Shown here: in pieces, positions 1-64,000 of the stretch
How the letters are laid out: each line of letters begins with the position of its first letter
How positions within the stretch are numbered: position 1 is the first letter of the stretch
Assembly: GCA_019359075.1 (NCBI GenBank)
Contig: JAHHIB010000002.1
Span: forward strand, 1-64,000
DNA length: 64,000 nt
Reading direction: 5' to 3'
From: Kalymmatonema hyalinum WJT4-NPBG1
Lineage (GTDB): Bacteria; Cyanobacteriota; Cyanobacteriia; Cyanobacteriales; Nostocaceae
The notes under the pieces: model-generated
What the model saw: the letters and a program-made list of their open reading frames with translations, nothing else
What the model was told of the DNA's origin: nothing
Databases searched by the model: none
Position numbers and translations under genes: made by a program

Positions 1-90
1 TTAAACAAAGACTACGAGTTACTCCCGGAAACGGCAGAGACATTTGTCTACCTTGCCATGATCCGGATTATGGTGAGACGATTGGCATAA
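1..90 (+). mobile_element. C-terminal tail of an IS transposase (IS4/IS5-type DDE), truncated by window edge
   Basis: Frame 1 reads LNKDYELLPETAETFVYLAMIRIMVRRLA*, the typical C-terminus of IS5-like transposases (DYE..PET.E...YLAM.R.M.RRL). Confidence 0.75.
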
Positions 91-110
91 TATTTTACCC
101 CGCATAACTT

Positions 111-1436
111 TTCAAACATCCTCTAAGAGATTCTCATATTAAAATTAATAATGCATATCAAACTATACTTAAAGCCGTAAGAAGCATAATTAGTTCATCT
201 AAGCTAGAAGAAAAAATGGACGACATCGAAGTTATCCAAAATATTGTAGATAATGATTTTACAATATTATATATGGTGACTGACAGTAAGGAGGATGCAT
301 TCAGATTATTTCAAGTTATTAACGACAGAGGAACAAATTTAACTGTCGGTGATTTATTAAAAGCAAAAATTTTAGAAATTGTAGAAGGTTTTAGAGATAA
401 TCAAGATAGATGCGAAACCTTTTGGGATGAGATCCTTGCAGATTCTCCATCAGATACAGAAAATTATTTGAATTGGATTTACGAATCTTATAAGGGGAAA
501 AGAGCTAAACAAGATGAACTCTTCGATACGTTACTTGATGGTTTTTTCCCTCAACATAAGAAGCATAAAATAGAACAATTTGCAGAAGTTGAATCTCAGC
601 AAGTATATCAAACAGTAAAAAATTTACATGAAGATATTGTTAAATGTAGAAAACTACTAGAAGGTCAGTGGTTACATACAATGCAACAACCAATAACTAA
701 TTGGGATAGAACTCGTTTAAATATTTTGTTAAAAGAGTTAGATCATACTTTGTCTATACCACTCTTTTTAGCAGCATCACAACTCGACCATAAAATATTT
801 TCTCAAATAGTACAGATTGTAGAAAAAGTATTTTTCAGATACAAAATAATATGTAATCAGCATGCTACGTCACTCAAAAATATTTATTATGAAGAATCTA
901 TTGTAATGAGGGAAAAACCAAGCTCTTATAATATCTCAAACTTCAAGCATAAGTTAAAAAAATTAATCAGTTCCAAAGCATCAAATCTTATGTTTAAAAA
1001 TGGTCTTGAAACATTGGGCTACAAAGAATCTGGCGGTAGCAATAAACCTCTTAAATATTTTTTGATGACTATAGAGTATCATTATCAATGGTACAAAAAT
1101 GGTGGAGTAGGAGATGCCATATGTATTGATAAAAGTAGAGTTTATGACTTTGCTGGAACCTCAATTGAGCATATATATCCACAAAAAGCATCTCCAAATC
1201 TTCGGGATGAAAAATTGGAACCATTGAAAAATACATTGGGTAATCTGACCATCTTAGACCCTGCACAGAATACCTTAAGTGGAAATGATCCCTTCCTTGC
1301 AAAGAGATCAACTTATCAAGACTCATCTGTGCTTGTAACTAGAGATATAGCGACAAATAGCACTTGGACTGAGCAAGAAGTAGAAAATCATAAAAATCTA
1401 CTTATAGACGTTGCTCTTAAGATTTTTAATGCATAA
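111..1436 (+). pseudogene. DUF262/DUF1524 (GmrSD-like) protein, 5'-truncated remnant
   Basis: ORF 216-1436; in-frame sequence continues upstream to ~111 (FKHPLRDSHIKINNAYQTILKAVRSIISSSKLEEK) before a stop. FRLFQVINDRGTNLTVGDLLKAKIL is DUF262-like; TSIEHIYPQ...LGNLTILDPAQN is DUF1524 HNH-like. The DUF262 N-terminal nucleotide-binding part is missing. Confidence 0.75.
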
Positions 1437-1571
1437 TTTCTAGCAAGGGAGTTGTAGATTGGACAGATTGTCTCAAAATTAAATGCCACTATAGGCTTTA
1501 ATTTGCTTGATTTGAGAAATGCCATAAGCCGGAGGCTTGACGCTCCGCGTATCGCGCCTTAAGAGGAACAT

Positions 1572-2015
1572 CTATACTGTTGTCGGATCAACGGCTACAA
1601 TCCCTTCAGACGCATAACGGATAAAATCAGTCGTATTAAATGTCAGAATATGAGTCACACTGTTTGCCTTCATGGTAGCAACAAGACGAGCATCATGCAC
1701 TTGGACACCTGACACACCAAATGCGACGACAAGTCTACGCCATTGAGGGTAAATCGTAGGCATATCAGGCAACAATGGAAACAAGCGCTCAATCAGTCGC
1801 AACAGCCGATCCGCATCCGTCGGTGTCCAGCCAAATCCGTTGTTTGCAGAGGGTCGTGTGGCGACGTTCCAAAACTCAGCGCAGTTTTGCGGCGTGACTT
1901 GCAACGTATGTCCATCGTCTCGCAGTTTCCGCATTGCAGTTCGTATGATTGGGTGTAGTGGGTGGGTGCGATCGACAAGACGTAGCAGGACGTTAGTATC
2001 CACGAGGTAGACCAC
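1572..2015 (-). CDS. PIN-domain toxin (VapC-like)
   Basis: MVYLVDTNVLLRLVD..., HDARLVATMKANSVTHILTFNTTDF: PIN acidic residues. Confidence 0.85.
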   Translation of the reverse strand: MVYLVDTNVLLRLVDRTHPLHPIIRTAMRKLRDDGHTLQVTPQNCAEFWNVATRPSANNGFGWTPTDADRLLRLIERLFPLLPDMPTIYPQWRRLVVAFGVSGVQVHDARLVATMKANSVTHILTFNTTDFIRYASEGIVAVDPTTV

Positions 2016-2017
2016 GA

Positions 2018-2299
2018 CTAGGGATGATCCTCATAAATACTTGCACGACTTACTGCATAATCTGACAGCATAGACGCATTTGACCCAACGCAGGCTGCAA
2101 ACTCGTCAGCTAACTGATCTGCGACTTTTTCAAACTCGTCATTATTCAGTTGACCATGTATCTGCTGTAGCAGCGCCTCCACTGTTGGCGCGAAAGCATC
2201 AGCTAATAATTGTCGGATGCATTCACTATCACCACGTGCAATGCTTTCTCGTAATTTCTCCTCTAATTGAGGCGACAATTTTAGCGTAATACTTGTCAT
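2018..2299 (-). CDS. Putative antitoxin partner of the PIN toxin
   Basis: Small ORF 2 bp upstream of the PIN ORF, same strand; ribbon-helix-helix-like N-terminus (MTSITLKLSPQLEEKLRE). Confidence 0.65.
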   Translation of the reverse strand: MTSITLKLSPQLEEKLRESIARGDSECIRQLLADAFAPTVEALLQQIHGQLNNDEFEKVADQLADEFAACVGSNASMLSDYAVSRASIYEDHP

Positions 2300-2370
2300 A
2301 CCTTAAAAGTTCCAAACGAACTAGTTTTCTTTCTATCGTAACAGGGTAAGCAACCACTACTGAAAAATAA

Positions 2371-2400
2371 AATTAAAAGCTCCTACCGCAGCAGGAGCTT
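2371..2400 (-). terminator. Intrinsic terminator after the PG-binding gene
   Basis: Inverted repeat aagctcct...aggagctt followed on the minus strand by tttaatttta. Confidence 0.6.
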
Positions 2401-2439
2401 GAAAGTAAAGTTATGGGAGGAGTAGAGAAGCCATTAGTT

Positions 2440-2913
2440 TTAATCAACTGTCAGGAAAGTCGCTAGTTTGCTCAAAGCTTCCCAAGTCTTGTCACCAATA
2501 ACGCCATCAGTTACTAGTTTCTTATCTTTCTGAAAAGCTTTTACTGCTGCTTCTGTTTTCTCTCCAAAATTGCCATCAATTGCACCAGTGTCATATCCGC
2601 CATCTTCCAAGACTTTTTGCACAATCGAAACTTGTTCGCCAGTGCTACCACGACGCAAAGTAGGTTTATCTACTGGGGCATTAGCACGCAGAGATTTCCA
2701 GGTTAGAGGACCAGCAATGCCGTCTTGTTTAAGCAGGAATTGGTATTGAATAATTTTGACACCATCCTCTGTCTTGGGACCAAAAACGCCATCAACTTTG
2801 ACATCGTCCTTACGATTGAGCCTTTTGTTCAACAGTTTTTGTAACTCTTTAACTTTTTCGCCTTCAGAACCAAGGTTTAATGTGGGGTCGTTGGTCGTAT
2901 TTGCTGCTACCAT
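2440..2913 (-). CDS. Peptidoglycan-binding protein (two PG_binding_1 repeats)
   Basis: Two copies of LxxGSxGExVxxLQxxL...DGxFGxKTExAVxxFQ. Confidence 0.85.
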   Translation of the reverse strand: MVAANTTNDPTLNLGSEGEKVKELQKLLNKRLNRKDDVKVDGVFGPKTEDGVKIIQYQFLLKQDGIAGPLTWKSLRANAPVDKPTLRRGSTGEQVSIVQKVLEDGGYDTGAIDGNFGEKTEAAVKAFQKDKKLVTDGVIGDKTWEALSKLATFLTVD

Positions 2914-3103
2914 AGCTAACTTATCTTGAATGAACTACTGATAAATTCTTCACCTGCGTCTATGAACATTTCGGATTTGGCTTGGTACACAAAAGGGTAC
3001 TATTGCGTAGTGGCGTAGCAAAATAAAAGCGCGAAGAACCCTCATGTCCTTCACGCCTTCGCGTCTAGCTTGCACAAAGTTGCTCTGTGGGTGTCTACAC
3101 GGT

Positions 3104-4693
3104 TTATTTTTCGGGCGGTAAATCTACACTGTAGAGAGTTTTTCCTTCCAAGTTAATCAATGCGACTGTCATCACCTCTGTATCACCGTCAATTTTGACT
3201 GTCCCAAAAAATTGCAAACCTGCACTTGGGGGTCGATTTGGTGTCAAATCTGTAGGTATACTGAGAAATTTCACCTCTGGACCAAAGGTATTGTCGAGTC
3301 TATTTGGTCCAAATGTACCAGAGTTGAGAGGACCTGCGACGAACTCCCAGAAGGGTTTGAAGTCTTGAAACTGTGCTTTGTTGGGGTCGTAGTAGTGTGC
3401 TGCTGCGTAATGTACGTCTGCTGTTAACCAAACGACATTCTTAATATCGGCTCGTTTGATGAACCGTAATAAATCAGCTAATTCTAGTTCCCGTCCCAAG
3501 GCTGGACCGTCTCCGTTAGCGACATTTTCAAAGGCGGTGGGACCGTCTGGAACAACCAACCCTACAGGCATATCGCTAGCAATAATTTTCCATTTTGCTG
3601 TTGATTTGCGTAGTTGATTTTTCAACCAACGTATCTGTGCATTACCTAGAAATACTGTTTCTGGGCTTTCTTCTGTCTGGCGATTTTCTGTGTTTGGTCC
3701 TCGGTAGCTGCGCTTATCAATCATAAAGATTTCTAGCAAGGAACCATACTTGAAGGAGCGATAAATTCTGCTTGGGTCATCGCCATCAATCCGAATGGGG
3801 AAGTATTCCAAAAATGCTTGATTTCCCCGCTGTGCTAACAAGGAAACGTCCTTAACTGTGTAGCGATTATCTTCCAGTATCTCGCCTGGATACCAGTTGT
3901 TTGTTACCTCGTGGTCATCCCACTGGGCAAGTATGGGAACTTGGGCGTTGAAGCGACGGACGTTTTCATCCAATAAGTTGTATATATAGTTACCACGAAA
4001 TTCTGCCAAGGTTTCGGCAACTTTTGATTTTTCTGGTGTGGTGATGTTTTTCCAGATACTACCGTCATCTAGCTTGACTTCGGACTGGATGGGACCATCA
4101 GCATAAATAGTGTCGCCGGAATGGATAAAAAAGTCTGGATTGACTTGCCGGATGGTTTCGTAAATTTTCATACCACCGAACTCCGGATTAATACCCCATC
4201 CCTGACCGGCAGTGTCACCTGACCAAGCAAAGAAGATATCTCGCCCATATGCAGGGGGAGTTCGGAAAGTACCTACAACAGGTTCTGAGTAGATTTTTGT
4301 ATCGTCTAAGTCTTGGAATGTTACCTTGTAAAATATCTGCTGACTTGATGGCAGGTTTTTGAGATAAAGCCGTGCTGTATAATCGCTGGCTTCTAGGGCA
4401 TTTGGTCCGAGAACACGCTGTGCGCCACGGAAAGATTCGTCAGTCGCATATTCTACAATCATTCGGGCTGGGCGATCGCTCCGACTCCAAACCACAGCTC
4501 TATTGCCGTTGATGTCACCACTGGCGACTCCATAAGGTATGGTGGGACGCAATTTATCAGATGTGATTATGGCAGGTGCTTGAGCAAAACCTGTTGATTT
4601 TGATAAAAGGTTTGTGGCAATAATTCCACCACTGGTAATCGCTGAACGAAGTAAGAACTGGCGACGGTTTAGCTTTAAGGGATTGGATTTCAT
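3104..4693 (-). CDS. phoD: Alkaline phosphatase D family protein (PhoD), Tat-exported
   Basis: MKSNPLKLNRRQFLLRSA twin-arginine signal; HSGDTIYADGP, QWDDHEVTNNW, WLTADVHYAAAH PhoD metal-binding motifs. Confidence 0.9.
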   Translation of the reverse strand: MKSNPLKLNRRQFLLRSAITSGGIIATNLLSKSTGFAQAPAIITSDKLRPTIPYGVASGDINGNRAVVWSRSDRPARMIVEYATDESFRGAQRVLGPNALEASDYTARLYLKNLPSSQQIFYKVTFQDLDDTKIYSEPVVGTFRTPPAYGRDIFFAWSGDTAGQGWGINPEFGGMKIYETIRQVNPDFFIHSGDTIYADGPIQSEVKLDDGSIWKNITTPEKSKVAETLAEFRGNYIYNLLDENVRRFNAQVPILAQWDDHEVTNNWYPGEILEDNRYTVKDVSLLAQRGNQAFLEYFPIRIDGDDPSRIYRSFKYGSLLEIFMIDKRSYRGPNTENRQTEESPETVFLGNAQIRWLKNQLRKSTAKWKIIASDMPVGLVVPDGPTAFENVANGDGPALGRELELADLLRFIKRADIKNVVWLTADVHYAAAHYYDPNKAQFQDFKPFWEFVAGPLNSGTFGPNRLDNTFGPEVKFLSIPTDLTPNRPPSAGLQFFGTVKIDGDTEVMTVALINLEGKTLYSVDLPPEK

Positions 4694-5116
4694 AAAATTA
4701 ATAACTCTAGTTACAAGTGCTACATGAAATTGAATGAACCGAACCACAATGAACCAAAAATAAACAAAGCACACGAATAGATTTTCGTGACTTTTCAAGG
4801 GTTATTTTTTAACGACAAGCTACTACACCTCTACACACTTTGCACCCTAACTCTACAAACTTTTTTGACGCGAAATTGACTCTATTCTTTAACCGGAATT
4901 TAACCGAATCTAAACGAAAGCATTAGAATAGGAAATCATGAATCACAAGAAATTTATCATATTTGATAAGTAGGTCAACCTAAAAAAACGTAAAATAGAG
5001 TGAGTGCAGTAAGTAAGTAGGCGAAAAAAAGCTCAAACCCTTGATTTATCGCCGTTTCCTCTCCCCTTGACCCACGATTGCCGTGCAGAGCAGTGCGCTT
5101 CGCGCAATCACGCTTA

Positions 5117-5137
5117 AATTCAAAATTCAAAATTCAA
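5117..5137. repeat. Heptamer STRR (AATTCAA)x3
   Basis: aattcaa aattcaa aattcaa direct tandem. Confidence 0.7.
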
Positions 5138-5458
5138 AAAAAAGAAAAAGGCTTCGCCGTGAGCTCAGCCGAACGGAACTGAGCCGCCTAAATTTTATTT
5201 ATGGAAAATGAAAAAAATGTTTTCCTCAGCGGCGCAGCGCATCTTAAACGGCGTCCTTGTTCTGAGCCGCCTAAATTTATTTCTGGGGTTCTTAATGCGT
5301 GAATTTATAATGCCGTACCTTATGAATTCCCCGTAAGCGCAGCGTCTGCGCTCTTGAGAAGGGGTTGACAAATCCTGCTTTCCCTTAACTTGTCACGAAT
5401 CCTATAACCCTTGAGATTGCCTTAACTTTTGGTCAGGATATGGTTCACAATTTCATCA

Positions 5459-6499
5459 TTAAGAGGGTAAAAGCACAATAGAATCCAACGTTTCATTGAT
5501 CGCCGTCATTAATAAATCATTTAAAGGAATGCCCGCTGCTTTCGCCATACCGACAATCACACTTGTGGGGCCAAAAGTACAATACAACCCGGCTTCTAAG
5601 AACCAAGGTTGTCCCTTTGGGTCGATCCGGAAGTCAAATAAACTGTAATGGCGACAGCCCAAAGCCAAATGACACTTTTTAGCCACTTGCTGAACCTTTT
5701 GGGTGATCGGGTCATTAGGATCTACAACCCAAGCCTTGATATTATCTTTACCTGTTAAACGCAAATTGCGATCGTCCGGTTGTTGGAATTTGTCAGTATA
5801 AGTGCGGATGGGTTTGTCGTGGGGATCTACCAGATACTCTTGAAGGGGTAAACCGACTAGCTCCCCATCTTTGACAATGATGCCGCATCTGACTTCTCGA
5901 CCGGGTTCAATGAATGCTTCTACGATGACCTCATCTGCATATTCAAATGCTTTCTTGAGGGCAGTGTCATAGTCAGTAGCCTCTTTGACTAAGGACACCC
6001 CTAAAGAGTTGTCGGAACTTGCGGGTTTGATGACTGCTGGAGGTGTAATTGTCGGAACGTCTCCTTGGCGGAGCAGTTCTCCAAAAGGCACTTTGACCCC
6101 TGCTGCTGCGACAATTGCTTTGGCTGTAGCTTTGTGCGCCGTTATTGCCATGACATCCGGAGTATTGCCTATGTAAGGGATCTTAAGCAGGTCGAATAGT
6201 GCGCGGTAGTGAGTCATTCCAGGGATACAAAGCATTTGTGGCAACACAAGGTCAATGTTTTGCGCTGTTAGAAACTGTATGGCATCTAACAGAGGAATCG
6301 GTTTGGCGACAGCAATATCTTCTTGATTGAGAGAACAAGGAAATCGCCACTGACCATCAGGTGTGATGTATGCAATCTGAAACTCATACGATGGATTTGC
6401 CGTAGCTACCAGACAGTTTTGGGCGTACTTGCGTGACAAATCACAGTAAAAATCATTGTATGCAGACCCAACTAAATGAAGGATACGAAGTGGTGGCAT
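5459..6499 (-). CDS. D-alanine--D-alanine ligase-like ATP-grasp protein
   Basis: PAVIKPASSDNSLGVSLVKEATDYDTAL, VIVEAFIEPGREVRCGII, DFRIDPKGQPWFLEAG ATP-grasp motifs. Confidence 0.85.
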   Translation of the reverse strand: MPPLRILHLVGSAYNDFYCDLSRKYAQNCLVATANPSYEFQIAYITPDGQWRFPCSLNQEDIAVAKPIPLLDAIQFLTAQNIDLVLPQMLCIPGMTHYRALFDLLKIPYIGNTPDVMAITAHKATAKAIVAAAGVKVPFGELLRQGDVPTITPPAVIKPASSDNSLGVSLVKEATDYDTALKKAFEYADEVIVEAFIEPGREVRCGIIVKDGELVGLPLQEYLVDPHDKPIRTYTDKFQQPDDRNLRLTGKDNIKAWVVDPNDPITQKVQQVAKKCHLALGCRHYSLFDFRIDPKGQPWFLEAGLYCTFGPTSVIVGMAKAAGIPLNDLLMTAINETLDSIVLLPS

Positions 6500-6712
6500 G
6501 ATTAATCTTTCTAGGCACTCTTATATCCTACATCTCGCACCCAAACTGTCATAGTCCCATGGACTATAGTTATGTGTATGCAACCCAGCACCGTTCTAAA
6601 TAACCTTTACTTAACCTTCTTCATGTCTAAATTTAACCTTAGATTTTTATAAATTTAGATGTTTGGGAATACTAATTTTTATTAGGCAACAACTCTTTTC
6701 TTTCCCCTATTT

Positions 6713-7483
6713 TTACCAAGGTAAGCGGCTACCATCCCAGGAAAAAAACTGCCCGCTATCGCCATCTTGAAGCTGTTCGATGACACTTAACAATTGGTTA
6801 ACTGTGCGTTCCACTGAAAATAATTTTTCAGCAGGTACATTTGCCTGAAATGGACGAGAAAGGCGAGTATCGGTTGTCCCAGGGTGTAACATCACTATCA
6901 ATGTCTTGGGGCTAGTTCTTTTATACTCAATTGCTGCTGTTCGCATTAACATATTGAGTGCAGCTTTGGAAGCTCGATAACCATACCATCCTCCCAGTTG
7001 GTTATCACCAATACTGCCTACCTTAGCAGAAATACTGCCAAAAACACTGCGCTCATGATGACGAAATAGGGGTAAAAGGTGTTTGGCAAGCAGGATAGCC
7101 CCCATACTGTTGACTTGAAAGTAGCGCATCAAATACTCTGGATTGATGCGTTTTAAACTTTTTTCTGGTTGCAATGTCTCCTCATGCAGCAACCCTACAC
7201 AGTTGACAACTAAGTGAAGCTTGTTTACTGCTGCACTTATTTGTTGAACAACTTCAACAATCTGTGATTCATCAGTAATATCCATCGACAGACAAATTAA
7301 TCTGTCAGAATATTCATCTTTGAGAGTTAATAATTCCGAAGCAGACTCTGGCTGACGATAAGTTGCATAAACCTTGGCAAACCTATGATCTTGCAGTAAT
7401 TTTTGTACAAAGCCTAAACCGATGCCTTGGCTGGCTCCTACGATTAATGCATTAGCGTTGTTAATTCCTTCAAGAAAAGACAT
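6713..7483 (-). CDS. SDR family oxidoreductase (C-factor-like)
   Basis: NALIVGASQGIGLGFVQ Rossmann motif; GWYGYRASKAALNM catalytic YxxxK. Confidence 0.85.
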   Translation of the reverse strand: MSFLEGINNANALIVGASQGIGLGFVQKLLQDHRFAKVYATYRQPESASELLTLKDEYSDRLICLSMDITDESQIVEVVQQISAAVNKLHLVVNCVGLLHEETLQPEKSLKRINPEYLMRYFQVNSMGAILLAKHLLPLFRHHERSVFGSISAKVGSIGDNQLGGWYGYRASKAALNMLMRTAAIEYKRTSPKTLIVMLHPGTTDTRLSRPFQANVPAEKLFSVERTVNQLLSVIEQLQDGDSGQFFSWDGSRLPW

Positions 7484-7574
7484 TGATTTTTATTCACAAA
7501 CTTTGTAAATAAATGTAAACTATCTAGTGGCAGATGAAAAGCCTGCCTCAGTTTCATATACGACTACAACTTAG

Positions 7575-7718
7575 TATCAACGAACCGCGAAGACGCCGCA
7601 GGCGACTGGCGTCGCTAAGAGCGCTAAGAAAATTCTTCTTCGTGCCCTTCTCAGTAGCGGAGACGCTACGCGTATGCCTTCGGCACGCTTTGCGCTTACG
7701 CGTCTTCGTGGTTTATTT
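7575..7718. repeat. Cyanobacterial interspersed GC-rich palindromic repeat cluster
   Basis: gccgcaggcgactggcgtcgc..., gtagcggagacgctacgcgtatgccttcggcacgctttgcgcttacgcg; related sequence recurs at 9792-9857. Confidence 0.6.
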
Positions 7719-9095
7719 CCCAATACAAAATCTACTAAAAATCCTATCAAGTACAGATTCTGTCACTTCTTCACCCGTAATTTCCCCTAGAGCCTGAACT
7801 GCACCCCGTAAGTCAATTGTCCAGAAATCAAGAGGTAACTGCTGGACAATTGTTGCTTGCATCTGTTCTAGGGATGTCTTCGCTTTTACTAATGCTGCTG
7901 CTTGTCGTTGGTTGATTGCTAAATCCAAATCAGCAGCTTGTACTTTTCCAGCTTGCACTTGTTCGAGAATCGCTGCTTCTAGAGCTTCAATACCTTCATT
8001 TTGAGCGGCTGCTGTTTTGACAATGTGATTGATACTCTTTGGATATTGCACTCCTTCTGGTGATGCTAGGTCGATTTTGTTAATCACCAAAATTAATGGA
8101 CGGTGTTGCACTTGTTCGTAGATTTCTTGGTCTGCTGCTGTCCAATCTGTTTGGGCGTCAATGGTCAAAAGCACTAAGTCGGCTGCACTGGCTGCACGAC
8201 GGGAACGCTCAACCCCTATCTTTTCTACTTGGTCTTGTGTTTCCCGAATTCCTGCTGTATCTAGTACCTGCACGGGAATTCCACCAACAACCAACTGCGA
8301 TTCTACAACATCACGGGTTGTACCTGGTAGCTCAGTGACGATCGCTCGATCACTTCTACTCCAAGCATTCAACAAACTTGATTTTCCGACATTCGGACGC
8401 CCCACAATCGCCACTTTCAAACCTGTGCGCAGCAGTTCACCTTTGTCAGCGGTTGCGAGAATCCGGGATACGTCTGCGGAAATTCTCTCGATTTCTGATA
8501 TGATGACTTTATGATCCAAGGGGGGTAAATCTTCCTCAAAATCTATCCTCGCTTCGATTTCTGCCAAGACATCCAAACAGCTAGCGCGTAACTGACGGAT
8601 AGGATGAGCTAATTTTCCCTGCAAACCGGCGAGTGCTGTTTGTGCGGCTTGAGGCGATCGCGCTCCTACCAAATCGGCAATACTTTCTGCTTGAGTCAAA
8701 TCTAGTCGTCCATTCAAAAACGCCCGCAGGGTAAATTCTCCTGGTTGTGCTAGTCTTGCGCCATTTTCCAAGCAGAGTTGCAACACCTGCTGCACTGCCA
8801 TAATTCCCCCGTGACAGTGGAATTCCACCACATCTTCACGGGTGTAGGAACGAGGTGCTTTCATAATGAGCAAAAGTGCTTCATCCACGAGTTGCTGCGT
8901 TTGGGGATGGCGGATGTAACCGTACAGGATGCGGTGAGATTCCCAAACTTGACGCCCTGGCGCAAAGAAAAGAGTTTGGGCGATGGACGTTGCTTGTAAA
9001 CCAGATACGCGCACAATTCCAACGCTCCCCTGTTGGGGAACAACAGCAGTGGCGATCGCGGCGATGGTTCCAGTAGTAGCAAAGATTTGCGACAT
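7713..9095 (-). CDS. mnmE: tRNA uridine-5-carboxymethylaminomethyl(34) synthesis GTPase MnmE
   Basis: [47 protein letters not shown]1; C-terminal FCIGK. Confidence 0.97.
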
Positions 9096-9312
9096 TTGCG
9101 CCCTTTTAACCAAGACATTGAATCTATCTTTGATTGTAGAGAAGTTGAATGGTAACATCTCTACAGTATTTTTGATTTTTGATTTTTGATTTGATTTTAG
9201 AAATGTTGCATGAAACGCTCACCAGAGGAGTCACAAGGTTAAAATTTACAAGAGCAACACAAGTCTTTTGGCTTCACAGTAAAAATTACTGTAAATTACT
9301 GCCGTTATCAAA

Positions 9313-9525
9313 ATGACAAACGAGGAGGTTTGCGTGGCAGAGGATCAAGTCAATAATCCTGAAACCAAAACCGACGACAGCGGTGTAGATGAAAAATCCT
9401 ATGTCGAGGCTGCATCAAAGTTCATCCAAGAGACTCCTTTAGACAAAATGCACGAAATAGCTGAAGCAGCCCGACTCAAAAGACTCACAGAACCCCCCAA
9501 ATGGGTTTTTCCTGAAGATACTTAA
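9313..9525 (+). CDS. Small acidic hypothetical protein (70 aa)
   Basis: ORF with gaggagg-type upstream sequence; no family recognised. Confidence 0.5.
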   Translation: MTNEEVCVAEDQVNNPETKTDDSGVDEKSYVEAASKFIQETPLDKMHEIAEAARLKRLTEPPKWVFPEDT

Positions 9526-9603
9526 GAGTCAATAAAGAAGAGTCAAGAGTGAAGAAAAATTTTTATCTTTTCTCTTTTCTCTTCTTTCTTTTTAACAAGG
9601 GCT

Positions 9604-9946
9604 CTACAAAGCATCTGGATCAATCTTTAATTCTCGCAGCTTTGCGGCTAAGCGCTCAGCTCGTTGTGTTTCTTGAAGAGCAACTTCTTCCGCTGTAGAA
9701 ACGAGTTGTCCATTTCGAGTAAAAAAGCGCAACTTTTGCTGAGCAATACTAAGTATAAAGCAATACGGTTGCGTTAACGATTGTTGCTGATAGCGTAAGC
9801 GCAAAGCGTGCCGCAGGCTTACGCGCAGCGTGTCCCGAAGGGACGAGCGCGTGGCACGAATGTGCCATAGATTGCACACGTGTCTTAACGTTGCATCCGA
9901 GAGTTCTACATTGACGTCTTGATAACGCTTTTGGTCTTATCACCAA
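9604..9946 (-). pseudogene. Degenerate Uma2-type (DUF820) endonuclease C-terminus interrupted by a GC-rich repeat
   Basis: C-term LRFFTRNGQLVSTAEEVALQETQRAERLAAKLRELKIDPDAL is Uma2-like; a repeat at 9792-9857 sits inside the frame; upstream frames broken. Confidence 0.6.
9792..9857. repeat. Interspersed GC-rich repeat
   Basis: gcgtaagcgcaaagcgtgccgcaggcttacgcgcagcgtgtcccgaagggacgagcgcg; core shared in opposite orientation with 7575-7718. Confidence 0.65.
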
Positions 9947-10071
9947 GCGTATTGAACTATAAACCTAGTTGTTGATTCCACAACCAACCTTAAGGGTTGG
10001 GTTCCAAAGGTTGGTATTTACCATGAACTTTCTAAGCCCTCCGCAACTTACGTAGGGATTGATAATTGTGG

Positions 10072-11004
10072 CTACGTAACTGTGTTCTGCAAACTTTCGA
10101 TAACATTGTACATTTGAACTGGATCAAGGACTCGCAGCAAGCTGCTTTGAGTCACAATGCCTAATCCTGTTCCTCCATCCCAAGACACCACTAATCTTCG
10201 GGGATCTTGCCGTTGCATCTGGGCAAGAGCAGTCCATAAAGAATCCTCAGGACTTAGCACAAATAGTGATTGACTCATTATAGTCTGCGCTAGAACTTCA
10301 GATAAATTTACTTGCATTGCCTGAAATTGCACAATGTCTTGTTCAGTGACAATTCCCACAGGAATGTGAACAAATTGTCTCAAATCTGACTGTAGTTGTT
10401 CCTCAGTAATCACGACGCAGCTAATCCGAAACTCTGCCATCACCTGAGCTAAACTCAATACCGAAGCAGTCATTGGGGCACGAATCACTTGGGTTGTCAT
10501 GACATCTGCCACACGCATGAACTTCAGGAGATGAATAGGGCGTAAAATGCTACGAATACTCTCGTGAGAAACTACACCAATAACTTCGTTTTTTTCTCCT
10601 ACTATCGGCAGATGACGAATGCGATACCGCCGGAACAAGAACAAAGCAGCAAAAACATCTTTAAAAGCAGCTTGCTGTAGAGTAATCACTGGTTGCGTCA
10701 TGACTTCAGCTACTGTCACCTTTCCAAAGTCGATGCCATCTGCGGTTAGCCGTACAATATCCCGTTCTGTAAAAATTCCCAGTAGCTCTGTTTTCTGCAT
10801 TACTAAGACACAGCTAGAGCCTGTCTGTTGTACGGTCATTGCATCTAATGGTGCAACACTTGATAATGAGCAACTTTGAATTCGCTTTTGATTCATTACA
10901 GCAATGACATCTACCAGCAATGTCTTTGGTGCAACAGTCAGTGGGTTATAGTCTATTGCCGCCTCTATTGCTGGTTCACTCAGCAGCAGGTCATCAAGTT
11001 GCAT
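10072..11004 (-). CDS. CBS-domain protein (four CBS motifs)
   Basis: Repeated CBS signatures: LLGIFTERDIVRL, VIGVVSHESIRSIL, VGIVTEQDIVQF, GLGIVTQSSLLRVL. Confidence 0.85.
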   Translation of the reverse strand: MQLDDLLLSEPAIEAAIDYNPLTVAPKTLLVDVIAVMNQKRIQSCSLSSVAPLDAMTVQQTGSSCVLVMQKTELLGIFTERDIVRLTADGIDFGKVTVAEVMTQPVITLQQAAFKDVFAALFLFRRYRIRHLPIVGEKNEVIGVVSHESIRSILRPIHLLKFMRVADVMTTQVIRAPMTASVLSLAQVMAEFRISCVVITEEQLQSDLRQFVHIPVGIVTEQDIVQFQAMQVNLSEVLAQTIMSQSLFVLSPEDSLWTALAQMQRQDPRRLVVSWDGGTGLGIVTQSSLLRVLDPVQMYNVIESLQNTVT

Positions 11005-11355
11005 GGCTGATTTGTCTAGGGAACACTGTTTTATAATGTACCAAGACTGATACAATTCCTTACCTGTTCCAATCTGTTGTGAAATTTGTTACTTTTCGTT
11101 ACATTTGCTTGTCATTTAAAATCTCAAAGCAATTGAAACAGGCAGGTCTCTATTTTGATAGATGACAGGTGGTATGATTCCGGTTGCATATGTAAATAAA
11201 AAAACTGTAGAGATGCGTTTCAATCAGCGTCACTGAAACAATAAGAGTGATAAAAACTAAACTCACAAGCAACCTCCAATATATGCTACAAGTGTGCATC
11301 GAAGCTCCTATTAACCCAAGTTGCGTGTTTCTAAGCCGAAAATCGTTGTTCTTTT

Positions 11356-12345
11356 ATGCCTAATACCACCTGGACTCGTCACCACATTCTTTCCCTCGCT
11401 GACTTCACCACATCTGAGTACGATACTGTTTTGCAAACTGCTGCCAGTTTTCAAGAAGTGCTATCACGGCGGACAAAGAAAGTCCCAACTTTACAGGGAC
11501 AGGTGGTGGCGAATTTATTTTTTGAACCATCTACCCGCACTCGTAGCAGTTTTGAACTCGCTGCTAAGCGGCTTTCGGCAGATACGCTGAACTTCGCTTC
11601 AGGAAGTTCTTCGATGACAAAAGGAGAGACTATTCTCGACACCGCGAAGACTTACTTGGCAATGGGAACTGATATCATGGTGATTCGCCATCGGGAAGCT
11701 GGAGTACCTAATGCGATCGCCCAAGAAATGGATCGGCTTGGTGTACGCGTCTGCGTCCTCAATGCTGGTGATGGTCAACACGAGCATCCTTCCCAAGCTC
11801 TGCTAGACTTATTTACTATCTGTACTCTCCTTGACCCCGACAATCCGCGTGTCGAACTTTTAAAAGATAAGAAGGTTGCCATTGTTGGGGATATTCTACA
11901 TTCGCGGGTAGCGCGATCGAATATCTGGAGTTTTACAGCCTGTGGCGCTGACGTGCATCTAGCAGCACCACCCACCTTATTGCCTAAATTATTTGCAGAT
12001 TACGGCGAAGATAGACCAGGCAAAGTGTTTCTGCATTGGGAGTTAGAACCAGCTTTGCAAGATGCTGATTTTGTCATGACTTTGCGCTTGCAAAAGGAAC
12101 GAATGACTGCTCATTTATTGCCTTCTTTGCGAGAATACCATCAGATGTTTGGTATTACACGCTCAAAGTTGCAACTGTGCAAGCCAAACGTCAAAGTTTT
12201 GCACCCAGGTCCTGTTAACCGTGGTGTCGAAATTAGCTCGGAATTAATGGATGACCCTGAATTTAGCCTGATTCAAGCTCAAGTGACCAGTGGTGTTGCC
12301 GTTCGTATGGCGCTGCTGTATTTGATAGGAAGTGGTAAGGCGTAG
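11356..12345 (+). CDS. pyrB: Aspartate carbamoyltransferase catalytic subunit
   Basis: [46 protein letters not shown]. Confidence 0.96.
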
Positions 12346-12359
12346 TAGCAGAATTTGTG

Positions 12360-12385
12360 TAGAGACGTGACATAGCACGTCTCTA
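12360..12385 (+). terminator. Palindrome downstream of pyrB (TAGAGACGTG...CACGTCTCTA), probable terminator/repeat
   Basis: Perfect 10-bp inverted repeat 15 bp after the pyrB stop; same family as 53111 and 54636. Confidence 0.55.
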
Positions 12386-12483
12386 CATTTCAATTGAATG
12401 GCACATCCCTACAAATCAACAGCCAGAATATTAGTGTTGACATTTGACACCTAATATTTGATTTGTGAAAATCGCGCATGCTC

Positions 12484-12516
12484 AGATTCCCGACTTCTTT
12501 AAGAAGTCGCGAATCT
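12484..12516. repeat. Interspersed palindrome AGATTCCCGACTTCTT/AAGAAGTCGCGAATCT
   Basis: Near-perfect inverted repeat. Confidence 0.6.
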
Positions 12517-12761
12517 TATGTTCATCAATGATTTAGGATTGGTATATATGCCTATGGTTTCATTTATCCCACCATCATTAATAATAAATGCTTAATTTTA
12601 GTGTATATTTTATGACTTTTATAAAATGAGGTGACTTTTCTGGAATTTGAGACAAAGGCTTTGTAGAAGTTAAGTAACTGAGTCCAAACAAACATAACAT
12701 ACGTTTATTTTTGCCGACTTATTTAGTAACTAGCTTCTAAGAGTGTGGGAGAGAAATCAAT

Positions 12762-13169
12762 ATGAAACTGACATTTTTGTTAACTGCTGTAACTTTATTA
12801 AGCACAATATCTCTAGCCACTCCCGTTCCTGTTAAAGCAGAAAACCCTGCTCAAGCCCGGCAATTATTAGAAACGGGAGAATGTTTTGGGTGTGATTTAA
12901 GAGGAGCTAACCTCAAAGGCGCTCACCTCATTGGTGCTGATTTGAGGAATGCGAATTTAACGGGAGCTAACCTCAAAGATGCCAATTTAGAAGGTGCTGA
13001 TTTAACTGGTGCGAATTTGCAATCTGCTAATTTAACACAAGCATTTCTCAATAGTGCTAGCTTAAATAAAGCTAACCTCACCAATGCTAATTTAAATAAT
13101 GCTAATTTATATAGTGCTGAAGTTGAAGATGGTGTTTTGGTAGGTACTAATTTATTGAAACGATACTAA
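12762..13169 (+). CDS. Secreted pentapeptide-repeat protein
   Basis: Signal peptide MKLTFLLTAVTLLSTISLATPVPVKA then A(N/D)LxxA repeats. Confidence 0.9.
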   Translation: MKLTFLLTAVTLLSTISLATPVPVKAENPAQARQLLETGECFGCDLRGANLKGAHLIGADLRNANLTGANLKDANLEGADLTGANLQSANLTQAFLNSASLNKANLTNANLNNANLYSAEVEDGVLVGTNLLKRY

Positions 13170-13281
13170 AAAGCTTCACAGTGGTAGAAACAATGGTGTA
13201 CAATGAACTAAAAATTATAAATAAAATTATTGTTCCCAAGCCGTAGCCCGGGAACAAAAACAAGAAGTCTATTGTCTGAAG

Positions 13282-14622
13282 TTAATCTCCCGTTATTGAC
13301 AATTCATCAATCCAGATTTTGGGGCATACGCCTCCAGGAGTCAACTCTGGTTCTTTTTCCACCAAAATAATTGACTTGAGGAGTTCTAGAAAATCTCCAG
13401 CAACAGTGGCTGATTCAATGCTTGTCTTCACACCATTGTTGACAAGCCAACCATCAAATGGTAGAGAAAAAGAACCTTGTAAGGCTTTTACGCCTGCATG
13501 AAGAGCTTGTAAATCATCGATAAAAATGACATTTTCTGCCGTTTCTAAGCTCAATTCCTGTTCCGCAGGTGCGGCGGCAAAAACGTGATAGAAATTAGGG
13601 CTAACAGAGACTTTTGCACCAATATTGGCGTTACCTGTCGGCTTAGCATTCATCCTTTTAGCAGTTCCTGCACTATGGAGAAAGCCTGTTAAAATCCCAT
13701 TTTCAATTAACGAAACTTTGCGGGTGGGAGTTCCTTCACCATCAAAAGTTTCTGCACCAATGTTTGCTGAATGCAGGGCGTCATCGTACACCGAAAGCAA
13801 AGGAGAAGCAATTTGCTTGCCTAAATCATCAGGGGTAGATAAACTTTGCTTGTCCAAAATACTTTGAGCATTGAACAAGTTGGAAAAGGCACCGAGTAAA
13901 CTCAAGAAAGCATCTGGTGAGAAAACAACTCGATATTTACCAGACTTGATTTTTTCATAATTCAAGTGGCTGATAGTTTTCTCTGCCGTTTCTTTAATGC
14001 AACCATTGATGTCTAGAGTATCTAAACTCCGGTTGATTCTAAAAGCGCCACCACTGCGGGGTTTTCTCCCATCTTCCTCAGTTTTGCTGTAAAGATAGAT
14101 TGATGATATGGAGTGGGATTCTGTTCTCATCGCGCCATCGCTGTTGAGATAAAATTTGTCAATATCTCTTTGCGCCAAACTGTTATAAGGCACTCCTTTA
14201 ATAGCTGGATGAGCTGCAAGGACTTCTTTTTCAGCTACTAACAGGCTTTCTATAAGTTGAGAAACAGGTGCTTGAGGTGCTTTTTCGTGTGATGAATTAT
14301 TCAGGGGAACAGTAGACTCTGGACTAAAATCAGGGACATTTTCTTTCACCCCAAAAAAACTAGCTTCGTAAGCCGTTTTTAAAGCTAATTCAAGTCCTTT
14401 GGGGTCTACATCTGTTGTGCTGGTGACACCCATTGTATTGTCTTCATTCCAAACACGAACGGTGACACCAGAAAGATTAGAAGCTTTCACTTGCTTGGGC
14501 TCACCTTGATCTACTTGCACACTTGTTGCATCTGCTGTTGAGCCATAGATATCGAATTTCTTGATGCCAAGCTTATCAGCACTTTCCTTGGCGTAATTTG
14601 CAATCTCAGTGATGTTCGACAT
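13282..14622 (-). CDS. TldD/PmbA family metalloprotease subunit (PmbA/TldE-like)
   Basis: SGVTVRVWNEDNTMGVTSTTDVDPKGL; FLHSAGTAKRMNAKPTGNA. Confidence 0.85.
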   Translation of the reverse strand: MSNITEIANYAKESADKLGIKKFDIYGSTADATSVQVDQGEPKQVKASNLSGVTVRVWNEDNTMGVTSTTDVDPKGLELALKTAYEASFFGVKENVPDFSPESTVPLNNSSHEKAPQAPVSQLIESLLVAEKEVLAAHPAIKGVPYNSLAQRDIDKFYLNSDGAMRTESHSISSIYLYSKTEEDGRKPRSGGAFRINRSLDTLDINGCIKETAEKTISHLNYEKIKSGKYRVVFSPDAFLSLLGAFSNLFNAQSILDKQSLSTPDDLGKQIASPLLSVYDDALHSANIGAETFDGEGTPTRKVSLIENGILTGFLHSAGTAKRMNAKPTGNANIGAKVSVSPNFYHVFAAAPAEQELSLETAENVIFIDDLQALHAGVKALQGSFSLPFDGWLVNNGVKTSIESATVAGDFLELLKSIILVEKEPELTPGGVCPKIWIDELSITGD

Positions 14623-14649
14623 AGTTTATTTAAAATTCACCTATTTTCT

Positions 14650-14770
14650 CGCTCGCAGGTTCTACCTGGGAGTGTATTGCAGGAGGCTCTGCCTCCTGGT
14701 ATCGTGTGGCAGAGCCACGCTTGTTGGCATTCCCAGGTGGAACCTGGGAACGAGTTAGTCTAAACCTGGC
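14650..14770. repeat. Cyanobacterial 'CCCAGGTGGAACCTGGGAACG' interspersed repeat
   Basis: cattcccaggtggaacctgggaacgag and gcaggaggctctgcctcctg palindromes. Confidence 0.6.
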
Positions 14771-14776
14771 AACGAG

Positions 14777-16249
14777 TTAGCGTCCACCTACAGTAATCGA
14801 ATCAACTTTGATGTGGGGCTGTCCTACAGTTGTGTAGATACTGCCACTGACAGAACCACAGAAGCCGGCTGCAAGCGACAAATCTTGAGAACACATGGAA
14901 ATTTTGTTCATAATTTCCTTAGCTTCACCAATCAGGATCGCTCCCTTGAGTGGCTTGGTAATTTTGCCATTTTCAATGAGATAAGCTTCATCTACACCAA
15001 AGTTAAATTGACCGGTAGCACCAACGCTACCACCGCCCATCTTTTTACAGTAGATACCTTTATCTACAGAGGCGAATAAATCGTCGGTGGTGTACTCACC
15101 AGTAGCAATGTAGGTATTACGCATCCGGCTAGCCGCAGCAAAGGTAAAATTCTGACGGCGTCCACTACCGGTTCTGGGGTGTCCGGTACGCACTGAACCT
15201 GTTCTATCTGCTAGGAAGTTCTTCAAAACGCCTTTTTCAATTAAGAGCGTTCTTTGAGCCGGCATACCTTCGTCATCCATATCAATTGAACCAAAGGCAT
15301 TTTCGGTTCGTCCTTCATCCCAAGCAGTTAGAGCTTCGTGGGCAATTTTTTCACCTTTTTTATCAGCAAAGGGAGTGGTGTTGCGTTCAATTTGAGTGGT
15401 TTCCAGCAGGTGTCCGCACGCTTCGTGGAAGATAACCCCACCAAAGTGATTCGCCATGATGATGGGGTAAGTCCCTGATTCTACATAATCAGCATAAAGC
15501 ATTTTTCCTGCTGATTCTGCAATATGCTCTGCTGCTTCTGTGTAATCCCAAGCTGTGAGGAAATTGGGGTCGCTGGTATTGCCAGCACGTTCCGCCATGG
15601 AGGCGCGATGAGCACCGTCAGCGCACAGGAGGATAAGTCCTACCGATTGAGTGAGGCGAATGTCACGAGCAAAAGTGCCATCACTCGCGGCGACTAAGAC
15701 TTCTTGCCAATCACGAAAATAAGTGGCGCGGCGTGATTGTACGTGGCTTGCTTTTTGCTGTAATTGGGCAGTACCATCAAGGAGAACCTCTCCCATTTCT
15801 CGCATGGAGGTACACAGTGGTAGCCAGCCATCTTTGCTTCTTTTGGTAGCGTAATCTCGTAGCAGTTCCAGGTTGATTTCTGGGACGAAAGCGTTAGGAG
15901 CAGGAAGTTGCAATCCCAGGATAGAAAGACCTTTTTCCAAAGCTGCTTTTAAACCAGAAAAAGAAAGGTCATTGGTGCTAACGTAGCAGTCAGCTTTGCC
16001 ACGAAATACTCTGACTCCTGCACCAGTGGAAAGACGCGGTGTAATGCTGGTGATCGAGTCGTCTTCTGCAAGGCAGCTAATATAGTTGACACGCTCTAAG
16101 AAGAATTCTATAAAATCAGCACCAGCAGCACGTCCCAGTCCCAAGAGGGTAGACAGAGGGGCTTCCCAGGATTCATCGAATCGCTCTGGTGTAGAGGAGT
16201 ATTGTAAAGTGGGGAGTTGTTTGGAGAGCAGTAGAGTATTTGTAAGCAT
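14777..16249 (-). CDS. TldD family metalloprotease
   Basis: [16 protein letters not shown] (HExxxH), [31 protein letters not shown]. Confidence 0.9.
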
Positions 16250-16644
16250 CAGTAGCCTCAGAAAGCTGGCGTTATCGGAGTGTTATGGCGGTTCTCAATC
16301 GACTGAGTATAATTAGTTAACACCCATCTGGGTCATAACATTAGGGGCGTGAGTCGTTCTGTATTAAACCTTATTAGGCATCGAGACTAGTCTAACAAAT
16401 CCGTGGAAGCCGCAGTCGCTGCTCCAGCTTTTCATCCAGGTGTGGATACCCGCCTTCAGGCAAAGCAAAGAAGAATTTAAAAGAGATTGGAGGTTGCCGT
16501 GAACATTATTACTGAAAAAATGCAGACACTTCCGTTATAAGTGCTGCTTTGATTGTGGGCGATTGCTGCTGTGGATTATTATTAAGTGAACTGGAGCAAG
16601 TATTAATCCTCATCTCTAACGATTTTGATTTTACTCGCATTAAA

Positions 16645-16902
16645 ATGAAACTAGAACTGGCTACTCTGACGAAAAAATCAGTGAAAAATACAACGACTGA
16701 AATTATATTTTTAATTGAAGAAGACCCGGAGGGTGGTTATACAGCTAGAGCTTTGGGTGAATCAATATTTACCCAGGCTAATGACCTGGCAACTTTGAAG
16801 GAAATGGTACGCGATGCAGTTCACTGCCATTTTCCTGAGAAGGCAAGTTGTCCTAAAGTGATTCGGCTGCACATCGTCCGTGATGAGGTTATTGCTTCGT
16901 GA
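16645..16902 (+). CDS. HicB-like antitoxin
   Basis: TEIIFLIEEDPEGGYTARALGESIFTQANDLATLKEMVRDAV, overlapping a HicA ORF by 4 nt. Confidence 0.75.
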   Translation: MKLELATLTKKSVKNTTTEIIFLIEEDPEGGYTARALGESIFTQANDLATLKEMVRDAVHCHFPEKASCPKVIRLHIVRDEVIAS

Positions 16903-17147
16903 AGCTGCCGCGAGACTTGTCGAGTGAGGATTTGGTCAAGGCATTAGCCCGTTTTGAGTATCTAGTTGATCGGCAAACAGGAAGTCATATTCGTCTAACG
17001 ACACAGAAAAACGGCGAACACCACGTTACAATTCCTGCTCATGACCCGCTTAAGGTCGGTACGCTTAACGCCATCCTGAGAGATATTGCTGAACATTTTG
17101 GCTTGAGTCGCGACGAGTTAATTGCAGAACTTTTTCATAATCAGTGA
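16899..17147 (+). CDS. HicA-like mRNA interferase toxin (YcfA family)
   Basis: LVDRQTGSHIRLTT...HHVTIPAHDPLKVGTLNAILRDIAEHFGLSRDEL. Confidence 0.85.
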   Translation: MKLPRDLSSEDLVKALARFEYLVDRQTGSHIRLTTQKNGEHHVTIPAHDPLKVGTLNAILRDIAEHFGLSRDELIAELFHNQ

Positions 17148-17162
17148 GAATTAAAATTCCAG

Positions 17163-17723
17163 TCAGGCATCGCTCCTTTTCTTAACAGGTTGAGCGGGAT
17201 TGCCTGCATAGATCGTCATCGGCTCTAAAGAACGCCCAGTGACTCCACCTAAAGTTAGCACTGCTCCCCATCCTACGGTGACTCCAGGACCAATCACCGA
17301 CTTAGCTGCAATCCAACTGCTTTCTTGAATATGAATTGGCGCAGGGATTAGTTTAAAATCAGGATGGACCCAGTTATGGTTTCCTGTGCAGAGGTAGACA
17401 CCTTGAGACAAACAGACATGACTTTCGATGGTGATCGGGGCGATGTTGTCTAGCCATGCATCTTCACCAATCCAAACATAGTCGCCTACTGTCAGTCGCC
17501 AGGGAAACTTCACCCGGACTCCAGGTTTGATGCGCACACCTTGACCGATTTTTGCCCCAAAGAAACGGATTATCCAAACCTTGAAAGCTGACATGGGAAG
17601 CAAATAGCTGTGTACTAAGGGTGATCCAACAAAGTACCACAACAGCTGTTTCCACAAAGGAGCGCCTGGGGTGTAAGTACCGAGGGTGTAGTTATCTAAA
17701 CGCATAAGATGAGTGAGCAACAC
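17163..17723 (-). CDS. WcaF-type hexapeptide acetyltransferase
   Basis: Left-handed beta-helix hexapeptides; GNHNWVHPDFKL; IGPGVTVGWGAVLTLGGV. Confidence 0.85.
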   Translation of the reverse strand: MLLTHLMRLDNYTLGTYTPGAPLWKQLLWYFVGSPLVHSYLLPMSAFKVWIIRFFGAKIGQGVRIKPGVRVKFPWRLTVGDYVWIGEDAWLDNIAPITIESHVCLSQGVYLCTGNHNWVHPDFKLIPAPIHIQESSWIAAKSVIGPGVTVGWGAVLTLGGVTGRSLEPMTIYAGNPAQPVKKRSDA

Positions 17724-18300
17724 GAGGACTCAGGCTGGCTCCGGTTCGACCTGTGAAAACCCAAACGATAGCGCGACAGCTATCGCGTAAGATTTCGACC
17801 AAGGACTCTGTGGGTTCGTTTGAGGGAATAGAGATAGGGGTGAAGGTGATACCCTGACTGCCAAGGACGATGGTAGCTATTGCTTTCGCTCTGGGCATAT
17901 GAAAGTCCGAGGTAATGAGGTAGAGATGGTGAATATTTCGGCTGTTGAAGTCTTTGACAAGGGAGGTGAAGTTGGTGACAGTATCGCTCGCTCGGTAGTC
18001 GAGGTGAACTCGTTGCTTGGGGATACCAGCAGCGCGGAAAATCTCACGGGCATTGTTAGGAGGAATACCAGAGGAAACCCAAATTTCCAGAGAGGGATGA
18101 GTTTGGGCAAATTGAGCTGTGAACTCTTCGCGGTCTTGACCACCCCCTAGAGTTAGAATTGTTTGGGGATGAGGTGCTTGGTAATGGGCGATCGCCAGTC
18201 GAATTGGAATAATGCTCATTAGGATGACGAGCAAGCCAACGAGAGTTAAAATCCAGCTTTTTCTGAATACATGATGAAATCGTTTCACCAACATAAGCAT
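17692..18300 (-). CDS. YdcF/ElyC-type DUF218 protein
   Basis: TILTLGGGQDREEF, VHLDYRASDTVTNFTSL, LITSDFHMPRAKAIA. Confidence 0.85.
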   Translation of the reverse strand: MLMLVKRFHHVFRKSWILTLVGLLVILMSIIPIRLAIAHYQAPHPQTILTLGGGQDREEFTAQFAQTHPSLEIWVSSGIPPNNAREIFRAAGIPKQRVHLDYRASDTVTNFTSLVKDFNSRNIHHLYLITSDFHMPRAKAIATIVLGSQGITFTPISIPSNEPTESLVEILRDSCRAIVWVFTGRTGASLSPRVAHSSYAFR

Positions 18301-18360
18301 TCAAAGTCGAGGGCTAGGCGAGCGCAATTAGAACAGTTTAGTCTGGTAATTTGAATGACC

Positions 18361-19374
18361 TTAAGAGCAAACTTCTAATTTAGAATAAGTACATAATTGC
18401 TTTGAGATTAAATCGACTACGGCTTGATTACCAGCCTCATTCAAGTGAACTTCATCTCTAAAAAAGGACTGTACAGTAGTCGTTGGGAAACTAGACCAGG
18501 CTGTATGCGTGTCAAACATAGGAACTTGTAGTTCTTTGAGAACTTGAAGGAATTGAGATTTGTAATTTGGTGTTTTCGCTGTTGGAATCAAATCCTCACA
18601 ATTAGGTGTAAATAAGACAAATACTGGAATTTTTTTTGCTCGAATTAGGTTCACCATTGCTTTGACTTGTTGCATATTCTGCTGGAATTGCTTGTCATTT
18701 TCTTTATTTAAAACTTGCGGAGTGGTAGAACTGGAATTGGAAGCTGTGGATAAAAAGAATTTAGCCAAGATATAACGTGTTATGAGTTCTTGAGTCGCTA
18801 GTATGGGAGGTCGATCTGGGTAGTTTGGATTGTGTCCAACTGGAGCGATCGTGCTAGTAGGCTGGGTTAAATCATGGGTACCGATTTGCAAAATTACAGC
18901 GTTACTTTGGAATATGCCAAACTTACGAAGATATCCTAGTTGGTTGCCAATTCCCCATGAACCAGCAGAACCATTAAGGATTTCCACTGACTTTCCCAAA
19001 GATGACAATCTCGTTTTTAGCAGTTCAGAAATGATTTGTGTTTGGTCGGTGGGATTGCCGCCGTTGAGGACAGAATCGCCTGTCATTAAAATTCTCACAA
19101 CCCCCTGAGGCTTTTCTAGTGTAATCGGCTCTGAGCGTTGTGAATACTCGTTGTATTTTATTCTCTTGCCAAAGCGGAACATATTTTGATTAGGTTGAAA
19201 GCGATAGCCTGTATCTGGATCTGCTTGAGATAGTACAGGAGTACCTAGTCCAAAAACGAGCCTTAAACTAACTTCAAGGGTTACGAAGGCAGCAGCTATA
19301 GATGCAGATACCCAATATTCGGGTGGTATTTTTATTATTTTAAGGTTCTTGCTGCTGTAGTTTCTCATATTCAA
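18361..19374 (-). CDS. SGNH/GDSL hydrolase, membrane-anchored
   Basis: RILMTGDSVLNGG (GDS), GTHDLT, FRDEVHLNEAGNQ (DxxH); N-terminal TM. Confidence 0.8.
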   Translation of the reverse strand: MNMRNYSSKNLKIIKIPPEYWVSASIAAAFVTLEVSLRLVFGLGTPVLSQADPDTGYRFQPNQNMFRFGKRIKYNEYSQRSEPITLEKPQGVVRILMTGDSVLNGGNPTDQTQIISELLKTRLSSLGKSVEILNGSAGSWGIGNQLGYLRKFGIFQSNAVILQIGTHDLTQPTSTIAPVGHNPNYPDRPPILATQELITRYILAKFFLSTASNSSSTTPQVLNKENDKQFQQNMQQVKAMVNLIRAKKIPVFVLFTPNCEDLIPTAKTPNYKSQFLQVLKELQVPMFDTHTAWSSFPTTTVQSFFRDEVHLNEAGNQAVVDLISKQLCTYSKLEVCS

Positions 19375-20116
19375 TTAAGCGAATAGACAAAAGAATTTCT
19401 GCCAAGACACGCTCAAATGCGTAGTGCCATCCATGCCAGCCATCGAGGATACCACCTTTGAGGATAAGGCAGTAAAACAGAATAACGAAGGGAGCCAAAA
19501 TTTTTTGTTTGCGAATGCGATCGCCCAAACTTAGTTGACTATCAGGAATCTGTGTAAGCTTATTGACTTCAATCACCATGTAGCCGTCTTGTGCCCAAAG
19601 CCAGCGATTTAAGGGTTTACGGTCATCATGGTAGATGTAGGAAGAAAGTAGGCTGGATGTTCCCTCAACACTAACGCGATGGGCATGCCCATCATTTTTA
19701 TAAATTGCTTTTTCTCGTTTATATAAGACTTTACGTGGTGGTAGCAAAGCGCCACGCAGCGGTTTACCAAAGACACAGTATTTAAATCGAATAATATAGC
19801 TATTGACTTCAAGCTCCTCAGGTAAATTTTTGATTTCAACAATCAATTCCTTTGAGAGAATATAGTCTGCGTCCAAGGAAAGCACCCATACAGATTCAAT
19901 CTTTGATAAGCCGTAATTACATTGATTTGCGAATGAGTCAAACTTTCTGTGAAAGACCTCTACTTGGGGATAGTACTGTAAAATTTTAAGTGTTTCATCA
20001 TTGCTAAAACTATCAATGACGACAATCCTATTTGCCCAAGAAAGACGTTGGAGAGTACGTTCAATGTTGGGTGCTTCATTATATGTGAGTAATAGAGGTG
20101 TAATTTTTTCTAGCAT
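19340..20116 (-). CDS. Glycosyltransferase family 2
   Basis: LTYNEAPNIERTLQRLSWANRIVVIDSFSNDETL; WVLSLDADYILSKEL. Confidence 0.88.
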   Translation of the reverse strand: MLEKITPLLLTYNEAPNIERTLQRLSWANRIVVIDSFSNDETLKILQYYPQVEVFHRKFDSFANQCNYGLSKIESVWVLSLDADYILSKELIVEIKNLPEELEVNSYIIRFKYCVFGKPLRGALLPPRKVLYKREKAIYKNDGHAHRVSVEGTSSLLSSYIYHDDRKPLNRWLWAQDGYMVIEVNKLTQIPDSQLSLGDRIRKQKILAPFVILFYCLILKGGILDGWHGWHYAFERVLAEILLSIRLIEYEKLQQQEP

Positions 20117-20144
20117 CAGTATAGGAAATGATAAGTGATTTTGT

Positions 20145-20795
20145 TCACTTTCTAGCAACAGACGCACAGCACAACATGGATTTCCAAAGGTATGGCAATC
20201 TACCAGCAAATTTGAATCGAATGTCTGTGTAAGCCTCTGTTTCTAAAAGTTCAGTCAGGGTTTTAACCGAGAAGAATTTGATATGACCTCCATCCCATAG
20301 GACTGAAAAGTGACTATCCATTTTTCCTGAAAGGGCAAGGATGAGATTTTTTAAATAGCCATGATACGGTGTGGTAAGAATTAAATGACCTCCTGGTTTG
20401 AGACATTTTCGAGCTAACCTTACTAATTCCTTGGGATAGAATAAATGCTCGATCACCTCAACTGCAATGATGATATCAAAAGCATTTAAAAGTTCAGGTT
20501 TTGGTGAGTCGTAGATGCTCGCTTGGATGAACTGGCAGTCTGGAAAGTTTTGGCTAGCAATTGCGATGCCTGAGGCAGACTCCTCTACACCAACGACTTC
20601 ATAGCCTTGTTGAGCAATAATATGGCTAAGACTTCCATTACCGCATCCCAAATCTAAAACTCTAGCTCCAGATTTAGCTTTTTCAGTCAGCATTGATAGT
20701 AATGGAACTGTTAAATATGAATAAGTATGTGTCAGAGTACTACCTTGGTATTGATACTCGTACTCAGCTGCCTTTGATGTTATCTCTATTGTCAT
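20145..20795 (-). CDS. Class I SAM methyltransferase
   Basis: GARVLDLGCGNGSLSHIIAQQGYEVVGVE; AVEVIEHLFYP. Confidence 0.88.
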   Translation of the reverse strand: MTIEITSKAAEYEYQYQGSTLTHTYSYLTVPLLSMLTEKAKSGARVLDLGCGNGSLSHIIAQQGYEVVGVEESASGIAIASQNFPDCQFIQASIYDSPKPELLNAFDIIIAVEVIEHLFYPKELVRLARKCLKPGGHLILTTPYHGYLKNLILALSGKMDSHFSVLWDGGHIKFFSVKTLTELLETEAYTDIRFKFAGRLPYLWKSMLCCASVARK

Positions 20796-20809
20796 AAATT
20801 AAATTTTTC

Positions 20810-22003
20810 CTATTGCACGTAAAGGACTGGTTTTGTGTTGGTAATTTTGGTGTAAATGTCAATTAGATTGCTAGCTACGTTGCTCCAGGTATAACGTTTA
20901 GAAACCAGTTGACGAGCGCGATCGCCCATAATCTTTGCTTCTTGAGAATCTTCTAAAGCTTGCTTGAGGAAAAATGCAATTGCACCTACATCGAGATCTG
21001 CAACATAGCCGAGGCATTGCTCATTGACTACATCAGCTAGAGCAACACCAGGAGTGATAACAACAGGAAGACCGACAGCAAGAGCTTCTAGGACTGCTAT
21101 GCCAAAGTTTTCTGAATAGGAAGTCAGAGCAAATAAGTCTGCTCCCTGCATCAATACATTTTTAATTTCTCCTTTGACAAATCCGGTAAACTGGGTGCGA
21201 TTACGAATGCCATGAGACACTAGAAAGGACTCTACTTCACTTTCGTATTCTGGCGAGCCACTACCCGCTATAACAAAGGTGAAGCGATAATTGGTAAGCT
21301 TTCCTAGCGCTGGAATTAGGTAATCCAAACCTTTTTTAGGATGCAGGCGAGACAAAAACAAGATAATAGGTTCATCTGCTGGAACATTGAGGTATTGCCG
21401 CAGACGCTGACGAGCATCAGGAATTGTGGGAGGGATAAACAGACCGTGGGGCAAGATAAAGCTTGGGGTGTCTAGACTTAACCGGGAAACTTCTTGCTGT
21501 TCTTGTTCTGAGGTGAGGTGAAGTGCTTGAGCGTGATTGAGATTAGCTTTTTCTATAAGTTGGAGATAAATTTGCTTTTTGCAAGCGCTTTGCTGCAGGG
21601 ACCATCGGCATAGCTGTCCTAAGGGACGAACGATGTAAGGAACTTGTTGGCGACGGGCGATCGCCATTGCTGCTGTAGAAGGATAGGAAAAGATGGCATC
21701 GATATGTAACACGTCATACTGGTGAATTACCTGCCACAACCAACTGCTTAACTGCCAAGAGAAAGCAAACTCGCGTAGGGTATGGAGGTTCGGGGAGAAA
21801 CGGGGGAAGAACCAAACTGGAACCTGTTGATACTCGATACGTTGTCCAAGAGGTACATCTAGCAGATTGAGTCCATTATCGTTTGTAGTAGCAATTTCAG
21901 CCTCTACACCGCTGTCTCGCAGTGCCTTGACCATTCCTATCACGGCAAGGCTTGGACCGCCCCGGACTGGAGCAATAGAGGGAATCACATGAAGAACTTT
22001 CAC
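20810..22003 (-). CDS. Glycosyltransferase family 4
   Basis: VRGGPSLAVIGMVKAL; FLSRLHPKKGLDYLIPA; SENFGIAVLEALAVGLPVV. Confidence 0.9.
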   Translation of the reverse strand: MKVLHVIPSIAPVRGGPSLAVIGMVKALRDSGVEAEIATTNDNGLNLLDVPLGQRIEYQQVPVWFFPRFSPNLHTLREFAFSWQLSSWLWQVIHQYDVLHIDAIFSYPSTAAMAIARRQQVPYIVRPLGQLCRWSLQQSACKKQIYLQLIEKANLNHAQALHLTSEQEQQEVSRLSLDTPSFILPHGLFIPPTIPDARQRLRQYLNVPADEPIILFLSRLHPKKGLDYLIPALGKLTNYRFTFVIAGSGSPEYESEVESFLVSHGIRNRTQFTGFVKGEIKNVLMQGADLFALTSYSENFGIAVLEALAVGLPVVITPGVALADVVNEQCLGYVADLDVGAIAFFLKQALEDSQEAKIMGDRARQLVSKRYTWSNVASNLIDIYTKITNTKPVLYVQ

Positions 22004-22238
22004 AATTTAGCTCCAATTGGGGAATTCAGGAATATTCAACCTACGTTGATTCAACGCAATTGCAATCCAAGGTGTTGAGTTTATAGATTGATACCAATTC
22101 TCTATGAAGATGCGCCAAACCCATTGTCGCCCTCAAGCTATGCTGCAAGCTTTTTTCTGCAACATATGAGCCGACCACTAGCGCTTTGGGCGCAAGCTAC
22201 ATATGGAAGAAACACAATAATCCTCTTCCGTTCTGTCG

Positions 22239-22259
22239 TCTGCCTTCTGCCTTCTGCCT
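22239..22259. repeat. Heptamer STRR (TCTGCCT)x3
   Basis: Exact 7-bp tandem. Confidence 0.7.
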
Positions 22260-22279
22260 TGTATTTCTTAGGAGAGAGC

Positions 22280-23638
22280 TTAAACAGCTTGATTTTGTAG
22301 TGTTTGCCAGTATAAGTAGACGTTCTCTATGCTATCAACTTCAATCAAATACTTTCCTAGTGAAAGGTACATTAGGAGGGCAAGCAGAGAAAAGGTGAGA
22401 TTTCCTAGTAAAAATGCTTCTGAAAAGCTTCCTACAAGAAGAGACGCCAGACCAGCAATGACTGTGCTACTTTGCAGAAAGTAAATAGGGTTTTTGTGAG
22501 TAAGCTTGTTAAGCTGAAGTATCATCTTCAAACACTCTAATCCAAACATGACTAATGGTAAAAATCCTAACAATCCAAGATTTGCACCAGCAGCTAACCA
22601 GGAACTTTCACCATAACCTAAACGCTCCCCTTGCAAAGGAACACCGAAAAGTGGGTAGTTGATAAACTGATTCCATAAAGCTAACCAGACACCTTCACGC
22701 GTATTAGTGCCTGAAAGGAATTTGTCAGTCGCTGCGGTGTAAGAAGTTCCCCAACCTGACCCGTCTTGACTCAAAAACGGCGAAATAACAGCCAACACAA
22801 CACCAACGAAAATTCCCAAACGTAGCAAATTACCTGCTCTTTGGCGGTAGAAAAACAAAATTGACACTGCCCCCATTATTATGCCGGTGCGGGACCCGGT
22901 TAGGAATAAAGCAATCATCACGAGGATGAGACCAACCATCCAGCAGGCTTTTTCCCAACCCGCTTCCTTGCGGCTTTCAATGAGGAACATGAAGCAGGGA
23001 ATAGTAGCTGCTAAGAGAACCGCAGCGTGGATAGGGTTACCACTCGTTCCCAGAAACCATCCATGTACAAATGTAATTGCATACACATCGAACAGTGCTT
23101 GGTAGGCATTGACAATAACAAAAATGACGCCAACCATAGCAAGTGACCATACAGCTAGATAAAAATTTTGTTCATCCTGTAGCCAACGAGAAGGTCCTAG
23201 CCTGACCATCAGTACAACTGCTCCAAAAGTCAACACAGCCAGGAAGGCAAAGCCAATATTGCCATAAACTAGCGTCTTGAAAAAAATCACAATCTGAACC
23301 AAAATCAGGTATTTGAGTGGCTGTGGGGTTAGCCAACGACGCCATCCATTCTGTGTTAGGAATCCTAGCAGCAGAAGGCAACATAGCAGAATAATTGCCA
23401 AGGGTCGCCCTACATTGCGTAGTTGCTCCAAGGGAAAGACCAAAGGAGGAGCCTGTTTTATCCACTTATTTTGGTACTTTGCAATAGAAGCTGCAAAACA
23501 GCACAGTGTAAATAACAGCCAAGCTAAACGACGTGAACGTCTAGCTTGATACACCACTAGCAGAGCAATGGTAATGCTCACTAAGCCATAAGGGCTGGCG
23601 ATGAGATCCAAAAGTTGGCTAATAAAATTTGAACCCAT
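22280..23638 (-). CDS. O-antigen ligase/polymerase-like (Wzy/WaaL) membrane protein
   Basis: Multiple TM helices; LTGSRTGIIMGAVSI; YGESSWLAAGANLGLLGFL. Confidence 0.8.
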   Translation of the reverse strand: MGSNFISQLLDLIASPYGLVSITIALLVVYQARRSRRLAWLLFTLCCFAASIAKYQNKWIKQAPPLVFPLEQLRNVGRPLAIILLCCLLLLGFLTQNGWRRWLTPQPLKYLILVQIVIFFKTLVYGNIGFAFLAVLTFGAVVLMVRLGPSRWLQDEQNFYLAVWSLAMVGVIFVIVNAYQALFDVYAITFVHGWFLGTSGNPIHAAVLLAATIPCFMFLIESRKEAGWEKACWMVGLILVMIALFLTGSRTGIIMGAVSILFFYRQRAGNLLRLGIFVGVVLAVISPFLSQDGSGWGTSYTAATDKFLSGTNTREGVWLALWNQFINYPLFGVPLQGERLGYGESSWLAAGANLGLLGFLPLVMFGLECLKMILQLNKLTHKNPIYFLQSSTVIAGLASLLVGSFSEAFLLGNLTFSLLALLMYLSLGKYLIEVDSIENVYLYWQTLQNQAV

Positions 23639-23682
23639 AAGTTATTTTTCCCTACAAGTCCGTAGAAGTATGCACAACAGGG

Positions 23683-24792
23683 CTATTGCTTGTGTTTCAC
23701 TTGGCTCGTTTTGTCTAATATTAGGTTGTGGATCAGTTCCCTCCAACGGCTTGCCCAGATATCTGCAGCATAAGGAGCAGCCAATTGTTGCGATCGCTTT
23801 CCCCAAGTAGATAAATCTTCGTAGCGCTGATGTAGAATCAGCAATGCTTTTGCTAAAGCTTCAAGGTTGTCTTTAGAAATAATTAAGCCATTATACCCAG
23901 GACGAATGACCTCAACAGCCGAGCCACAAGCATCTGTAGAAATAATTGGTAAACCAGCAGCAGCAGCCTCAACCAACGCTAAGGGCCAAGGATCAAATCG
24001 GCTTGGCAGGAGAAATGCCCCAGCAGCCTGCCAAATTTTTTGCATTTCTGTTGGTTGTAAAAAGCCGCAATTTTCAATCCCTGGCTGTCCTTGTAGTTGT
24101 GATGATAGGGGTCCTTGACCACAACAAACTAATTTCCAAGGATCTGATACCTGCGAGCGATAGAGTTGGTAAGCTTCTGCTAGCAAATCAATAGCCTTTG
24201 CCGAGACATATCGACCGACAAACAGAAAAGAACGCGGCCAAGAGGTGTGTAACCGTTGTTCCCATAGGGGGAACCAAGCATTGTAATCTATACCGTATAG
24301 CCCACGCACAATTTTTGCAGGTGAAATGCCCAGATGGCTTGCATATTGCCAACTGCGTTCCCCGCTGACAACAACGCGATCCATGCGTTGCAAAAATGAA
24401 TGCAGTATCCATCGGGTTAGGTGTTGTTTCCACGTACCCCACCAAGGGGTATCCATCCCCATAATCAAGGCTGTATGAGACAGTTCAGATGCAAAAGCTA
24501 AATGACGATAGGGTTGGTGAAACCAGCCACTGAGAATGAGCACATCTGGAGATTCTGCCAACACCAATGACTTAACTAGGTTAGCCTCCTGTCTTTCTTG
24601 AAGATTTAAGAGCCGACAGGGAATACCCTGCATCAGTTGGTCAGAAAATGCCGTCTGAGTGCGAGCTTGAAAGGCAATAACAAACACATCAATTTCTGGT
24701 AAGAGATGCAACGCTCGCCAGCACGCAGCCATGTAACCAGAGATATCAGACCAACAGAAAACAACTTTTGTACTCACGGCAACTTCCGGCAT
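23683..24792 (-). CDS. Glycosyltransferase family 4
   Basis: FVGRYVSAKAIDLLAEAY; LPSRFDPWPLALVEAAAAGLPII. Confidence 0.88.
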   Translation of the reverse strand: MPEVAVSTKVVFCWSDISGYMAACWRALHLLPEIDVFVIAFQARTQTAFSDQLMQGIPCRLLNLQERQEANLVKSLVLAESPDVLILSGWFHQPYRHLAFASELSHTALIMGMDTPWWGTWKQHLTRWILHSFLQRMDRVVVSGERSWQYASHLGISPAKIVRGLYGIDYNAWFPLWEQRLHTSWPRSFLFVGRYVSAKAIDLLAEAYQLYRSQVSDPWKLVCCGQGPLSSQLQGQPGIENCGFLQPTEMQKIWQAAGAFLLPSRFDPWPLALVEAAAAGLPIISTDACGSAVEVIRPGYNGLIISKDNLEALAKALLILHQRYEDLSTWGKRSQQLAAPYAADIWASRWRELIHNLILDKTSQVKHKQ

Positions 24793-25418
24793 TCAATGCC
24801 AAGTTCGTTATGCCACCGTTTTGGATCTTCTACTTCAGAAAATGCAGAAATACCAGAATCTCCTATGTATGCTCGACGGATATCTTTAAAACCAACATTT
24901 TCTAGCTCAATCGACAGTGATTTGTAGTCCCACATCCAAAGGTGTTGACCTCCGCTGACCCATTCTTTTAAAAAGGCAACTAAGTTACGCTGGCGATTTT
25001 CTTTGCCCAACCAAGTTATTCGCATGAATTCTAACGCAGCCTCAGAAGAGGTGGAATGAATGTAATTTTTTACCATAAACTCAAGATCCGGCAAAACTAA
25101 ACGAAATATTCCTCCGGGTTGCAAATATTGGTAGCAGTGTTTGAGAGCTTGGCGAAGCTCCTTTAAAGTGAGGTGTTCAAGTACATGTGAACAATACAAA
25201 AATTCAACACTTTCTTCTGGAATTGGCAGTCCTTTAACAACATCTCCATACCTAACATTTTGTGGAAATCTTCCATAAGGACCTGATGGTATTAGCTTGC
25301 CAATAATAGGTAGTTTTTGTAAGAGAAGCGCAGGGCTAGAATCAAAGTTAAGCCATTGGTTGGGTGCACAAAGTCCACAGCCAAATTGGGTATATTGTGT
25401 CTTTGCTTTGGAGGACAT
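24774..25418 (-). CDS. SAM-dependent methyltransferase
   Basis: GCGLCAPNQWLNFDSSPA; SVEFLYCSHVLEHLTLKELRQALKHCYQYLQPGGIFRLVLPD. Confidence 0.85.
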   Translation of the reverse strand: MSSKAKTQYTQFGCGLCAPNQWLNFDSSPALLLQKLPIIGKLIPSGPYGRFPQNVRYGDVVKGLPIPEESVEFLYCSHVLEHLTLKELRQALKHCYQYLQPGGIFRLVLPDLEFMVKNYIHSTSSEAALEFMRITWLGKENRQRNLVAFLKEWVSGGQHLWMWDYKSLSIELENVGFKDIRRAYIGDSGISAFSEVEDPKRWHNELGIECRKLP

Positions 25419-25442
25419 AGTACGTTGTCATTTTTAATTGAG

Positions 25443-26570
25443 TTATGCAAACTGTTTAAATGCATTCATTAATCGATCTACACATTGCGACCAGGTATAC
25501 TGAGTTGCATGCTTATGCCCTTTCTGACCATAGTCTTCGCGAAGACGAGAATTGTTATCTAAGTTAATAAGAATATCCACAATGACATCAGTTGCTTCTG
25601 GGTCAACTACAATACCTGCATCCCCGACCACTTCCGGTAGAGAGCCTTTATTAGAAACAACAGCCGGGACGCCAGCAGCCATTGCTTCCAGCGCAGGCAT
25701 GCCGAATCCTTCGTAGGGCGAGAGAAACAACAGGGATGATGCCCCACGCAGCAGGCGGGGTAAGTCTTCATCTGAAACCATGCCAAGCAGGGTCATATTC
25801 GAGTGAGTTTGAGCTGCCTCGACATAACGAGCTTCAGAGTTACCAGCCACTAGAATATGTAAGCTGCTCTGATGCTGACAAAGAGCCTCTGCAACGGCTA
25901 AAACAAAATCCCCTCCTTTTTTTTGACGCAAACCACCAATGACGAGAGTGTATGGTGCTTCAACAGGGCGTTCCAATTCAGCAGGATTAACTGAAGCAAT
26001 ATCAAAGAAGGATTGTTCAACACCATTTCCGATAACCACAATCTTTTGTGGATCAGCGCCCAACAGGTCTACCATTCGCTGCTTAGAAAATTCCGAGACA
26101 GTAAAAACAACTCGACATTCAGACAAAGCACGACGAACCCAGCGCTCCCACTTGTAGCGAAACCATCGATGTTGCCAGGTGTGTGACCAAGGTAAGTCTG
26201 GTTCAAATGCTTGAATATCATGAATGGTAACAGCTACCGGGCATTTTGATGCCGGAATGTAGGTTTCCATAGGAGCGTAGAGCCAGTTCGTTTCATAAGG
26301 TAGATATTTATCCATGCACGGATAACCAAAGAGTTTCCACGTACGCTCAATAGCGTTTTCTTGCATGGGAAAAGTATGCATGGGTAGTTTGCGTAGTAGA
26401 CATCGTGGGTCAAGCTTACCGTCCCTTCCCAGCCATTGTTGTGAAAATAGCAACTGTAACTCCACTTCCCTTCTTTCTGCAAGTCCAAGCAAAATGTGGT
26501 TCATATGTCGCCCTATTCCTGTACAGGGGAGGTAAGTGCGAATGGGATGAATAAAAGAAACAATATTCAC
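25443..26570 (-). CDS. Glycosyltransferase family 4
   Basis: YTLVIGGLRQKKGGDFVLAVAEAL; SPYEGFGMPALEAMAAGVPAVVSNKGSLPEVVGDAGIVVDP. Confidence 0.9.
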   Translation of the reverse strand: MNIVSFIHPIRTYLPCTGIGRHMNHILLGLAERREVELQLLFSQQWLGRDGKLDPRCLLRKLPMHTFPMQENAIERTWKLFGYPCMDKYLPYETNWLYAPMETYIPASKCPVAVTIHDIQAFEPDLPWSHTWQHRWFRYKWERWVRRALSECRVVFTVSEFSKQRMVDLLGADPQKIVVIGNGVEQSFFDIASVNPAELERPVEAPYTLVIGGLRQKKGGDFVLAVAEALCQHQSSLHILVAGNSEARYVEAAQTHSNMTLLGMVSDEDLPRLLRGASSLLFLSPYEGFGMPALEAMAAGVPAVVSNKGSLPEVVGDAGIVVDPEATDVIVDILINLDNNSRLREDYGQKGHKHATQYTWSQCVDRLMNAFKQFA

Positions 26571-26690
26571 TATCAGTCAAACTTTCAATACACGAATTTA
26601 TTCAACTCTTATCTTGCATTTCCTCGTCTACAGGTTCAAGCCTGTAAGCTTATGGAGCTGAACACTAAAATTTAGACTATTGAAATAATT

Positions 26691-27674
26691 TCATATTTGA
26701 AATTTTAAAACAAACTTGGAAAGGCTATGATAACGCTGATTTATGAATTTATTGCGTTTGATTTTTGTATAAAACCATAAAATGGGTTTGAGCAGCAAAT
26801 CTTGTAGCGCTATTTTTCCCTTAAGAATGAAAGATTCAGATTTTAAACGATACTTTAAAAAAATGCTGCGGCGAGGCATTATAGGGCTTTCCTTGATTCC
26901 TGCCCAATGAATGAAAACCATTTCCTTTTTGTGATCAGCCATACCATATAACCAAGTCTTGTAAATTCTATTTTCAAGATAAATAGTTCCAGGCATTGGA
27001 GACCACGTTAAACGACTTAAGTGAGGCATTAAATCATGAATAGAAGCATATTTGATATCACTCGTGTGAATAAGATAATTTAGAAAGAATTGATCTGTAT
27101 TACGTGCATTTAGTTGAAAGCGATTTTTTTGCAGACAAAAAACGGCTTCCTCCAAATATTCAATACTAAATAAATTTTTCTTAGAGATCCATCTTCCAGA
27201 GTTGAAGCCTTGTACCTTGTTTTCAATTACCAATTTATCTCTTAAAGAACCACGGTTATAGACTTGATCGAGACCGCCTTCAAAATGAAAAAAATCACAG
27301 TTGAGAGTATCAAGAGCAGTAATCAAAGGTTCAAGGTTATTCAAGACTACGATCCTGCTATCAAGATAAATGAATCGATCTAAAGGTCCCCAAAAGCTAA
27401 CAAAACGCCTAAACCAGTATGGACTTCTTGGCGTGCAGCCAATTTCAAGCTGTGAGCCAATTATCTCTAGCCTCTTGAAAAGAGGAGCTTCAAAAATCTC
27501 AAAACCAAATTTTTTTTCTAAAGATTTAAGTCTCACATAATTGTTGTCAAAAGGAATTAAGTATAAACATAAAGACGGATTAAATTCACGAAAGCTTTCT
27601 AGAAAAGCTATAGCCCAGTTATAAACTGTGTCGTTTGCTAGAAAGTATGCTCCTATGAGTTTTTCCTTTTTCAT
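26691..27674 (-). CDS. Putative glycosyltransferase (GT8-like fold, divergent)
   Basis: FWGPLDRFIYLDSRIVVLNNLEPLI, FNSGRWISKKNLFS, VFIHWAG; position in GT cluster. Confidence 0.5.
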   Translation of the reverse strand: MKKEKLIGAYFLANDTVYNWAIAFLESFREFNPSLCLYLIPFDNNYVRLKSLEKKFGFEIFEAPLFKRLEIIGSQLEIGCTPRSPYWFRRFVSFWGPLDRFIYLDSRIVVLNNLEPLITALDTLNCDFFHFEGGLDQVYNRGSLRDKLVIENKVQGFNSGRWISKKNLFSIEYLEEAVFCLQKNRFQLNARNTDQFFLNYLIHTSDIKYASIHDLMPHLSRLTWSPMPGTIYLENRIYKTWLYGMADHKKEMVFIHWAGIKESPIMPRRSIFLKYRLKSESFILKGKIALQDLLLKPILWFYTKIKRNKFINQRYHSLSKFVLKFQI

Positions 27675-27694
27675 AAGTTAACAGCAATGATTTT

Positions 27695-28654
27695 TTAGTT
27701 ATTGAGCAATCTGTTAAAAGTGCCCTGGATACCTCCTACACCTACCATACACAAGTATAAATTGTACAAATATGCTGATTTATTCCTTTGAGATTTAGCC
27801 AGAAGGATAGCAAATGCATACCTTGAAGCTAAATACGAAAAACCTATTAGTGATCTGAGGCAATTAAACACAGTTATTTTTTCCTTCATATACACTCTAG
27901 AATTCCCAAATCCTAAACCTGCTACCTTAAAAAAGTCAGAGTTTAGTTTATTGGGAGACACCCAATGATGGACTAGAGCTTTGGGAACATACATTGCCTT
28001 GAATCCTGCTTGTTTAGCACGAGTGAGATATTCAATTTCATCTCCACGATTAATTTTATTATTTTTGTTTTGGATGCCTGTATGCATAGGTCCAAGCTGC
28101 TCATACACAGAGCGACGAAAGGCAAGGTTTGCAGCTAGAGGACCTGGAATATCCACTGGAACAACTTCATCACCTAAATCGTAAGCAGAAAGAAGTTGCT
28201 CTAATTTAGAATTTAACCAATCTGGAGGAGCTACTACTTCCCACCAAAGCAAAACACGCCCGCCAACAATATCGATACAAAAATTTTCAAAAGCTTCGAT
28301 GAGTCCGATGAGCCATCCCTTATCAAATTGAACATCATCATCAACTATCGCGAGAATTTCACCTTGTGCTTCTTGCAGAGAGCGATTTCTTGCAATATTA
28401 GCTCCGGCTCTCGTTTCATTAAAATATTTCAAGGTATGAGGGAAAGTCTTCTGATAATCAGCCAATAAAGAAAGAGTATCATCCGTACATGCATTAGCAG
28501 TTACTATAACTTCTAATGCTAGATAAGAAGGTACTTCAATCTGAGAAAAGCTGTCTAAACTTTTCTGAAGTAACGATTTTCTATTATGAGTAGGAATGAC
28601 AATAGAAACTGATTTTATCCGAGTTTTTGTTGCTAAAGATTCTTGAGGTAACAT
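27695..28654 (-). CDS. Glycosyltransferase family 2
   Basis: SIVIPTHNRKSLLQKSLDSF; GEILAIVDDDVQFDKGWL; RGDEIEYLTRAKQAGFK. Confidence 0.9.
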   Translation of the reverse strand: MLPQESLATKTRIKSVSIVIPTHNRKSLLQKSLDSFSQIEVPSYLALEVIVTANACTDDTLSLLADYQKTFPHTLKYFNETRAGANIARNRSLQEAQGEILAIVDDDVQFDKGWLIGLIEAFENFCIDIVGGRVLLWWEVVAPPDWLNSKLEQLLSAYDLGDEVVPVDIPGPLAANLAFRRSVYEQLGPMHTGIQNKNNKINRGDEIEYLTRAKQAGFKAMYVPKALVHHWVSPNKLNSDFFKVAGLGFGNSRVYMKEKITVFNCLRSLIGFSYLASRYAFAILLAKSQRNKSAYLYNLYLCMVGVGGIQGTFNRLLNN

Positions 28655-28819
28655 ATTTGTCTAAATCGTGCTTGTGTCAACTTAGGTTAAGTTCATATCT
28701 TGTATCAACTTTAAAGCTTTAAGACCAAATTTTAGTTAGAGCTTCTTCTCAGGCAGGAAGCTAAAATGGTTATCATACTTGCTCAAAATTAAGTTGATGG
28801 TGAAATTTTAAATAGAAAA

Positions 28820-29695
28820 TTAACAAGTACCACGATATCTTCGCAAAGCTAATACCCATTCTTTAGGCAGAAGATTACGTATTTTGCAGGTAAGATTTTT
28901 CCAAAGAAAAAATCTCCAGTATTCTTTCAAAAAATATATATTTCTTTTTAAAGGATGTGCAAGGTGTTTACTAATACGCCAGCGTTCTTTTGTATAAGTT
29001 AGAATGTCTCTGCTTTGCCTATCTGAAACATCAAATTTTGAGATCATCATAGGGAGTTCTTTAAAACTACAAGCACCCACGTATAATCTGACGAGAAAAT
29101 CATGATCTGCACACCACGTAAATGATGTATTAAATGGAAACTGGACTTGTAATTTTGTCTTAACAAAAATACTTTGATGACAAGTAGGTATGTGATGCCA
29201 AATATCTGAAAGTTTTTGAGGAACCCTCTGAAAAACGCGTGTTTGATATCTATCAACTACAATGGAGGTAAATCCCCCATAAACAACATCAACTGAGCTA
29301 TCAAGGTGAGTTGCCACTTGAGCCAGTGTAGACTCTGAAAAAAATTGATCGCCAGAATTCATAAAAATAATCCAATCCCCGGTAGCTGCCAATGCTCCTT
29401 TATTCATGGCATCATAAATTCCAGTATCCTTTTCACTAACCCAATAAGATATCATTTCATCTTTTTGGTGCAGGAAATTAACAGTACCATCCTGTGAATC
29501 CCCGTCAATGATAATGTATTCTATGTTTGTATATGTCTGAGATATAACACTAGAAAATGTTTCATATAAGCCACCAAGTCGATTGTAAGTGACTGTAATA
29601 ACGGAAATACTTGGAGAAGATCCATCAAAAGATGGTTGCTTTCCGAGTAGGCGTTTTCCACCACAACTTTTTTGCTCCATGATAATTGGTTCCAA
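28820..29695 (-). CDS. Glycosyltransferase family 2 (WcaA-like)
   Basis: SVITVTYNRLGGLYETFSSVISQTYTNIEYIIIDGDSQDGTV; GDWIIFMNSGDQF. Confidence 0.9.
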   Translation of the reverse strand: MEPIIMEQKSCGGKRLLGKQPSFDGSSPSISVITVTYNRLGGLYETFSSVISQTYTNIEYIIIDGDSQDGTVNFLHQKDEMISYWVSEKDTGIYDAMNKGALAATGDWIIFMNSGDQFFSESTLAQVATHLDSSVDVVYGGFTSIVVDRYQTRVFQRVPQKLSDIWHHIPTCHQSIFVKTKLQVQFPFNTSFTWCADHDFLVRLYVGACSFKELPMMISKFDVSDRQSRDILTYTKERWRISKHLAHPLKRNIYFLKEYWRFFLWKNLTCKIRNLLPKEWVLALRRYRGTC

Positions 29696-29739
29696 ATCTT
29701 ATAGTCTTCCTCAAATAAGCATCAATCTTGAAGCCACCT

Positions 29740-29905
29740 AGATTTCTGCAAAACCTGACGATAGAGTTTTTTGTATGGCTGAACCTGAAGTTTCAGTGAG
29801 TATTCAGTAAGCACGATCGCCTCCTTAGGGCGGCTCCTTAGGAGCATCGCTCGAAAGTCTTGGTTCATGCTAATCGCGCAATCTCTCATCTTCTAATAAG
29901 ACCTC
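29740..29905 (-). pseudogene. Relic of a GT4 C-terminus
   Basis: Reverse strand: LLEDERLRD / ISMNQDFRAMLLRSRPKEAIVLTEYSLKLQVQPYKKLYRQVLQK (one frameshift, short insertion), colinear with LLEDDNLRDRMSQNCRAIALTEYPLELQAQRYIELYHQVLNR of the GT4 at 37090-38340. Confidence 0.8.
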
Positions 29906-29944
29906 AATCGCACTAGAAAAATCATTTGTTAAACATCCTTGTTA

Positions 29945-31201
29945 CTATTTGCAACTGCGAAGCTTGATATCAAATACAGGGCTACTCCAGCATCGACGAA
30001 TAGACTCTAATTCATCAAGTACTGAGAATACCCCTTTCACATAATCCTGCCCAGTCCATTTCTTTGCTCGTTCAAAACCAAGTTCTCTCAGTTTTTGGCG
30101 CAGAGGTATATCATCCCAAAGCAACTTAATGGCTGAAGCAATGTGTTCAGGATCTTTAGGATCTACTAGTAAAGCAGCATCTCCCAGTTGTTCTTCAGCA
30201 CCTGTAACTTTGGAAGCAATCACAGGACAGCCAAGGGCAAAAGCTTCTAGAGGTGGTAGATTATCTGGACCGAAGAATGTAACAAAGGTAAGTGCAAATG
30301 CATTACGATAGAGAGCTATTAAATCTTCTTGAGGTACAAATCCCAGAAAATGCACTTGTTCGGATAGCTCAAGTTCAACTGTCAACTGCCTAATATATTG
30401 CTGAGTTCCCTTGTTAGAGCCAGAGAATACAACCGGAAAGGTAAGATTATACTTGTCTCTTAACCATTTAACAGCCAGCACTAGATTGGCATGGTTCTTA
30501 TGTGCCCAGAATTGAGCAGGGTAGAATAAATATTTATCAGGAATATTATATTTCTCAAAAATGACTTGCTCTAAGCAGTCGGAAGCATTTAAGGTAAACT
30601 GTGGTGTAGGAAAAGGTATAACTTTAATTCGCTCAGGCGGTATTTGGTAAAATCGCTCAACTTCAGCTCTACCTGCATATGTTCCGACCAAAATAAAAGC
30701 AGATCGCTGCAACAAGGTTGAATATGACTTTTCTCGTGAGTTCCACTGTCCATTTGAACTGACCTCTGGAAAATAGGGTTGAAGCCGATGTTGTAAATCC
30801 CAAACAGTAGTAATGTATGGAACTTCCATCGTTAGACAATGTGGTCCCAAAGACCATACAGCCTCGATATTGCTGTTTTCAATAAGCTTCGTGATAAATT
30901 TTTCATTCCCTGATTGGACTTTAAACTGGCTTGTGGGATGTTGTAGCTTGTTAATAATAGCCTCGGCTGTCCTGGAAAGGATAGAGTGTAGTTTCTCTTT
31001 AAAACTTCTATAAAGAGATATAAATTCAATATGCCGAACCGATGATAACTCCGAGGGGGGTTCTTTTTGCCTACTAAACAAGATGAAAGTGTGACCACTC
31101 TCTGCTCCATTCTTGACTAGGGATTGGAACACTTCAGCTTCAAATGTATAACCACCACCAATTTCAGGTAGATGATGGCTTAAAAGTATGCCTACTCTCA
31201 T
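29945..31201 (-). CDS. Glycosyltransferase family 4
   Basis: YLFYPAQFWAHKNHANLVLA; FFGPDNLPPLEAFALGCPVIASKVTGAEEQLGDAALLVDP. Confidence 0.9.
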   Translation of the reverse strand: MRVGILLSHHLPEIGGGYTFEAEVFQSLVKNGAESGHTFILFSRQKEPPSELSSVRHIEFISLYRSFKEKLHSILSRTAEAIINKLQHPTSQFKVQSGNEKFITKLIENSNIEAVWSLGPHCLTMEVPYITTVWDLQHRLQPYFPEVSSNGQWNSREKSYSTLLQRSAFILVGTYAGRAEVERFYQIPPERIKVIPFPTPQFTLNASDCLEQVIFEKYNIPDKYLFYPAQFWAHKNHANLVLAVKWLRDKYNLTFPVVFSGSNKGTQQYIRQLTVELELSEQVHFLGFVPQEDLIALYRNAFALTFVTFFGPDNLPPLEAFALGCPVIASKVTGAEEQLGDAALLVDPKDPEHIASAIKLLWDDIPLRQKLRELGFERAKKWTGQDYVKGVFSVLDELESIRRCWSSPVFDIKLRSCK

Positions 31202-31969
31202 TTAGCCTTTCACCATAAAGTAAATACCCCAGGTATCAAATCCTGGATTGCGATCACTCATCCACTCACGACATTCGATAGGCTTGCATTGGTTTTGTCC
31301 CAAGAGTAAGTCTATTTCCGGCTTAAACAGATAACGCATTCTATGAGTTTCTTGAACCTCCTCAACTGCACCAGTGTTTTTATCTTTGATAAAGACTTGA
31401 TAATTAACATCCACCAAATTGTCATTCGGATACATCAGTGGTTCGGCAATCCTAGTGACGCTGATTTCTTCATCCTCTAGGCGCTTAACGCGGATTGTGG
31501 GGCGATCGCTCAGAACCGCAGGTCCATACCAACAGTCGAAAATGAATACACCACCAGGTTTGAGATGAGCTTTGACTGTGGCAAATGCAGCTAGTAAATC
31601 CTCATTGGTAGTCTGATAGCTAATCACGTGAAAAAGCGAGATGATAGCATCATATTGCTTGTCCAGCCGAACAGTCCGGATATCCCCTTGGGAAAACTCT
31701 AATCTCGATGCTAGTTGTGTGGGGAATTGGGAAAGGCGATCGCTTGCTTTTTGCAACATCTGGTGGCTAAAATCCACCCCGTGAATTTGATATCCCTCCT
31801 TTGCTAGTAGAACTGCGTGGTTCCCCGTACCGCAACCCAGTTCCAGGATATTCTCTGCATCTGGTGCATAGGTTTGAATTAACCGATGAATAAATTGTGC
31901 TTCTCCCACGTAGTGCTTATCCCGGTAGAGCAAATCGTAATAGCGGGCGTAGTTGCCAAATACATTCAT
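31202..31969 (-). CDS. Class I SAM methyltransferase
   Basis: YARYYDLLYRDKHY; ILELGCGTGNHAVLLAKEGYQIHGVDFS. Confidence 0.9.
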   Translation of the reverse strand: MNVFGNYARYYDLLYRDKHYVGEAQFIHRLIQTYAPDAENILELGCGTGNHAVLLAKEGYQIHGVDFSHQMLQKASDRLSQFPTQLASRLEFSQGDIRTVRLDKQYDAIISLFHVISYQTTNEDLLAAFATVKAHLKPGGVFIFDCWYGPAVLSDRPTIRVKRLEDEEISVTRIAEPLMYPNDNLVDVNYQVFIKDKNTGAVEEVQETHRMRYLFKPEIDLLLGQNQCKPIECREWMSDRNPGFDTWGIYFMVKG

Positions 31970-31974
31970 ACTGA

Positions 31975-32796
31975 TCAAGACCTTAACTTGAAATAAATAC
32001 CGTGATAATAAGAGACTGAGTTTTCTGGACAAGAGGGAATCAAGCAGCGATCTCCCCTATCTTCCCAAAGATCAATCAATTCATAGCCAACATTATTAAA
32101 GCTTTCTATAAATTCTGTTTTATTGAATACATATTGAGGATAGAAAACCTTCCCACCGTTTTGTAAAGTCACAAATTGTTTGCCATTATATATAGGCAAG
32201 CGATTAATGAGAATGTGTGTAGGTTTTTTAGGCAGTTGTTCTATTTCTTTAGGAAAATTATTTATATATTGAACAGAACCAGAAGCTATTAATGTGTTTG
32301 TATGACTTGCATCTGTAAAAGATGTAGTAAAGAATAAATCTTTTTCTTGACGTTTTTTGGCTAGTTCCTCACCAGCCTTAACTATTTCTGGCAAATCACA
32401 AACAATCCATATCACTTTCTCAAATTTTACGTATTTCTTATATGTATAAAAGTGAATGCCTACATTTCCACCAAAGTCAAAAATAGTATTTACAGGATTA
32501 GCTGTGAAGATAGAAGCTAGCCAGAATAAGACTGGATAATCATAAGAAGCGACTGTACGTTTGCTGTGCTCCCAATCTCCTAACTCTGCCATCTCCTTAT
32601 ATTCTTGAGCTAGTTCATCATTATCATAACCAATAGGTTTAGTTTTTGGTGCTGATTGAATAGCTTGTTCAAAAGTATCAAAAACTCCTCGAAAACAACC
32701 GTAACAGTCTCCTGCAAATCGACGCTCATATTCTAATTTCTGAAAATACCCATATGTTTTTTTTGCAAAGGGAATTGCCTTAATCATTCTCCTCAT
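31975..32796 (-). CDS. Putative methyltransferase, TIGR04325/LIC12133-like
   Basis: CYGCFRGVFDTFEQAIQSAP...; IFDFGGNVGIHFYTYKKY; ASGSVQYINNFPKEI. Confidence 0.75.
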   Translation of the reverse strand: MRRMIKAIPFAKKTYGYFQKLEYERRFAGDCYGCFRGVFDTFEQAIQSAPKTKPIGYDNDELAQEYKEMAELGDWEHSKRTVASYDYPVLFWLASIFTANPVNTIFDFGGNVGIHFYTYKKYVKFEKVIWIVCDLPEIVKAGEELAKKRQEKDLFFTTSFTDASHTNTLIASGSVQYINNFPKEIEQLPKKPTHILINRLPIYNGKQFVTLQNGGKVFYPQYVFNKTEFIESFNNVGYELIDLWEDRGDRCLIPSCPENSVSYYHGIYFKLRS

Positions 32797-33908
32797 TTGA
32801 ATACCTCCACGACGACTTGTGCTACTCGGCAGATTTGTTCATCTGTTAGTGCCATCCCGCTAGGAATATAGAAACCACGACGGGCTATTTTTTCTGCAAC
32901 AGGGTAAGACACCCCATCAAACAAGCCCATTTTTCGGAATACCGGCTGCTCGTGCATGGGCCAGAAAAAGGGACGAGTCCCGATTTTATACTGAGCTAAA
33001 CGTCGCATTGCTTGTTCAGCATCAAAAGGCACTTCATCTTTTAAAACCAGACCATACACCCAATAGATGTTATCGGCATAGTCTGTTCGTGGTAATGGCA
33101 GTTGTAGACCAGGTATATCTGACAATAGCTCTGTGTAGCGTTGCCCAATGTGCCTTTTACGAGCTACAAATTCGTCTAATCGCTCTAGTTGGGCAACCCC
33201 AAGAGCTGCTTGCAAATTCGACATCCGCAGGTTCCAGCCCAATTCTTGATGTACAAAGCGTTTTTGTGGTTGGAAGCACAAATTGCGTAAAGAACAACAG
33301 CGCTCTGCGAGCTGCTCATTATCAGTGAGCAGCATTCCCCCCTCGCCAGTGGTGATATGCTTGTTCGGGTAGAAGCTGAAGGTACTGATAGCACCAAAGC
33401 TCCCGCACGGGCGACCTTTATAAGTTTGACCGTGCATCTCGGCTGCATCTTCAATAATTTGCAGCCCATATCTGTCAGCTAAGGCTAGCACTGGCTCCAT
33501 ATCTACAGGTAGTCCATAGATATGAACAACCATGAGCGCTTTTGTTTTCGGTGTGATTTTGTCCTCAATCTGACTGACATCCATATTCCAGGTGTTGGGA
33601 TCACAATCCACCACAACTGGCACAGCACCGCTACGAACAATGGCAGCTGCACAAGAAATAATCGTGAATGTGGGTAGAATGACCTCGTCCCCTGGTTGAA
33701 TTCCTAGTGCTGCAACTGCAGCATCAAGAGCGACGGAACCATTGCTGACAGCTACGCCATATTTGCGCCCCACACGAGCGGCAAACTGTTCTTCAAATTT
33801 TTTGACAAATGGTCCTTCAGAAGATATCCATCCGGTATCAATGCACTCAAGCAAGTATTTTTTCTCGTTGCCATCAAGCAGTGGCTGGTTAACTAGTATT
33901 GGGTTCAT
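32793..33908 (-). CDS. DegT/DnrJ/EryC1/StrS aminotransferase
   Basis: NGSVALDAAVAALGIQPGDEVILPTFTIISCAAAIV; IEDAAEMHGQTYKGRPCGSFGAISTFSFYPNKHITTGEGGML. Confidence 0.95.
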   Translation of the reverse strand: MNPILVNQPLLDGNEKKYLLECIDTGWISSEGPFVKKFEEQFAARVGRKYGVAVSNGSVALDAAVAALGIQPGDEVILPTFTIISCAAAIVRSGAVPVVVDCDPNTWNMDVSQIEDKITPKTKALMVVHIYGLPVDMEPVLALADRYGLQIIEDAAEMHGQTYKGRPCGSFGAISTFSFYPNKHITTGEGGMLLTDNEQLAERCCSLRNLCFQPQKRFVHQELGWNLRMSNLQAALGVAQLERLDEFVARKRHIGQRYTELLSDIPGLQLPLPRTDYADNIYWVYGLVLKDEVPFDAEQAMRRLAQYKIGTRPFFWPMHEQPVFRKMGLFDGVSYPVAEKIARRGFYIPSGMALTDEQICRVAQVVVEVFK

Positions 33909-33911
33909 TGG

Positions 33912-34346
33912 TTACCTAACAACTATCTTCGCTTGCCCTGCGGTAATGCCAGTAAACCGGGTTTTGTCCACTTCACCCACATAAGGACCTTGTTTGACCT
34001 CAATCATTTCAGTTTCTTCTATGATCTCGAAGCCATGACCACCAGTGACTAAAAGGATGACATCACCAGACTCTAAAATGCGACTTTCTAAGTATTGTTG
34101 CTCGTTGTTGTAAAAGTCTACACGCAGCTTGCCCTTTTTAATCATTAGTACTTCCTGAGTGTATTGCACTTCGCGGGTTACAGGATTGTGGACATGGGGT
34201 AATATGACTTTACCCACTGGATGGCGCATATATGCCAACTGCTGAGATAGTTGGTTTGGTGTTAAAAAGTGAATACCCGGCTTGTTAAAATTACGGGAGA
34301 TAATTAGAGCTAGGAGCTGATTATGATAGGTAATTTCTTCAATCAT
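33912..34346 (-). CDS. Cupin-fold (WxcM-like) protein
   Basis: LPHVHNPVTREVQYTQEVLMIKKGKLRVDFY; ESGDVILLVTGGHGFEII. Confidence 0.7.
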   Translation of the reverse strand: MIEEITYHNQLLALIISRNFNKPGIHFLTPNQLSQQLAYMRHPVGKVILPHVHNPVTREVQYTQEVLMIKKGKLRVDFYNNEQQYLESRILESGDVILLVTGGHGFEIIEETEMIEVKQGPYVGEVDKTRFTGITAGQAKIVVR

Positions 34347-34416
34347 TTTGATGGTAATTTTGTTGGAATAATCTCACTTAGCTAAATAGCATTTTTAGCA
34401 AAAGTGCATATTTTTC

Positions 34417-35712
34417 TTAATTTTTCGCTGACAATTCATTTATCATCCAGTTCGACTGAATAAAGAATTTTCCCCACTTGGGATCTAGTTGCAAATCGCC
34501 ATAAGGACCCGGGACTGCCTCTACTTGCAAGGTACAACAGCGTTGGACAAAATCAATATTCTGTGTAAGAGCTGAGTCTGTTATCCACGGACTAAGGAAG
34601 TACCGACCTGGATACAACCCAACATTGTCAACATAACCCTGCACGGTGATCTTGTCTTTAACTCGACCAACTTGCAAGCCATCATGATTTGAGCGAATAT
34701 CAAGAATAGGGTCCCCTAACGCATTATGAACAATGACCCCAAAAGAAGGGTTAACAATCGGCTCATAAAATTCGGCGTGAAGTGTAAAACAAATGCTACC
34801 GCCAACCGGAATACTGATGGTTGGTTTTCCGTTACCGTTAGCAATCTCGAATTGAATAAGTTTGGCTTCCCCAGTCGTAATTCTGTCGTTCCATTCTCTT
34901 AAATCGATACTACTTCTTTCTTGGGTATCCCAGAGATATTTTCCTACGATTTCTGTAGGCTGCCCTATAGCCGCGATACTTCCCGATTTTAATAGTATTG
35001 CTGTACTGCATAAGTACTGTATGCTAGCCATATTATGACTTACAAATAAAACTGTTCTCCCTCCTTTTCCCACCGCATCCATCTTCCCCAAACACTTTTC
35101 TTGAAACTCTGCATCCCCCACCGCCAGCACTTCATCAACGATTAGAATCTCTGGCTCCAAGTGAGCAGCAACCGCAAACGCCAACCGCACATACATACCT
35201 GATGAATATCGCTTTACTGGCGTATCTAAAAACTTCTCTACTTCTGCAAAATCAACAATTTCATCAAACTTATTCTTAATCTCCGCCTTGCTCATTCCCA
35301 GAATCGCACCATTGAGATAGATATTTTCTCTACCTGTTAACTCTGGGTGAAACCCTGTTCCCACTTCTAACAAACTCGCAACTCGACCCTTAATGCCGAT
35401 TTGTCCTGTGGTTGGTTCTGTAATCCGGCTCAAAATCTTTAGGAGTGTAGATTTTCCTGCACCATTACGACCAATAATGCCAACTCTATCGCCCTGCTTA
35501 ATCTCAAACGACACATCGTTGAGTGCCCAAAACTCTTCACGAAAGTTCTTAGCTTCATTTTTTGAGTTTTGACTTAGAGGGTTGAGAGTTGCCAACAAAG
35601 ACTTTGCTTTATTGGCAATTACATCCCGCAGTGCAGTGTAGCGCTCTTGCTGCTGGTGACCAATAATGTATTTTTTGCCTAAATTTTCAACTCGGATTAC
35701 AGTGTCAGACAT
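34417..35712 (-). CDS. Polysaccharide ABC transporter ATP-binding protein (Wzt-like), paralog 1
   Basis: [54 protein letters not shown]-terminal Wzt-type sugar-binding extension. Confidence 0.92.
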   Translation of the reverse strand: MSDTVIRVENLGKKYIIGHQQQERYTALRDVIANKAKSLLATLNPLSQNSKNEAKNFREEFWALNDVSFEIKQGDRVGIIGRNGAGKSTLLKILSRITEPTTGQIGIKGRVASLLEVGTGFHPELTGRENIYLNGAILGMSKAEIKNKFDEIVDFAEVEKFLDTPVKRYSSGMYVRLAFAVAAHLEPEILIVDEVLAVGDAEFQEKCLGKMDAVGKGGRTVLFVSHNMASIQYLCSTAILLKSGSIAAIGQPTEIVGKYLWDTQERSSIDLREWNDRITTGEAKLIQFEIANGNGKPTISIPVGGSICFTLHAEFYEPIVNPSFGVIVHNALGDPILDIRSNHDGLQVGRVKDKITVQGYVDNVGLYPGRYFLSPWITDSALTQNIDFVQRCCTLQVEAVPGPYGDLQLDPKWGKFFIQSNWMINELSAKN

Positions 35713-35803
35713 TTGCTATTCACTTAAATTACGTCTGCTTTTGGTGTAACCAAGTAGCCAGTGATATGTGGAGGCACTAGAGCAGGGACACCAACTTTGA
35801 GCG

Positions 35804-36874
35804 TCAACTCTGATAATTTTCTTGTCTAAGAAACAATTCTTTCATGATTTCTGTGGGAAGCATGAGTTTAATAATGAATTTCCAAGTTTTACCAAAGCAA
35901 ATAATGGTAGGGCAAAAAAAGACTGCTTTCATCAACCATTTAATTGCTTCCAACTTGTTTCCATGTGAATCTTCAAATCTTCCATGTTTTAGCATAGCTG
36001 TAGCATAAAATAATCTCAAACTTAATTTATTTTTAAGTCTGATTAATGGGTTGAAATGTTGATAATATTTTTTCAAAACATTCCTGGCTTCTGCCATAGC
36101 AATGACATTATCCTTACAAGTCTTAGCATCATCATGATGTCTCATTTCTGAGAAACACTTTGGTATGTAGTGAAGCGGATATATCATTCTTATACGCAGC
36201 CAAAAATCTAAGTCCATTGTGTATGATAATGAAAGATCTAAGCCATGTAATTGATGGAAAACATCTTGGCTAAAAAATACAGAAGGTTGCGGTAAATATT
36301 TTTCATGATGATATTCAAGTAAATCTTCAAACGAATATCTTTCTCCTTTGACGTAATCTCTCCAACTTTCTACGCCTTCTTCGTTAGCATTCATCAAATA
36401 TCCATCTCCAGTAAGGAAATGACAATAAGCATTGTCACGCCAAAATCGCCCAACTTCCTGAAGAGTGTTTGGACAAAAAATATCATCAGAGTTCAGCCAA
36501 GCGTAAATCTTTCCTGTCGCTTTATGAAAACCTTTGTTTATCGCATCTGACTGTCCCTTATCCTTCTCGCTGACATAATAGGCAAGCCATTGTGCATACT
36601 TTTCGATAATTTCGAGTGAATTATCAGTTGAGCCGGCATCAATAATGATGTATTCCAAATTCGGATAACCTTGAAGTAGCACTGAACGAATGGTTTCCTC
36701 AAGGAAGTGACCGTAATTGTAGTTCGGCGTCACTATACTGATGCGAGGATACTCAAAATCACCAGGTATCCGCTGCGACAAGGGAGGAGTTTGCTCTGTC
36801 CAGGGCCAACCAGTTTTACCAGGTGGGGGTGAGGGTAAGTCAGCTAACGTGAGTGTTCTAGTGATGAGTGGCAT
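35804..36874 (-). CDS. Glycosyltransferase family 2
   Basis: RISIVTPNYNYGHFLEETIRSVLLQGYPNLEYIIIDAGSTDNSL; KIYAWLNSDDIF. Confidence 0.9.
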   Translation of the reverse strand: MPLITRTLTLADLPSPPPGKTGWPWTEQTPPLSQRIPGDFEYPRISIVTPNYNYGHFLEETIRSVLLQGYPNLEYIIIDAGSTDNSLEIIEKYAQWLAYYVSEKDKGQSDAINKGFHKATGKIYAWLNSDDIFCPNTLQEVGRFWRDNAYCHFLTGDGYLMNANEEGVESWRDYVKGERYSFEDLLEYHHEKYLPQPSVFFSQDVFHQLHGLDLSLSYTMDLDFWLRIRMIYPLHYIPKCFSEMRHHDDAKTCKDNVIAMAEARNVLKKYYQHFNPLIRLKNKLSLRLFYATAMLKHGRFEDSHGNKLEAIKWLMKAVFFCPTIICFGKTWKFIIKLMLPTEIMKELFLRQENYQS

Positions 36875-37015
36875 AATAGGTGAACTTGTTAAAGGTTGAG
36901 TACTTTTTATGTACGTTTTTTAGTTGTTGAAGTCAGAATTTGAAGAACGTTGATGAAGAAGAAGGCTAAAGAAACAATTCTCCTAGTAATTTCTTAAGAT
37001 AACTTTAATGAGTCC

Positions 37016-37061
37016 GTAGTAAGCACTTTAGTGCTTAGGAAAGGGCTGAAGCCCTCACTAC
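37016..37061. repeat. Dispersed 'GTAGTAAG...AGGGCTGAAGCCCT..ACTAC' palindromic repeat
   Basis: gtagtaagcactttagtgcttaggaaagggctgaagccctcactac; second copy at 50494-50550. Confidence 0.7.
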
Positions 37062-37089
37062 AAGCCTTCAAAATTGGTGGGGTGGATTA

Positions 37090-38340
37090 CTAGGCAGACA
37101 CTTTCTGCTTGCTCCTGGTTTGTCTGTTCAATACCTGATGATAGAGTTCGATATATCGCTGTGCCTGGAGTTCTAAAGGGTATTCAGTAAGAGCGATCGC
37201 CCGACAATTTTGACTCATGCGATCGCGCAAATTATCATCCTCCAACAACTGCATAATTCCATGACAAAAATCATCAGCATCCTCTGGTGTAGCTAAGTAG
37301 CCAGTGATATTTGGACGCACCAAATCAGGAACGCCACCAATTTTGAACGAAACCATAGGAGTCCCACAAGCCATGCTCTCTTGTAGCACTAAGGGGAGAT
37401 TATCGGCGCGGGTGGGAAAAATAACCAAGTCAGCAGCAGAATAGGCGATAGATTTCAGGCGATCGCTGCTGACATAACCAAGATTTACGGTAGTCATTCC
37501 CACTGCCTCAGAAATTGCCTCACCACCACGCCCTATAGTTAAAAGCACAGTTTCAGTCTTCAAGGACGGGGGTAAGTTTTGCAAGGCTTTCAGTAGTAAA
37601 TCACCTCCCTTGCGGATATTTGTTAAACTTTCCGCGCCAAACATCAAAACCTTTTTGCCTATTGGAATATTAAGCAAGGAACGGCACTGTTCACGGTCAA
37701 GAGGTTGATATACTTCTGTGTCAATACCATTAGGAATGTAATGAATGGGGAAGCGGTTAAGAATACTTTGTTTAACCTGTTGAGTCAGCCATTGACTGAG
37801 TGCCACAATTGTTAAATTGGCTTTGCTGTAAACCCAATTTTTCAGCTTCCACTCCAGGTGAGTGCTGTCTTTAGGAACAGCGGGATACGCCTCTGGGTAA
37901 GGACACTGACCGCAGCCAGTTTTCCAGCGATCGCAATCATAGCTATAGGCGCAGTGACCTGTAAAACTCCACATATCGTGAAGCGTAAAAACTGCTGGTT
38001 TATTTTCAGTTAATGCTGGAATCGCCAGGTAATTGAAGTAATCATTATGCAGATTGTGAAAGTTAAGGATATCTGCATTCTTGTAGAAACTGTGTTTCGG
38101 AATATCAAAGCTATTGATATGGTTGAGGTAGTTAAAGCCAAGACGCCAACTTACACTCCAGAGCGGTTTTTCAATCCGTTTATTGCGCTGCAATAAGGCT
38201 ACTTTGTCGCTACTGGTTTCAACTTGACCCACCAACAACCGAGAGTCAATGCCTTGAGCCAGCAAACCTTCATGCAGTCGATAGCCTGCGATCGCTGCTC
38301 CACCAGAAATATCAGATTGGTTGATGTGTAAAACGTTCAT
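37090..38340 (-). CDS. Glycosyltransferase family 4 (WcaC-like)
   Basis: HINQSDISGGAAIAGYRLHEGL; FTLHDMWSFTGHCAYSYDCDRWKTGCGQCP. Confidence 0.9.
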   Translation of the reverse strand: MNVLHINQSDISGGAAIAGYRLHEGLLAQGIDSRLLVGQVETSSDKVALLQRNKRIEKPLWSVSWRLGFNYLNHINSFDIPKHSFYKNADILNFHNLHNDYFNYLAIPALTENKPAVFTLHDMWSFTGHCAYSYDCDRWKTGCGQCPYPEAYPAVPKDSTHLEWKLKNWVYSKANLTIVALSQWLTQQVKQSILNRFPIHYIPNGIDTEVYQPLDREQCRSLLNIPIGKKVLMFGAESLTNIRKGGDLLLKALQNLPPSLKTETVLLTIGRGGEAISEAVGMTTVNLGYVSSDRLKSIAYSAADLVIFPTRADNLPLVLQESMACGTPMVSFKIGGVPDLVRPNITGYLATPEDADDFCHGIMQLLEDDNLRDRMSQNCRAIALTEYPLELQAQRYIELYHQVLNRQTRSKQKVSA

Positions 38341-38407
38341 TGTGCTGGCTAATAGTTTGTATCAAGATGGAGTTGGGTTTGTAAACTGTGCCATCCAGTT
38401 CCGTTTT

Positions 38408-39430
38408 TTAATGAATTGCCAAACAATGCTCCACATGACTATCTATCTTTCTTAAATGAGAAAACTGACTTTTCCACTTATCGATGGCAGTTAAATCTAG
38501 CCTTATTTTAGGAGATGAGCTTCCATCAATCCATTGACTAATATATTCAACATTTGCTCTGTCTATTGTTGGTAGTTGAGTATCACGAGCTATTTCTTTG
38601 GCACGGTTATCTATTTCTAAGATTAAAGACCTCTTTTTAGAGCAAAGACACCTTATTCCACCATGAAGCCTGGTACCAACGTAATCAAAAGAGATTCCAG
38701 AATTAATAAACTGATCCAAAGCTACTAGAGACTCCTCCAGTATAATGACTGGAATATTTAGAGCAGATTTAAGCTCAGATATATATTCTGCGTCATACCT
38801 TCCTTGAGGCCAGAAATAGACTCTTTCATATTTAGAGAACAATAATTCTAGCAACTTTTTATCTAATTCAACATTTTTGTTATAGTCAGTCAGCATTAAT
38901 AGTACATTGTCTGATTTAGCAATAGGAAAATATCCAGGGTGCATTTCCGCCAACGGCCACATAGTTGGACAGCCAGTGTTTAAGACATTTTTGATACCCA
39001 TTTGCGGAAGTTTGTCCCTAGTATAGCTATCTCTTACAGAGTGTATGCCTTTTCTAGATAGAGCCGTCTTTAAAAGAATTCGTGTATATAGATTTGGAGA
39101 ATCTTGATACTGCCACCAACCAACTCCTAAAAGGATAGTTTTCTTTAATTGAAATGCTGTTTTAATTCCTATTTTCCACTGTCTATATTCATTCATTTTA
39201 GAGGAAAGCAAATTTGTTCCACCAACAATAATTAATAAACACTCATTCCGAATAAACTCAATTTCTTGTTTTGTTAAAGCACTATGAGTTGAAAATTTAG
39301 TAATATTTTTTATTCCAAAAATTTTATCTAATTCTCTTTGAACAGCATCCTGTATAATTAAATCTCCTAAATTTGAGCTTGGAGCCCCAAGATTGTTTTC
39401 AATTCCTGGATCAAGTAGGCAAATTTTCAT
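38408..39430 (-). CDS. Polysaccharide pyruvyl transferase family protein
   Basis: NLGDLIIQDAVQRELD; IIVGGTNLLSSKMNEYRQWKIGI; FDYVGTRLHGGIRCL. Confidence 0.85.
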   Translation of the reverse strand: MKICLLDPGIENNLGAPSSNLGDLIIQDAVQRELDKIFGIKNITKFSTHSALTKQEIEFIRNECLLIIVGGTNLLSSKMNEYRQWKIGIKTAFQLKKTILLGVGWWQYQDSPNLYTRILLKTALSRKGIHSVRDSYTRDKLPQMGIKNVLNTGCPTMWPLAEMHPGYFPIAKSDNVLLMLTDYNKNVELDKKLLELLFSKYERVYFWPQGRYDAEYISELKSALNIPVIILEESLVALDQFINSGISFDYVGTRLHGGIRCLCSKKRSLILEIDNRAKEIARDTQLPTIDRANVEYISQWIDGSSSPKIRLDLTAIDKWKSQFSHLRKIDSHVEHCLAIH

Positions 39431-39524
39431 GGTTTGTCAGATTAGTAAATAATGATTTTCTGCAACGTTTTGCTAGAGTCAACAAGTGAGTTCAAGATAT
39501 CGATGTGGCAGCAATACATTTCTC

Positions 39525-40805
39525 TTAATGTGGTACAGCTACAGGTGAACTCCACCGATGTGGCATAACAATGCTGCCATATCCGCTTGGTATGACTGGA
39601 CGTCCTCTGAGTGGTCCTTCCTCCACCTCTAAGCTAAAAGCTCCCTCAATATGGTCTTGTAGTTCACCATTGCTCATAATTGCAACGTTCATTCTGTATA
39701 TGCCAGGAATCAACAATATCTCATCAATTTCGCAAACTAACTTCGTACTTGTGTCTAGGTTGCCAGTATCTTGATAGCTACGGACAGAACTATTAAAGTT
39801 TGTCACTGGCTGCCCGTACTGATCATATAGAGTAAAAATGCATGACATTCCTGGTCGTGGTTTAGTCACATGAAAGACGAAATAAGCAGGGCGTCCTGTT
39901 GCTATAGTTGTCGATGTCCAGTCTGCACTACTAAAAACCTCGACTTTACTAAGACGTATTTCTCCTTTTCCTTTTCGCTCTGTTCTTTCTAAAAGGTTTT
40001 GTGAACCAGATTTTTCAAGAGTTTGCAGATAAGTACTGACTGCTTCATATGCAGTTTCGTCAGAGACAACAGTTCCGTATCTTAATAAAATTCCACGCGT
40101 ACACAGCGTTTGAACGACTCCCATATTGTGACTGACAAATAAAACCGTTCTTCCTTCTTTTCCTACCTCCTCCATCTTTCCTAAACACTTCTTCTGAAAC
40201 TGAGCATCTCCTACTGCCAGCACTTCATCTACAATCAAAATTTCTGGCTCTAAATGCGCCGCCACCGCAAACGCCAAACGAACATACATTCCTGATGAAT
40301 ACCGCTTGACTGGCGTATCTAAAAACTTCTCCACCTCCGCAAAGGCAACAATCTCATCAAATTTCTTCTTAATCTCTGCCTTGCTCATCCCCAAAATTGC
40401 ACCGTTGAGATAGATATTTTCTCTACCTGTTAACTCTGGATGAAACCCTGTTCCCACTTCCAATAAACTGGCAACTCGACCCTTAATGCGAATTTGTCCT
40501 GTGGTTGGTTCTGTAATTCGGCTGAGAATCTTCAGTAGTGTGGATTTCCCTGCACCATTACGACCAATAATGCCTACTCTATCGCCCTGCTTAATCTCAA
40601 ATGACACATCTTTCAATGCCCAAAACTCTTCAGAAAAATTCTTAGCTCGGTTTTTCGAGTTTTGAGTGACAGGATTGAGCTTTGTCAGCAGAGATTTTGC
40701 GCTATTAGTAATCACATCTCGCAGTGCTGTATACTGCTCTTGCTGCTGGTGATCAAGAGTGTATTTCTTGCCTAAATTTTCAACTCGGATAACAGTGTCA
40801 GACAT
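39525..40805 (-). CDS. Polysaccharide ABC transporter ATP-binding protein (Wzt-like), paralog 2
   Basis: N-terminal ~240 aa nearly identical to paralog 1; divergent C-terminal domain. Confidence 0.92.
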
Positions 40806-41002
40806 TTACTATTGGCTTTTATTTGTTGTTATTGTGCTTGGTTAATAAGGTGACTACTGATTCATGTCATTAATTTTGCCAAGTTGTAGAACTTTCGGTT
40901 CCGAGCGTTCGTACAGGGTTTTGATGATACATAAACCAATCAAAACTAATGCGATAGATCGCTACCTGGATTTGTATTGAATTTACCCATTTAAGCGAGT
41001 TC

Positions 41003-41863
41003 CTAAATCACATCAGCAAACTTGCGTTCCATCTTGCGGAAATACCAAATTCCACTGAAGAAGAGTAAGGCGACTAGTCCTAAAGACAGAACAAAGCCTG
41101 GTAGATACAAATAAGAGTCTCCTCCTAAAATCGCCCAACGGAAGCCATCAATCACCCCTACTATCGGGTTTAAGGAGTAAAGCAAGCGCCACTTTTCTGG
41201 AACAACGCTGCTGCTGAAGCCTACTGGCGAAATATACAGACCGAACTGTACAATAAACGGCACAATGTAGCGGAAATCCCGGTACTGAACATTTAAAGAA
41301 GCCAACCACAGTCCTACTCCTATCGAAGCAGCAAAGGCAACCCCAATAAATAATGGCAGTGTCAAAATGCGCCAGGTAGGGACAAAGTTGTACCACGCCA
41401 TCAACCCCAGTAGAATCATCCCTGAAATCAAAAAATCTACAAAGCTGACGACGACTGCACTTGTCGGTACAATCAAGCGAGGAAAATAGACTTTGGAAAT
41501 CAGGTTGGCATTGGTGATCAGACTATTACTACATTCAGACAGGGAATTAGCAAAAAATTGCCAGGGTAACATTGCTGTAAATACCAAAATTGGGTAGGGA
41601 ACACCCTGCGAAGGCAACTTTGCCAACTGCCCAAACACGATTGAGAACACCACCATTGTCAAAAACGGACGAATCAGCGCCCAAGCCATTCCAATTGCCG
41701 TCTGCTTGTAACGTACAAGAATGTCTCGCCACGCCAGAAAATAGAATAATTCCCGGTAGCGCCATAAGTCTTTCCAGTATTGTTGTTCGGTGCGTCCGGC
41801 TTCAATGATGAACTCTTGCTTGACGGTAGTGTTTTGATAACTCATAACTGGCTTAGCCAACAA
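41003..41863 (-). CDS. Polysaccharide ABC transporter permease (Wzm-like, ABC-2 type)
   Basis: YRELFYFLAWRDILVRYKQTAIGMAWALIRPFLTMVVFSIVFG; 6 TM helices. Confidence 0.92.
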   Translation of the reverse strand: MLAKPVMSYQNTTVKQEFIIEAGRTEQQYWKDLWRYRELFYFLAWRDILVRYKQTAIGMAWALIRPFLTMVVFSIVFGQLAKLPSQGVPYPILVFTAMLPWQFFANSLSECSNSLITNANLISKVYFPRLIVPTSAVVVSFVDFLISGMILLGLMAWYNFVPTWRILTLPLFIGVAFAASIGVGLWLASLNVQYRDFRYIVPFIVQFGLYISPVGFSSSVVPEKWRLLYSLNPIVGVIDGFRWAILGGDSYLYLPGFVLSLGLVALLFFSGIWYFRKMERKFADVI

Positions 41864-42299
41864 AGATAAAATCCTGGTAGTTCAGGCATCCAACCATCCT
41901 TGCATGCCTGAGAGTAAACTCTCCCACGGAAGGGTTTCCTTGGACATGAATCACTCCCATTGCTTGCTGCCAAAGTTCTGGTGGTGCGACAGACAAATTA
42001 TAGATATTTTCTAGCTTGCGGACGTGATACCACTTTTTCTCTTGGCACTGGTTGCACCAAAAAGCTTCTAACCATTCACCATTAAGGGGTATTGCAGTTT
42101 TACTGGCTATTAAAATTAAGGCGTTTTTTCGTCGTATCCCTCGTTGCTGAAGTTGCCCAGCAGTATCTGCAAACAAGGGATACTTTTGACTCACACTGTC
42201 AAGATAGCACCCATGTACTGGGCAATAAATAGCTCGTCGTTTTGTACGTTTCCGATTTCGGTCACACCTTCTGTGCAATTCGACCTCCCGTATTAACAA
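41853..42299 (-). CDS. Hypothetical Cys/His-rich (putative zinc-binding) protein
   Basis: YCPVHGCYLDS...FWCNQCQEKKWYHVRK; located directly upstream of wzm-like gene. Confidence 0.55.
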   Translation of the reverse strand: MLIREVELHRRCDRNRKRTKRRAIYCPVHGCYLDSVSQKYPLFADTAGQLQQRGIRRKNALILIASKTAIPLNGEWLEAFWCNQCQEKKWYHVRKLENIYNLSVAPPELWQQAMGVIHVQGNPSVGEFTLRHARMVGCLNYQDFIFVG

Positions 42300-42459
42300 G
42301 TAAACAAGAAGGTTAGGTGGGAGGGACTGAGATCAACAAGACCATCGAAGCCCAACTCCTCAATCAACATTGAAATATTTAATTTCAAAAAGTATGTTTT
42401 GCGCTTGACGACTTCTTACGCACTTTATGAAGTGCGATGCTGTAGCAAGACTAACAACC

Positions 42460-43767
42460 CTATGATATAGCCCGCCGCAATACTTCAAAATATTGCCTAG
42501 ATATAACCTCAGGTGTGAAATAAGACTGCAAATATTGACGAGCAGAGTTACCCATACGTTGTGCTAAACGCTGATCGCGACTCAGCCGCGAAATAAACTC
42601 CGCCAGATCGTAACTGTCTGCATTCTCAAACGTGTCACCACAGTTTGCATCTGTAATCAGTTGCCTCAAGTATGAATGATTTGGACAAATGACTGCTACT
42701 GGTCGTCCAGTTGCTAAAGCCGGATAAAGTTTGCTGGGAGCAACCAGACTTTCCATACCTGCATCCACGCTTACTAGCGATAAATCACAGGCTGTCAGGG
42801 AATAAGGTAGCACATATCTTTCTTGATATGGAAGAAACAGAAAGTTTTGAAGCCCTAATTGATTGACTTGCTCAATCAGTTCTTCGCGCTTAGTTCCGCC
42901 GCCTATACAGACAAACTGAATAGCCTCTTTTTGTAAGTACTTGGCAGCATTCAATATTGTATGTGTATCATGGCAGCGACCCATGTTGCCTGAGTACATG
43001 ACTGTAAATTTATTTACGAGATTGTACTGATGGGCAAACCAGTTATCTTCCTTGGCAATCGGCACAATCGATTTAGGATCTGCCCAACTATGAATCACAG
43101 AAGTCTTATCAGCAACTTCCGGACAACTCGCCGCCACCTGTCCCTTCATAGCTGGACTAAGAACCACAATACCCTTGGCTTTCCGCAAAATCTGTCTATT
43201 TAGAAGCTTCCAGAATTTAGCCAACCAATGGTGTTTTGGTATCACGTCAAGAGCGATCGCAATATCTGGATAAAGGTCATAGAGTATGCAAACGTAACTC
43301 AGCCCGAATAAGACGTGAGCCAGATAACCCAAAACTGGCAGAAATGGGGGAGCCGTGGTTAGTAAAACGACGTTACGATGACGGGCAGCATTCACCAGAT
43401 AGAGTGCAGCACGCAAGGTGAACAGAATACCATTGATAGCTTTACCGCGAATCCGATCAGGGCAAAGTTGGGTTGTACGCGATCGCTTAATTCGCACCCC
43501 ACCAGACTGTTCAACAGTTGGAGCATAAGGAGTCGCAAAAGCATAGCCTGGTTGACCTGTGAATACCTCAATGTCTACCCCTTGTTGCTCTAAATGTCTG
43601 ACTAGCTCATCAATTAACTGTCCAGTTGCAGCGTAATCTGGGGGGAAAAACTGTGTAATCACAGACAACTTAATGAACTGCCCAACTTTAAAAAATTCGT
43701 AATTTGCAACTTGTAAGTCTTCGTGGTGGCTTTGAACTAACTGCTTAAGCCTGTGGTTGTATTCCAC
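42460..43767 (-). CDS. Glycosyltransferase family 4 (WcaI/WbuB-like)
   Basis: VITQFFPPDYAATGQLIDELVRHLEQQGVDIEVFTGQPGYA; VMYSGNMGRCHDTHTIL. Confidence 0.9.
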   Translation of the reverse strand: MEYNHRLKQLVQSHHEDLQVANYEFFKVGQFIKLSVITQFFPPDYAATGQLIDELVRHLEQQGVDIEVFTGQPGYAFATPYAPTVEQSGGVRIKRSRTTQLCPDRIRGKAINGILFTLRAALYLVNAARHRNVVLLTTAPPFLPVLGYLAHVLFGLSYVCILYDLYPDIAIALDVIPKHHWLAKFWKLLNRQILRKAKGIVVLSPAMKGQVAASCPEVADKTSVIHSWADPKSIVPIAKEDNWFAHQYNLVNKFTVMYSGNMGRCHDTHTILNAAKYLQKEAIQFVCIGGGTKREELIEQVNQLGLQNFLFLPYQERYVLPYSLTACDLSLVSVDAGMESLVAPSKLYPALATGRPVAVICPNHSYLRQLITDANCGDTFENADSYDLAEFISRLSRDQRLAQRMGNSARQYLQSYFTPEVISRQYFEVLRRAIS

Positions 43768-44190
43768 GCGTAGTATACTCCTGGGGAAATCGCTGATCCG
43801 ATCACTGGTATTAGGCTGCCCAAAAAAATCGGAATAATTAACATCATGAAGAAAATTTTTGGAACTTTTGGGTATAAAGATTTTGTAACAAGTGCTGTGA
43901 TTTAGGTAATATCACAATATTCGTGAAGCTCTTAGTCGGTTTTACTGATCTCACTTTACTTTTTCATTGTATAGATACGTGCATTTACCGAAGCTTAAAG
44001 ACTACAGCCAGCGTTAGGATTGTGCCAAAAAAGATGGCTTTAGCCTTGAATCTAGGCAAGGAACAAAATATTAACTGGTGTACAAGCTTCAAACTTTTAC
44101 TTCAGTTGCTATTCCTGTTCTAGTCAAAATTTGCTGATTTCAAGCTGTTACACAAATCCAGCCTAGATTCTTACCCAGCAAGAACACATA

Positions 44191-46401
44191 ATGGAGATTT
44201 CTCTCGTGAAAACCTCATCTCTCAATGGGAATAACGGGAATAGAAGCTATCTACCTCAAGTACTTCAAACTCAACCTTTGCCCTTTTCAGAAGGACAAGG
44301 GGATGATTGGGATTTGTTCCAAATCCTAAGTGTTGTCAAGCGACGAGCGCTAGTGATTGCAGTGGTCATGACTGCTGTCATGGCTGGTGTTGTAGGTGTA
44401 ACGCTGAAACAAAAACCAGAATATCTAGCTAAATTCCAGATTTTAGCGGAACCTGTCAATAGTGATGACAGTAATGTGCCGAAACTCGCCTCTGGTATAG
44501 AGCGCAAATTTGACAAGTCCAGTTTGGATTATGAAACTCAAATTCAGGTTCTCAGGAGTCCTGAACTGATGACAAGTATTGTTAAGCACTTGCAACTTTC
44601 TTATCCTGAAATTAACTATGATTCTCTTGTAAACTCTCTGATTATTACTCGTTTAGGCGAAACCAAAATTATAGAAGTTCGCTACCAAAGTAACGATCCA
44701 GTTAAGATAAAAGTCGTACTAGATACACTAGCTCAAGCTTACTTAAAGTACAGCTTAGAAGATAGACAAACTAATTTGCGTCAAGGGATTCAATTTGTCG
44801 AAAAACAACTGCCATCCCTACAGAGTCGGGTTGATCAGATCCAACAACAAGTGCAAAAGTTCCGACAAAACTACGACTTTATCGACCCGCAAGGCCAAGC
44901 AGAGCAAATTGCAGGGCTTGTTCAGAGTTTATCTGGGCAACGGCTAGCTATTAATCAGCAATTAGCGATCGCTCGCACTTATTTCGCTAGCATCCAAGGA
45001 CCAGAGGGAGCAAAAGTAGCACTGGCTGATGCTTCTGTCTATCAGCAGTTAATCACTAATATTCGCCAATTAGAAGCTCAGACAGCTTTTGAATTAACGC
45101 GATTCCAAGAAAGTAGTATACCCATCGAAGTATTGCGAGAAAAGCGGCAAAGGCTGTTGCCTTTGCTACATCAGGAGGCGCAGCGAGTTTGGTCTATAAA
45201 AGTTGCTCAAGTGGCGAATGAAATTCAGAATTTAGAATCGCAAAGTCAAACGCTTGCCCAAGCTGAAAAAACACTTCAGAAAAAAGTAGAGCAACTACCA
45301 GTTTTGGCACGGCAATACACTGAATTACAGCGGAATTTACAAGTAGCAACTGAGAGTTTAAATCGTTTTCTCACGACCCGCGAAACTTTGCAAATTGAGG
45401 CGGCTCAGACACAAGTTCCTTGGCAGTTGGTTCAAGCGCCCGTTCAGCCAGAAGTTCCTGTGTCTCCCAACACTCAACGTAATTTGGTGTTGGGATTCGT
45501 TGCTAGCGCTCTTTTGGGAATAGGTAGCGCGTTAGTGATTGAAAAGCTTGACGATACTTTCCATACGGTCGATGCCCTCAAGGAGAAGCTCAAACTACCC
45601 CTGCTAGCAACTATTCCATTTGAAAAGCAACTCCCAAAAATTCAAAACCAGACTATTGCAGATCAATCTCGCACAAAATTGACAAATTTGCGTTCTCAGG
45701 ACACTTCTGAGTCAGCTGAAATTGTCGAGCATCAGGATGCACCGGATGAAGGCTACAAGCAGTATGAATCGCTTAAATTTTTGGAAGCTTTACGGGTACT
45801 CCATACGAATATTCAACTGCTCAGTTCTGATCAACCGATTCGCTCCTTAGTTATTAGTTCTGCTGGGGCTGGAGATGGTAAGTCAACGGTTGCATTCCAC
45901 TTAGCACAGATAGCTTCTACTATGGGACAACGAGTACTACTGGTGGATGCGGATCTGCGCCGCCCCCGGATTCACACAGTATCAAATATAAATAACTTGT
46001 GGGGATTGAGTAGTGTCATTTCTGGAAATATGCCAGTGGAGACGGTGATACGACAACTACCTTCTGTAGGCGAATTCTCTGTGATTACGACAGGACCCAT
46101 TCCACCTGACCCTGCAAAGTTGCTCTCGTCACAAAAAATGAAGCAATTAATGGCAGATTTTCATAAAGCCTTCGATTTGGTCATTTATGATACACCTCCC
46201 TTAGTCGGTCTTGCTGATGCTAGCTTGCTGGCACCTTCTACTGATGGTATTGTGCTTGTCACTAGGATGCACAAAACAGACCGTTCTGCACTGAAAGAAG
46301 CTTTAGATAGCCTAAAAATAAACCGAAGTAATGTCTTAGGTCTAGTTATTAATGGACACAAAAGTATGAGTAATTACAACTATTACAAATACAAAAAATA
46401 A
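44191..46401 (+). CDS. Polysaccharide co-polymerase / BY-kinase (Wzc-like)
   Basis: Wzz domain, GNVR-like PVQPEVPVSPN; Walker A SSAGAGDGKSTVAFHLA, A' LLVDADLRRPRIH, B LVIYDTPPLVGLADA; C-terminal Tyr cluster NYNYYKYKK. Confidence 0.93.
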   Translation: MEISLVKTSSLNGNNGNRSYLPQVLQTQPLPFSEGQGDDWDLFQILSVVKRRALVIAVVMTAVMAGVVGVTLKQKPEYLAKFQILAEPVNSDDSNVPKLASGIERKFDKSSLDYETQIQVLRSPELMTSIVKHLQLSYPEINYDSLVNSLIITRLGETKIIEVRYQSNDPVKIKVVLDTLAQAYLKYSLEDRQTNLRQGIQFVEKQLPSLQSRVDQIQQQVQKFRQNYDFIDPQGQAEQIAGLVQSLSGQRLAINQQLAIARTYFASIQGPEGAKVALADASVYQQLITNIRQLEAQTAFELTRFQESSIPIEVLREKRQRLLPLLHQEAQRVWSIKVAQVANEIQNLESQSQTLAQAEKTLQKKVEQLPVLARQYTELQRNLQVATESLNRFLTTRETLQIEAAQTQVPWQLVQAPVQPEVPVSPNTQRNLVLGFVASALLGIGSALVIEKLDDTFHTVDALKEKLKLPLLATIPFEKQLPKIQNQTIADQSRTKLTNLRSQDTSESAEIVEHQDAPDEGYKQYESLKFLEALRVLHTNIQLLSSDQPIRSLVISSAGAGDGKSTVAFHLAQIASTMGQRVLLVDADLRRPRIHTVSNINNLWGLSSVISGNMPVETVIRQLPSVGEFSVITTGPIPPDPAKLLSSQKMKQLMADFHKAFDLVIYDTPPLVGLADASLLAPSTDGIVLVTRMHKTDRSALKEALDSLKINRSNVLGLVINGHKSMSNYNYYKYKK

Positions 46402-46686
46402 GTTCACAGTTTTGAGAGGGCATTTCAAAACCTGCCTCTATAAATCAGTCTGTGGAGTCTTTCTAAATATTCACTATTTGATAAGCACTGCTGAACGAAG
46501 TACCTCCTGCGTAAGTGGTACGCATCAAACTGATTCCCGAAAATAGTAAGGAATCTATCCGCTCAAGTGCAGGGTGCTGTCATCGCTGAATTGGATGCAT
46601 ACTGCGTATTCTATCCGTTATCGGTGGAACGCCCCGTACATGGCTGATGCGATCGTCAACGCAAACGTTACAGAGGATTGCGCTTT

Positions 46687-47217
46687 ATGGAGCCAACACA
46701 ACTAAGTCAGGAACTGCGTCAAGGAAAAAGCCCCGATATGACCCGTCGGCGATGGATTATCGGCTTGTCTATGCTTGGCGGTTCGATGGGACAACTCGTC
46801 TCACTCTACCAAACCGGGATCGTTGATCACCTACCCGATCCGCCAGGACCGTTCGACGCAGACCGCGTTGACGCGTCTAACTACGCTTACAGCCGATTCA
46901 GCTCACCCGATGGACCGATTATGGTGGTTAATTACGCCCTCACTGCTTGGCTAGCTTCAGCTGGTGGTATAGACCGCGCACGGCGTAATCCGCTCTTACC
47001 AATTGCAATGGGCGTCAAGCTCCTGATCGACGGAGTCACCTCCGCCGAGCTAGCCCGTGAGGAGTGGAGCGAGAACAAAGCGTTTTGTGAGTACTGCCAG
47101 GTGGCGACGCTTTGCTCGTTCGCGTCCATAGTGCTCGCAGTGCCCGAAGTTATGACTGCTATTCGCACCCTGCTTGGACGCCGCGACAAGAACAGCGCAG
47201 CACAAGGCAACCAATAG
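46687..47217 (+). CDS. Vitamin K epoxide reductase (VKOR)-like membrane protein
   Basis: MTRRRWIIGLSMLGGSMGQLVSLYQTGIVDHLPDPPGPFDADRVDAS...; CxxC in AFCEYCQVATLCSFASI. Confidence 0.65.
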   Translation: MEPTQLSQELRQGKSPDMTRRRWIIGLSMLGGSMGQLVSLYQTGIVDHLPDPPGPFDADRVDASNYAYSRFSSPDGPIMVVNYALTAWLASAGGIDRARRNPLLPIAMGVKLLIDGVTSAELAREEWSENKAFCEYCQVATLCSFASIVLAVPEVMTAIRTLLGRRDKNSAAQGNQ

Positions 47218-47238
47218 ATTCCTGCACGAAATCTCGCA

Positions 47239-47279
47239 GGGCTTTTTCCTTTCCTCACTAAGGAAAGGAAAAAGCCCTC
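47239..47279 (+). terminator. Strong stem-loop (18-bp perfect stem) after VKOR-like gene
   Basis: agggctttttcctttcct-cacta-aggaaaggaaaaagccct. Confidence 0.7.
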
Positions 47280-47389
47280 TTGTTCTGGGAGAAAAATTAG
47301 GGAGAAGTCACGGCTTCCGGGGAATTCAAAAGTATCAATTAAAAATTCAAAAATTCAAAAATAATTTTTGAATTTTTGAGCAGCGAGGA

Positions 47390-48412
47390 TTATCGCCGAT
47401 ATTCATCGCCGCAGTCGCCAATCAATTGATACAAATCCCGTGAGTTGCTAGATATAGCATTTATTTGATTTAAATCCTCAGCATCCAGTGTGAAGTTAAA
47501 CACTTTGGCATTGTCTTCTACGTGTTCGGATACGCCAAGCCTTGCACCAACAATTACACCTGCGACAGTTGGCTTATCCAAAATATAACGTGCTGCCACA
47601 TTAGAGATACTGACGCTGTATTTGTCGGCTATTTGTTTAAGGGTAGAAAGTAATTCTTGAAAAAGTCTCCAACCACCCCAACCATCTATCATATTTTTGT
47701 ATTTTTTCAAGCTAGCAGTGGTGAGGTCAAATCCGCGTGGCTCGGGTTTACCCAAGTACTTTTCTGATAACAAACCGCCGCAAATTGTGCCGTAAGTGAA
47801 AAGTTTTATATCATGCTGTTGACAAAACGGAATCATATTAACTTCAGGGCGGCGGTCAACAAGAGAAAATTGCACTTGGTTGGAAACGATTTTAATGCCT
47901 GCTTCAGTTATAATTTGCAGATGTTCTGTATCAAAGTTAGTTAAAGCTAAATGCTTGATTTTTCCCTCACCTTGCAGTCCTGCCATATACTTGAGGGCAT
48001 CCAGGTAATTTTTATCCCGGTATTGCCACCAGTGAAATTGCATCAAATCTAATGATTCTACACCCATCCTTCTGAGCGAGATATTAATGTTTTCCTCAAC
48101 CAATTCTCTGGTCATCCTAGCAGGACGCGGTACCCATTTCGTAAAGGCTTGAATGTTAGATAAAGCCTCTTCGCCACGAGTCGCAATTAACTGACGGCGA
48201 AACTCACCAATAAAATCTTCTGCTGGTCCATAATGGTCTGCTAAGTCCCAAGTCGTAAAGCCTGCATCAAAATATTTGAACATACTTTGAATGGCGGCTT
48301 TTGGATCAATGCGTCCGTGTGCGCCGGAGACTTGCCACATCCCGTTTAAGGTACGGCAAATGTTTAAATCAGGAGTGAATTGTAAACGGCTTGATGCGGG
48401 TAGGTTCATCAC
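47390..48412 (-). CDS. Aldo/keto reductase
   Basis: FTTWDLADHYGPAEDFIGEF; MQFHWWQYRDKNYLDAL; AGVIVGARLGVSEHVEDN. Confidence 0.88.
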   Translation of the reverse strand: MMNLPASSRLQFTPDLNICRTLNGMWQVSGAHGRIDPKAAIQSMFKYFDAGFTTWDLADHYGPAEDFIGEFRRQLIATRGEEALSNIQAFTKWVPRPARMTRELVEENINISLRRMGVESLDLMQFHWWQYRDKNYLDALKYMAGLQGEGKIKHLALTNFDTEHLQIITEAGIKIVSNQVQFSLVDRRPEVNMIPFCQQHDIKLFTYGTICGGLLSEKYLGKPEPRGFDLTTASLKKYKNMIDGWGGWRLFQELLSTLKQIADKYSVSISNVAARYILDKPTVAGVIVGARLGVSEHVEDNAKVFNFTLDAEDLNQINAISSNSRDLYQLIGDCGDEYRR

Positions 48413-48542
48413 AAATTACGGCAGAATCTCCCTTTCATGAGTCAAACATGGTAGGGGAGGAATGCCGTCCTCCAACTATTGAACGACAAAAACTTTAGGT
48501 CTTGCTTGAGAGTATAATCGATCGCCGAGCGCGCTGGCTGTT

Positions 48543-50024
48543 TCATCCTGGCAACTGCACCATCTCGCGCACATTCCCCTGCACACCACCCACTCCCTGA
48601 GCAAACTGGCGGTCTTGCTTATGAACCATCATCGGCATCCCGTGCTTGGGAGTCATGACAATAAAACCACAGCGTTCAACTCTTTGCTGCGGAAGGTATT
48701 GCAGGCGGTATTTTTGTAGCAGCATTGCCAGGACAATCTTAATTTCCAGCATCGCAAAGCCAGCTCCGATACAGATGCGTGATCCAGCACTAAAGGGGTT
48801 GTATTCAAACATCGTAGGTTCAAATCCCTCCCAGCGCTTGGGGTTAAATCTCTCTGGCTCTGGATAAACTTCGGGCATATGATGGGTTTGGTAAATGCTG
48901 ACGAGAACCTCGGTTCCGGCTGGCAAGGCGTACCCTCCAAGTTCAGTCGGTTGCGAGGTCACACGCCCGTTCCAAGGTATAAGGGGCAACACCCGCATAC
49001 TCTCTTTAATGACTCGCTCCAACAACGGTAACTGCTGCAACTGCTCGACGGTTGGCGCTTCAGAGTGCAACACGCTCTCGAGTTCATCAAGCAGGTCGGC
49101 GGCTACCTCTGGATGTTGTGAAAGCAGAAATAACGTCCACGTAAGGGCATTGGCACTGGTTTCATGCCCCGCCGCAAAGATAACACCCGTGTGTCCCAGC
49201 AGTTCGTCCTCAGTCAGCGCCACACCACTCTCGGCATCCCGTGCCTGGATTAACATTGACAGTACGTCCCCATCATCAGTGCCACTCGCTCGTTTACGCC
49301 GAATGAGAACACGCATTTCGTCATCCAGTTGCGCCATTAAATTGAGTAAGTGATGGTAGGGTAGCCCTGGTAAGTCAAAGGGCAACAGAGCAACCCCAAC
49401 AGTACCCTGCATAGCCAAAGCTTTTTGTAAAGTCCTCCCGGTTTTACCCCCCTCCTCACCAAGATCACACCCGAATAGGGTCTTGGTCGCTACACGCAGG
49501 GTGAGGAGTCGCATCACCTCAGCGATGTCGGTTGGCTTGTCAATCGGCAATTGCTCCAGTACCGATTGGGTAATAGCAACAATATTGTCGCGGTAGGAAT
49601 CGATTCGCTGTTTATGAAACGCAGGCATCAAAAGCTGGCGGTGCTGGCGGTGAGTTAGACCGTTGACACCAAAGAGCCCCACGCCAAAGTGCTTTAGCGG
49701 TTCCGTACGCTTTGATTCATCCCGCTTACGGTATAATCCTCCGGACAAGGGATACTTGTAGTAAATCTCGTGCTGGCTAGTAACTTGACGAACATATTCC
49801 GGACCGTAGGTGAACACTGTCCCAGGACAGTTGGGGAGCGGCGAGTAGAGATTAGTGCCCCCGCCTGCTGTTAGGGAGACCACCGGACCATACGTTTGAA
49901 ACAGATCACGCGATACCCCTATCGAGTCTGTGGCAAAGCGCAAGACCATAGCAGCGCGTCCCAGGATTGGTAAAGGGCGAGGTCCAGGTACGGTCCATTT
50001 CAGTTGATCGGTGGTCGTTATCAT
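48543..50024 (-). CDS. Cytochrome P450 (CYP110-like)
   Basis: AGHETSANALTW I-helix; ESMRVLP ExxR; FSAGSRICIGAGFA heme-binding. Confidence 0.93.
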   Translation of the reverse strand: MITTTDQLKWTVPGPRPLPILGRAAMVLRFATDSIGVSRDLFQTYGPVVSLTAGGGTNLYSPLPNCPGTVFTYGPEYVRQVTSQHEIYYKYPLSGGLYRKRDESKRTEPLKHFGVGLFGVNGLTHRQHRQLLMPAFHKQRIDSYRDNIVAITQSVLEQLPIDKPTDIAEVMRLLTLRVATKTLFGCDLGEEGGKTGRTLQKALAMQGTVGVALLPFDLPGLPYHHLLNLMAQLDDEMRVLIRRKRASGTDDGDVLSMLIQARDAESGVALTEDELLGHTGVIFAAGHETSANALTWTLFLLSQHPEVAADLLDELESVLHSEAPTVEQLQQLPLLERVIKESMRVLPLIPWNGRVTSQPTELGGYALPAGTEVLVSIYQTHHMPEVYPEPERFNPKRWEGFEPTMFEYNPFSAGSRICIGAGFAMLEIKIVLAMLLQKYRLQYLPQQRVERCGFIVMTPKHGMPMMVHKQDRQFAQGVGGVQGNVREMVQLPG

Positions 50025-50065
50025 CGTTCGTAGAACAGTTCGTAGTCTTATGGACAAAATTCTAA

Positions 50066-50413
50066 CTAACGCCAGCCTTTTTGAGCTTGCTCTAAAACAT
50101 AAGCAGAGACATCTTGTATTTCTTGTTCGGTCAGGCGGTCTTTGTAGGCTGACATATTGCTTTTGCCATTAGCAACAATCGAGGAAATTGCCTCAATGGA
50201 ATCCATGCCATACTTTTTGAGCGCTTTTAGTTTCAAGTTTTTGCCTCGCCTAACAATGTTGCTACCGTTAATATGACAACCAGCACATTGAACGCTAAAT
50301 ATTTTTTCGCCATTAGCTGTATCTGCGGCTAATGCTGTAGGAATGAAGTTCAGATTTAAGACAATGAATGTCAGTAAGAAAATTGTGAGTAGCTTTGTCA
50401 ATTTGATATTCAT
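50066..50413 (-). CDS. petJ: Cytochrome c6 (c553)-like protein
   Basis: Signal peptide; ADTANGEKIFSVQCAGCHINGSNIVRRGKNL; MSAYKDRLTEQEIQDVSAYVLEQAQKGW. Confidence 0.9.
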   Translation of the reverse strand: MNIKLTKLLTIFLLTFIVLNLNFIPTALAADTANGEKIFSVQCAGCHINGSNIVRRGKNLKLKALKKYGMDSIEAISSIVANGKSNMSAYKDRLTEQEIQDVSAYVLEQAQKGWR

Positions 50414-50493
50414 TTCAATATTAATTACATAAGGTTGTATTTTGAGGTTGATAAGTCAGTGGGCGAAATTAACGTAAAATATACTCCTACTTC

Positions 50494-50550
50494 GTAGTGA
50501 GTGCTGTCTTCACTTAGGGCGAGGATTTTAAGGGCTAAAGCCCTTACTAC
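50494..50550. repeat. Second copy of the 'GTAGTGAG...AGGGCT(A)AAGCCCTTACTAC' repeat
   Basis: gtagtgagtgctgtcttcacttagggcgaggattttaagggctaaagcccttactac. Confidence 0.7.
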
Positions 50551-50703
50551 AAACTTTTTTTTACTGCTTTCAAAGTCATTCTTGGCATCGCCTAGTAAGT
50601 GATTTCTACAAGCTACATAACTAAATCTCCTTTGCTGGATAGAATTTTGATGCTCTCTCTGTTGATTATCATCCTATAGAGTGTCTGCAAAATTACGACT
50701 TAG

Positions 50704-52155
50704 ATGAATCGCAAGCGTTTATTATTGGCGATCGCCGCACTGTTGCTGATTGTCTTTTCTTGGTGGGGTGTTCTTACAGCGCGGACTGGGTTAGTGGTGC
50801 GTAGCCTTCAGCGTGAAGAAGTACCGATGCTGTACCTTGCGCCACGCAACGCCGAGAAGATACCGGGTGTCCTCATAGCGCACGGTTATGCAGGTTCCAA
50901 GCAATTGATGTTGGGTTACGCCCACGTTTTGGCACACGCAGGTTATGCTGTGATGCTATGGGATTTTAACAGTCATGGGGCTAACGCCAAACCACTGGAA
51001 CGTGGTTCACTCCAGCAAAACTTAGATGTTGCTTATGCAGCTCTTGTAGAACAACCAGAAGTAGATTCGTCGCGGTTGGCGTTGCTAGGGCATTCTATGG
51101 GGAGTGGTGCGGTGATGTCGGCGGGTATTCAGAATGTCAACCGTTTTGCTGCAACTGTTGCCGTTTCGCCCACGGGTGCGAATGTAACGCCGTCAGCCCC
51201 GCGTAACCTGCAGTTGCAAGCTGGTACTTGGGAAGGTCGCTTTGTTGCCAATGCACAGCGGTTGCTGAGGACGGCGGGAGGAGAAAATGACAACTTTGCT
51301 GAGGGAAGGGGGCGATCGCTTGTCGTTATTCCCAACGCCGAACACATCACCATTCTGTTTCGCGATGCTAGCCAGCAAGCCGCTAAAAACTGGGTTGATG
51401 CCACGTTTGGAGTGCAACGCAGCAGTAACTATGTTGACTATCGGATGATTTGGTATTTCCTGCACTTGCTAGCATGGCTGGGTTTACTTGGTGCAGTTGC
51501 GCCCGTAATAACTTCGCCTTCTACCCTAGATAAGCTGAAAGTTCCTCAGTTGAGAAGCTGGGGAGGTTTACTGGCTGCACCTTTTGTGGCAAGCGGTGTA
51601 CTCACGTTGTTGAGTCGTGGTGGCGATATTAACAGTTTAGGTGGTTTGCTGGTAGGCGGTGCGGTGAGCATTTGGTTCGGCGCTGCGGGTTTCGTTTGGC
51701 TGGCTGTCATGTTTCGCTTACCGCGTCCTACACTACGAACTGTGGGGCTAGGTGTAGGGCTATTTGTAGTATTGTGGGTTGCCTTTGGCGCAATGGCGCA
51801 GGTGGTGTGGTTGCAGTGGTGGCTCATTCCTGCGCGTTTGAAGTTGTTTCCCCTCATGTCACTCGCTTGTTTTCCTTGGTTTTTGGCATCGGGAGTCGCA
51901 CAACAAAGCGTTGGAGTTGGAAAACGAATTTTGTGGTGGCTAGGACAAAGTGTGATTTTGGTAGGGGGTTTTATTTTGGTGCTTTACTTGTTGCCAGAAC
52001 TCGGCTTCATTTACCTTTTGCTGCCATTGTTTCCCTTAATTATGGCGATTTTCTCATTTGCTGCCAGCTTATTTGAAGAACTTTGGATTTATGCCATTGG
52101 TAGCGCGTTATTGTTTGGTTGGATACTAGCAGCTGCCTTTCCTTTAGCTAGCTAG
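50704..52155 (+). CDS. Alpha/beta hydrolase fused to a multi-TM C-terminal domain
   Basis: GVLIAHGYAGSKQLM; LALLGHSMGSGAVMSAG; hydrophobic helices after residue ~250. Confidence 0.8.
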   Translation: MNRKRLLLAIAALLLIVFSWWGVLTARTGLVVRSLQREEVPMLYLAPRNAEKIPGVLIAHGYAGSKQLMLGYAHVLAHAGYAVMLWDFNSHGANAKPLERGSLQQNLDVAYAALVEQPEVDSSRLALLGHSMGSGAVMSAGIQNVNRFAATVAVSPTGANVTPSAPRNLQLQAGTWEGRFVANAQRLLRTAGGENDNFAEGRGRSLVVIPNAEHITILFRDASQQAAKNWVDATFGVQRSSNYVDYRMIWYFLHLLAWLGLLGAVAPVITSPSTLDKLKVPQLRSWGGLLAAPFVASGVLTLLSRGGDINSLGGLLVGGAVSIWFGAAGFVWLAVMFRLPRPTLRTVGLGVGLFVVLWVAFGAMAQVVWLQWWLIPARLKLFPLMSLACFPWFLASGVAQQSVGVGKRILWWLGQSVILVGGFILVLYLLPELGFIYLLLPLFPLIMAIFSFAASLFEELWIYAIGSALLFGWILAAAFPLAS

Positions 52156-52266
52156 TTGTTTTCTACCTATTCTACCTAAAGGATGTACCGCCTTAGAAAA
52201 TATTGCGTCACGATAAAGGAGAGACATACTCTCGATAAATTTCTATAAGTTAAATCTCAAAGAGCA

Positions 52267-53052
52267 TTGAAGATGACTAATAATATCAAAGAGCAAATTA
52301 AAAACGACCTGCAACAAGCAAAACAAACCGGACAACTCAGATCGGAACGTGTTCGAGAAATTGTAAAATCTGCACTTTCTCAGGTAGTTTCTGAGTTTAA
52401 AGAAGGTTCTACTGAACTTCGCACCCTTGTTAAAGATGCTGTCTCTACTGTCATTGAAAACTTACAAGAAAAAGGTAGTGACGTGAAAGAAGAAGTGACG
52501 GCATCCATTGAGGGAGCGTTGGAAGCAGTTAATAGTAAAAGACACGAATCTATTGCTAAAACTCAAGCTGAAGTTAAGCAACTACAAGCTAAATTAGATG
52601 AACAAGAAGAAAAAATTCAGCAAGAAGTTGAAGGAATTTTAACAGAAATTCAAGACACCAGTCAAGAAAAATCTGCTAGTGCAAAAACCGCTATTGATTC
52701 GGCTATCAATGGGATCAAAAATAGTGAAGAAGCAGAATTATTAAAGAAACGCTATGCTCAACTGCGAGCACAGCTAGCCATCGTACAAGCTAATTTGGCT
52801 GCACGTTATGGCGGACGTTCTGAGGAAGTTCAAGGATATTTAGACGAAGCTAAAAACTGGTTTAACCAAGCTCGTCCGCAAGCAGAAGTGGTAGTTGCAC
52901 AGGTACAAGAAAAAAGTACGCATATAGACCAAAAACTTGGCGAAGCAGGTACGGCGATCGCTAAAAAAGAGCGGCAAATCAAACAAATATTAAGGGAGTT
53001 ACTCCATGCAGCGGCTGACAGGTTAAAAGATAAAGAACCTGTTAAGAAATAG
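52267..53052 (+). CDS. Coiled-coil/amphipathic helical hypothetical protein
   Basis: Charged helical sequence throughout; strong terminators after it; no family named with certainty. Confidence 0.6.
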   Translation: MKMTNNIKEQIKNDLQQAKQTGQLRSERVREIVKSALSQVVSEFKEGSTELRTLVKDAVSTVIENLQEKGSDVKEEVTASIEGALEAVNSKRHESIAKTQAEVKQLQAKLDEQEEKIQQEVEGILTEIQDTSQEKSASAKTAIDSAINGIKNSEEAELLKKRYAQLRAQLAIVQANLAARYGGRSEEVQGYLDEAKNWFNQARPQAEVVVAQVQEKSTHIDQKLGEAGTAIAKKERQIKQILRELLHAAADRLKDKEPVKK

Positions 53053-53068
53053 GTAGACTACCAGCGAC

Positions 53069-53097
53069 AGGGTAGGCAAATGCCTACCCTAATTTTT
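53069..53097 (+). terminator. Intrinsic terminator AGGGTAGGCA-AA-TGCCTACCCT + AATTTTT
   Basis: Perfect 10-bp stem followed by T-rich tract. Confidence 0.8.
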
Positions 53098-53110
53098 ACA
53101 TAATCTAAAA

Positions 53111-53148
53111 TAGAGACGCGACATGAATGCCGCGTCTCTACAGTTTTT
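53111..53148 (+). terminator. Second tandem stem-loop TAGAGACGCG...CGCGTCTCTA + CAGTTTTTT
   Basis: Perfect 10-bp stem and T tract; same palindrome family as 12360 and 54636. Confidence 0.75.
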
Positions 53149-53200
53149 TAGCGTCTTTTGTTGGAATTTCAAGGAAGATGACTACCAATGGTGCAAAAGG

Positions 53201-53392
53201 TTAGTATATTTCTCCCCCTCTGTCCATTTTCTCTTCGTGCTTGGCAATAACCCAAATTGCATGAATACTACCAGGAAGCCACCCAAGAAGCGTCAGCAAA
53301 ACATTAATCAACAGAGTAGGACCAACGCCAGCTGTAAGAAAAACGCCTAAAGGAGGCACGACTAAACCTAGAATAAAACGAACTAATTTCAT
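53201..53392 (-). CDS. YqaE/Pmp3 family small membrane protein
   Basis: RFILGLVVPPLGVFLTAGVGPTLLINVLLTLLGWLPGSIHAIWVI. Confidence 0.92.
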   Translation of the reverse strand: MKLVRFILGLVVPPLGVFLTAGVGPTLLINVLLTLLGWLPGSIHAIWVIAKHEEKMDRGGEIY

Positions 53393-53534
53393 GGAATTTC
53401 TGCTACTTTCTTAAACTGTTTTCACTTTTATTTTCTTGAATGAACCGAACGAAGAACTCCTCCACAGGAATTATCTTGATTCGGCGTAGAGTAGAGATAA
53501 GAATAGCTTCCTCTCTACAGATCATTGCTGATAT

Positions 53535-53936
53535 CTAACTTGATGGCAATTCTGCTTTACTTTTTGTATCTTGAGCGCTACCTAAAGCTAGATTTCTTTC
53601 AGCAAAGTATTTGTTAATGAAAGTGCTAGCAAAAGAAAGAACAACAGGACCGAGAAGAAAACCAATTAATCCGTGAACTTGGAACCCAGGAACAAAAAAT
53701 GCTGCTAAAGAGAAACATATGCCGTTAACAACCAGTGAAAATGCTCCTAAGCTCAGGAAGTTAAGTGGCAAAGAAAGAACCGATAGAACTGGCTTGACTG
53801 AACCATTGATAAAACCAATAGCCAAAGCAGCGATCATTGCTGCTGGGAAATTATCAATGTTAACACCAGGAACAACTAAATCAACAATTAGCAAGCTTAA
53901 AGCTGTTGCTATAGCGGTGACAAATGCTCCAATCAT
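53535..53936 (-). CDS. Phage holin family / YvlD-like 4-TM protein
   Basis: NIDNFPAAMIAALAIGFINGSVKPVLSVLSLPLNFLSLGAFSLVVNGICF. Confidence 0.85.
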   Translation of the reverse strand: MIGAFVTAIATALSLLIVDLVVPGVNIDNFPAAMIAALAIGFINGSVKPVLSVLSLPLNFLSLGAFSLVVNGICFSLAAFFVPGFQVHGLIGFLLGPVVLSFASTFINKYFAERNLALGSAQDTKSKAELPSS

Positions 53937-54222
53937 TGTTTTTTCCTAAAACCCAGAGAATTTATTTTTGAACTCCTTCTCCTATATTCAAACGATGTAC
54001 TCCACCTTAACCTCTCTAACAAGGCAGATTTCTTCTTATGCCATTTGGCTAGTATTTAAAAATAGTTAACAGTGTGGTGTCATAAATTAAAGTTAAGAGT
54101 TTAGCACCAACTAATTTATAAAGAAAATATTAAAGTTTTAGGCTAAATTTTTAGGGTGCGTTAACCAAAACTCCGGCACCCTACAATCATTTTATACTTA
54201 GCTCTATAAATGTCCTCTATAA

Positions 54223-54564
54223 CTATTCTGATGGTGCTGCATTTGGATTAAAGTAAAGCGATGATTTATACAAGAGTTGTTCTTGATGAGTTTCTAAAGT
54301 GCAATCCGACAAAGGATAAGCAACACAGGTAATAGTGTAGCCAGCCTCTACTTCATTTGGACGCAGAAACTTTTGCTCACTTTGGTCAATTTCTCCACTG
54401 ATTATCTTGGCAACACAGGCAGAACATTCCCCTTGTTTGCATCCAGATGGTAAACGGATACCAGCTTCTTGGGCGATATCAAGAATATACTGGTCATCTG
54501 GGACTTCGATAGTGCGATCCAATCCAATTGCGGAATTGATGAGTCGAACTTGATAAATTGCCAT
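54223..54564 (-). CDS. 2Fe-2S ferredoxin
   Basis: GIRLPSGCKQGECSACVAKIISGEIDQSEQKFL...ITCVAYPLSDCTLETHQE. Confidence 0.92.
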   Translation of the reverse strand: MAIYQVRLINSAIGLDRTIEVPDDQYILDIAQEAGIRLPSGCKQGECSACVAKIISGEIDQSEQKFLRPNEVEAGYTITCVAYPLSDCTLETHQEQLLYKSSLYFNPNAAPSE

Positions 54565-54635
54565 CTGTGATTTTTATACGAGATTTACATGAATGCTATT
54601 TTCCACCGCTTGGGTGATTTCGCACCACAAGGCAA

Positions 54636-54665
54636 TGTAGAGACGTTGCATGCAACGTCTCTACA
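54636..54665. repeat. Perfect 30-bp palindrome TGTAGAGACGTTGCA/TGCAACGTCTCTACA
   Basis: Exact self-reverse-complement; between tex and ferredoxin genes. Confidence 0.8.
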
Positions 54666-54695
54666 TTTTTGCGCCTTTGCCCGAGACTTATATTT

Positions 54696-56855
54696 CTACT
54701 GCTTAACTGATTTCATCGACAAACTAATCCGCTTCAATTTCTCATTGACTTCCAGCACTCGCACTTTCACAACTTGTCCTACCTTGACGATTTTCTTTGG
54801 ATCGTCAACAAATCTATCAGCAAGTTGGGAAATATGCACCAAACCGTCCTGATGTACACCAATATCAACGAAAGCGCCGAAATTGGCAACATTCGTGACG
54901 ATACCTTCTAATTCCATCCCTTCTTTAAGGTCAGAGATTTCCTTGATTCCCTCTTTGAAGGTGGCATACTTAAACTCAGCGCGTGGATCTCTTCCTGGCT
55001 TTTCCAATTCGCTAAGGATGTCGCGTAGCGTCGGTTCGCCTACAGTGTCGGTGACATATTTCTTGAGATTAGTTTTTTTCAGCTTTTCGCCAATTTGGGT
55101 AATTTGAGTTAATGGTACGCCCAAGTCGGATGCGATCGCCTGCACCACCTGATAACTCTCTGGGTGTACAGCAGTATTATCCAAGGGGTTGTCACTACCG
55201 CGAATACGTAAGAAACCCGCCGCCTGTTCAAATGCTTTTGGTCCCAATTTCGCGACTTTCTTGAGTTCCCGGCGATTTTTAAACGCGCCGTGCTGGTTAC
55301 GATAAGCGACAATGTTATTGGCAACGCTTGACGTAATGCCAGAGACAAAGGTGAGAAGTTCCTTAGAAGCAGTATTCAAGTCTACGCCGACGTAGTTGAC
55401 GCAGCTTTCAACCGTGTCATCCAACTTCTTTTTCAACAACTTCTGATCCACGTCATGCTGGTATTGTCCCACGCCGATGGACTTGGGATCAATTTTCACG
55501 AGTTCCGCAAGTGGATCTTGTAGACGGCGACCGATGCTAATGGCACCGCGAACGGTAATATCTAAATCGGGAAATTCTTCTAAAGCAACTTTGCTTGCAG
55601 AATATATCGAAGCACCCGACTCATTCACCATCACTTTAGTTGGTTTGCGTTCCATTGTTTGCAGCACTTGCAAGACAAACTCATCTGTCTCCCGGGAAGC
55701 TGTACCGTTACCAATGGCGATTAACTCTATTTTGTACTTCTCAATTAAATTTCTCAGAGTTTGTGCAGCTTTTTGGCGTTGTTCGGCTGCTTGATGGGGA
55801 AATACCGCTTGGTATTCCAAAAATTTCCCGGTTTGATCGAGTACAGCAACTTTGCACCCAGTTCTAAACCCTGGATCTATAGCCAGCGTTGGTTTCATCC
55901 CCGCTGGTGCTGACAGCAGCAACTCCCGCAAATTTGCTTCAAACGTCTTGATAGACTCAATATCTGCTTGAGTTTTCTTCTGTGAAATCACTTCAGTTAT
56001 TATGGAAGCTTTCATCAAGCGGTTAAATGCATCCTTCAGCATCGCCTGATAAAAATCACGAATGGCGCGGACTTTCGTTTTAATTTCTTTTGACTCCAGG
56101 TAGGAAAGCACCAAATCCTCATCGAAGGAAATTTCAAAACTCAACACTTCCTCGGCTTCACCGCGACATAACGCCAGCAAATTGTGGGGTGCAATGTTTT
56201 TCACCTTCATCTGATAATTGCGGTACATCTCAAACTTGGTTGTCCCTTCTGGACGATCATCTTTGATGCGGGAGACAAACACCCCTTCCTCCAGCAAGTA
56301 GTCCCGCAGATATGCACGCAGTTCTGCTTTTTCCGCAACTTCTTCCGCTAGGATATCAGAAGCACCTTTGAGCGCTTCTTCTGCTGTTTTGACTCCCTTT
56401 TCCTGGGAGATATACTTCGCCGCTTCGGCTTCCAGCGACGCCGCTGCACCATTTTTGACGTTCAGCGATTTGATGAACTCCGCAAGCGGTTCGAGTCCTT
56501 TTTCTCTAGCAGCGGTGGCGCGAGTGCGACGTTTCGCACGGTAGGGGAGATATAAATCCTCTAGTTCTGTTTTTTGTAAACAGGATTCGATTTTTTGTTT
56601 GAGTTCATCGGTGAGTTTACCTTGTTCGGCGATCGCCTTCAAAATCACCGATTTTCTTTCTTCCAATTCTGTTAAGTAATTATACTTTTCTTCAATTTCG
56701 CGTAACTGGACTTCATTCATTTCGCCTGTACGCTCTTTGCGGTATCGTGCAATAAAGGGAATTGTCGCGCCCTCGGCAAAAAGTTCTAGCGCGTTTTGCA
56801 CCTGATAAGGTTTAAGGTTGAGTTCAGTAGCCAGTAATTGAGGAATGTTCAGCAT
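54696..56855 (-). CDS. tex: Tex family S1 RNA-binding protein
   Basis: IPFIARYRKERTGEMNEVQLREIEEKYNYLTELEERK; C-terminal S1 domain GIVTNVANFGAFVDIGVHQDGLVHISQLAD. Confidence 0.95.
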   Translation of the reverse strand: MLNIPQLLATELNLKPYQVQNALELFAEGATIPFIARYRKERTGEMNEVQLREIEEKYNYLTELEERKSVILKAIAEQGKLTDELKQKIESCLQKTELEDLYLPYRAKRRTRATAAREKGLEPLAEFIKSLNVKNGAAASLEAEAAKYISQEKGVKTAEEALKGASDILAEEVAEKAELRAYLRDYLLEEGVFVSRIKDDRPEGTTKFEMYRNYQMKVKNIAPHNLLALCRGEAEEVLSFEISFDEDLVLSYLESKEIKTKVRAIRDFYQAMLKDAFNRLMKASIITEVISQKKTQADIESIKTFEANLRELLLSAPAGMKPTLAIDPGFRTGCKVAVLDQTGKFLEYQAVFPHQAAEQRQKAAQTLRNLIEKYKIELIAIGNGTASRETDEFVLQVLQTMERKPTKVMVNESGASIYSASKVALEEFPDLDITVRGAISIGRRLQDPLAELVKIDPKSIGVGQYQHDVDQKLLKKKLDDTVESCVNYVGVDLNTASKELLTFVSGITSSVANNIVAYRNQHGAFKNRRELKKVAKLGPKAFEQAAGFLRIRGSDNPLDNTAVHPESYQVVQAIASDLGVPLTQITQIGEKLKKTNLKKYVTDTVGEPTLRDILSELEKPGRDPRAEFKYATFKEGIKEISDLKEGMELEGIVTNVANFGAFVDIGVHQDGLVHISQLADRFVDDPKKIVKVGQVVKVRVLEVNEKLKRISLSMKSVKQ

Positions 56856-57099
56856 CGGGTGGTCTCAGTTGAAAACGCTACTTTTTAAGGTAATACGTTA
56901 GATAGATTAAACACTGTAATCAGAAAGTGTTAAGCTAAATTAATAAGGATTTCGGAATCTTGTGTCTATACGCTGTTGTTAAGGGTAGCGTGTTATGGCT
57001 AAAATTACGTAGCTTGTAAAATTAAATACACTTGTTACCAACAGCAGCCCTAAGATGCACATATAAACACTTCTGCTTCTAATTTAGAGGTAAGAAACC

Positions 57100-57531
57100 A
57101 TGGCTTTGTTTTTCCTAGTACCACTTTTCACTGGTTTAATTGGTGGCTACATCTTCAAAAAGTGTAGCGATGAAATCGGCTACTTTGTGGGGATATTTGC
57201 ACTTGTCTGCATAGTATTAAGTTTGGTCTTAGCACCTTGGCAGATACAGCTTATGCTGCTCATCTTTACTTTGATCACTACTCAAAGACTTTTGCAGCAA
57301 AATGAGTATAAATTGAAGCAAGTGGAAGACAACCACGAGAAACTTCATTATACTGAAAAAAAAGACCCAGTTAGTTCTAAACCTACGACTACTGAGGTTA
57401 AACATCTACCTAAGCCTCAGTACATTAGCTACCAAGCGACAGAAACTACTGATAAAAATGCTGAGGGTGAATTAGCGGGAAAGCCTCTTGGTACCCCTTT
57501 AAGAATTCATACCATTTCACGAAACGCCTGA
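57100..57531 (+). CDS. Hypothetical protein with N-terminal TM helices
   Basis: ATG ORF with aggtaag upstream; hydrophobic N-terminus, polar C-terminus. Confidence 0.55.
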   Translation: MALFFLVPLFTGLIGGYIFKKCSDEIGYFVGIFALVCIVLSLVLAPWQIQLMLLIFTLITTQRLLQQNEYKLKQVEDNHEKLHYTEKKDPVSSKPTTTEVKHLPKPQYISYQATETTDKNAEGELAGKPLGTPLRIHTISRNA

Positions 57532-57682
57532 TACAAATAAAGTCTCTTTGGTAGTACGGAGTTGCATTCAAAGATAACACGCACTTGTTAAGACAAGGGA
57601 GGCAAGGGAGATAAGGTAAAATGTATAAAGCCTTTCAGCTTACCTTCTTTGTAAAAAACGAGTTACTCCGTTACCTTGTTTG

Positions 57683-58180
57683 TCAACGCTCGTACATTTG
57701 TTTATGCTGGGCTAAAAGCTGCAGATATTTCTCATTCGTCTTTGCTTGTGTCCACTTCTGTTTAAAAATTGCTGCTGATTCAGCTTTCACTGCATCTACT
57801 TCATTGGGTAAAATATCTTTTCTAGCTTGAATCTGGGCTTCTTGAGAGGATTCTTTTTGAGGATTGGTTTTGTACTTTCTACCACTTTTATGATTAGCAT
57901 AGCGGCGCGATCGCGTGTATCCCATTTGTAAAAACTTCCGCGCCATATCCGCACCAACAAAATCATCCTCTTCCAAATATGCCAAAAATATTTGGTAGAT
58001 TTTTTCGCTAGACTCTCTCGCAATATCTGGAGTTTTAAACCGCCAGTAAGGAAGAATTTCTGATTTGTACGGTTCTACCAAAAGTACTCCCTGTTCGCCC
58101 TTACCCACGCGATAGAGTTCAGGATGTTGTCGAAAATCTATATTCTGAAAATCCAAAGAATAATCAAACATAGATGACAT
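57683..58180 (-). CDS. DUF4385-like protein
   Basis: FDYSLDFQNIDFRQHPELYRVGKGEQGVLLVEPYKSEILPYWRFKTPDIA...GADMARKFLQMGYTRSRRYANHKSGRKY. Confidence 0.75.
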   Translation of the reverse strand: MSSMFDYSLDFQNIDFRQHPELYRVGKGEQGVLLVEPYKSEILPYWRFKTPDIARESSEKIYQIFLAYLEEDDFVGADMARKFLQMGYTRSRRYANHKSGRKYKTNPQKESSQEAQIQARKDILPNEVDAVKAESAAIFKQKWTQAKTNEKYLQLLAQHKQMYER

Positions 58181-60327
58181 TACAAGCAAGCACTACCACA
58201 TCTATAGACTTTTGCCCAAACTTTTGTTGATGACTGAGTGGTCGTGCGAGGTTTGATCAACTCTAGTTTAAGAATCTTTAGCTTTTCTTGAGGCTTAAGA
58301 ACAGCTAAAGCTTTTTGTTCTTGAGGACTAAAGTTAGGTGCTTGTGGTCTATTGTTCCTCAACGTCACACCTGGTTCAACATTTATAGTTACTATCGATC
58401 CTACAGATGGAACAATAGGTGAATCAGTAGATTGTGAATTTTTGATTACAGATTTTCCAACAAATTCTGAATCTGAAGCTTTGTTAATATTACCTATAAA
58501 AATCCAACCATTAGTTATTGTTTCCGCCTTTCTTTCTGGAGTTCTTTCTGGTCTTGAAGGTAGAGTCTGAGAAAACGCTGATGATTTTTTTATGACTAAC
58601 GAATTTCGTTTTTGACTCAATCCAAATGTGACACCAATCAAACTTAAAATAACTGAGCCTACAATAATTCCAGTGGCTTTTTGAATTTTTTCAGTCTGTC
58701 GTTGAATACTTGGTTGGCTAAGCTGTTGAGTTGTTTGTTGTTGACTGTGCTGAAATTCTTTTTCTTTCTGTTGAATATCTTTATACTCAATCTCTTTTAT
58801 GTCTGTTTCTTGAAAACTCTTAAGATCTTTTATGTCTATTTCTTGAAAACTATGAGGCTGTTGGAAATCATTTAAATTTTGCTCAACCTGTTCACTAATA
58901 TCAGGTTTAATATCAGCTTCATCTGATAACTTGCTATTTTCATGAAACTCCACCCCCAACTCATTGCTCAAAAAATCTTCTCTTCTGTGTATTGCTAGCA
59001 AAGGAGTGGGAGGAGGTGGTGCTATAAGAAGTACTGCAGGCGGCGTGGGCTCTTCGTATTGTGGGCAATTAGACGATATAAAATCATCACTAAGAGGATG
59101 CTGCTTGCTTGACCTCCGCAGATGATCCGTAAGCACCTGTTCGTCTATTTTGTTGTTGTGATTACCAGACACCTTAACTTCTTCATCTGTATCTTTGGCG
59201 GTTTCCTCCACACCAATTACAGATTGTTTGACCTGGTTAATTGTATCTTTTATAGTGTGCTTTCCAGCCTCAGGTGTGGCTTTTGTCGCGTCTTCTTCAC
59301 CTATGGGGGAGGAATTGTTCTGTTTAATTGTATCTTTTAATGTATCGCCTACACCGTTGACATTATTTACAACTTCAGCTAAAGTCTTTGCTGCACCGAC
59401 AACAGATGGCTTAACCTGCTCAACCGTATCTTTCAATATATCTACTACACCGACAATAGATGGCTTAAGCTCCTCATCTATATCTTTGGCGGTTTCCTCC
59501 ACATTAATTACAGATTGCCTGACCTGGTCAATTGTATCTTTTAATGCATTCAGAAGCTCGTTGATAGTGTGGTTTAGAGCCTCAGGTGTGGCTTTTGTCG
59601 CGTCCTCTTCACCTATAACGGAGGAATTGTTCTGTTGATTTGTATCTTTTAATATATCACTTACACCGTTGACAGAGTTGTTAACAGCCTCAGCTAAACT
59701 CTTTGCTGCATCGACAACAGATGGCTTGACCTGCTCAACCGTCTCTTTCAAAACATCTACCACACCGACGACAGAGGGCTTAACCTCCTCAACTGTACCT
59801 TTTGCGGCGTCCACTACACCGATTACAGAAGGCTTGACCTGAGCAATTGTATCTTTTAATGCATCTCCAACATTGGTTACACTGTTCACACTGTAGTTAA
59901 CACCTTCAGCTACACTTTTGGCTGCACTCACTACAGAGGGCTTGACCTCGTCAACTGTATTCTTTACTGCATCCACTACACCTACTACAGAGGGCTTGAC
60001 CTCGTCAATTGTATCTTTTAACGCATTACCTACATCGACTACAGAGTGGTTAACACCCTCAGCTACACTCCTAGCAGCGTCCACTACACTTTCTACAGTG
60101 CGGTTAACACGTTGAGCTGTCCCCTTACCAACCAAAGCGCCAGCTACTGCGCCCACTACAGTACCGGAAATTCCTCCAAGTTTGCGACCGAGTAAACCAC
60201 CAATCGCTGCTCCAACTAATCCACCACCTATGCCTGTACCTGCTCGATCAGTTCTACGTAGCTCCCTAATGCGCTCAGCCTTTTCGTCATGCTTATCAAT
60301 AGGCTGCTTGCTATTACCCATAGTCAT
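58180..60327 (-). CDS. Glycine-zipper / 18-residue-repeat protein A with TM and C-terminal extension
   Basis: GGGLVGAAIGGLLGRKLGGISGTVVGAVAGALVGKGTA, then tandem 18-mers (e.g. DTIDEVKPSVVGVVDAVK), a predicted TM (TGIIVGSVILSLIGVTFGL) and a C-terminal segment. Start chosen at 60327 with aaaggaga RBS. Confidence 0.75.
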   Translation of the reverse strand: MTMGNSKQPIDKHDEKAERIRELRRTDRAGTGIGGGLVGAAIGGLLGRKLGGISGTVVGAVAGALVGKGTAQRVNRTVESVVDAARSVAEGVNHSVVDVGNALKDTIDEVKPSVVGVVDAVKNTVDEVKPSVVSAAKSVAEGVNYSVNSVTNVGDALKDTIAQVKPSVIGVVDAAKGTVEEVKPSVVGVVDVLKETVEQVKPSVVDAAKSLAEAVNNSVNGVSDILKDTNQQNNSSVIGEEDATKATPEALNHTINELLNALKDTIDQVRQSVINVEETAKDIDEELKPSIVGVVDILKDTVEQVKPSVVGAAKTLAEVVNNVNGVGDTLKDTIKQNNSSPIGEEDATKATPEAGKHTIKDTINQVKQSVIGVEETAKDTDEEVKVSGNHNNKIDEQVLTDHLRRSSKQHPLSDDFISSNCPQYEEPTPPAVLLIAPPPPTPLLAIHRREDFLSNELGVEFHENSKLSDEADIKPDISEQVEQNLNDFQQPHSFQEIDIKDLKSFQETDIKEIEYKDIQQKEKEFQHSQQQTTQQLSQPSIQRQTEKIQKATGIIVGSVILSLIGVTFGLSQKRNSLVIKKSSAFSQTLPSRPERTPERKAETITNGWIFIGNINKASDSEFVGKSVIKNSQSTDSPIVPSVGSIVTINVEPGVTLRNNRPQAPNFSPQEQKALAVLKPQEKLKILKLELIKPRTTTQSSTKVWAKVYRCGSACL
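59165..60123 (-). repeat. Tandem 54-bp/18-aa repeats in protein A
   Basis: GTAQRVNRTVESVVDAAR / SVAEGVNHSVVDVGNALK / DTIDEVKPSVVGVVDAVK / ... DTIAQVKPSVIGVVDAAK / GTVEEVKPSVVGVVDVLK ... Confidence 0.85.
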
Positions 60328-60590
60328 TGTCTCCTTTATCCAAGACAGCATAACGCTTAACTGAAGCAGCTAGTTCTTTCTGACTAATTTATCAATCATT
60401 AGTAAGAGCTTAACCGACCTAAAGGGGTATATTGTCCTACATCATTGCTGCCAATTGATAGATACGAATTCAATTTTTGGTTGCAACATTGCACCCCGCA
60501 ACCCCTTTTATCAAGGGATCATATGTAGCAAACATTTATTTTGAAATGGTAAGAGCATCAACTAGTGCCTACAGACAGATAAAGTAAATC

Positions 60591-60617
60591 CGTAGGGTGG
60601 AGATTGCCCACCCTACG
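60591..60617. repeat. Hairpin CGTAGGGTGG-agattgc-CCACCCTACG
   Basis: Perfect 10-bp inverted repeat. Confidence 0.65.
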
Positions 60618-60710
60618 CTAATAATCGCCCTAAGCTGCTAGACATTTCTGTTTTGCCGCACCCTTTACAAGAATTAAAATTCAGTAGATCGGGATAGTTC
60701 GCTCAAGAAC

Positions 60711-61322
60711 TCACTTCTGGTTTTCTACTGGGACTAACATATAAGACGTCTGCTCATTAGGTGTCTGGTCATTAGGTATGTTGACGTTCAGAGTACCAGA
60801 TGGCGTCTCATTCTCATCTGCGCTTGTGGCTACGTCCACTGTACCTTGGACAGTGTCGTTAACACCTTGTGCTGCACCCTTGACCATGTCCACTGTATTG
60901 TTTACCGTGTCGCTAACGCCTGCGGCTGTAGACTTGACAGCACCTACAGCATTGTTTACCGTGTCGGTCACGCCCGTTGCTGTGCCCTTGACGGTGTTTC
61001 CTACATCTTTTACGGTGTCGTTAACACCCTCAGCAACTGTATTTATTGCGTCGCCTACACCTTTTACAGTTTGGTTAAAATTCTCGGCTGTACCCTTGAC
61101 TACATTCCCTACTTTTTTTACAGTTTGGTTAACCCTTTCGGCTGTACCCTGAATAGCTAAAGCCCCAGCTATTGCGCCTAACGTAGCACCAATGAGTGTT
61201 CCAATCGCTATTTTAGATAACCCATTGTTCGCGCCTCTACCTACTTGATTAGCATCAGGTTGATCTGCAGCTAGCTCAATATTTCCTTGAGGTTGATCCA
61301 AAAGCTGTTGGTTCGCATCCAT
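60711..61322 (-). CDS. Glycine-zipper / 18-residue-repeat protein B
   Basis: IAIGTLIGATLGAIAGALAIQGTA glycine zipper then six exact-length 18-mers; start at 61322 with aaaggaaa RBS. Confidence 0.75.
   Translation of the reverse strand: MDANQQLLDQPQGNIELAADQPDANQVGRGANNGLSKIAIGTLIGATLGAIAGALAIQGTAERVNQTVKKVGNVVKGTAENFNQTVKGVGDAINTVAEGVNDTVKDVGNTVKGTATGVTDTVNNAVGAVKSTAAGVSDTVNNTVDMVKGAAQGVNDTVQGTVDVATSADENETPSGTLNVNIPNDQTPNEQTSYMLVPVENQK
60825..61148 (-). repeat. Six tandem 54-bp/18-aa units in protein B
   Basis: GTAERVNQTVKKVGNVVK / GTAENFNQTVKGVGDAIN / TVAEGVNDTVKDVGNTVK / GTATGVTDTVNNAVGAVK / STAAGVSDTVNNTVDMVK / GAAQGVNDTVQGTVDVAT. Confidence 0.92.
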
Positions 61323-61470
61323 AAATAATCGTTTCCTTTGTGCCAAAACTGCTTAATTCGCATCTGGTTACACGACAGTTCAGTGCGACACTTAGACCTT
61401 TTTCCTTGATTTGACTCGGTCTAAGCCGGAAAAACTATATCGTATAACTTGCTTTGCTTCTTATGTTTGT

Positions 61471-61492
61471 AGGTAGTCCTATAGGACTACCT
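61471..61492. terminator. Perfect palindrome AGGTAGTCCTATAGGACTACCT between proteins C and B, possible terminator
   Basis: Exact 22-bp palindrome downstream of protein C. Confidence 0.5.
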
Positions 61493-61559
61493 TTATTTAA
61501 AAGAGGGTACCGTCTTTACAGTGTCTAGGTTTTGTTGATGACCTTTGGAACGTCAGATA

Positions 61560-63263
61560 TTATCTGTTGTAATCGGTAAACCGAGCAATTTCTTCCTCAA
61601 GCGGGTCTCTTTCATCAGCATCTACTGACCCAGCGTCTATAGACAGAGTTGAATCAACTACAGGCGTAACTGGATTGTCGTCAAGTCCGTCTATCGGGTC
61701 TGGTGCTGAAATGTAGACCACCGGCGTACGATCCATGTCTAGTTCATCATTGTTGTACTGGTTGCCAGCACTTGTCCACCCTTGATATTGATTGCCCTGA
61801 TTTCCAGATGACTGAACATTCTGTGCGGCACCTTGTACAGATTGGTTAAAATCCTCCGCTGTATTCTGTACTGCGTCCGCTGTACCTTGTGCGCCTTGGC
61901 TAGTTCCCTCAGCAGCTCTATTTGCTGTGTCCTTTGCTGCGTCGGCTGTACTTTGTGCGGCTTGGCTAACACCCTGTGCTGTATTCTGTACTGCGTCGGC
62001 TGTACTTTGTGCGGCTTGGCTAACACCCTGTGCTGTATTCTGTACTGCGTCTGCTGTACCTTGTGCTGCACCTTGTACAGCGCCCGCTACACCCTGCGCT
62101 GTACTCTGTACTGCGCCCGCTGCACCTTGTGCGGTTTGCTTAGTTACATCAGCGACAGTGTTGGCTGCACCTTGTACAGCGCCCGCTACACCCTGCGCTG
62201 TACTCTGTGCTACGTCTAATGCACCTTGTGCAGTTTGCTTAGCTACGTCAGTGACACCCTGCGCTGTATTCTGTACTGCGTCCACTGTACCCGCTACGAC
62301 TTGCTTGGTTACATCAGTGACACCCTGCGCTGTATTCTGTACTGCGTCCACTGTACCTGCTACGACTTGCTTGGTTACATCAGTGACACCCTGCGCTGTA
62401 CTCTGTGCTACGTCTAATGCACCTTGTGCGACTTGCTTGGCTCCTTCAGCGACACCCTTTGCCGTGTCCACTGTACCACCTACAACAGCTTGGCTAGCAC
62501 CGTCAGCGATACTCTTTACCGCTTGCCCTACACCTTTTCCTGTTTGGCTAAGACCGCCACCTATAGTTTTTGCGGCTTCTCCTACACCTTTTGCAGCAAC
62601 GTTAAAGCCCTGAGCTAATTTTTTACCAGCCAAAGCGGCGGCTAATGAACCCAACGTACCACCAATGAGTCCGCCTATTAGCGCTCTAGTGACTAGAGGA
62701 TTGATGCCTCCTTTTCCTGATAGAGCACCAGATACAGCACCAGCTAGACCGCGGCCAGAAGAAGCATTTGCGTCTCCAGATGCCCCAGCACCCACGTTCG
62801 CGCCTGCTGAACCTGCACCAGGTTGACCCCCAGAAGAAGCATTTGCGTCTCCAGATGCCCCAGCACCCACGTTCGCGCCTGCTGAACCTGCACCAGGTTG
62901 ACCTGTGCTGATACTGCTTCCAGACACCCCTGCACCTGTGGTTGTGCCTGCTGAACCTGCATAAGGTTGACCTGTGCTGATACTGCTTCCAGACACCCCT
63001 GCACCTGTGGTTGTGCCTACTGAACCTGCATAAGGTTGACCTGTGCTCATGCGGTTAGTATCAACGCTTCCAGATGCATCAGCACCGATGTTTGCGCCTG
63101 CTGAACCTGCACCAGGTTGACCGATTATAATGCGGCTGCCATCTTCGCTTCTCAACACCCCTGCATCTGTGCTTGTGGCTGCTGAACCTGCATAAGGTTG
63201 ATCTGTGGTTATGCTGTTAGCGTTTATACTCTGCCTATCTGAACCCTGCCTGCTTTCAACCAT
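61560..63263 (-). CDS. Glycine-zipper / 11- and 18-residue-repeat protein C
   Basis: N-term GQPYAGSAGTTTGAG repeats, ALIGGLIGGTLGSLAAALAGKKLA zipper, then 11-mers (GVTDVTKQVVA/GTVDAVQNTAQ) and 18-mers; aaggagac RBS. Confidence 0.75.
   Translation of the reverse strand: MVESRQGSDRQSINANSITTDQPYAGSAATSTDAGVLRSEDGSRIIIGQPGAGSAGANIGADASGSVDTNRMSTGQPYAGSVGTTTGAGVSGSSISTGQPYAGSAGTTTGAGVSGSSISTGQPGAGSAGANVGAGASGDANASSGGQPGAGSAGANVGAGASGDANASSGRGLAGAVSGALSGKGGINPLVTRALIGGLIGGTLGSLAAALAGKKLAQGFNVAAKGVGEAAKTIGGGLSQTGKGVGQAVKSIADGASQAVVGGTVDTAKGVAEGAKQVAQGALDVAQSTAQGVTDVTKQVVAGTVDAVQNTAQGVTDVTKQVVAGTVDAVQNTAQGVTDVAKQTAQGALDVAQSTAQGVAGAVQGAANTVADVTKQTAQGAAGAVQSTAQGVAGAVQGAAQGTADAVQNTAQGVSQAAQSTADAVQNTAQGVSQAAQSTADAAKDTANRAAEGTSQGAQGTADAVQNTAEDFNQSVQGAAQNVQSSGNQGNQYQGWTSAGNQYNNDELDMDRTPVVYISAPDPIDGLDDNPVTPVVDSTLSIDAGSVDADERDPLEEEIARFTDYNR
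61850..62600 (-). repeat. Tandem 33-bp/11-aa and 54-bp/18-aa repeats in protein C
   Basis: GVTDVTKQVVA GTVDAVQNTAQ GVTDVTKQVVA GTVDAVQNTAQ GVTDVAKQTAQ GALDVAQSTAQ GVAGAVQGAAN TVADVTKQTAQ GAAGAVQSTAQ GVAGAVQGAAQ GTADAVQNTAQ; then DAVQNTAQGVSQAAQSTA x2. Confidence 0.9.
62755..63220 (-). repeat. Tandem 75-bp and 69-bp repeats encoding 25-aa / 23-aa GQP(G/Y)AGSAG units
   Basis: SGGQPGAGSAGANVGAGASGDANAS x2 and STGQPYAGSAGTTTGAGVSGSSI x2. Confidence 0.85.
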
Positions 63264-63760
63264 GCCAATCGTCTCCTTAAATCAAAAAGGTTTGACGCTT
63301 ATTTGATATAAATTGTTTTCACTCGCCAATTTAACGATTAAAAACAATAAATTAACCGCTCTAAGGATATACATATTAAATTGCAGAGTCTGTCTCAAGT
63401 TATAATTATAAGGCGTATATAAATATGCGTATTTACCGTGTCTATTTGATTTGGTAATATACCTAAATTAACTGTATTGTAAGTTTGTTTAAAATTTATT
63501 TTTGCAGTTATTATTTTGTACTTTACTCTTGGTATATTTTTAAATTAAGTATTGCTTTTGTCCTTTTAAATTAATATATAACCTAAGGAAAAATATTAGG
63601 AATAAGTAAAAAACTAGGAAAAAAGCAAATGAACTATTTTTTTAAGCAATATAAATAATAAGCTTTACTATCTAACTAAAATTGCCTTTAACTCTTGAGA
63701 AAGTGTGCTATTAGCTTCTTGCTGATTTTCTATTAAATTCAATATCTAATAATTAGAAAT

Positions 63761-63870
63761 TACCTCTGTGGGGTAGAGGGGCAATTTCACTTGCTGGTCA
63801 TACAGAAGGCTAGAGTCCGCAATTTCAATGACAAGCAGAATATTGATAAACTTGAGTGACCACAGAGGTA
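63761..63870. other. Nested inverted repeats; candidate structured RNA or small non-autonomous element
   Basis: Outer acctctgtgg (63761-63770)/ccacagaggt (63861-63870) perfect; inner tgctggtcat (63792-63801)/atgacaagca (63828-63837) 9 of 10. Confidence 0.4.
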
Positions 63871-63881
63871 TAGTAGCTAGT

Positions 63882-64000
63882 TAATAGAGCCAGCTTTTTA
63901 TATCATTAAGTGTAGCTTCTACCTCAGTCAGTAAATTGAGTTCCGCCATGCTACCAAGTACCCAATCTCTAAAAAGTGCCCTGAGTCTGGGCGACCTGCG
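63882..64000 (-). CDS. C-terminus of an unidentified protein running off the window
   Basis: Open reverse frame ...RRSPRLRALFRDWVLGSMAELNLLTEVEATLNDIKSWLY*. Confidence 0.45.

What the first reader, a model, noticed from the sequence alone, without database searches (positions are those of the whole stretch)
60825..61148. Six perfectly length-conserved 18-residue repeats in protein B
All six units are exactly 18 aa with no indels (GTAERVNQTVKKVGNVVK ... GAAQGVNDTVQGTVDVAT) although the sequences diverge. Constant length despite divergence implies selection on periodicity (5 helical turns per repeat) rather than recent duplication only.
Basis: partly seen in the sequence, partly recalled or inferred. 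Interest (0 to 1): 0.6.

Follow-up and report, generated by a model that had tools for sequence, protein, structure and literature searches.

The report
Phase-locked amphipathic helix in cyanobacterial protein
A small membrane-anchored cyanobacterial protein carries six 18-residue repeats that would form one straight 16-nanometre helix with a water-repelling stripe down one side, and 38 related proteins have kept that helix in step while their sequences drifted, so the helix geometry rather than the exact sequence is what selection preserves; it probably lies on membranes as perilipin and synuclein do.

Summary
Protein B (window 60711-61322, minus strand, 203 aa) has six 18-residue units with no indels at exactly 60825-61148 (lag-18 identity 0.53; shuffles 0.12, maximum 0.27). 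Hydrophobic moment peaks at 100 degrees in all 13 orthologs first tested. Over 34 orthologs, an alignment-free phase coherence has median 0.98. In 38 orthologs, units 1-5 show one indel (exactly 11 aa), against 37 distinct indels in fewer flanking residues. Same-position units match best between species, so the array is old. Sequence drifts fast (dN/dS about 0.5, against about 0.05-0.3 for most pairs of neighbouring genes). What is kept is phase rather than literal length: the clean exceptions are an 11-aa deletion and 7-aa losses in the last unit, and 11+7=18. B has a glycine-zipper membrane helix before the repeats and a conserved C-terminal YILVPV motif. It always lies just downstream of a homologous gene, C, with 11-residue periodicity. 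No Pfam or NCBIfam model reaches its cut-off. Best explanation: a membrane-anchored, perilipin/synuclein-like amphipathic helix lying on a lipid surface, acting with C. The main rival is an unsupercoiled coiled coil. No lipid binding or phenotype has been shown.

The parts
60711..61322 (-). protein B CDS, 203 aa: acidic polar N-terminus, glycine-zipper transmembrane helix, six 18-aa repeats, polar tail with conserved C-terminal motif
60825..61148 (-). six 18-residue repeats (residues 59-166); predicted single helix 61-170; hydrophobic stripe at positions 3, 6, 10, 13, 17 (3-4-3-4-4 spacing)
61152..61211 (-). glycine-zipper membrane helix IAIGTLIGATLGAIAGALAI (G41, G45, G49 and A50, A52, L55 invariant or nearly so); no indel in 38 orthologs
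60714..60749 (-). conserved C-terminal motif TSYMLVPVENQK (consensus QTxYILVPVxxQ)
61560..63263 (-). paralog C (567 aa), upstream partner: glycine zipper plus 11-aa (22/33/55) amphipathic repeats; homologous to B; next to B in all testable genomes
61809..62597 (-). hendecad repeat region of C, moment peak 98.25 degrees (3.66 residues per turn)
58180..60351 (-). paralog A (723 aa; orthologs start at codon 11): two-pass glycine zipper, 18-aa repeats, C-terminal membrane helix and unannotated domain
59170..60123 (-). repeat region of A, dominant lags 18/36/54, moment peak 99.75 degrees
63330..63400 (-). conserved cis-element upstream of C: AGACAGACT...TATGTMTGYCTTTAGAGCGGTTAA-N12-AATCGTTAAA

Best explanation
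Protein B is a membrane-anchored amphipathic-helix repeat protein. A glycine-zipper transmembrane helix holds it in a membrane (inferred: thylakoid or plasma membrane, repeats on the positively flanked cytoplasmic side). The six 18-residue units then form one uninterrupted helix of about 108 residues, roughly 16 nm. Because 18 residues are exactly five turns, its Val/Ala stripe stays straight. The helix has no bulky or aromatic residues to speak of and a poor intrinsic helix propensity, so it probably folds only on an interface, lying along the membrane surface like perilipin 4 or alpha-synuclein and binding by many weak contacts. It works together with paralog C, whose repeats use the hendecad (3-11) periodicity, as a two-protein coat or stabiliser of membrane surface, probably in stress conditions. 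Shown by computation: geometry, conservation of phase, predicted anchor, obligate C-B pairing. Inferred: lipid as the partner of the stripe, the membrane concerned, topology, stress role.
For: Moment at 100 degrees and its conservation. Indel desert in the repeats, about 45-fold lower rate than the flanks for units 1-5 and 11-fold for units 1-6. One AF2 helix, residues 61-170, pLDDT about 83-91 in units 3-6. Conserved glycine zipper. Hydrophobic fraction 0.36, aromatic 0.009, charged 0.19, mean moment about 0.42, against the table in PMC5889406: Plin4 0.35/0.002/0.15/0.257; Plin3 0.37/0.01/0.23/0.35; alpha-synuclein 0.47/0.02/0.24/0.30; apoA-I moment 0.39. Plin4's 29 33-mers likewise lack any indel (same paper). 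Weak sub-threshold resemblances point mostly to lipid-binding helices: ApoLp-III (11 of 14 members), YtxH, Apolipoprotein, alpha-synuclein E = 0.05. C directly upstream of B, same strand, in 29 of 30 loci, the exception lying at a locus edge, and in the first 13 genomes although flanking genes differ. B and C are homologous (HHalign 99.7%).
Against: No lipid-binding data. Valine-rich stripes also occur in coiled coils, and a designed heptad-hendecad coiled coil is a weak profile hit (CC-Hept-IV-hen2, E = 0.02). The unit number is fixed at six in B, whereas a simple surface coat should tolerate changes in copy number (A and C do vary). Net charge of the repeats is slightly negative (-2), not the positive charge usual for binding anionic membranes; reversing charge abolished Plin4 targeting. 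AF2 used an alignment of three sequences. No Pfam family reaches its cut-off for the window protein.
Confidence: 0.58

Rival explanations
1. Straight coiled-coil rod. The glycine zipper oligomerises B in the membrane and the 3-4-3-4-4 stripe (heptad + hendecad, 18/5) packs against the same stripe of other B (or C) chains as a nearly unsupercoiled bundle of fixed length, acting as a 16-nm spacer or scaffold.
For: 3-4-3-4-4 spacing with Val/Ala in the stripe. Clean indels are exactly 7 and 11. The fixed number of six units suits a ruler. Weak profile hits to designed coiled coils CC-Hept-IV-hen2 and CC-Type2-VV. Glycine zippers oligomerise (general knowledge).
Against: No Leu in the repeats; about 13% Gly and high Thr/Asn/Val give a mean helix cost of 0.56 kcal/mol per residue, poor for a soluble coiled coil. 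B and C have different pitch (3.61 and 3.66 residues per turn), so their stripes would drift apart by well over 90 degrees across 108 residues. Position 13 alternates V and T.
Confidence: 0.24
2. LEA-like soluble desiccation protectant tethered to a membrane: disordered when wet, a membrane- or protein-shielding helix when dry. The amphipathicity serves drying rather than constitutive binding.
For: C has 11-aa repeats with motifs such as TAQGVTDVTKQ; low-aromatic, Gly/Thr/Ala-rich composition. B occurs in larger-genome members of the family (median 8.4 against 6.2 Mb, p = 3e-4, not corrected for phylogeny).
Against: LEA_4 is not hit by the three window proteins at E <= 1 or by nine C orthologs at E <= 0.01. 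No expression data. Charged fraction 0.19 is low for group 3 LEA proteins (own knowledge).
Confidence: 0.12
3. Neutral tandem-repeat by-product: constant unit length simply reflects unit-wise DNA slippage, without selection on phase.
For: Copy-number changes in A and C are mostly whole units (22, 55, 11, 18), as slippage gives.
Against: B's units are diverged and positionally orthologous (same-position unit is best match 53% against 17% by chance), no 18-aa copy-number change occurs in 38 proteins, short indels are absent from units 1-5 although 37 occur in the flanks, and phase coherence is 0.98.
Confidence: 0.03

Closest known systems
Perilipin 4 / perilipin 11-mer (33-mer) amphipathic helix
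   Same: Very long uninterrupted repeat helix, no indels between repeats, Val/Thr/Gly-rich, nearly no aromatic residues, low charge (PMC5889406)
   Different: Perilipin repeats are 11-mers read as a 3-11 helix (3.67 residues/turn); B is 18-mer, 3.61 residues/turn. B has a glycine-zipper membrane anchor, no 4-helix bundle, a higher moment, only 108 aa, and is bacterial. Perilipins were not detected by sequence.
Alpha-synuclein
   Same: Amphipathic repeat helix with a similar small-residue composition; phmmer alignment over residues 55-135 at E = 0.05 (not significant)
   Different: 11-mer repeats, no transmembrane anchor, higher moment in B (0.42 against 0.30)
Apolipophorin III / apolipoprotein A1/A4/E
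   Same: Amphipathic helices; the most frequent sub-threshold Pfam match (11 of 14 B members, best E 2e-8)
   Different: Those are helix bundles or proline-punctuated 22-mers and are secreted (own knowledge); B is one unbroken, proline-free helix with a membrane anchor; the window protein scores 20.3 bits against a cut-off of 36.3
YtxH family (PF12732)
   Same: N-terminal glycine-rich membrane helix followed by a helical tail; 10 of 14 members match weakly
   Different: 19.6-20.1 bits against cut-off 37.5 for the window protein; the model is 71 positions without regular 18-mers (the same genome has a separate, shorter glycine-rich protein that looks like YtxH, L006)
Group 3 LEA proteins
   Same: Paralog C has 11-aa periodicity with TAQ-type repeats
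   Different: No LEA_4 match; B itself has 18-aa periodicity

Membership tests
Perilipin/synuclein-type 11-mer amphipathic helix | 11-residue periodicity (about 98 degrees per residue) | tested here: not met
   B peaks at 99.75-100 degrees, lag 18. C does meet it: 98.25 degrees, lags 11/22/33.
Perilipin/synuclein-type 11-mer amphipathic helix | long, indel-free amphipathic repeat helix without bulky residues | tested here: met
   108 aa, aromatic 0.009, no Pro, moment 0.42
Perilipin/synuclein-type 11-mer amphipathic helix | folds on lipid, unfolded in water | not testable with these tools
   helix cost 0.56 kcal/mol per residue suggests it; needs CD with liposomes
YtxH (PF12732) | Pfam gathering score 37.5 bits | tested here: not met
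   19.6-20.1 bits for the window protein
Apolipophorin III (PF07464) / Apolipoprotein (PF01442) | Pfam gathering scores 36.3 and 90 bits | tested here: not met
   20.3 and 14.9 bits for the window protein
LEA group 3 (LEA_4) | match to the LEA_4 model | tested here: not met
   no match for A, B or C at E <= 1 or for 9 C orthologs at E <= 0.01
LEA group 3 (LEA_4) | induction by drying | not testable with these tools
   no expression data; literature searches found none
Coiled coil (18/5, heptad + hendecad) | 3-4-3-4-4 hydrophobic spacing | tested here: met
   positions 3, 6, 10, 13, 17
Coiled coil (18/5, heptad + hendecad) | oligomerisation through the stripe | not testable with these tools
   only monomer prediction available

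The most novel reading that the evidence does not exclude
B and C form an undescribed two-component cyanobacterial membrane system in which a fixed-length 16-nm, exactly 5-turn (18-residue) anchored helix and a variable-length 3-11 (11-residue) anchored helix act together, the fixed six-unit helix setting a distance or patch size on the membrane: a bacterial counterpart of perilipin/synuclein coats with a built-in ruler.
Probability: 0.2. Interest if true: 0.65.

Novelty: new variant of a known kind. Interest (0 to 1): 0.42.

Why it matters
Long amphipathic repeat helices (perilipins, synucleins, apolipoproteins, LEA proteins) are mostly studied in eukaryotes. Here is a conserved, unnamed bacterial family where selection on helical phase can be read directly: fast residue change, almost no indels, and length changes of exactly 7 and 11. 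Two homologous neighbours use the two pitches (18/5 and 11/3), which gives a natural comparison of what each pitch is for. A simple insertion experiment would test it.

Tried and rejected
Recent duplication or neutral slippage for B: rejected by ortholog data. Filing under YtxH, ApoLp-III, Apolipoprotein, DUF948, LEA: below curated cut-offs or absent. Regulon search with the cis-element upstream of C: one copy in the genome, at C itself, so no regulon clue. Plasmid relatives: none. Named relatives: only two found, Tolypothrix campylonemoides and Symplocastrum torsivum. Literature on such proteins in cyanobacteria: nothing found. AF2 of C: helical repeats but low confidence, pLDDT 42. dN/dS between units inside the window protein: too few sites and near saturation, uninformative; replaced by ortholog dN/dS. 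Structure search of the B model not run: a single long helix matches everything.

Full report
OBSERVATION. Protein B is encoded on the minus strand at 60711-61322 (ATG at 61322, 203 aa). Residues 59-166 are six units of exactly 18 aa and map to 60825-61148, as stated. Lag-18 identity is 0.53; 20,000 composition shuffles give 0.12 +/- 0.03, at most 0.27. At the DNA level Tandem Repeats Finder reports no array inside 60825-61148, so the repeat is a protein-level, diverged one, unlike those of the two neighbouring genes.

ORGANISM AND NEIGHBOURS. The genome is 8.4 Mb, completeness 95%. A genome of the same genus carries B at 98% identity on contig JXCB02000023.1, Tolypothrix campylonemoides VB511288, so this is a filamentous cyanobacterium. 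B sits between two paralogs on the same strand: C upstream (61560-63263) and A downstream (58180-60351). HHalign of the B and C ortholog profiles gives 99.7% probability, E = 6e-26, over the membrane helix and repeats.

ANATOMY. B has a polar acidic N-terminus, a glycine-zipper membrane helix (IAIGTLIGATLGAIAGALAI), the six repeats, and a polar tail ending in a conserved motif, QTxYILVPVxxQ. AlphaFold2 on three sequences gives two helices, 27-54 and 61-170; the second covers all six repeats without a break, with pLDDT about 83-91 in units 3-6. A confident lone helix from a shallow alignment is weak evidence and is treated as such.

AMPHIPATHICITY. With the Fauchere-Pliska scale the moment of the 108 residues at 100 degrees is 0.418, against 0.066 +/- 0.034 for shuffles; the peak lies at 99.5-100 degrees in all 13 orthologs first tested. 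Pooled over orthologs, V/I/L/M/F fills positions 6, 10 and 17 at 97, 91 and 85%, A fills 3 at 78%, V or T fills 13, and K sits at 11 and 18 beside the stripe. This is a 3-4-3-4-4 spacing (11 + 7 = 18 residues, five turns).

SELECTION ON PHASE. The ortholog set holds 38 distinct proteins after removing duplicates. Units 1-5 (90 residues) contain one gap event, of 11 residues, in one protein (Symplocastrum, L037); the flanks (73 residues) contain 37 distinct events of many sizes (binomial p about 3e-12; for units 1-6, five events, p about 2e-10). These p-values treat events as independent, which shared ancestry makes only approximate. The changes in unit 6 include clean 7-residue losses in L013 and L016; L087 is degenerate there. 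Both 11 and 7 keep the stripe. An alignment-free check starting from the membrane helix shows unit phases coherent at a median of 0.98 in 34 proteins, including the one with the 11-residue loss (0.99). Units of the same position match best between species (53% against 17% by chance), and cross-species same-position identity (0.40-0.62) exceeds most within-protein identities, so the array predates the divergence of these lineages. At the same time residues change fast: dN/dS of B is about 0.4-0.6, against about 0.05-0.3 for most pairs of the neighbouring genes outside the cluster. Sequence is loosely held, geometry strictly.

TWO PITCHES SIDE BY SIDE. B and A have dominant lags 18/36/54 and peak at 99.75 degrees (3.61 residues per turn); C has lags 11/22/33/44/55 and peaks at 98.25 degrees (3.66). 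Close-ortholog indels in the repeats of C and A are mostly close to whole turns (22, 55, 11; 7, 18, 25). For A and C that could also be plain slippage, and an aligner favours such gaps, so it is not used as proof.

C-B IS A UNIT. In the first 13 genomes C is the gene next to B even where the surrounding genes differ. In 30 loci of a wider survey (a few from the same genomes) C lies directly upstream on the same strand in 29; in the remaining one the locus ends 292 bases above the B frame. A accompanies them only in close relatives. B is patchy: 8 of 386 genomes drawn across the phylum at E <= 1e-30. Within the family B-bearing genomes are larger (median 8.4 against 6.2 Mb, p = 3e-4, uncorrected for phylogeny).

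FUNCTION. B is most likely a membrane-anchored amphipathic helix that lies on a lipid surface. Its composition (hydrophobic 0.36, aromatic 0.009, charged 0.19) is close to Plin4 and Plin3 in the table of PMC5889406, which also notes that Plin4's 29 repeats have no insertions or deletions. Poor helix propensity (0.56 kcal/mol per residue) suggests folding only on an interface. What is inferred, not shown: that the stripe meets lipid, which membrane, the topology (from positive charges after the membrane helix), and any stress role. The chief rival is a straight coiled-coil rod; the fixed count of six units and weak hits to designed heptad-hendecad coils speak for it, the lack of Leu, the Gly/Thr content and the pitch mismatch with C against it.

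MEMBERSHIP. No curated family takes the window protein at its threshold: YtxH 19.6-20.1 of 37.5 bits, ApoLp-III 20.3 of 36.3, Apolipoprotein 14.9 of 90, and no LEA_4 match. It works like a perilipin/synuclein helix by geometry and composition but fails the 11-residue criterion; it is therefore filed as a new variant of the amphipathic repeat helix, not as a member.

VERDICT. The refinement is that phase, not length, is conserved, and that the repeat belongs to a two-gene, membrane-anchored cassette with no name in the libraries searched.

Noticed in passing
window 63330-63400 (minus strand): Conserved element upstream of C in most of 13 genomes: AGACAGACT...TATGTMTGYCTTTAGAGCGGTTAA-N12-AATCGTTAAA, with an inverted AGACAGAC/GTCTGTCT pair. 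One copy in the own genome; most strong matches in relatives lie at their C gene.
   Followed up: partly
window 60711-61322 compared with L039, L040, L041: Divergence of B does not follow its neighbours: dS to G001 is 0.06 (Tex gene 0.26) but to G002 0.33 (Tex 0.14), suggesting exchange of B alleles between related strains.
   Followed up: partly
window 58183-58698 (minus strand): C-terminal domain of paralog A (NGWIFIGNINK...VGSIVTINVEPGVTLRNN...KVWAKVYRC), after a second membrane helix, matches no Pfam family at E <= 1.
   Followed up: partly
window 61563-61750 (minus strand): C orthologs share their own tail motifs, YIS[AST]P[DE] and LEEEIAR, parallel to YILVPV in B.
   Followed up: no
window 60778-61152 and 61927-62613 (plus strand): Long antisense open frames over the repeats of B and C; probably explained by the rarity of Leu and Ser codons in the sense repeats, not evidence of genes.
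   Followed up: no
window 62755-63047 (minus strand): N-terminus of C carries near-perfect 75-nt and 69-nt tandem repeats (GQPGAGSAGANVGAGASG type), a recent second repeat array in the same protein.
   Followed up: no
window 52267-53052 (plus strand): Separate 261-aa helical protein with a weak apolipoprotein-like match (E = 4e-7, below cut-off), syntenic in the four nearest genomes.
   Followed up: no
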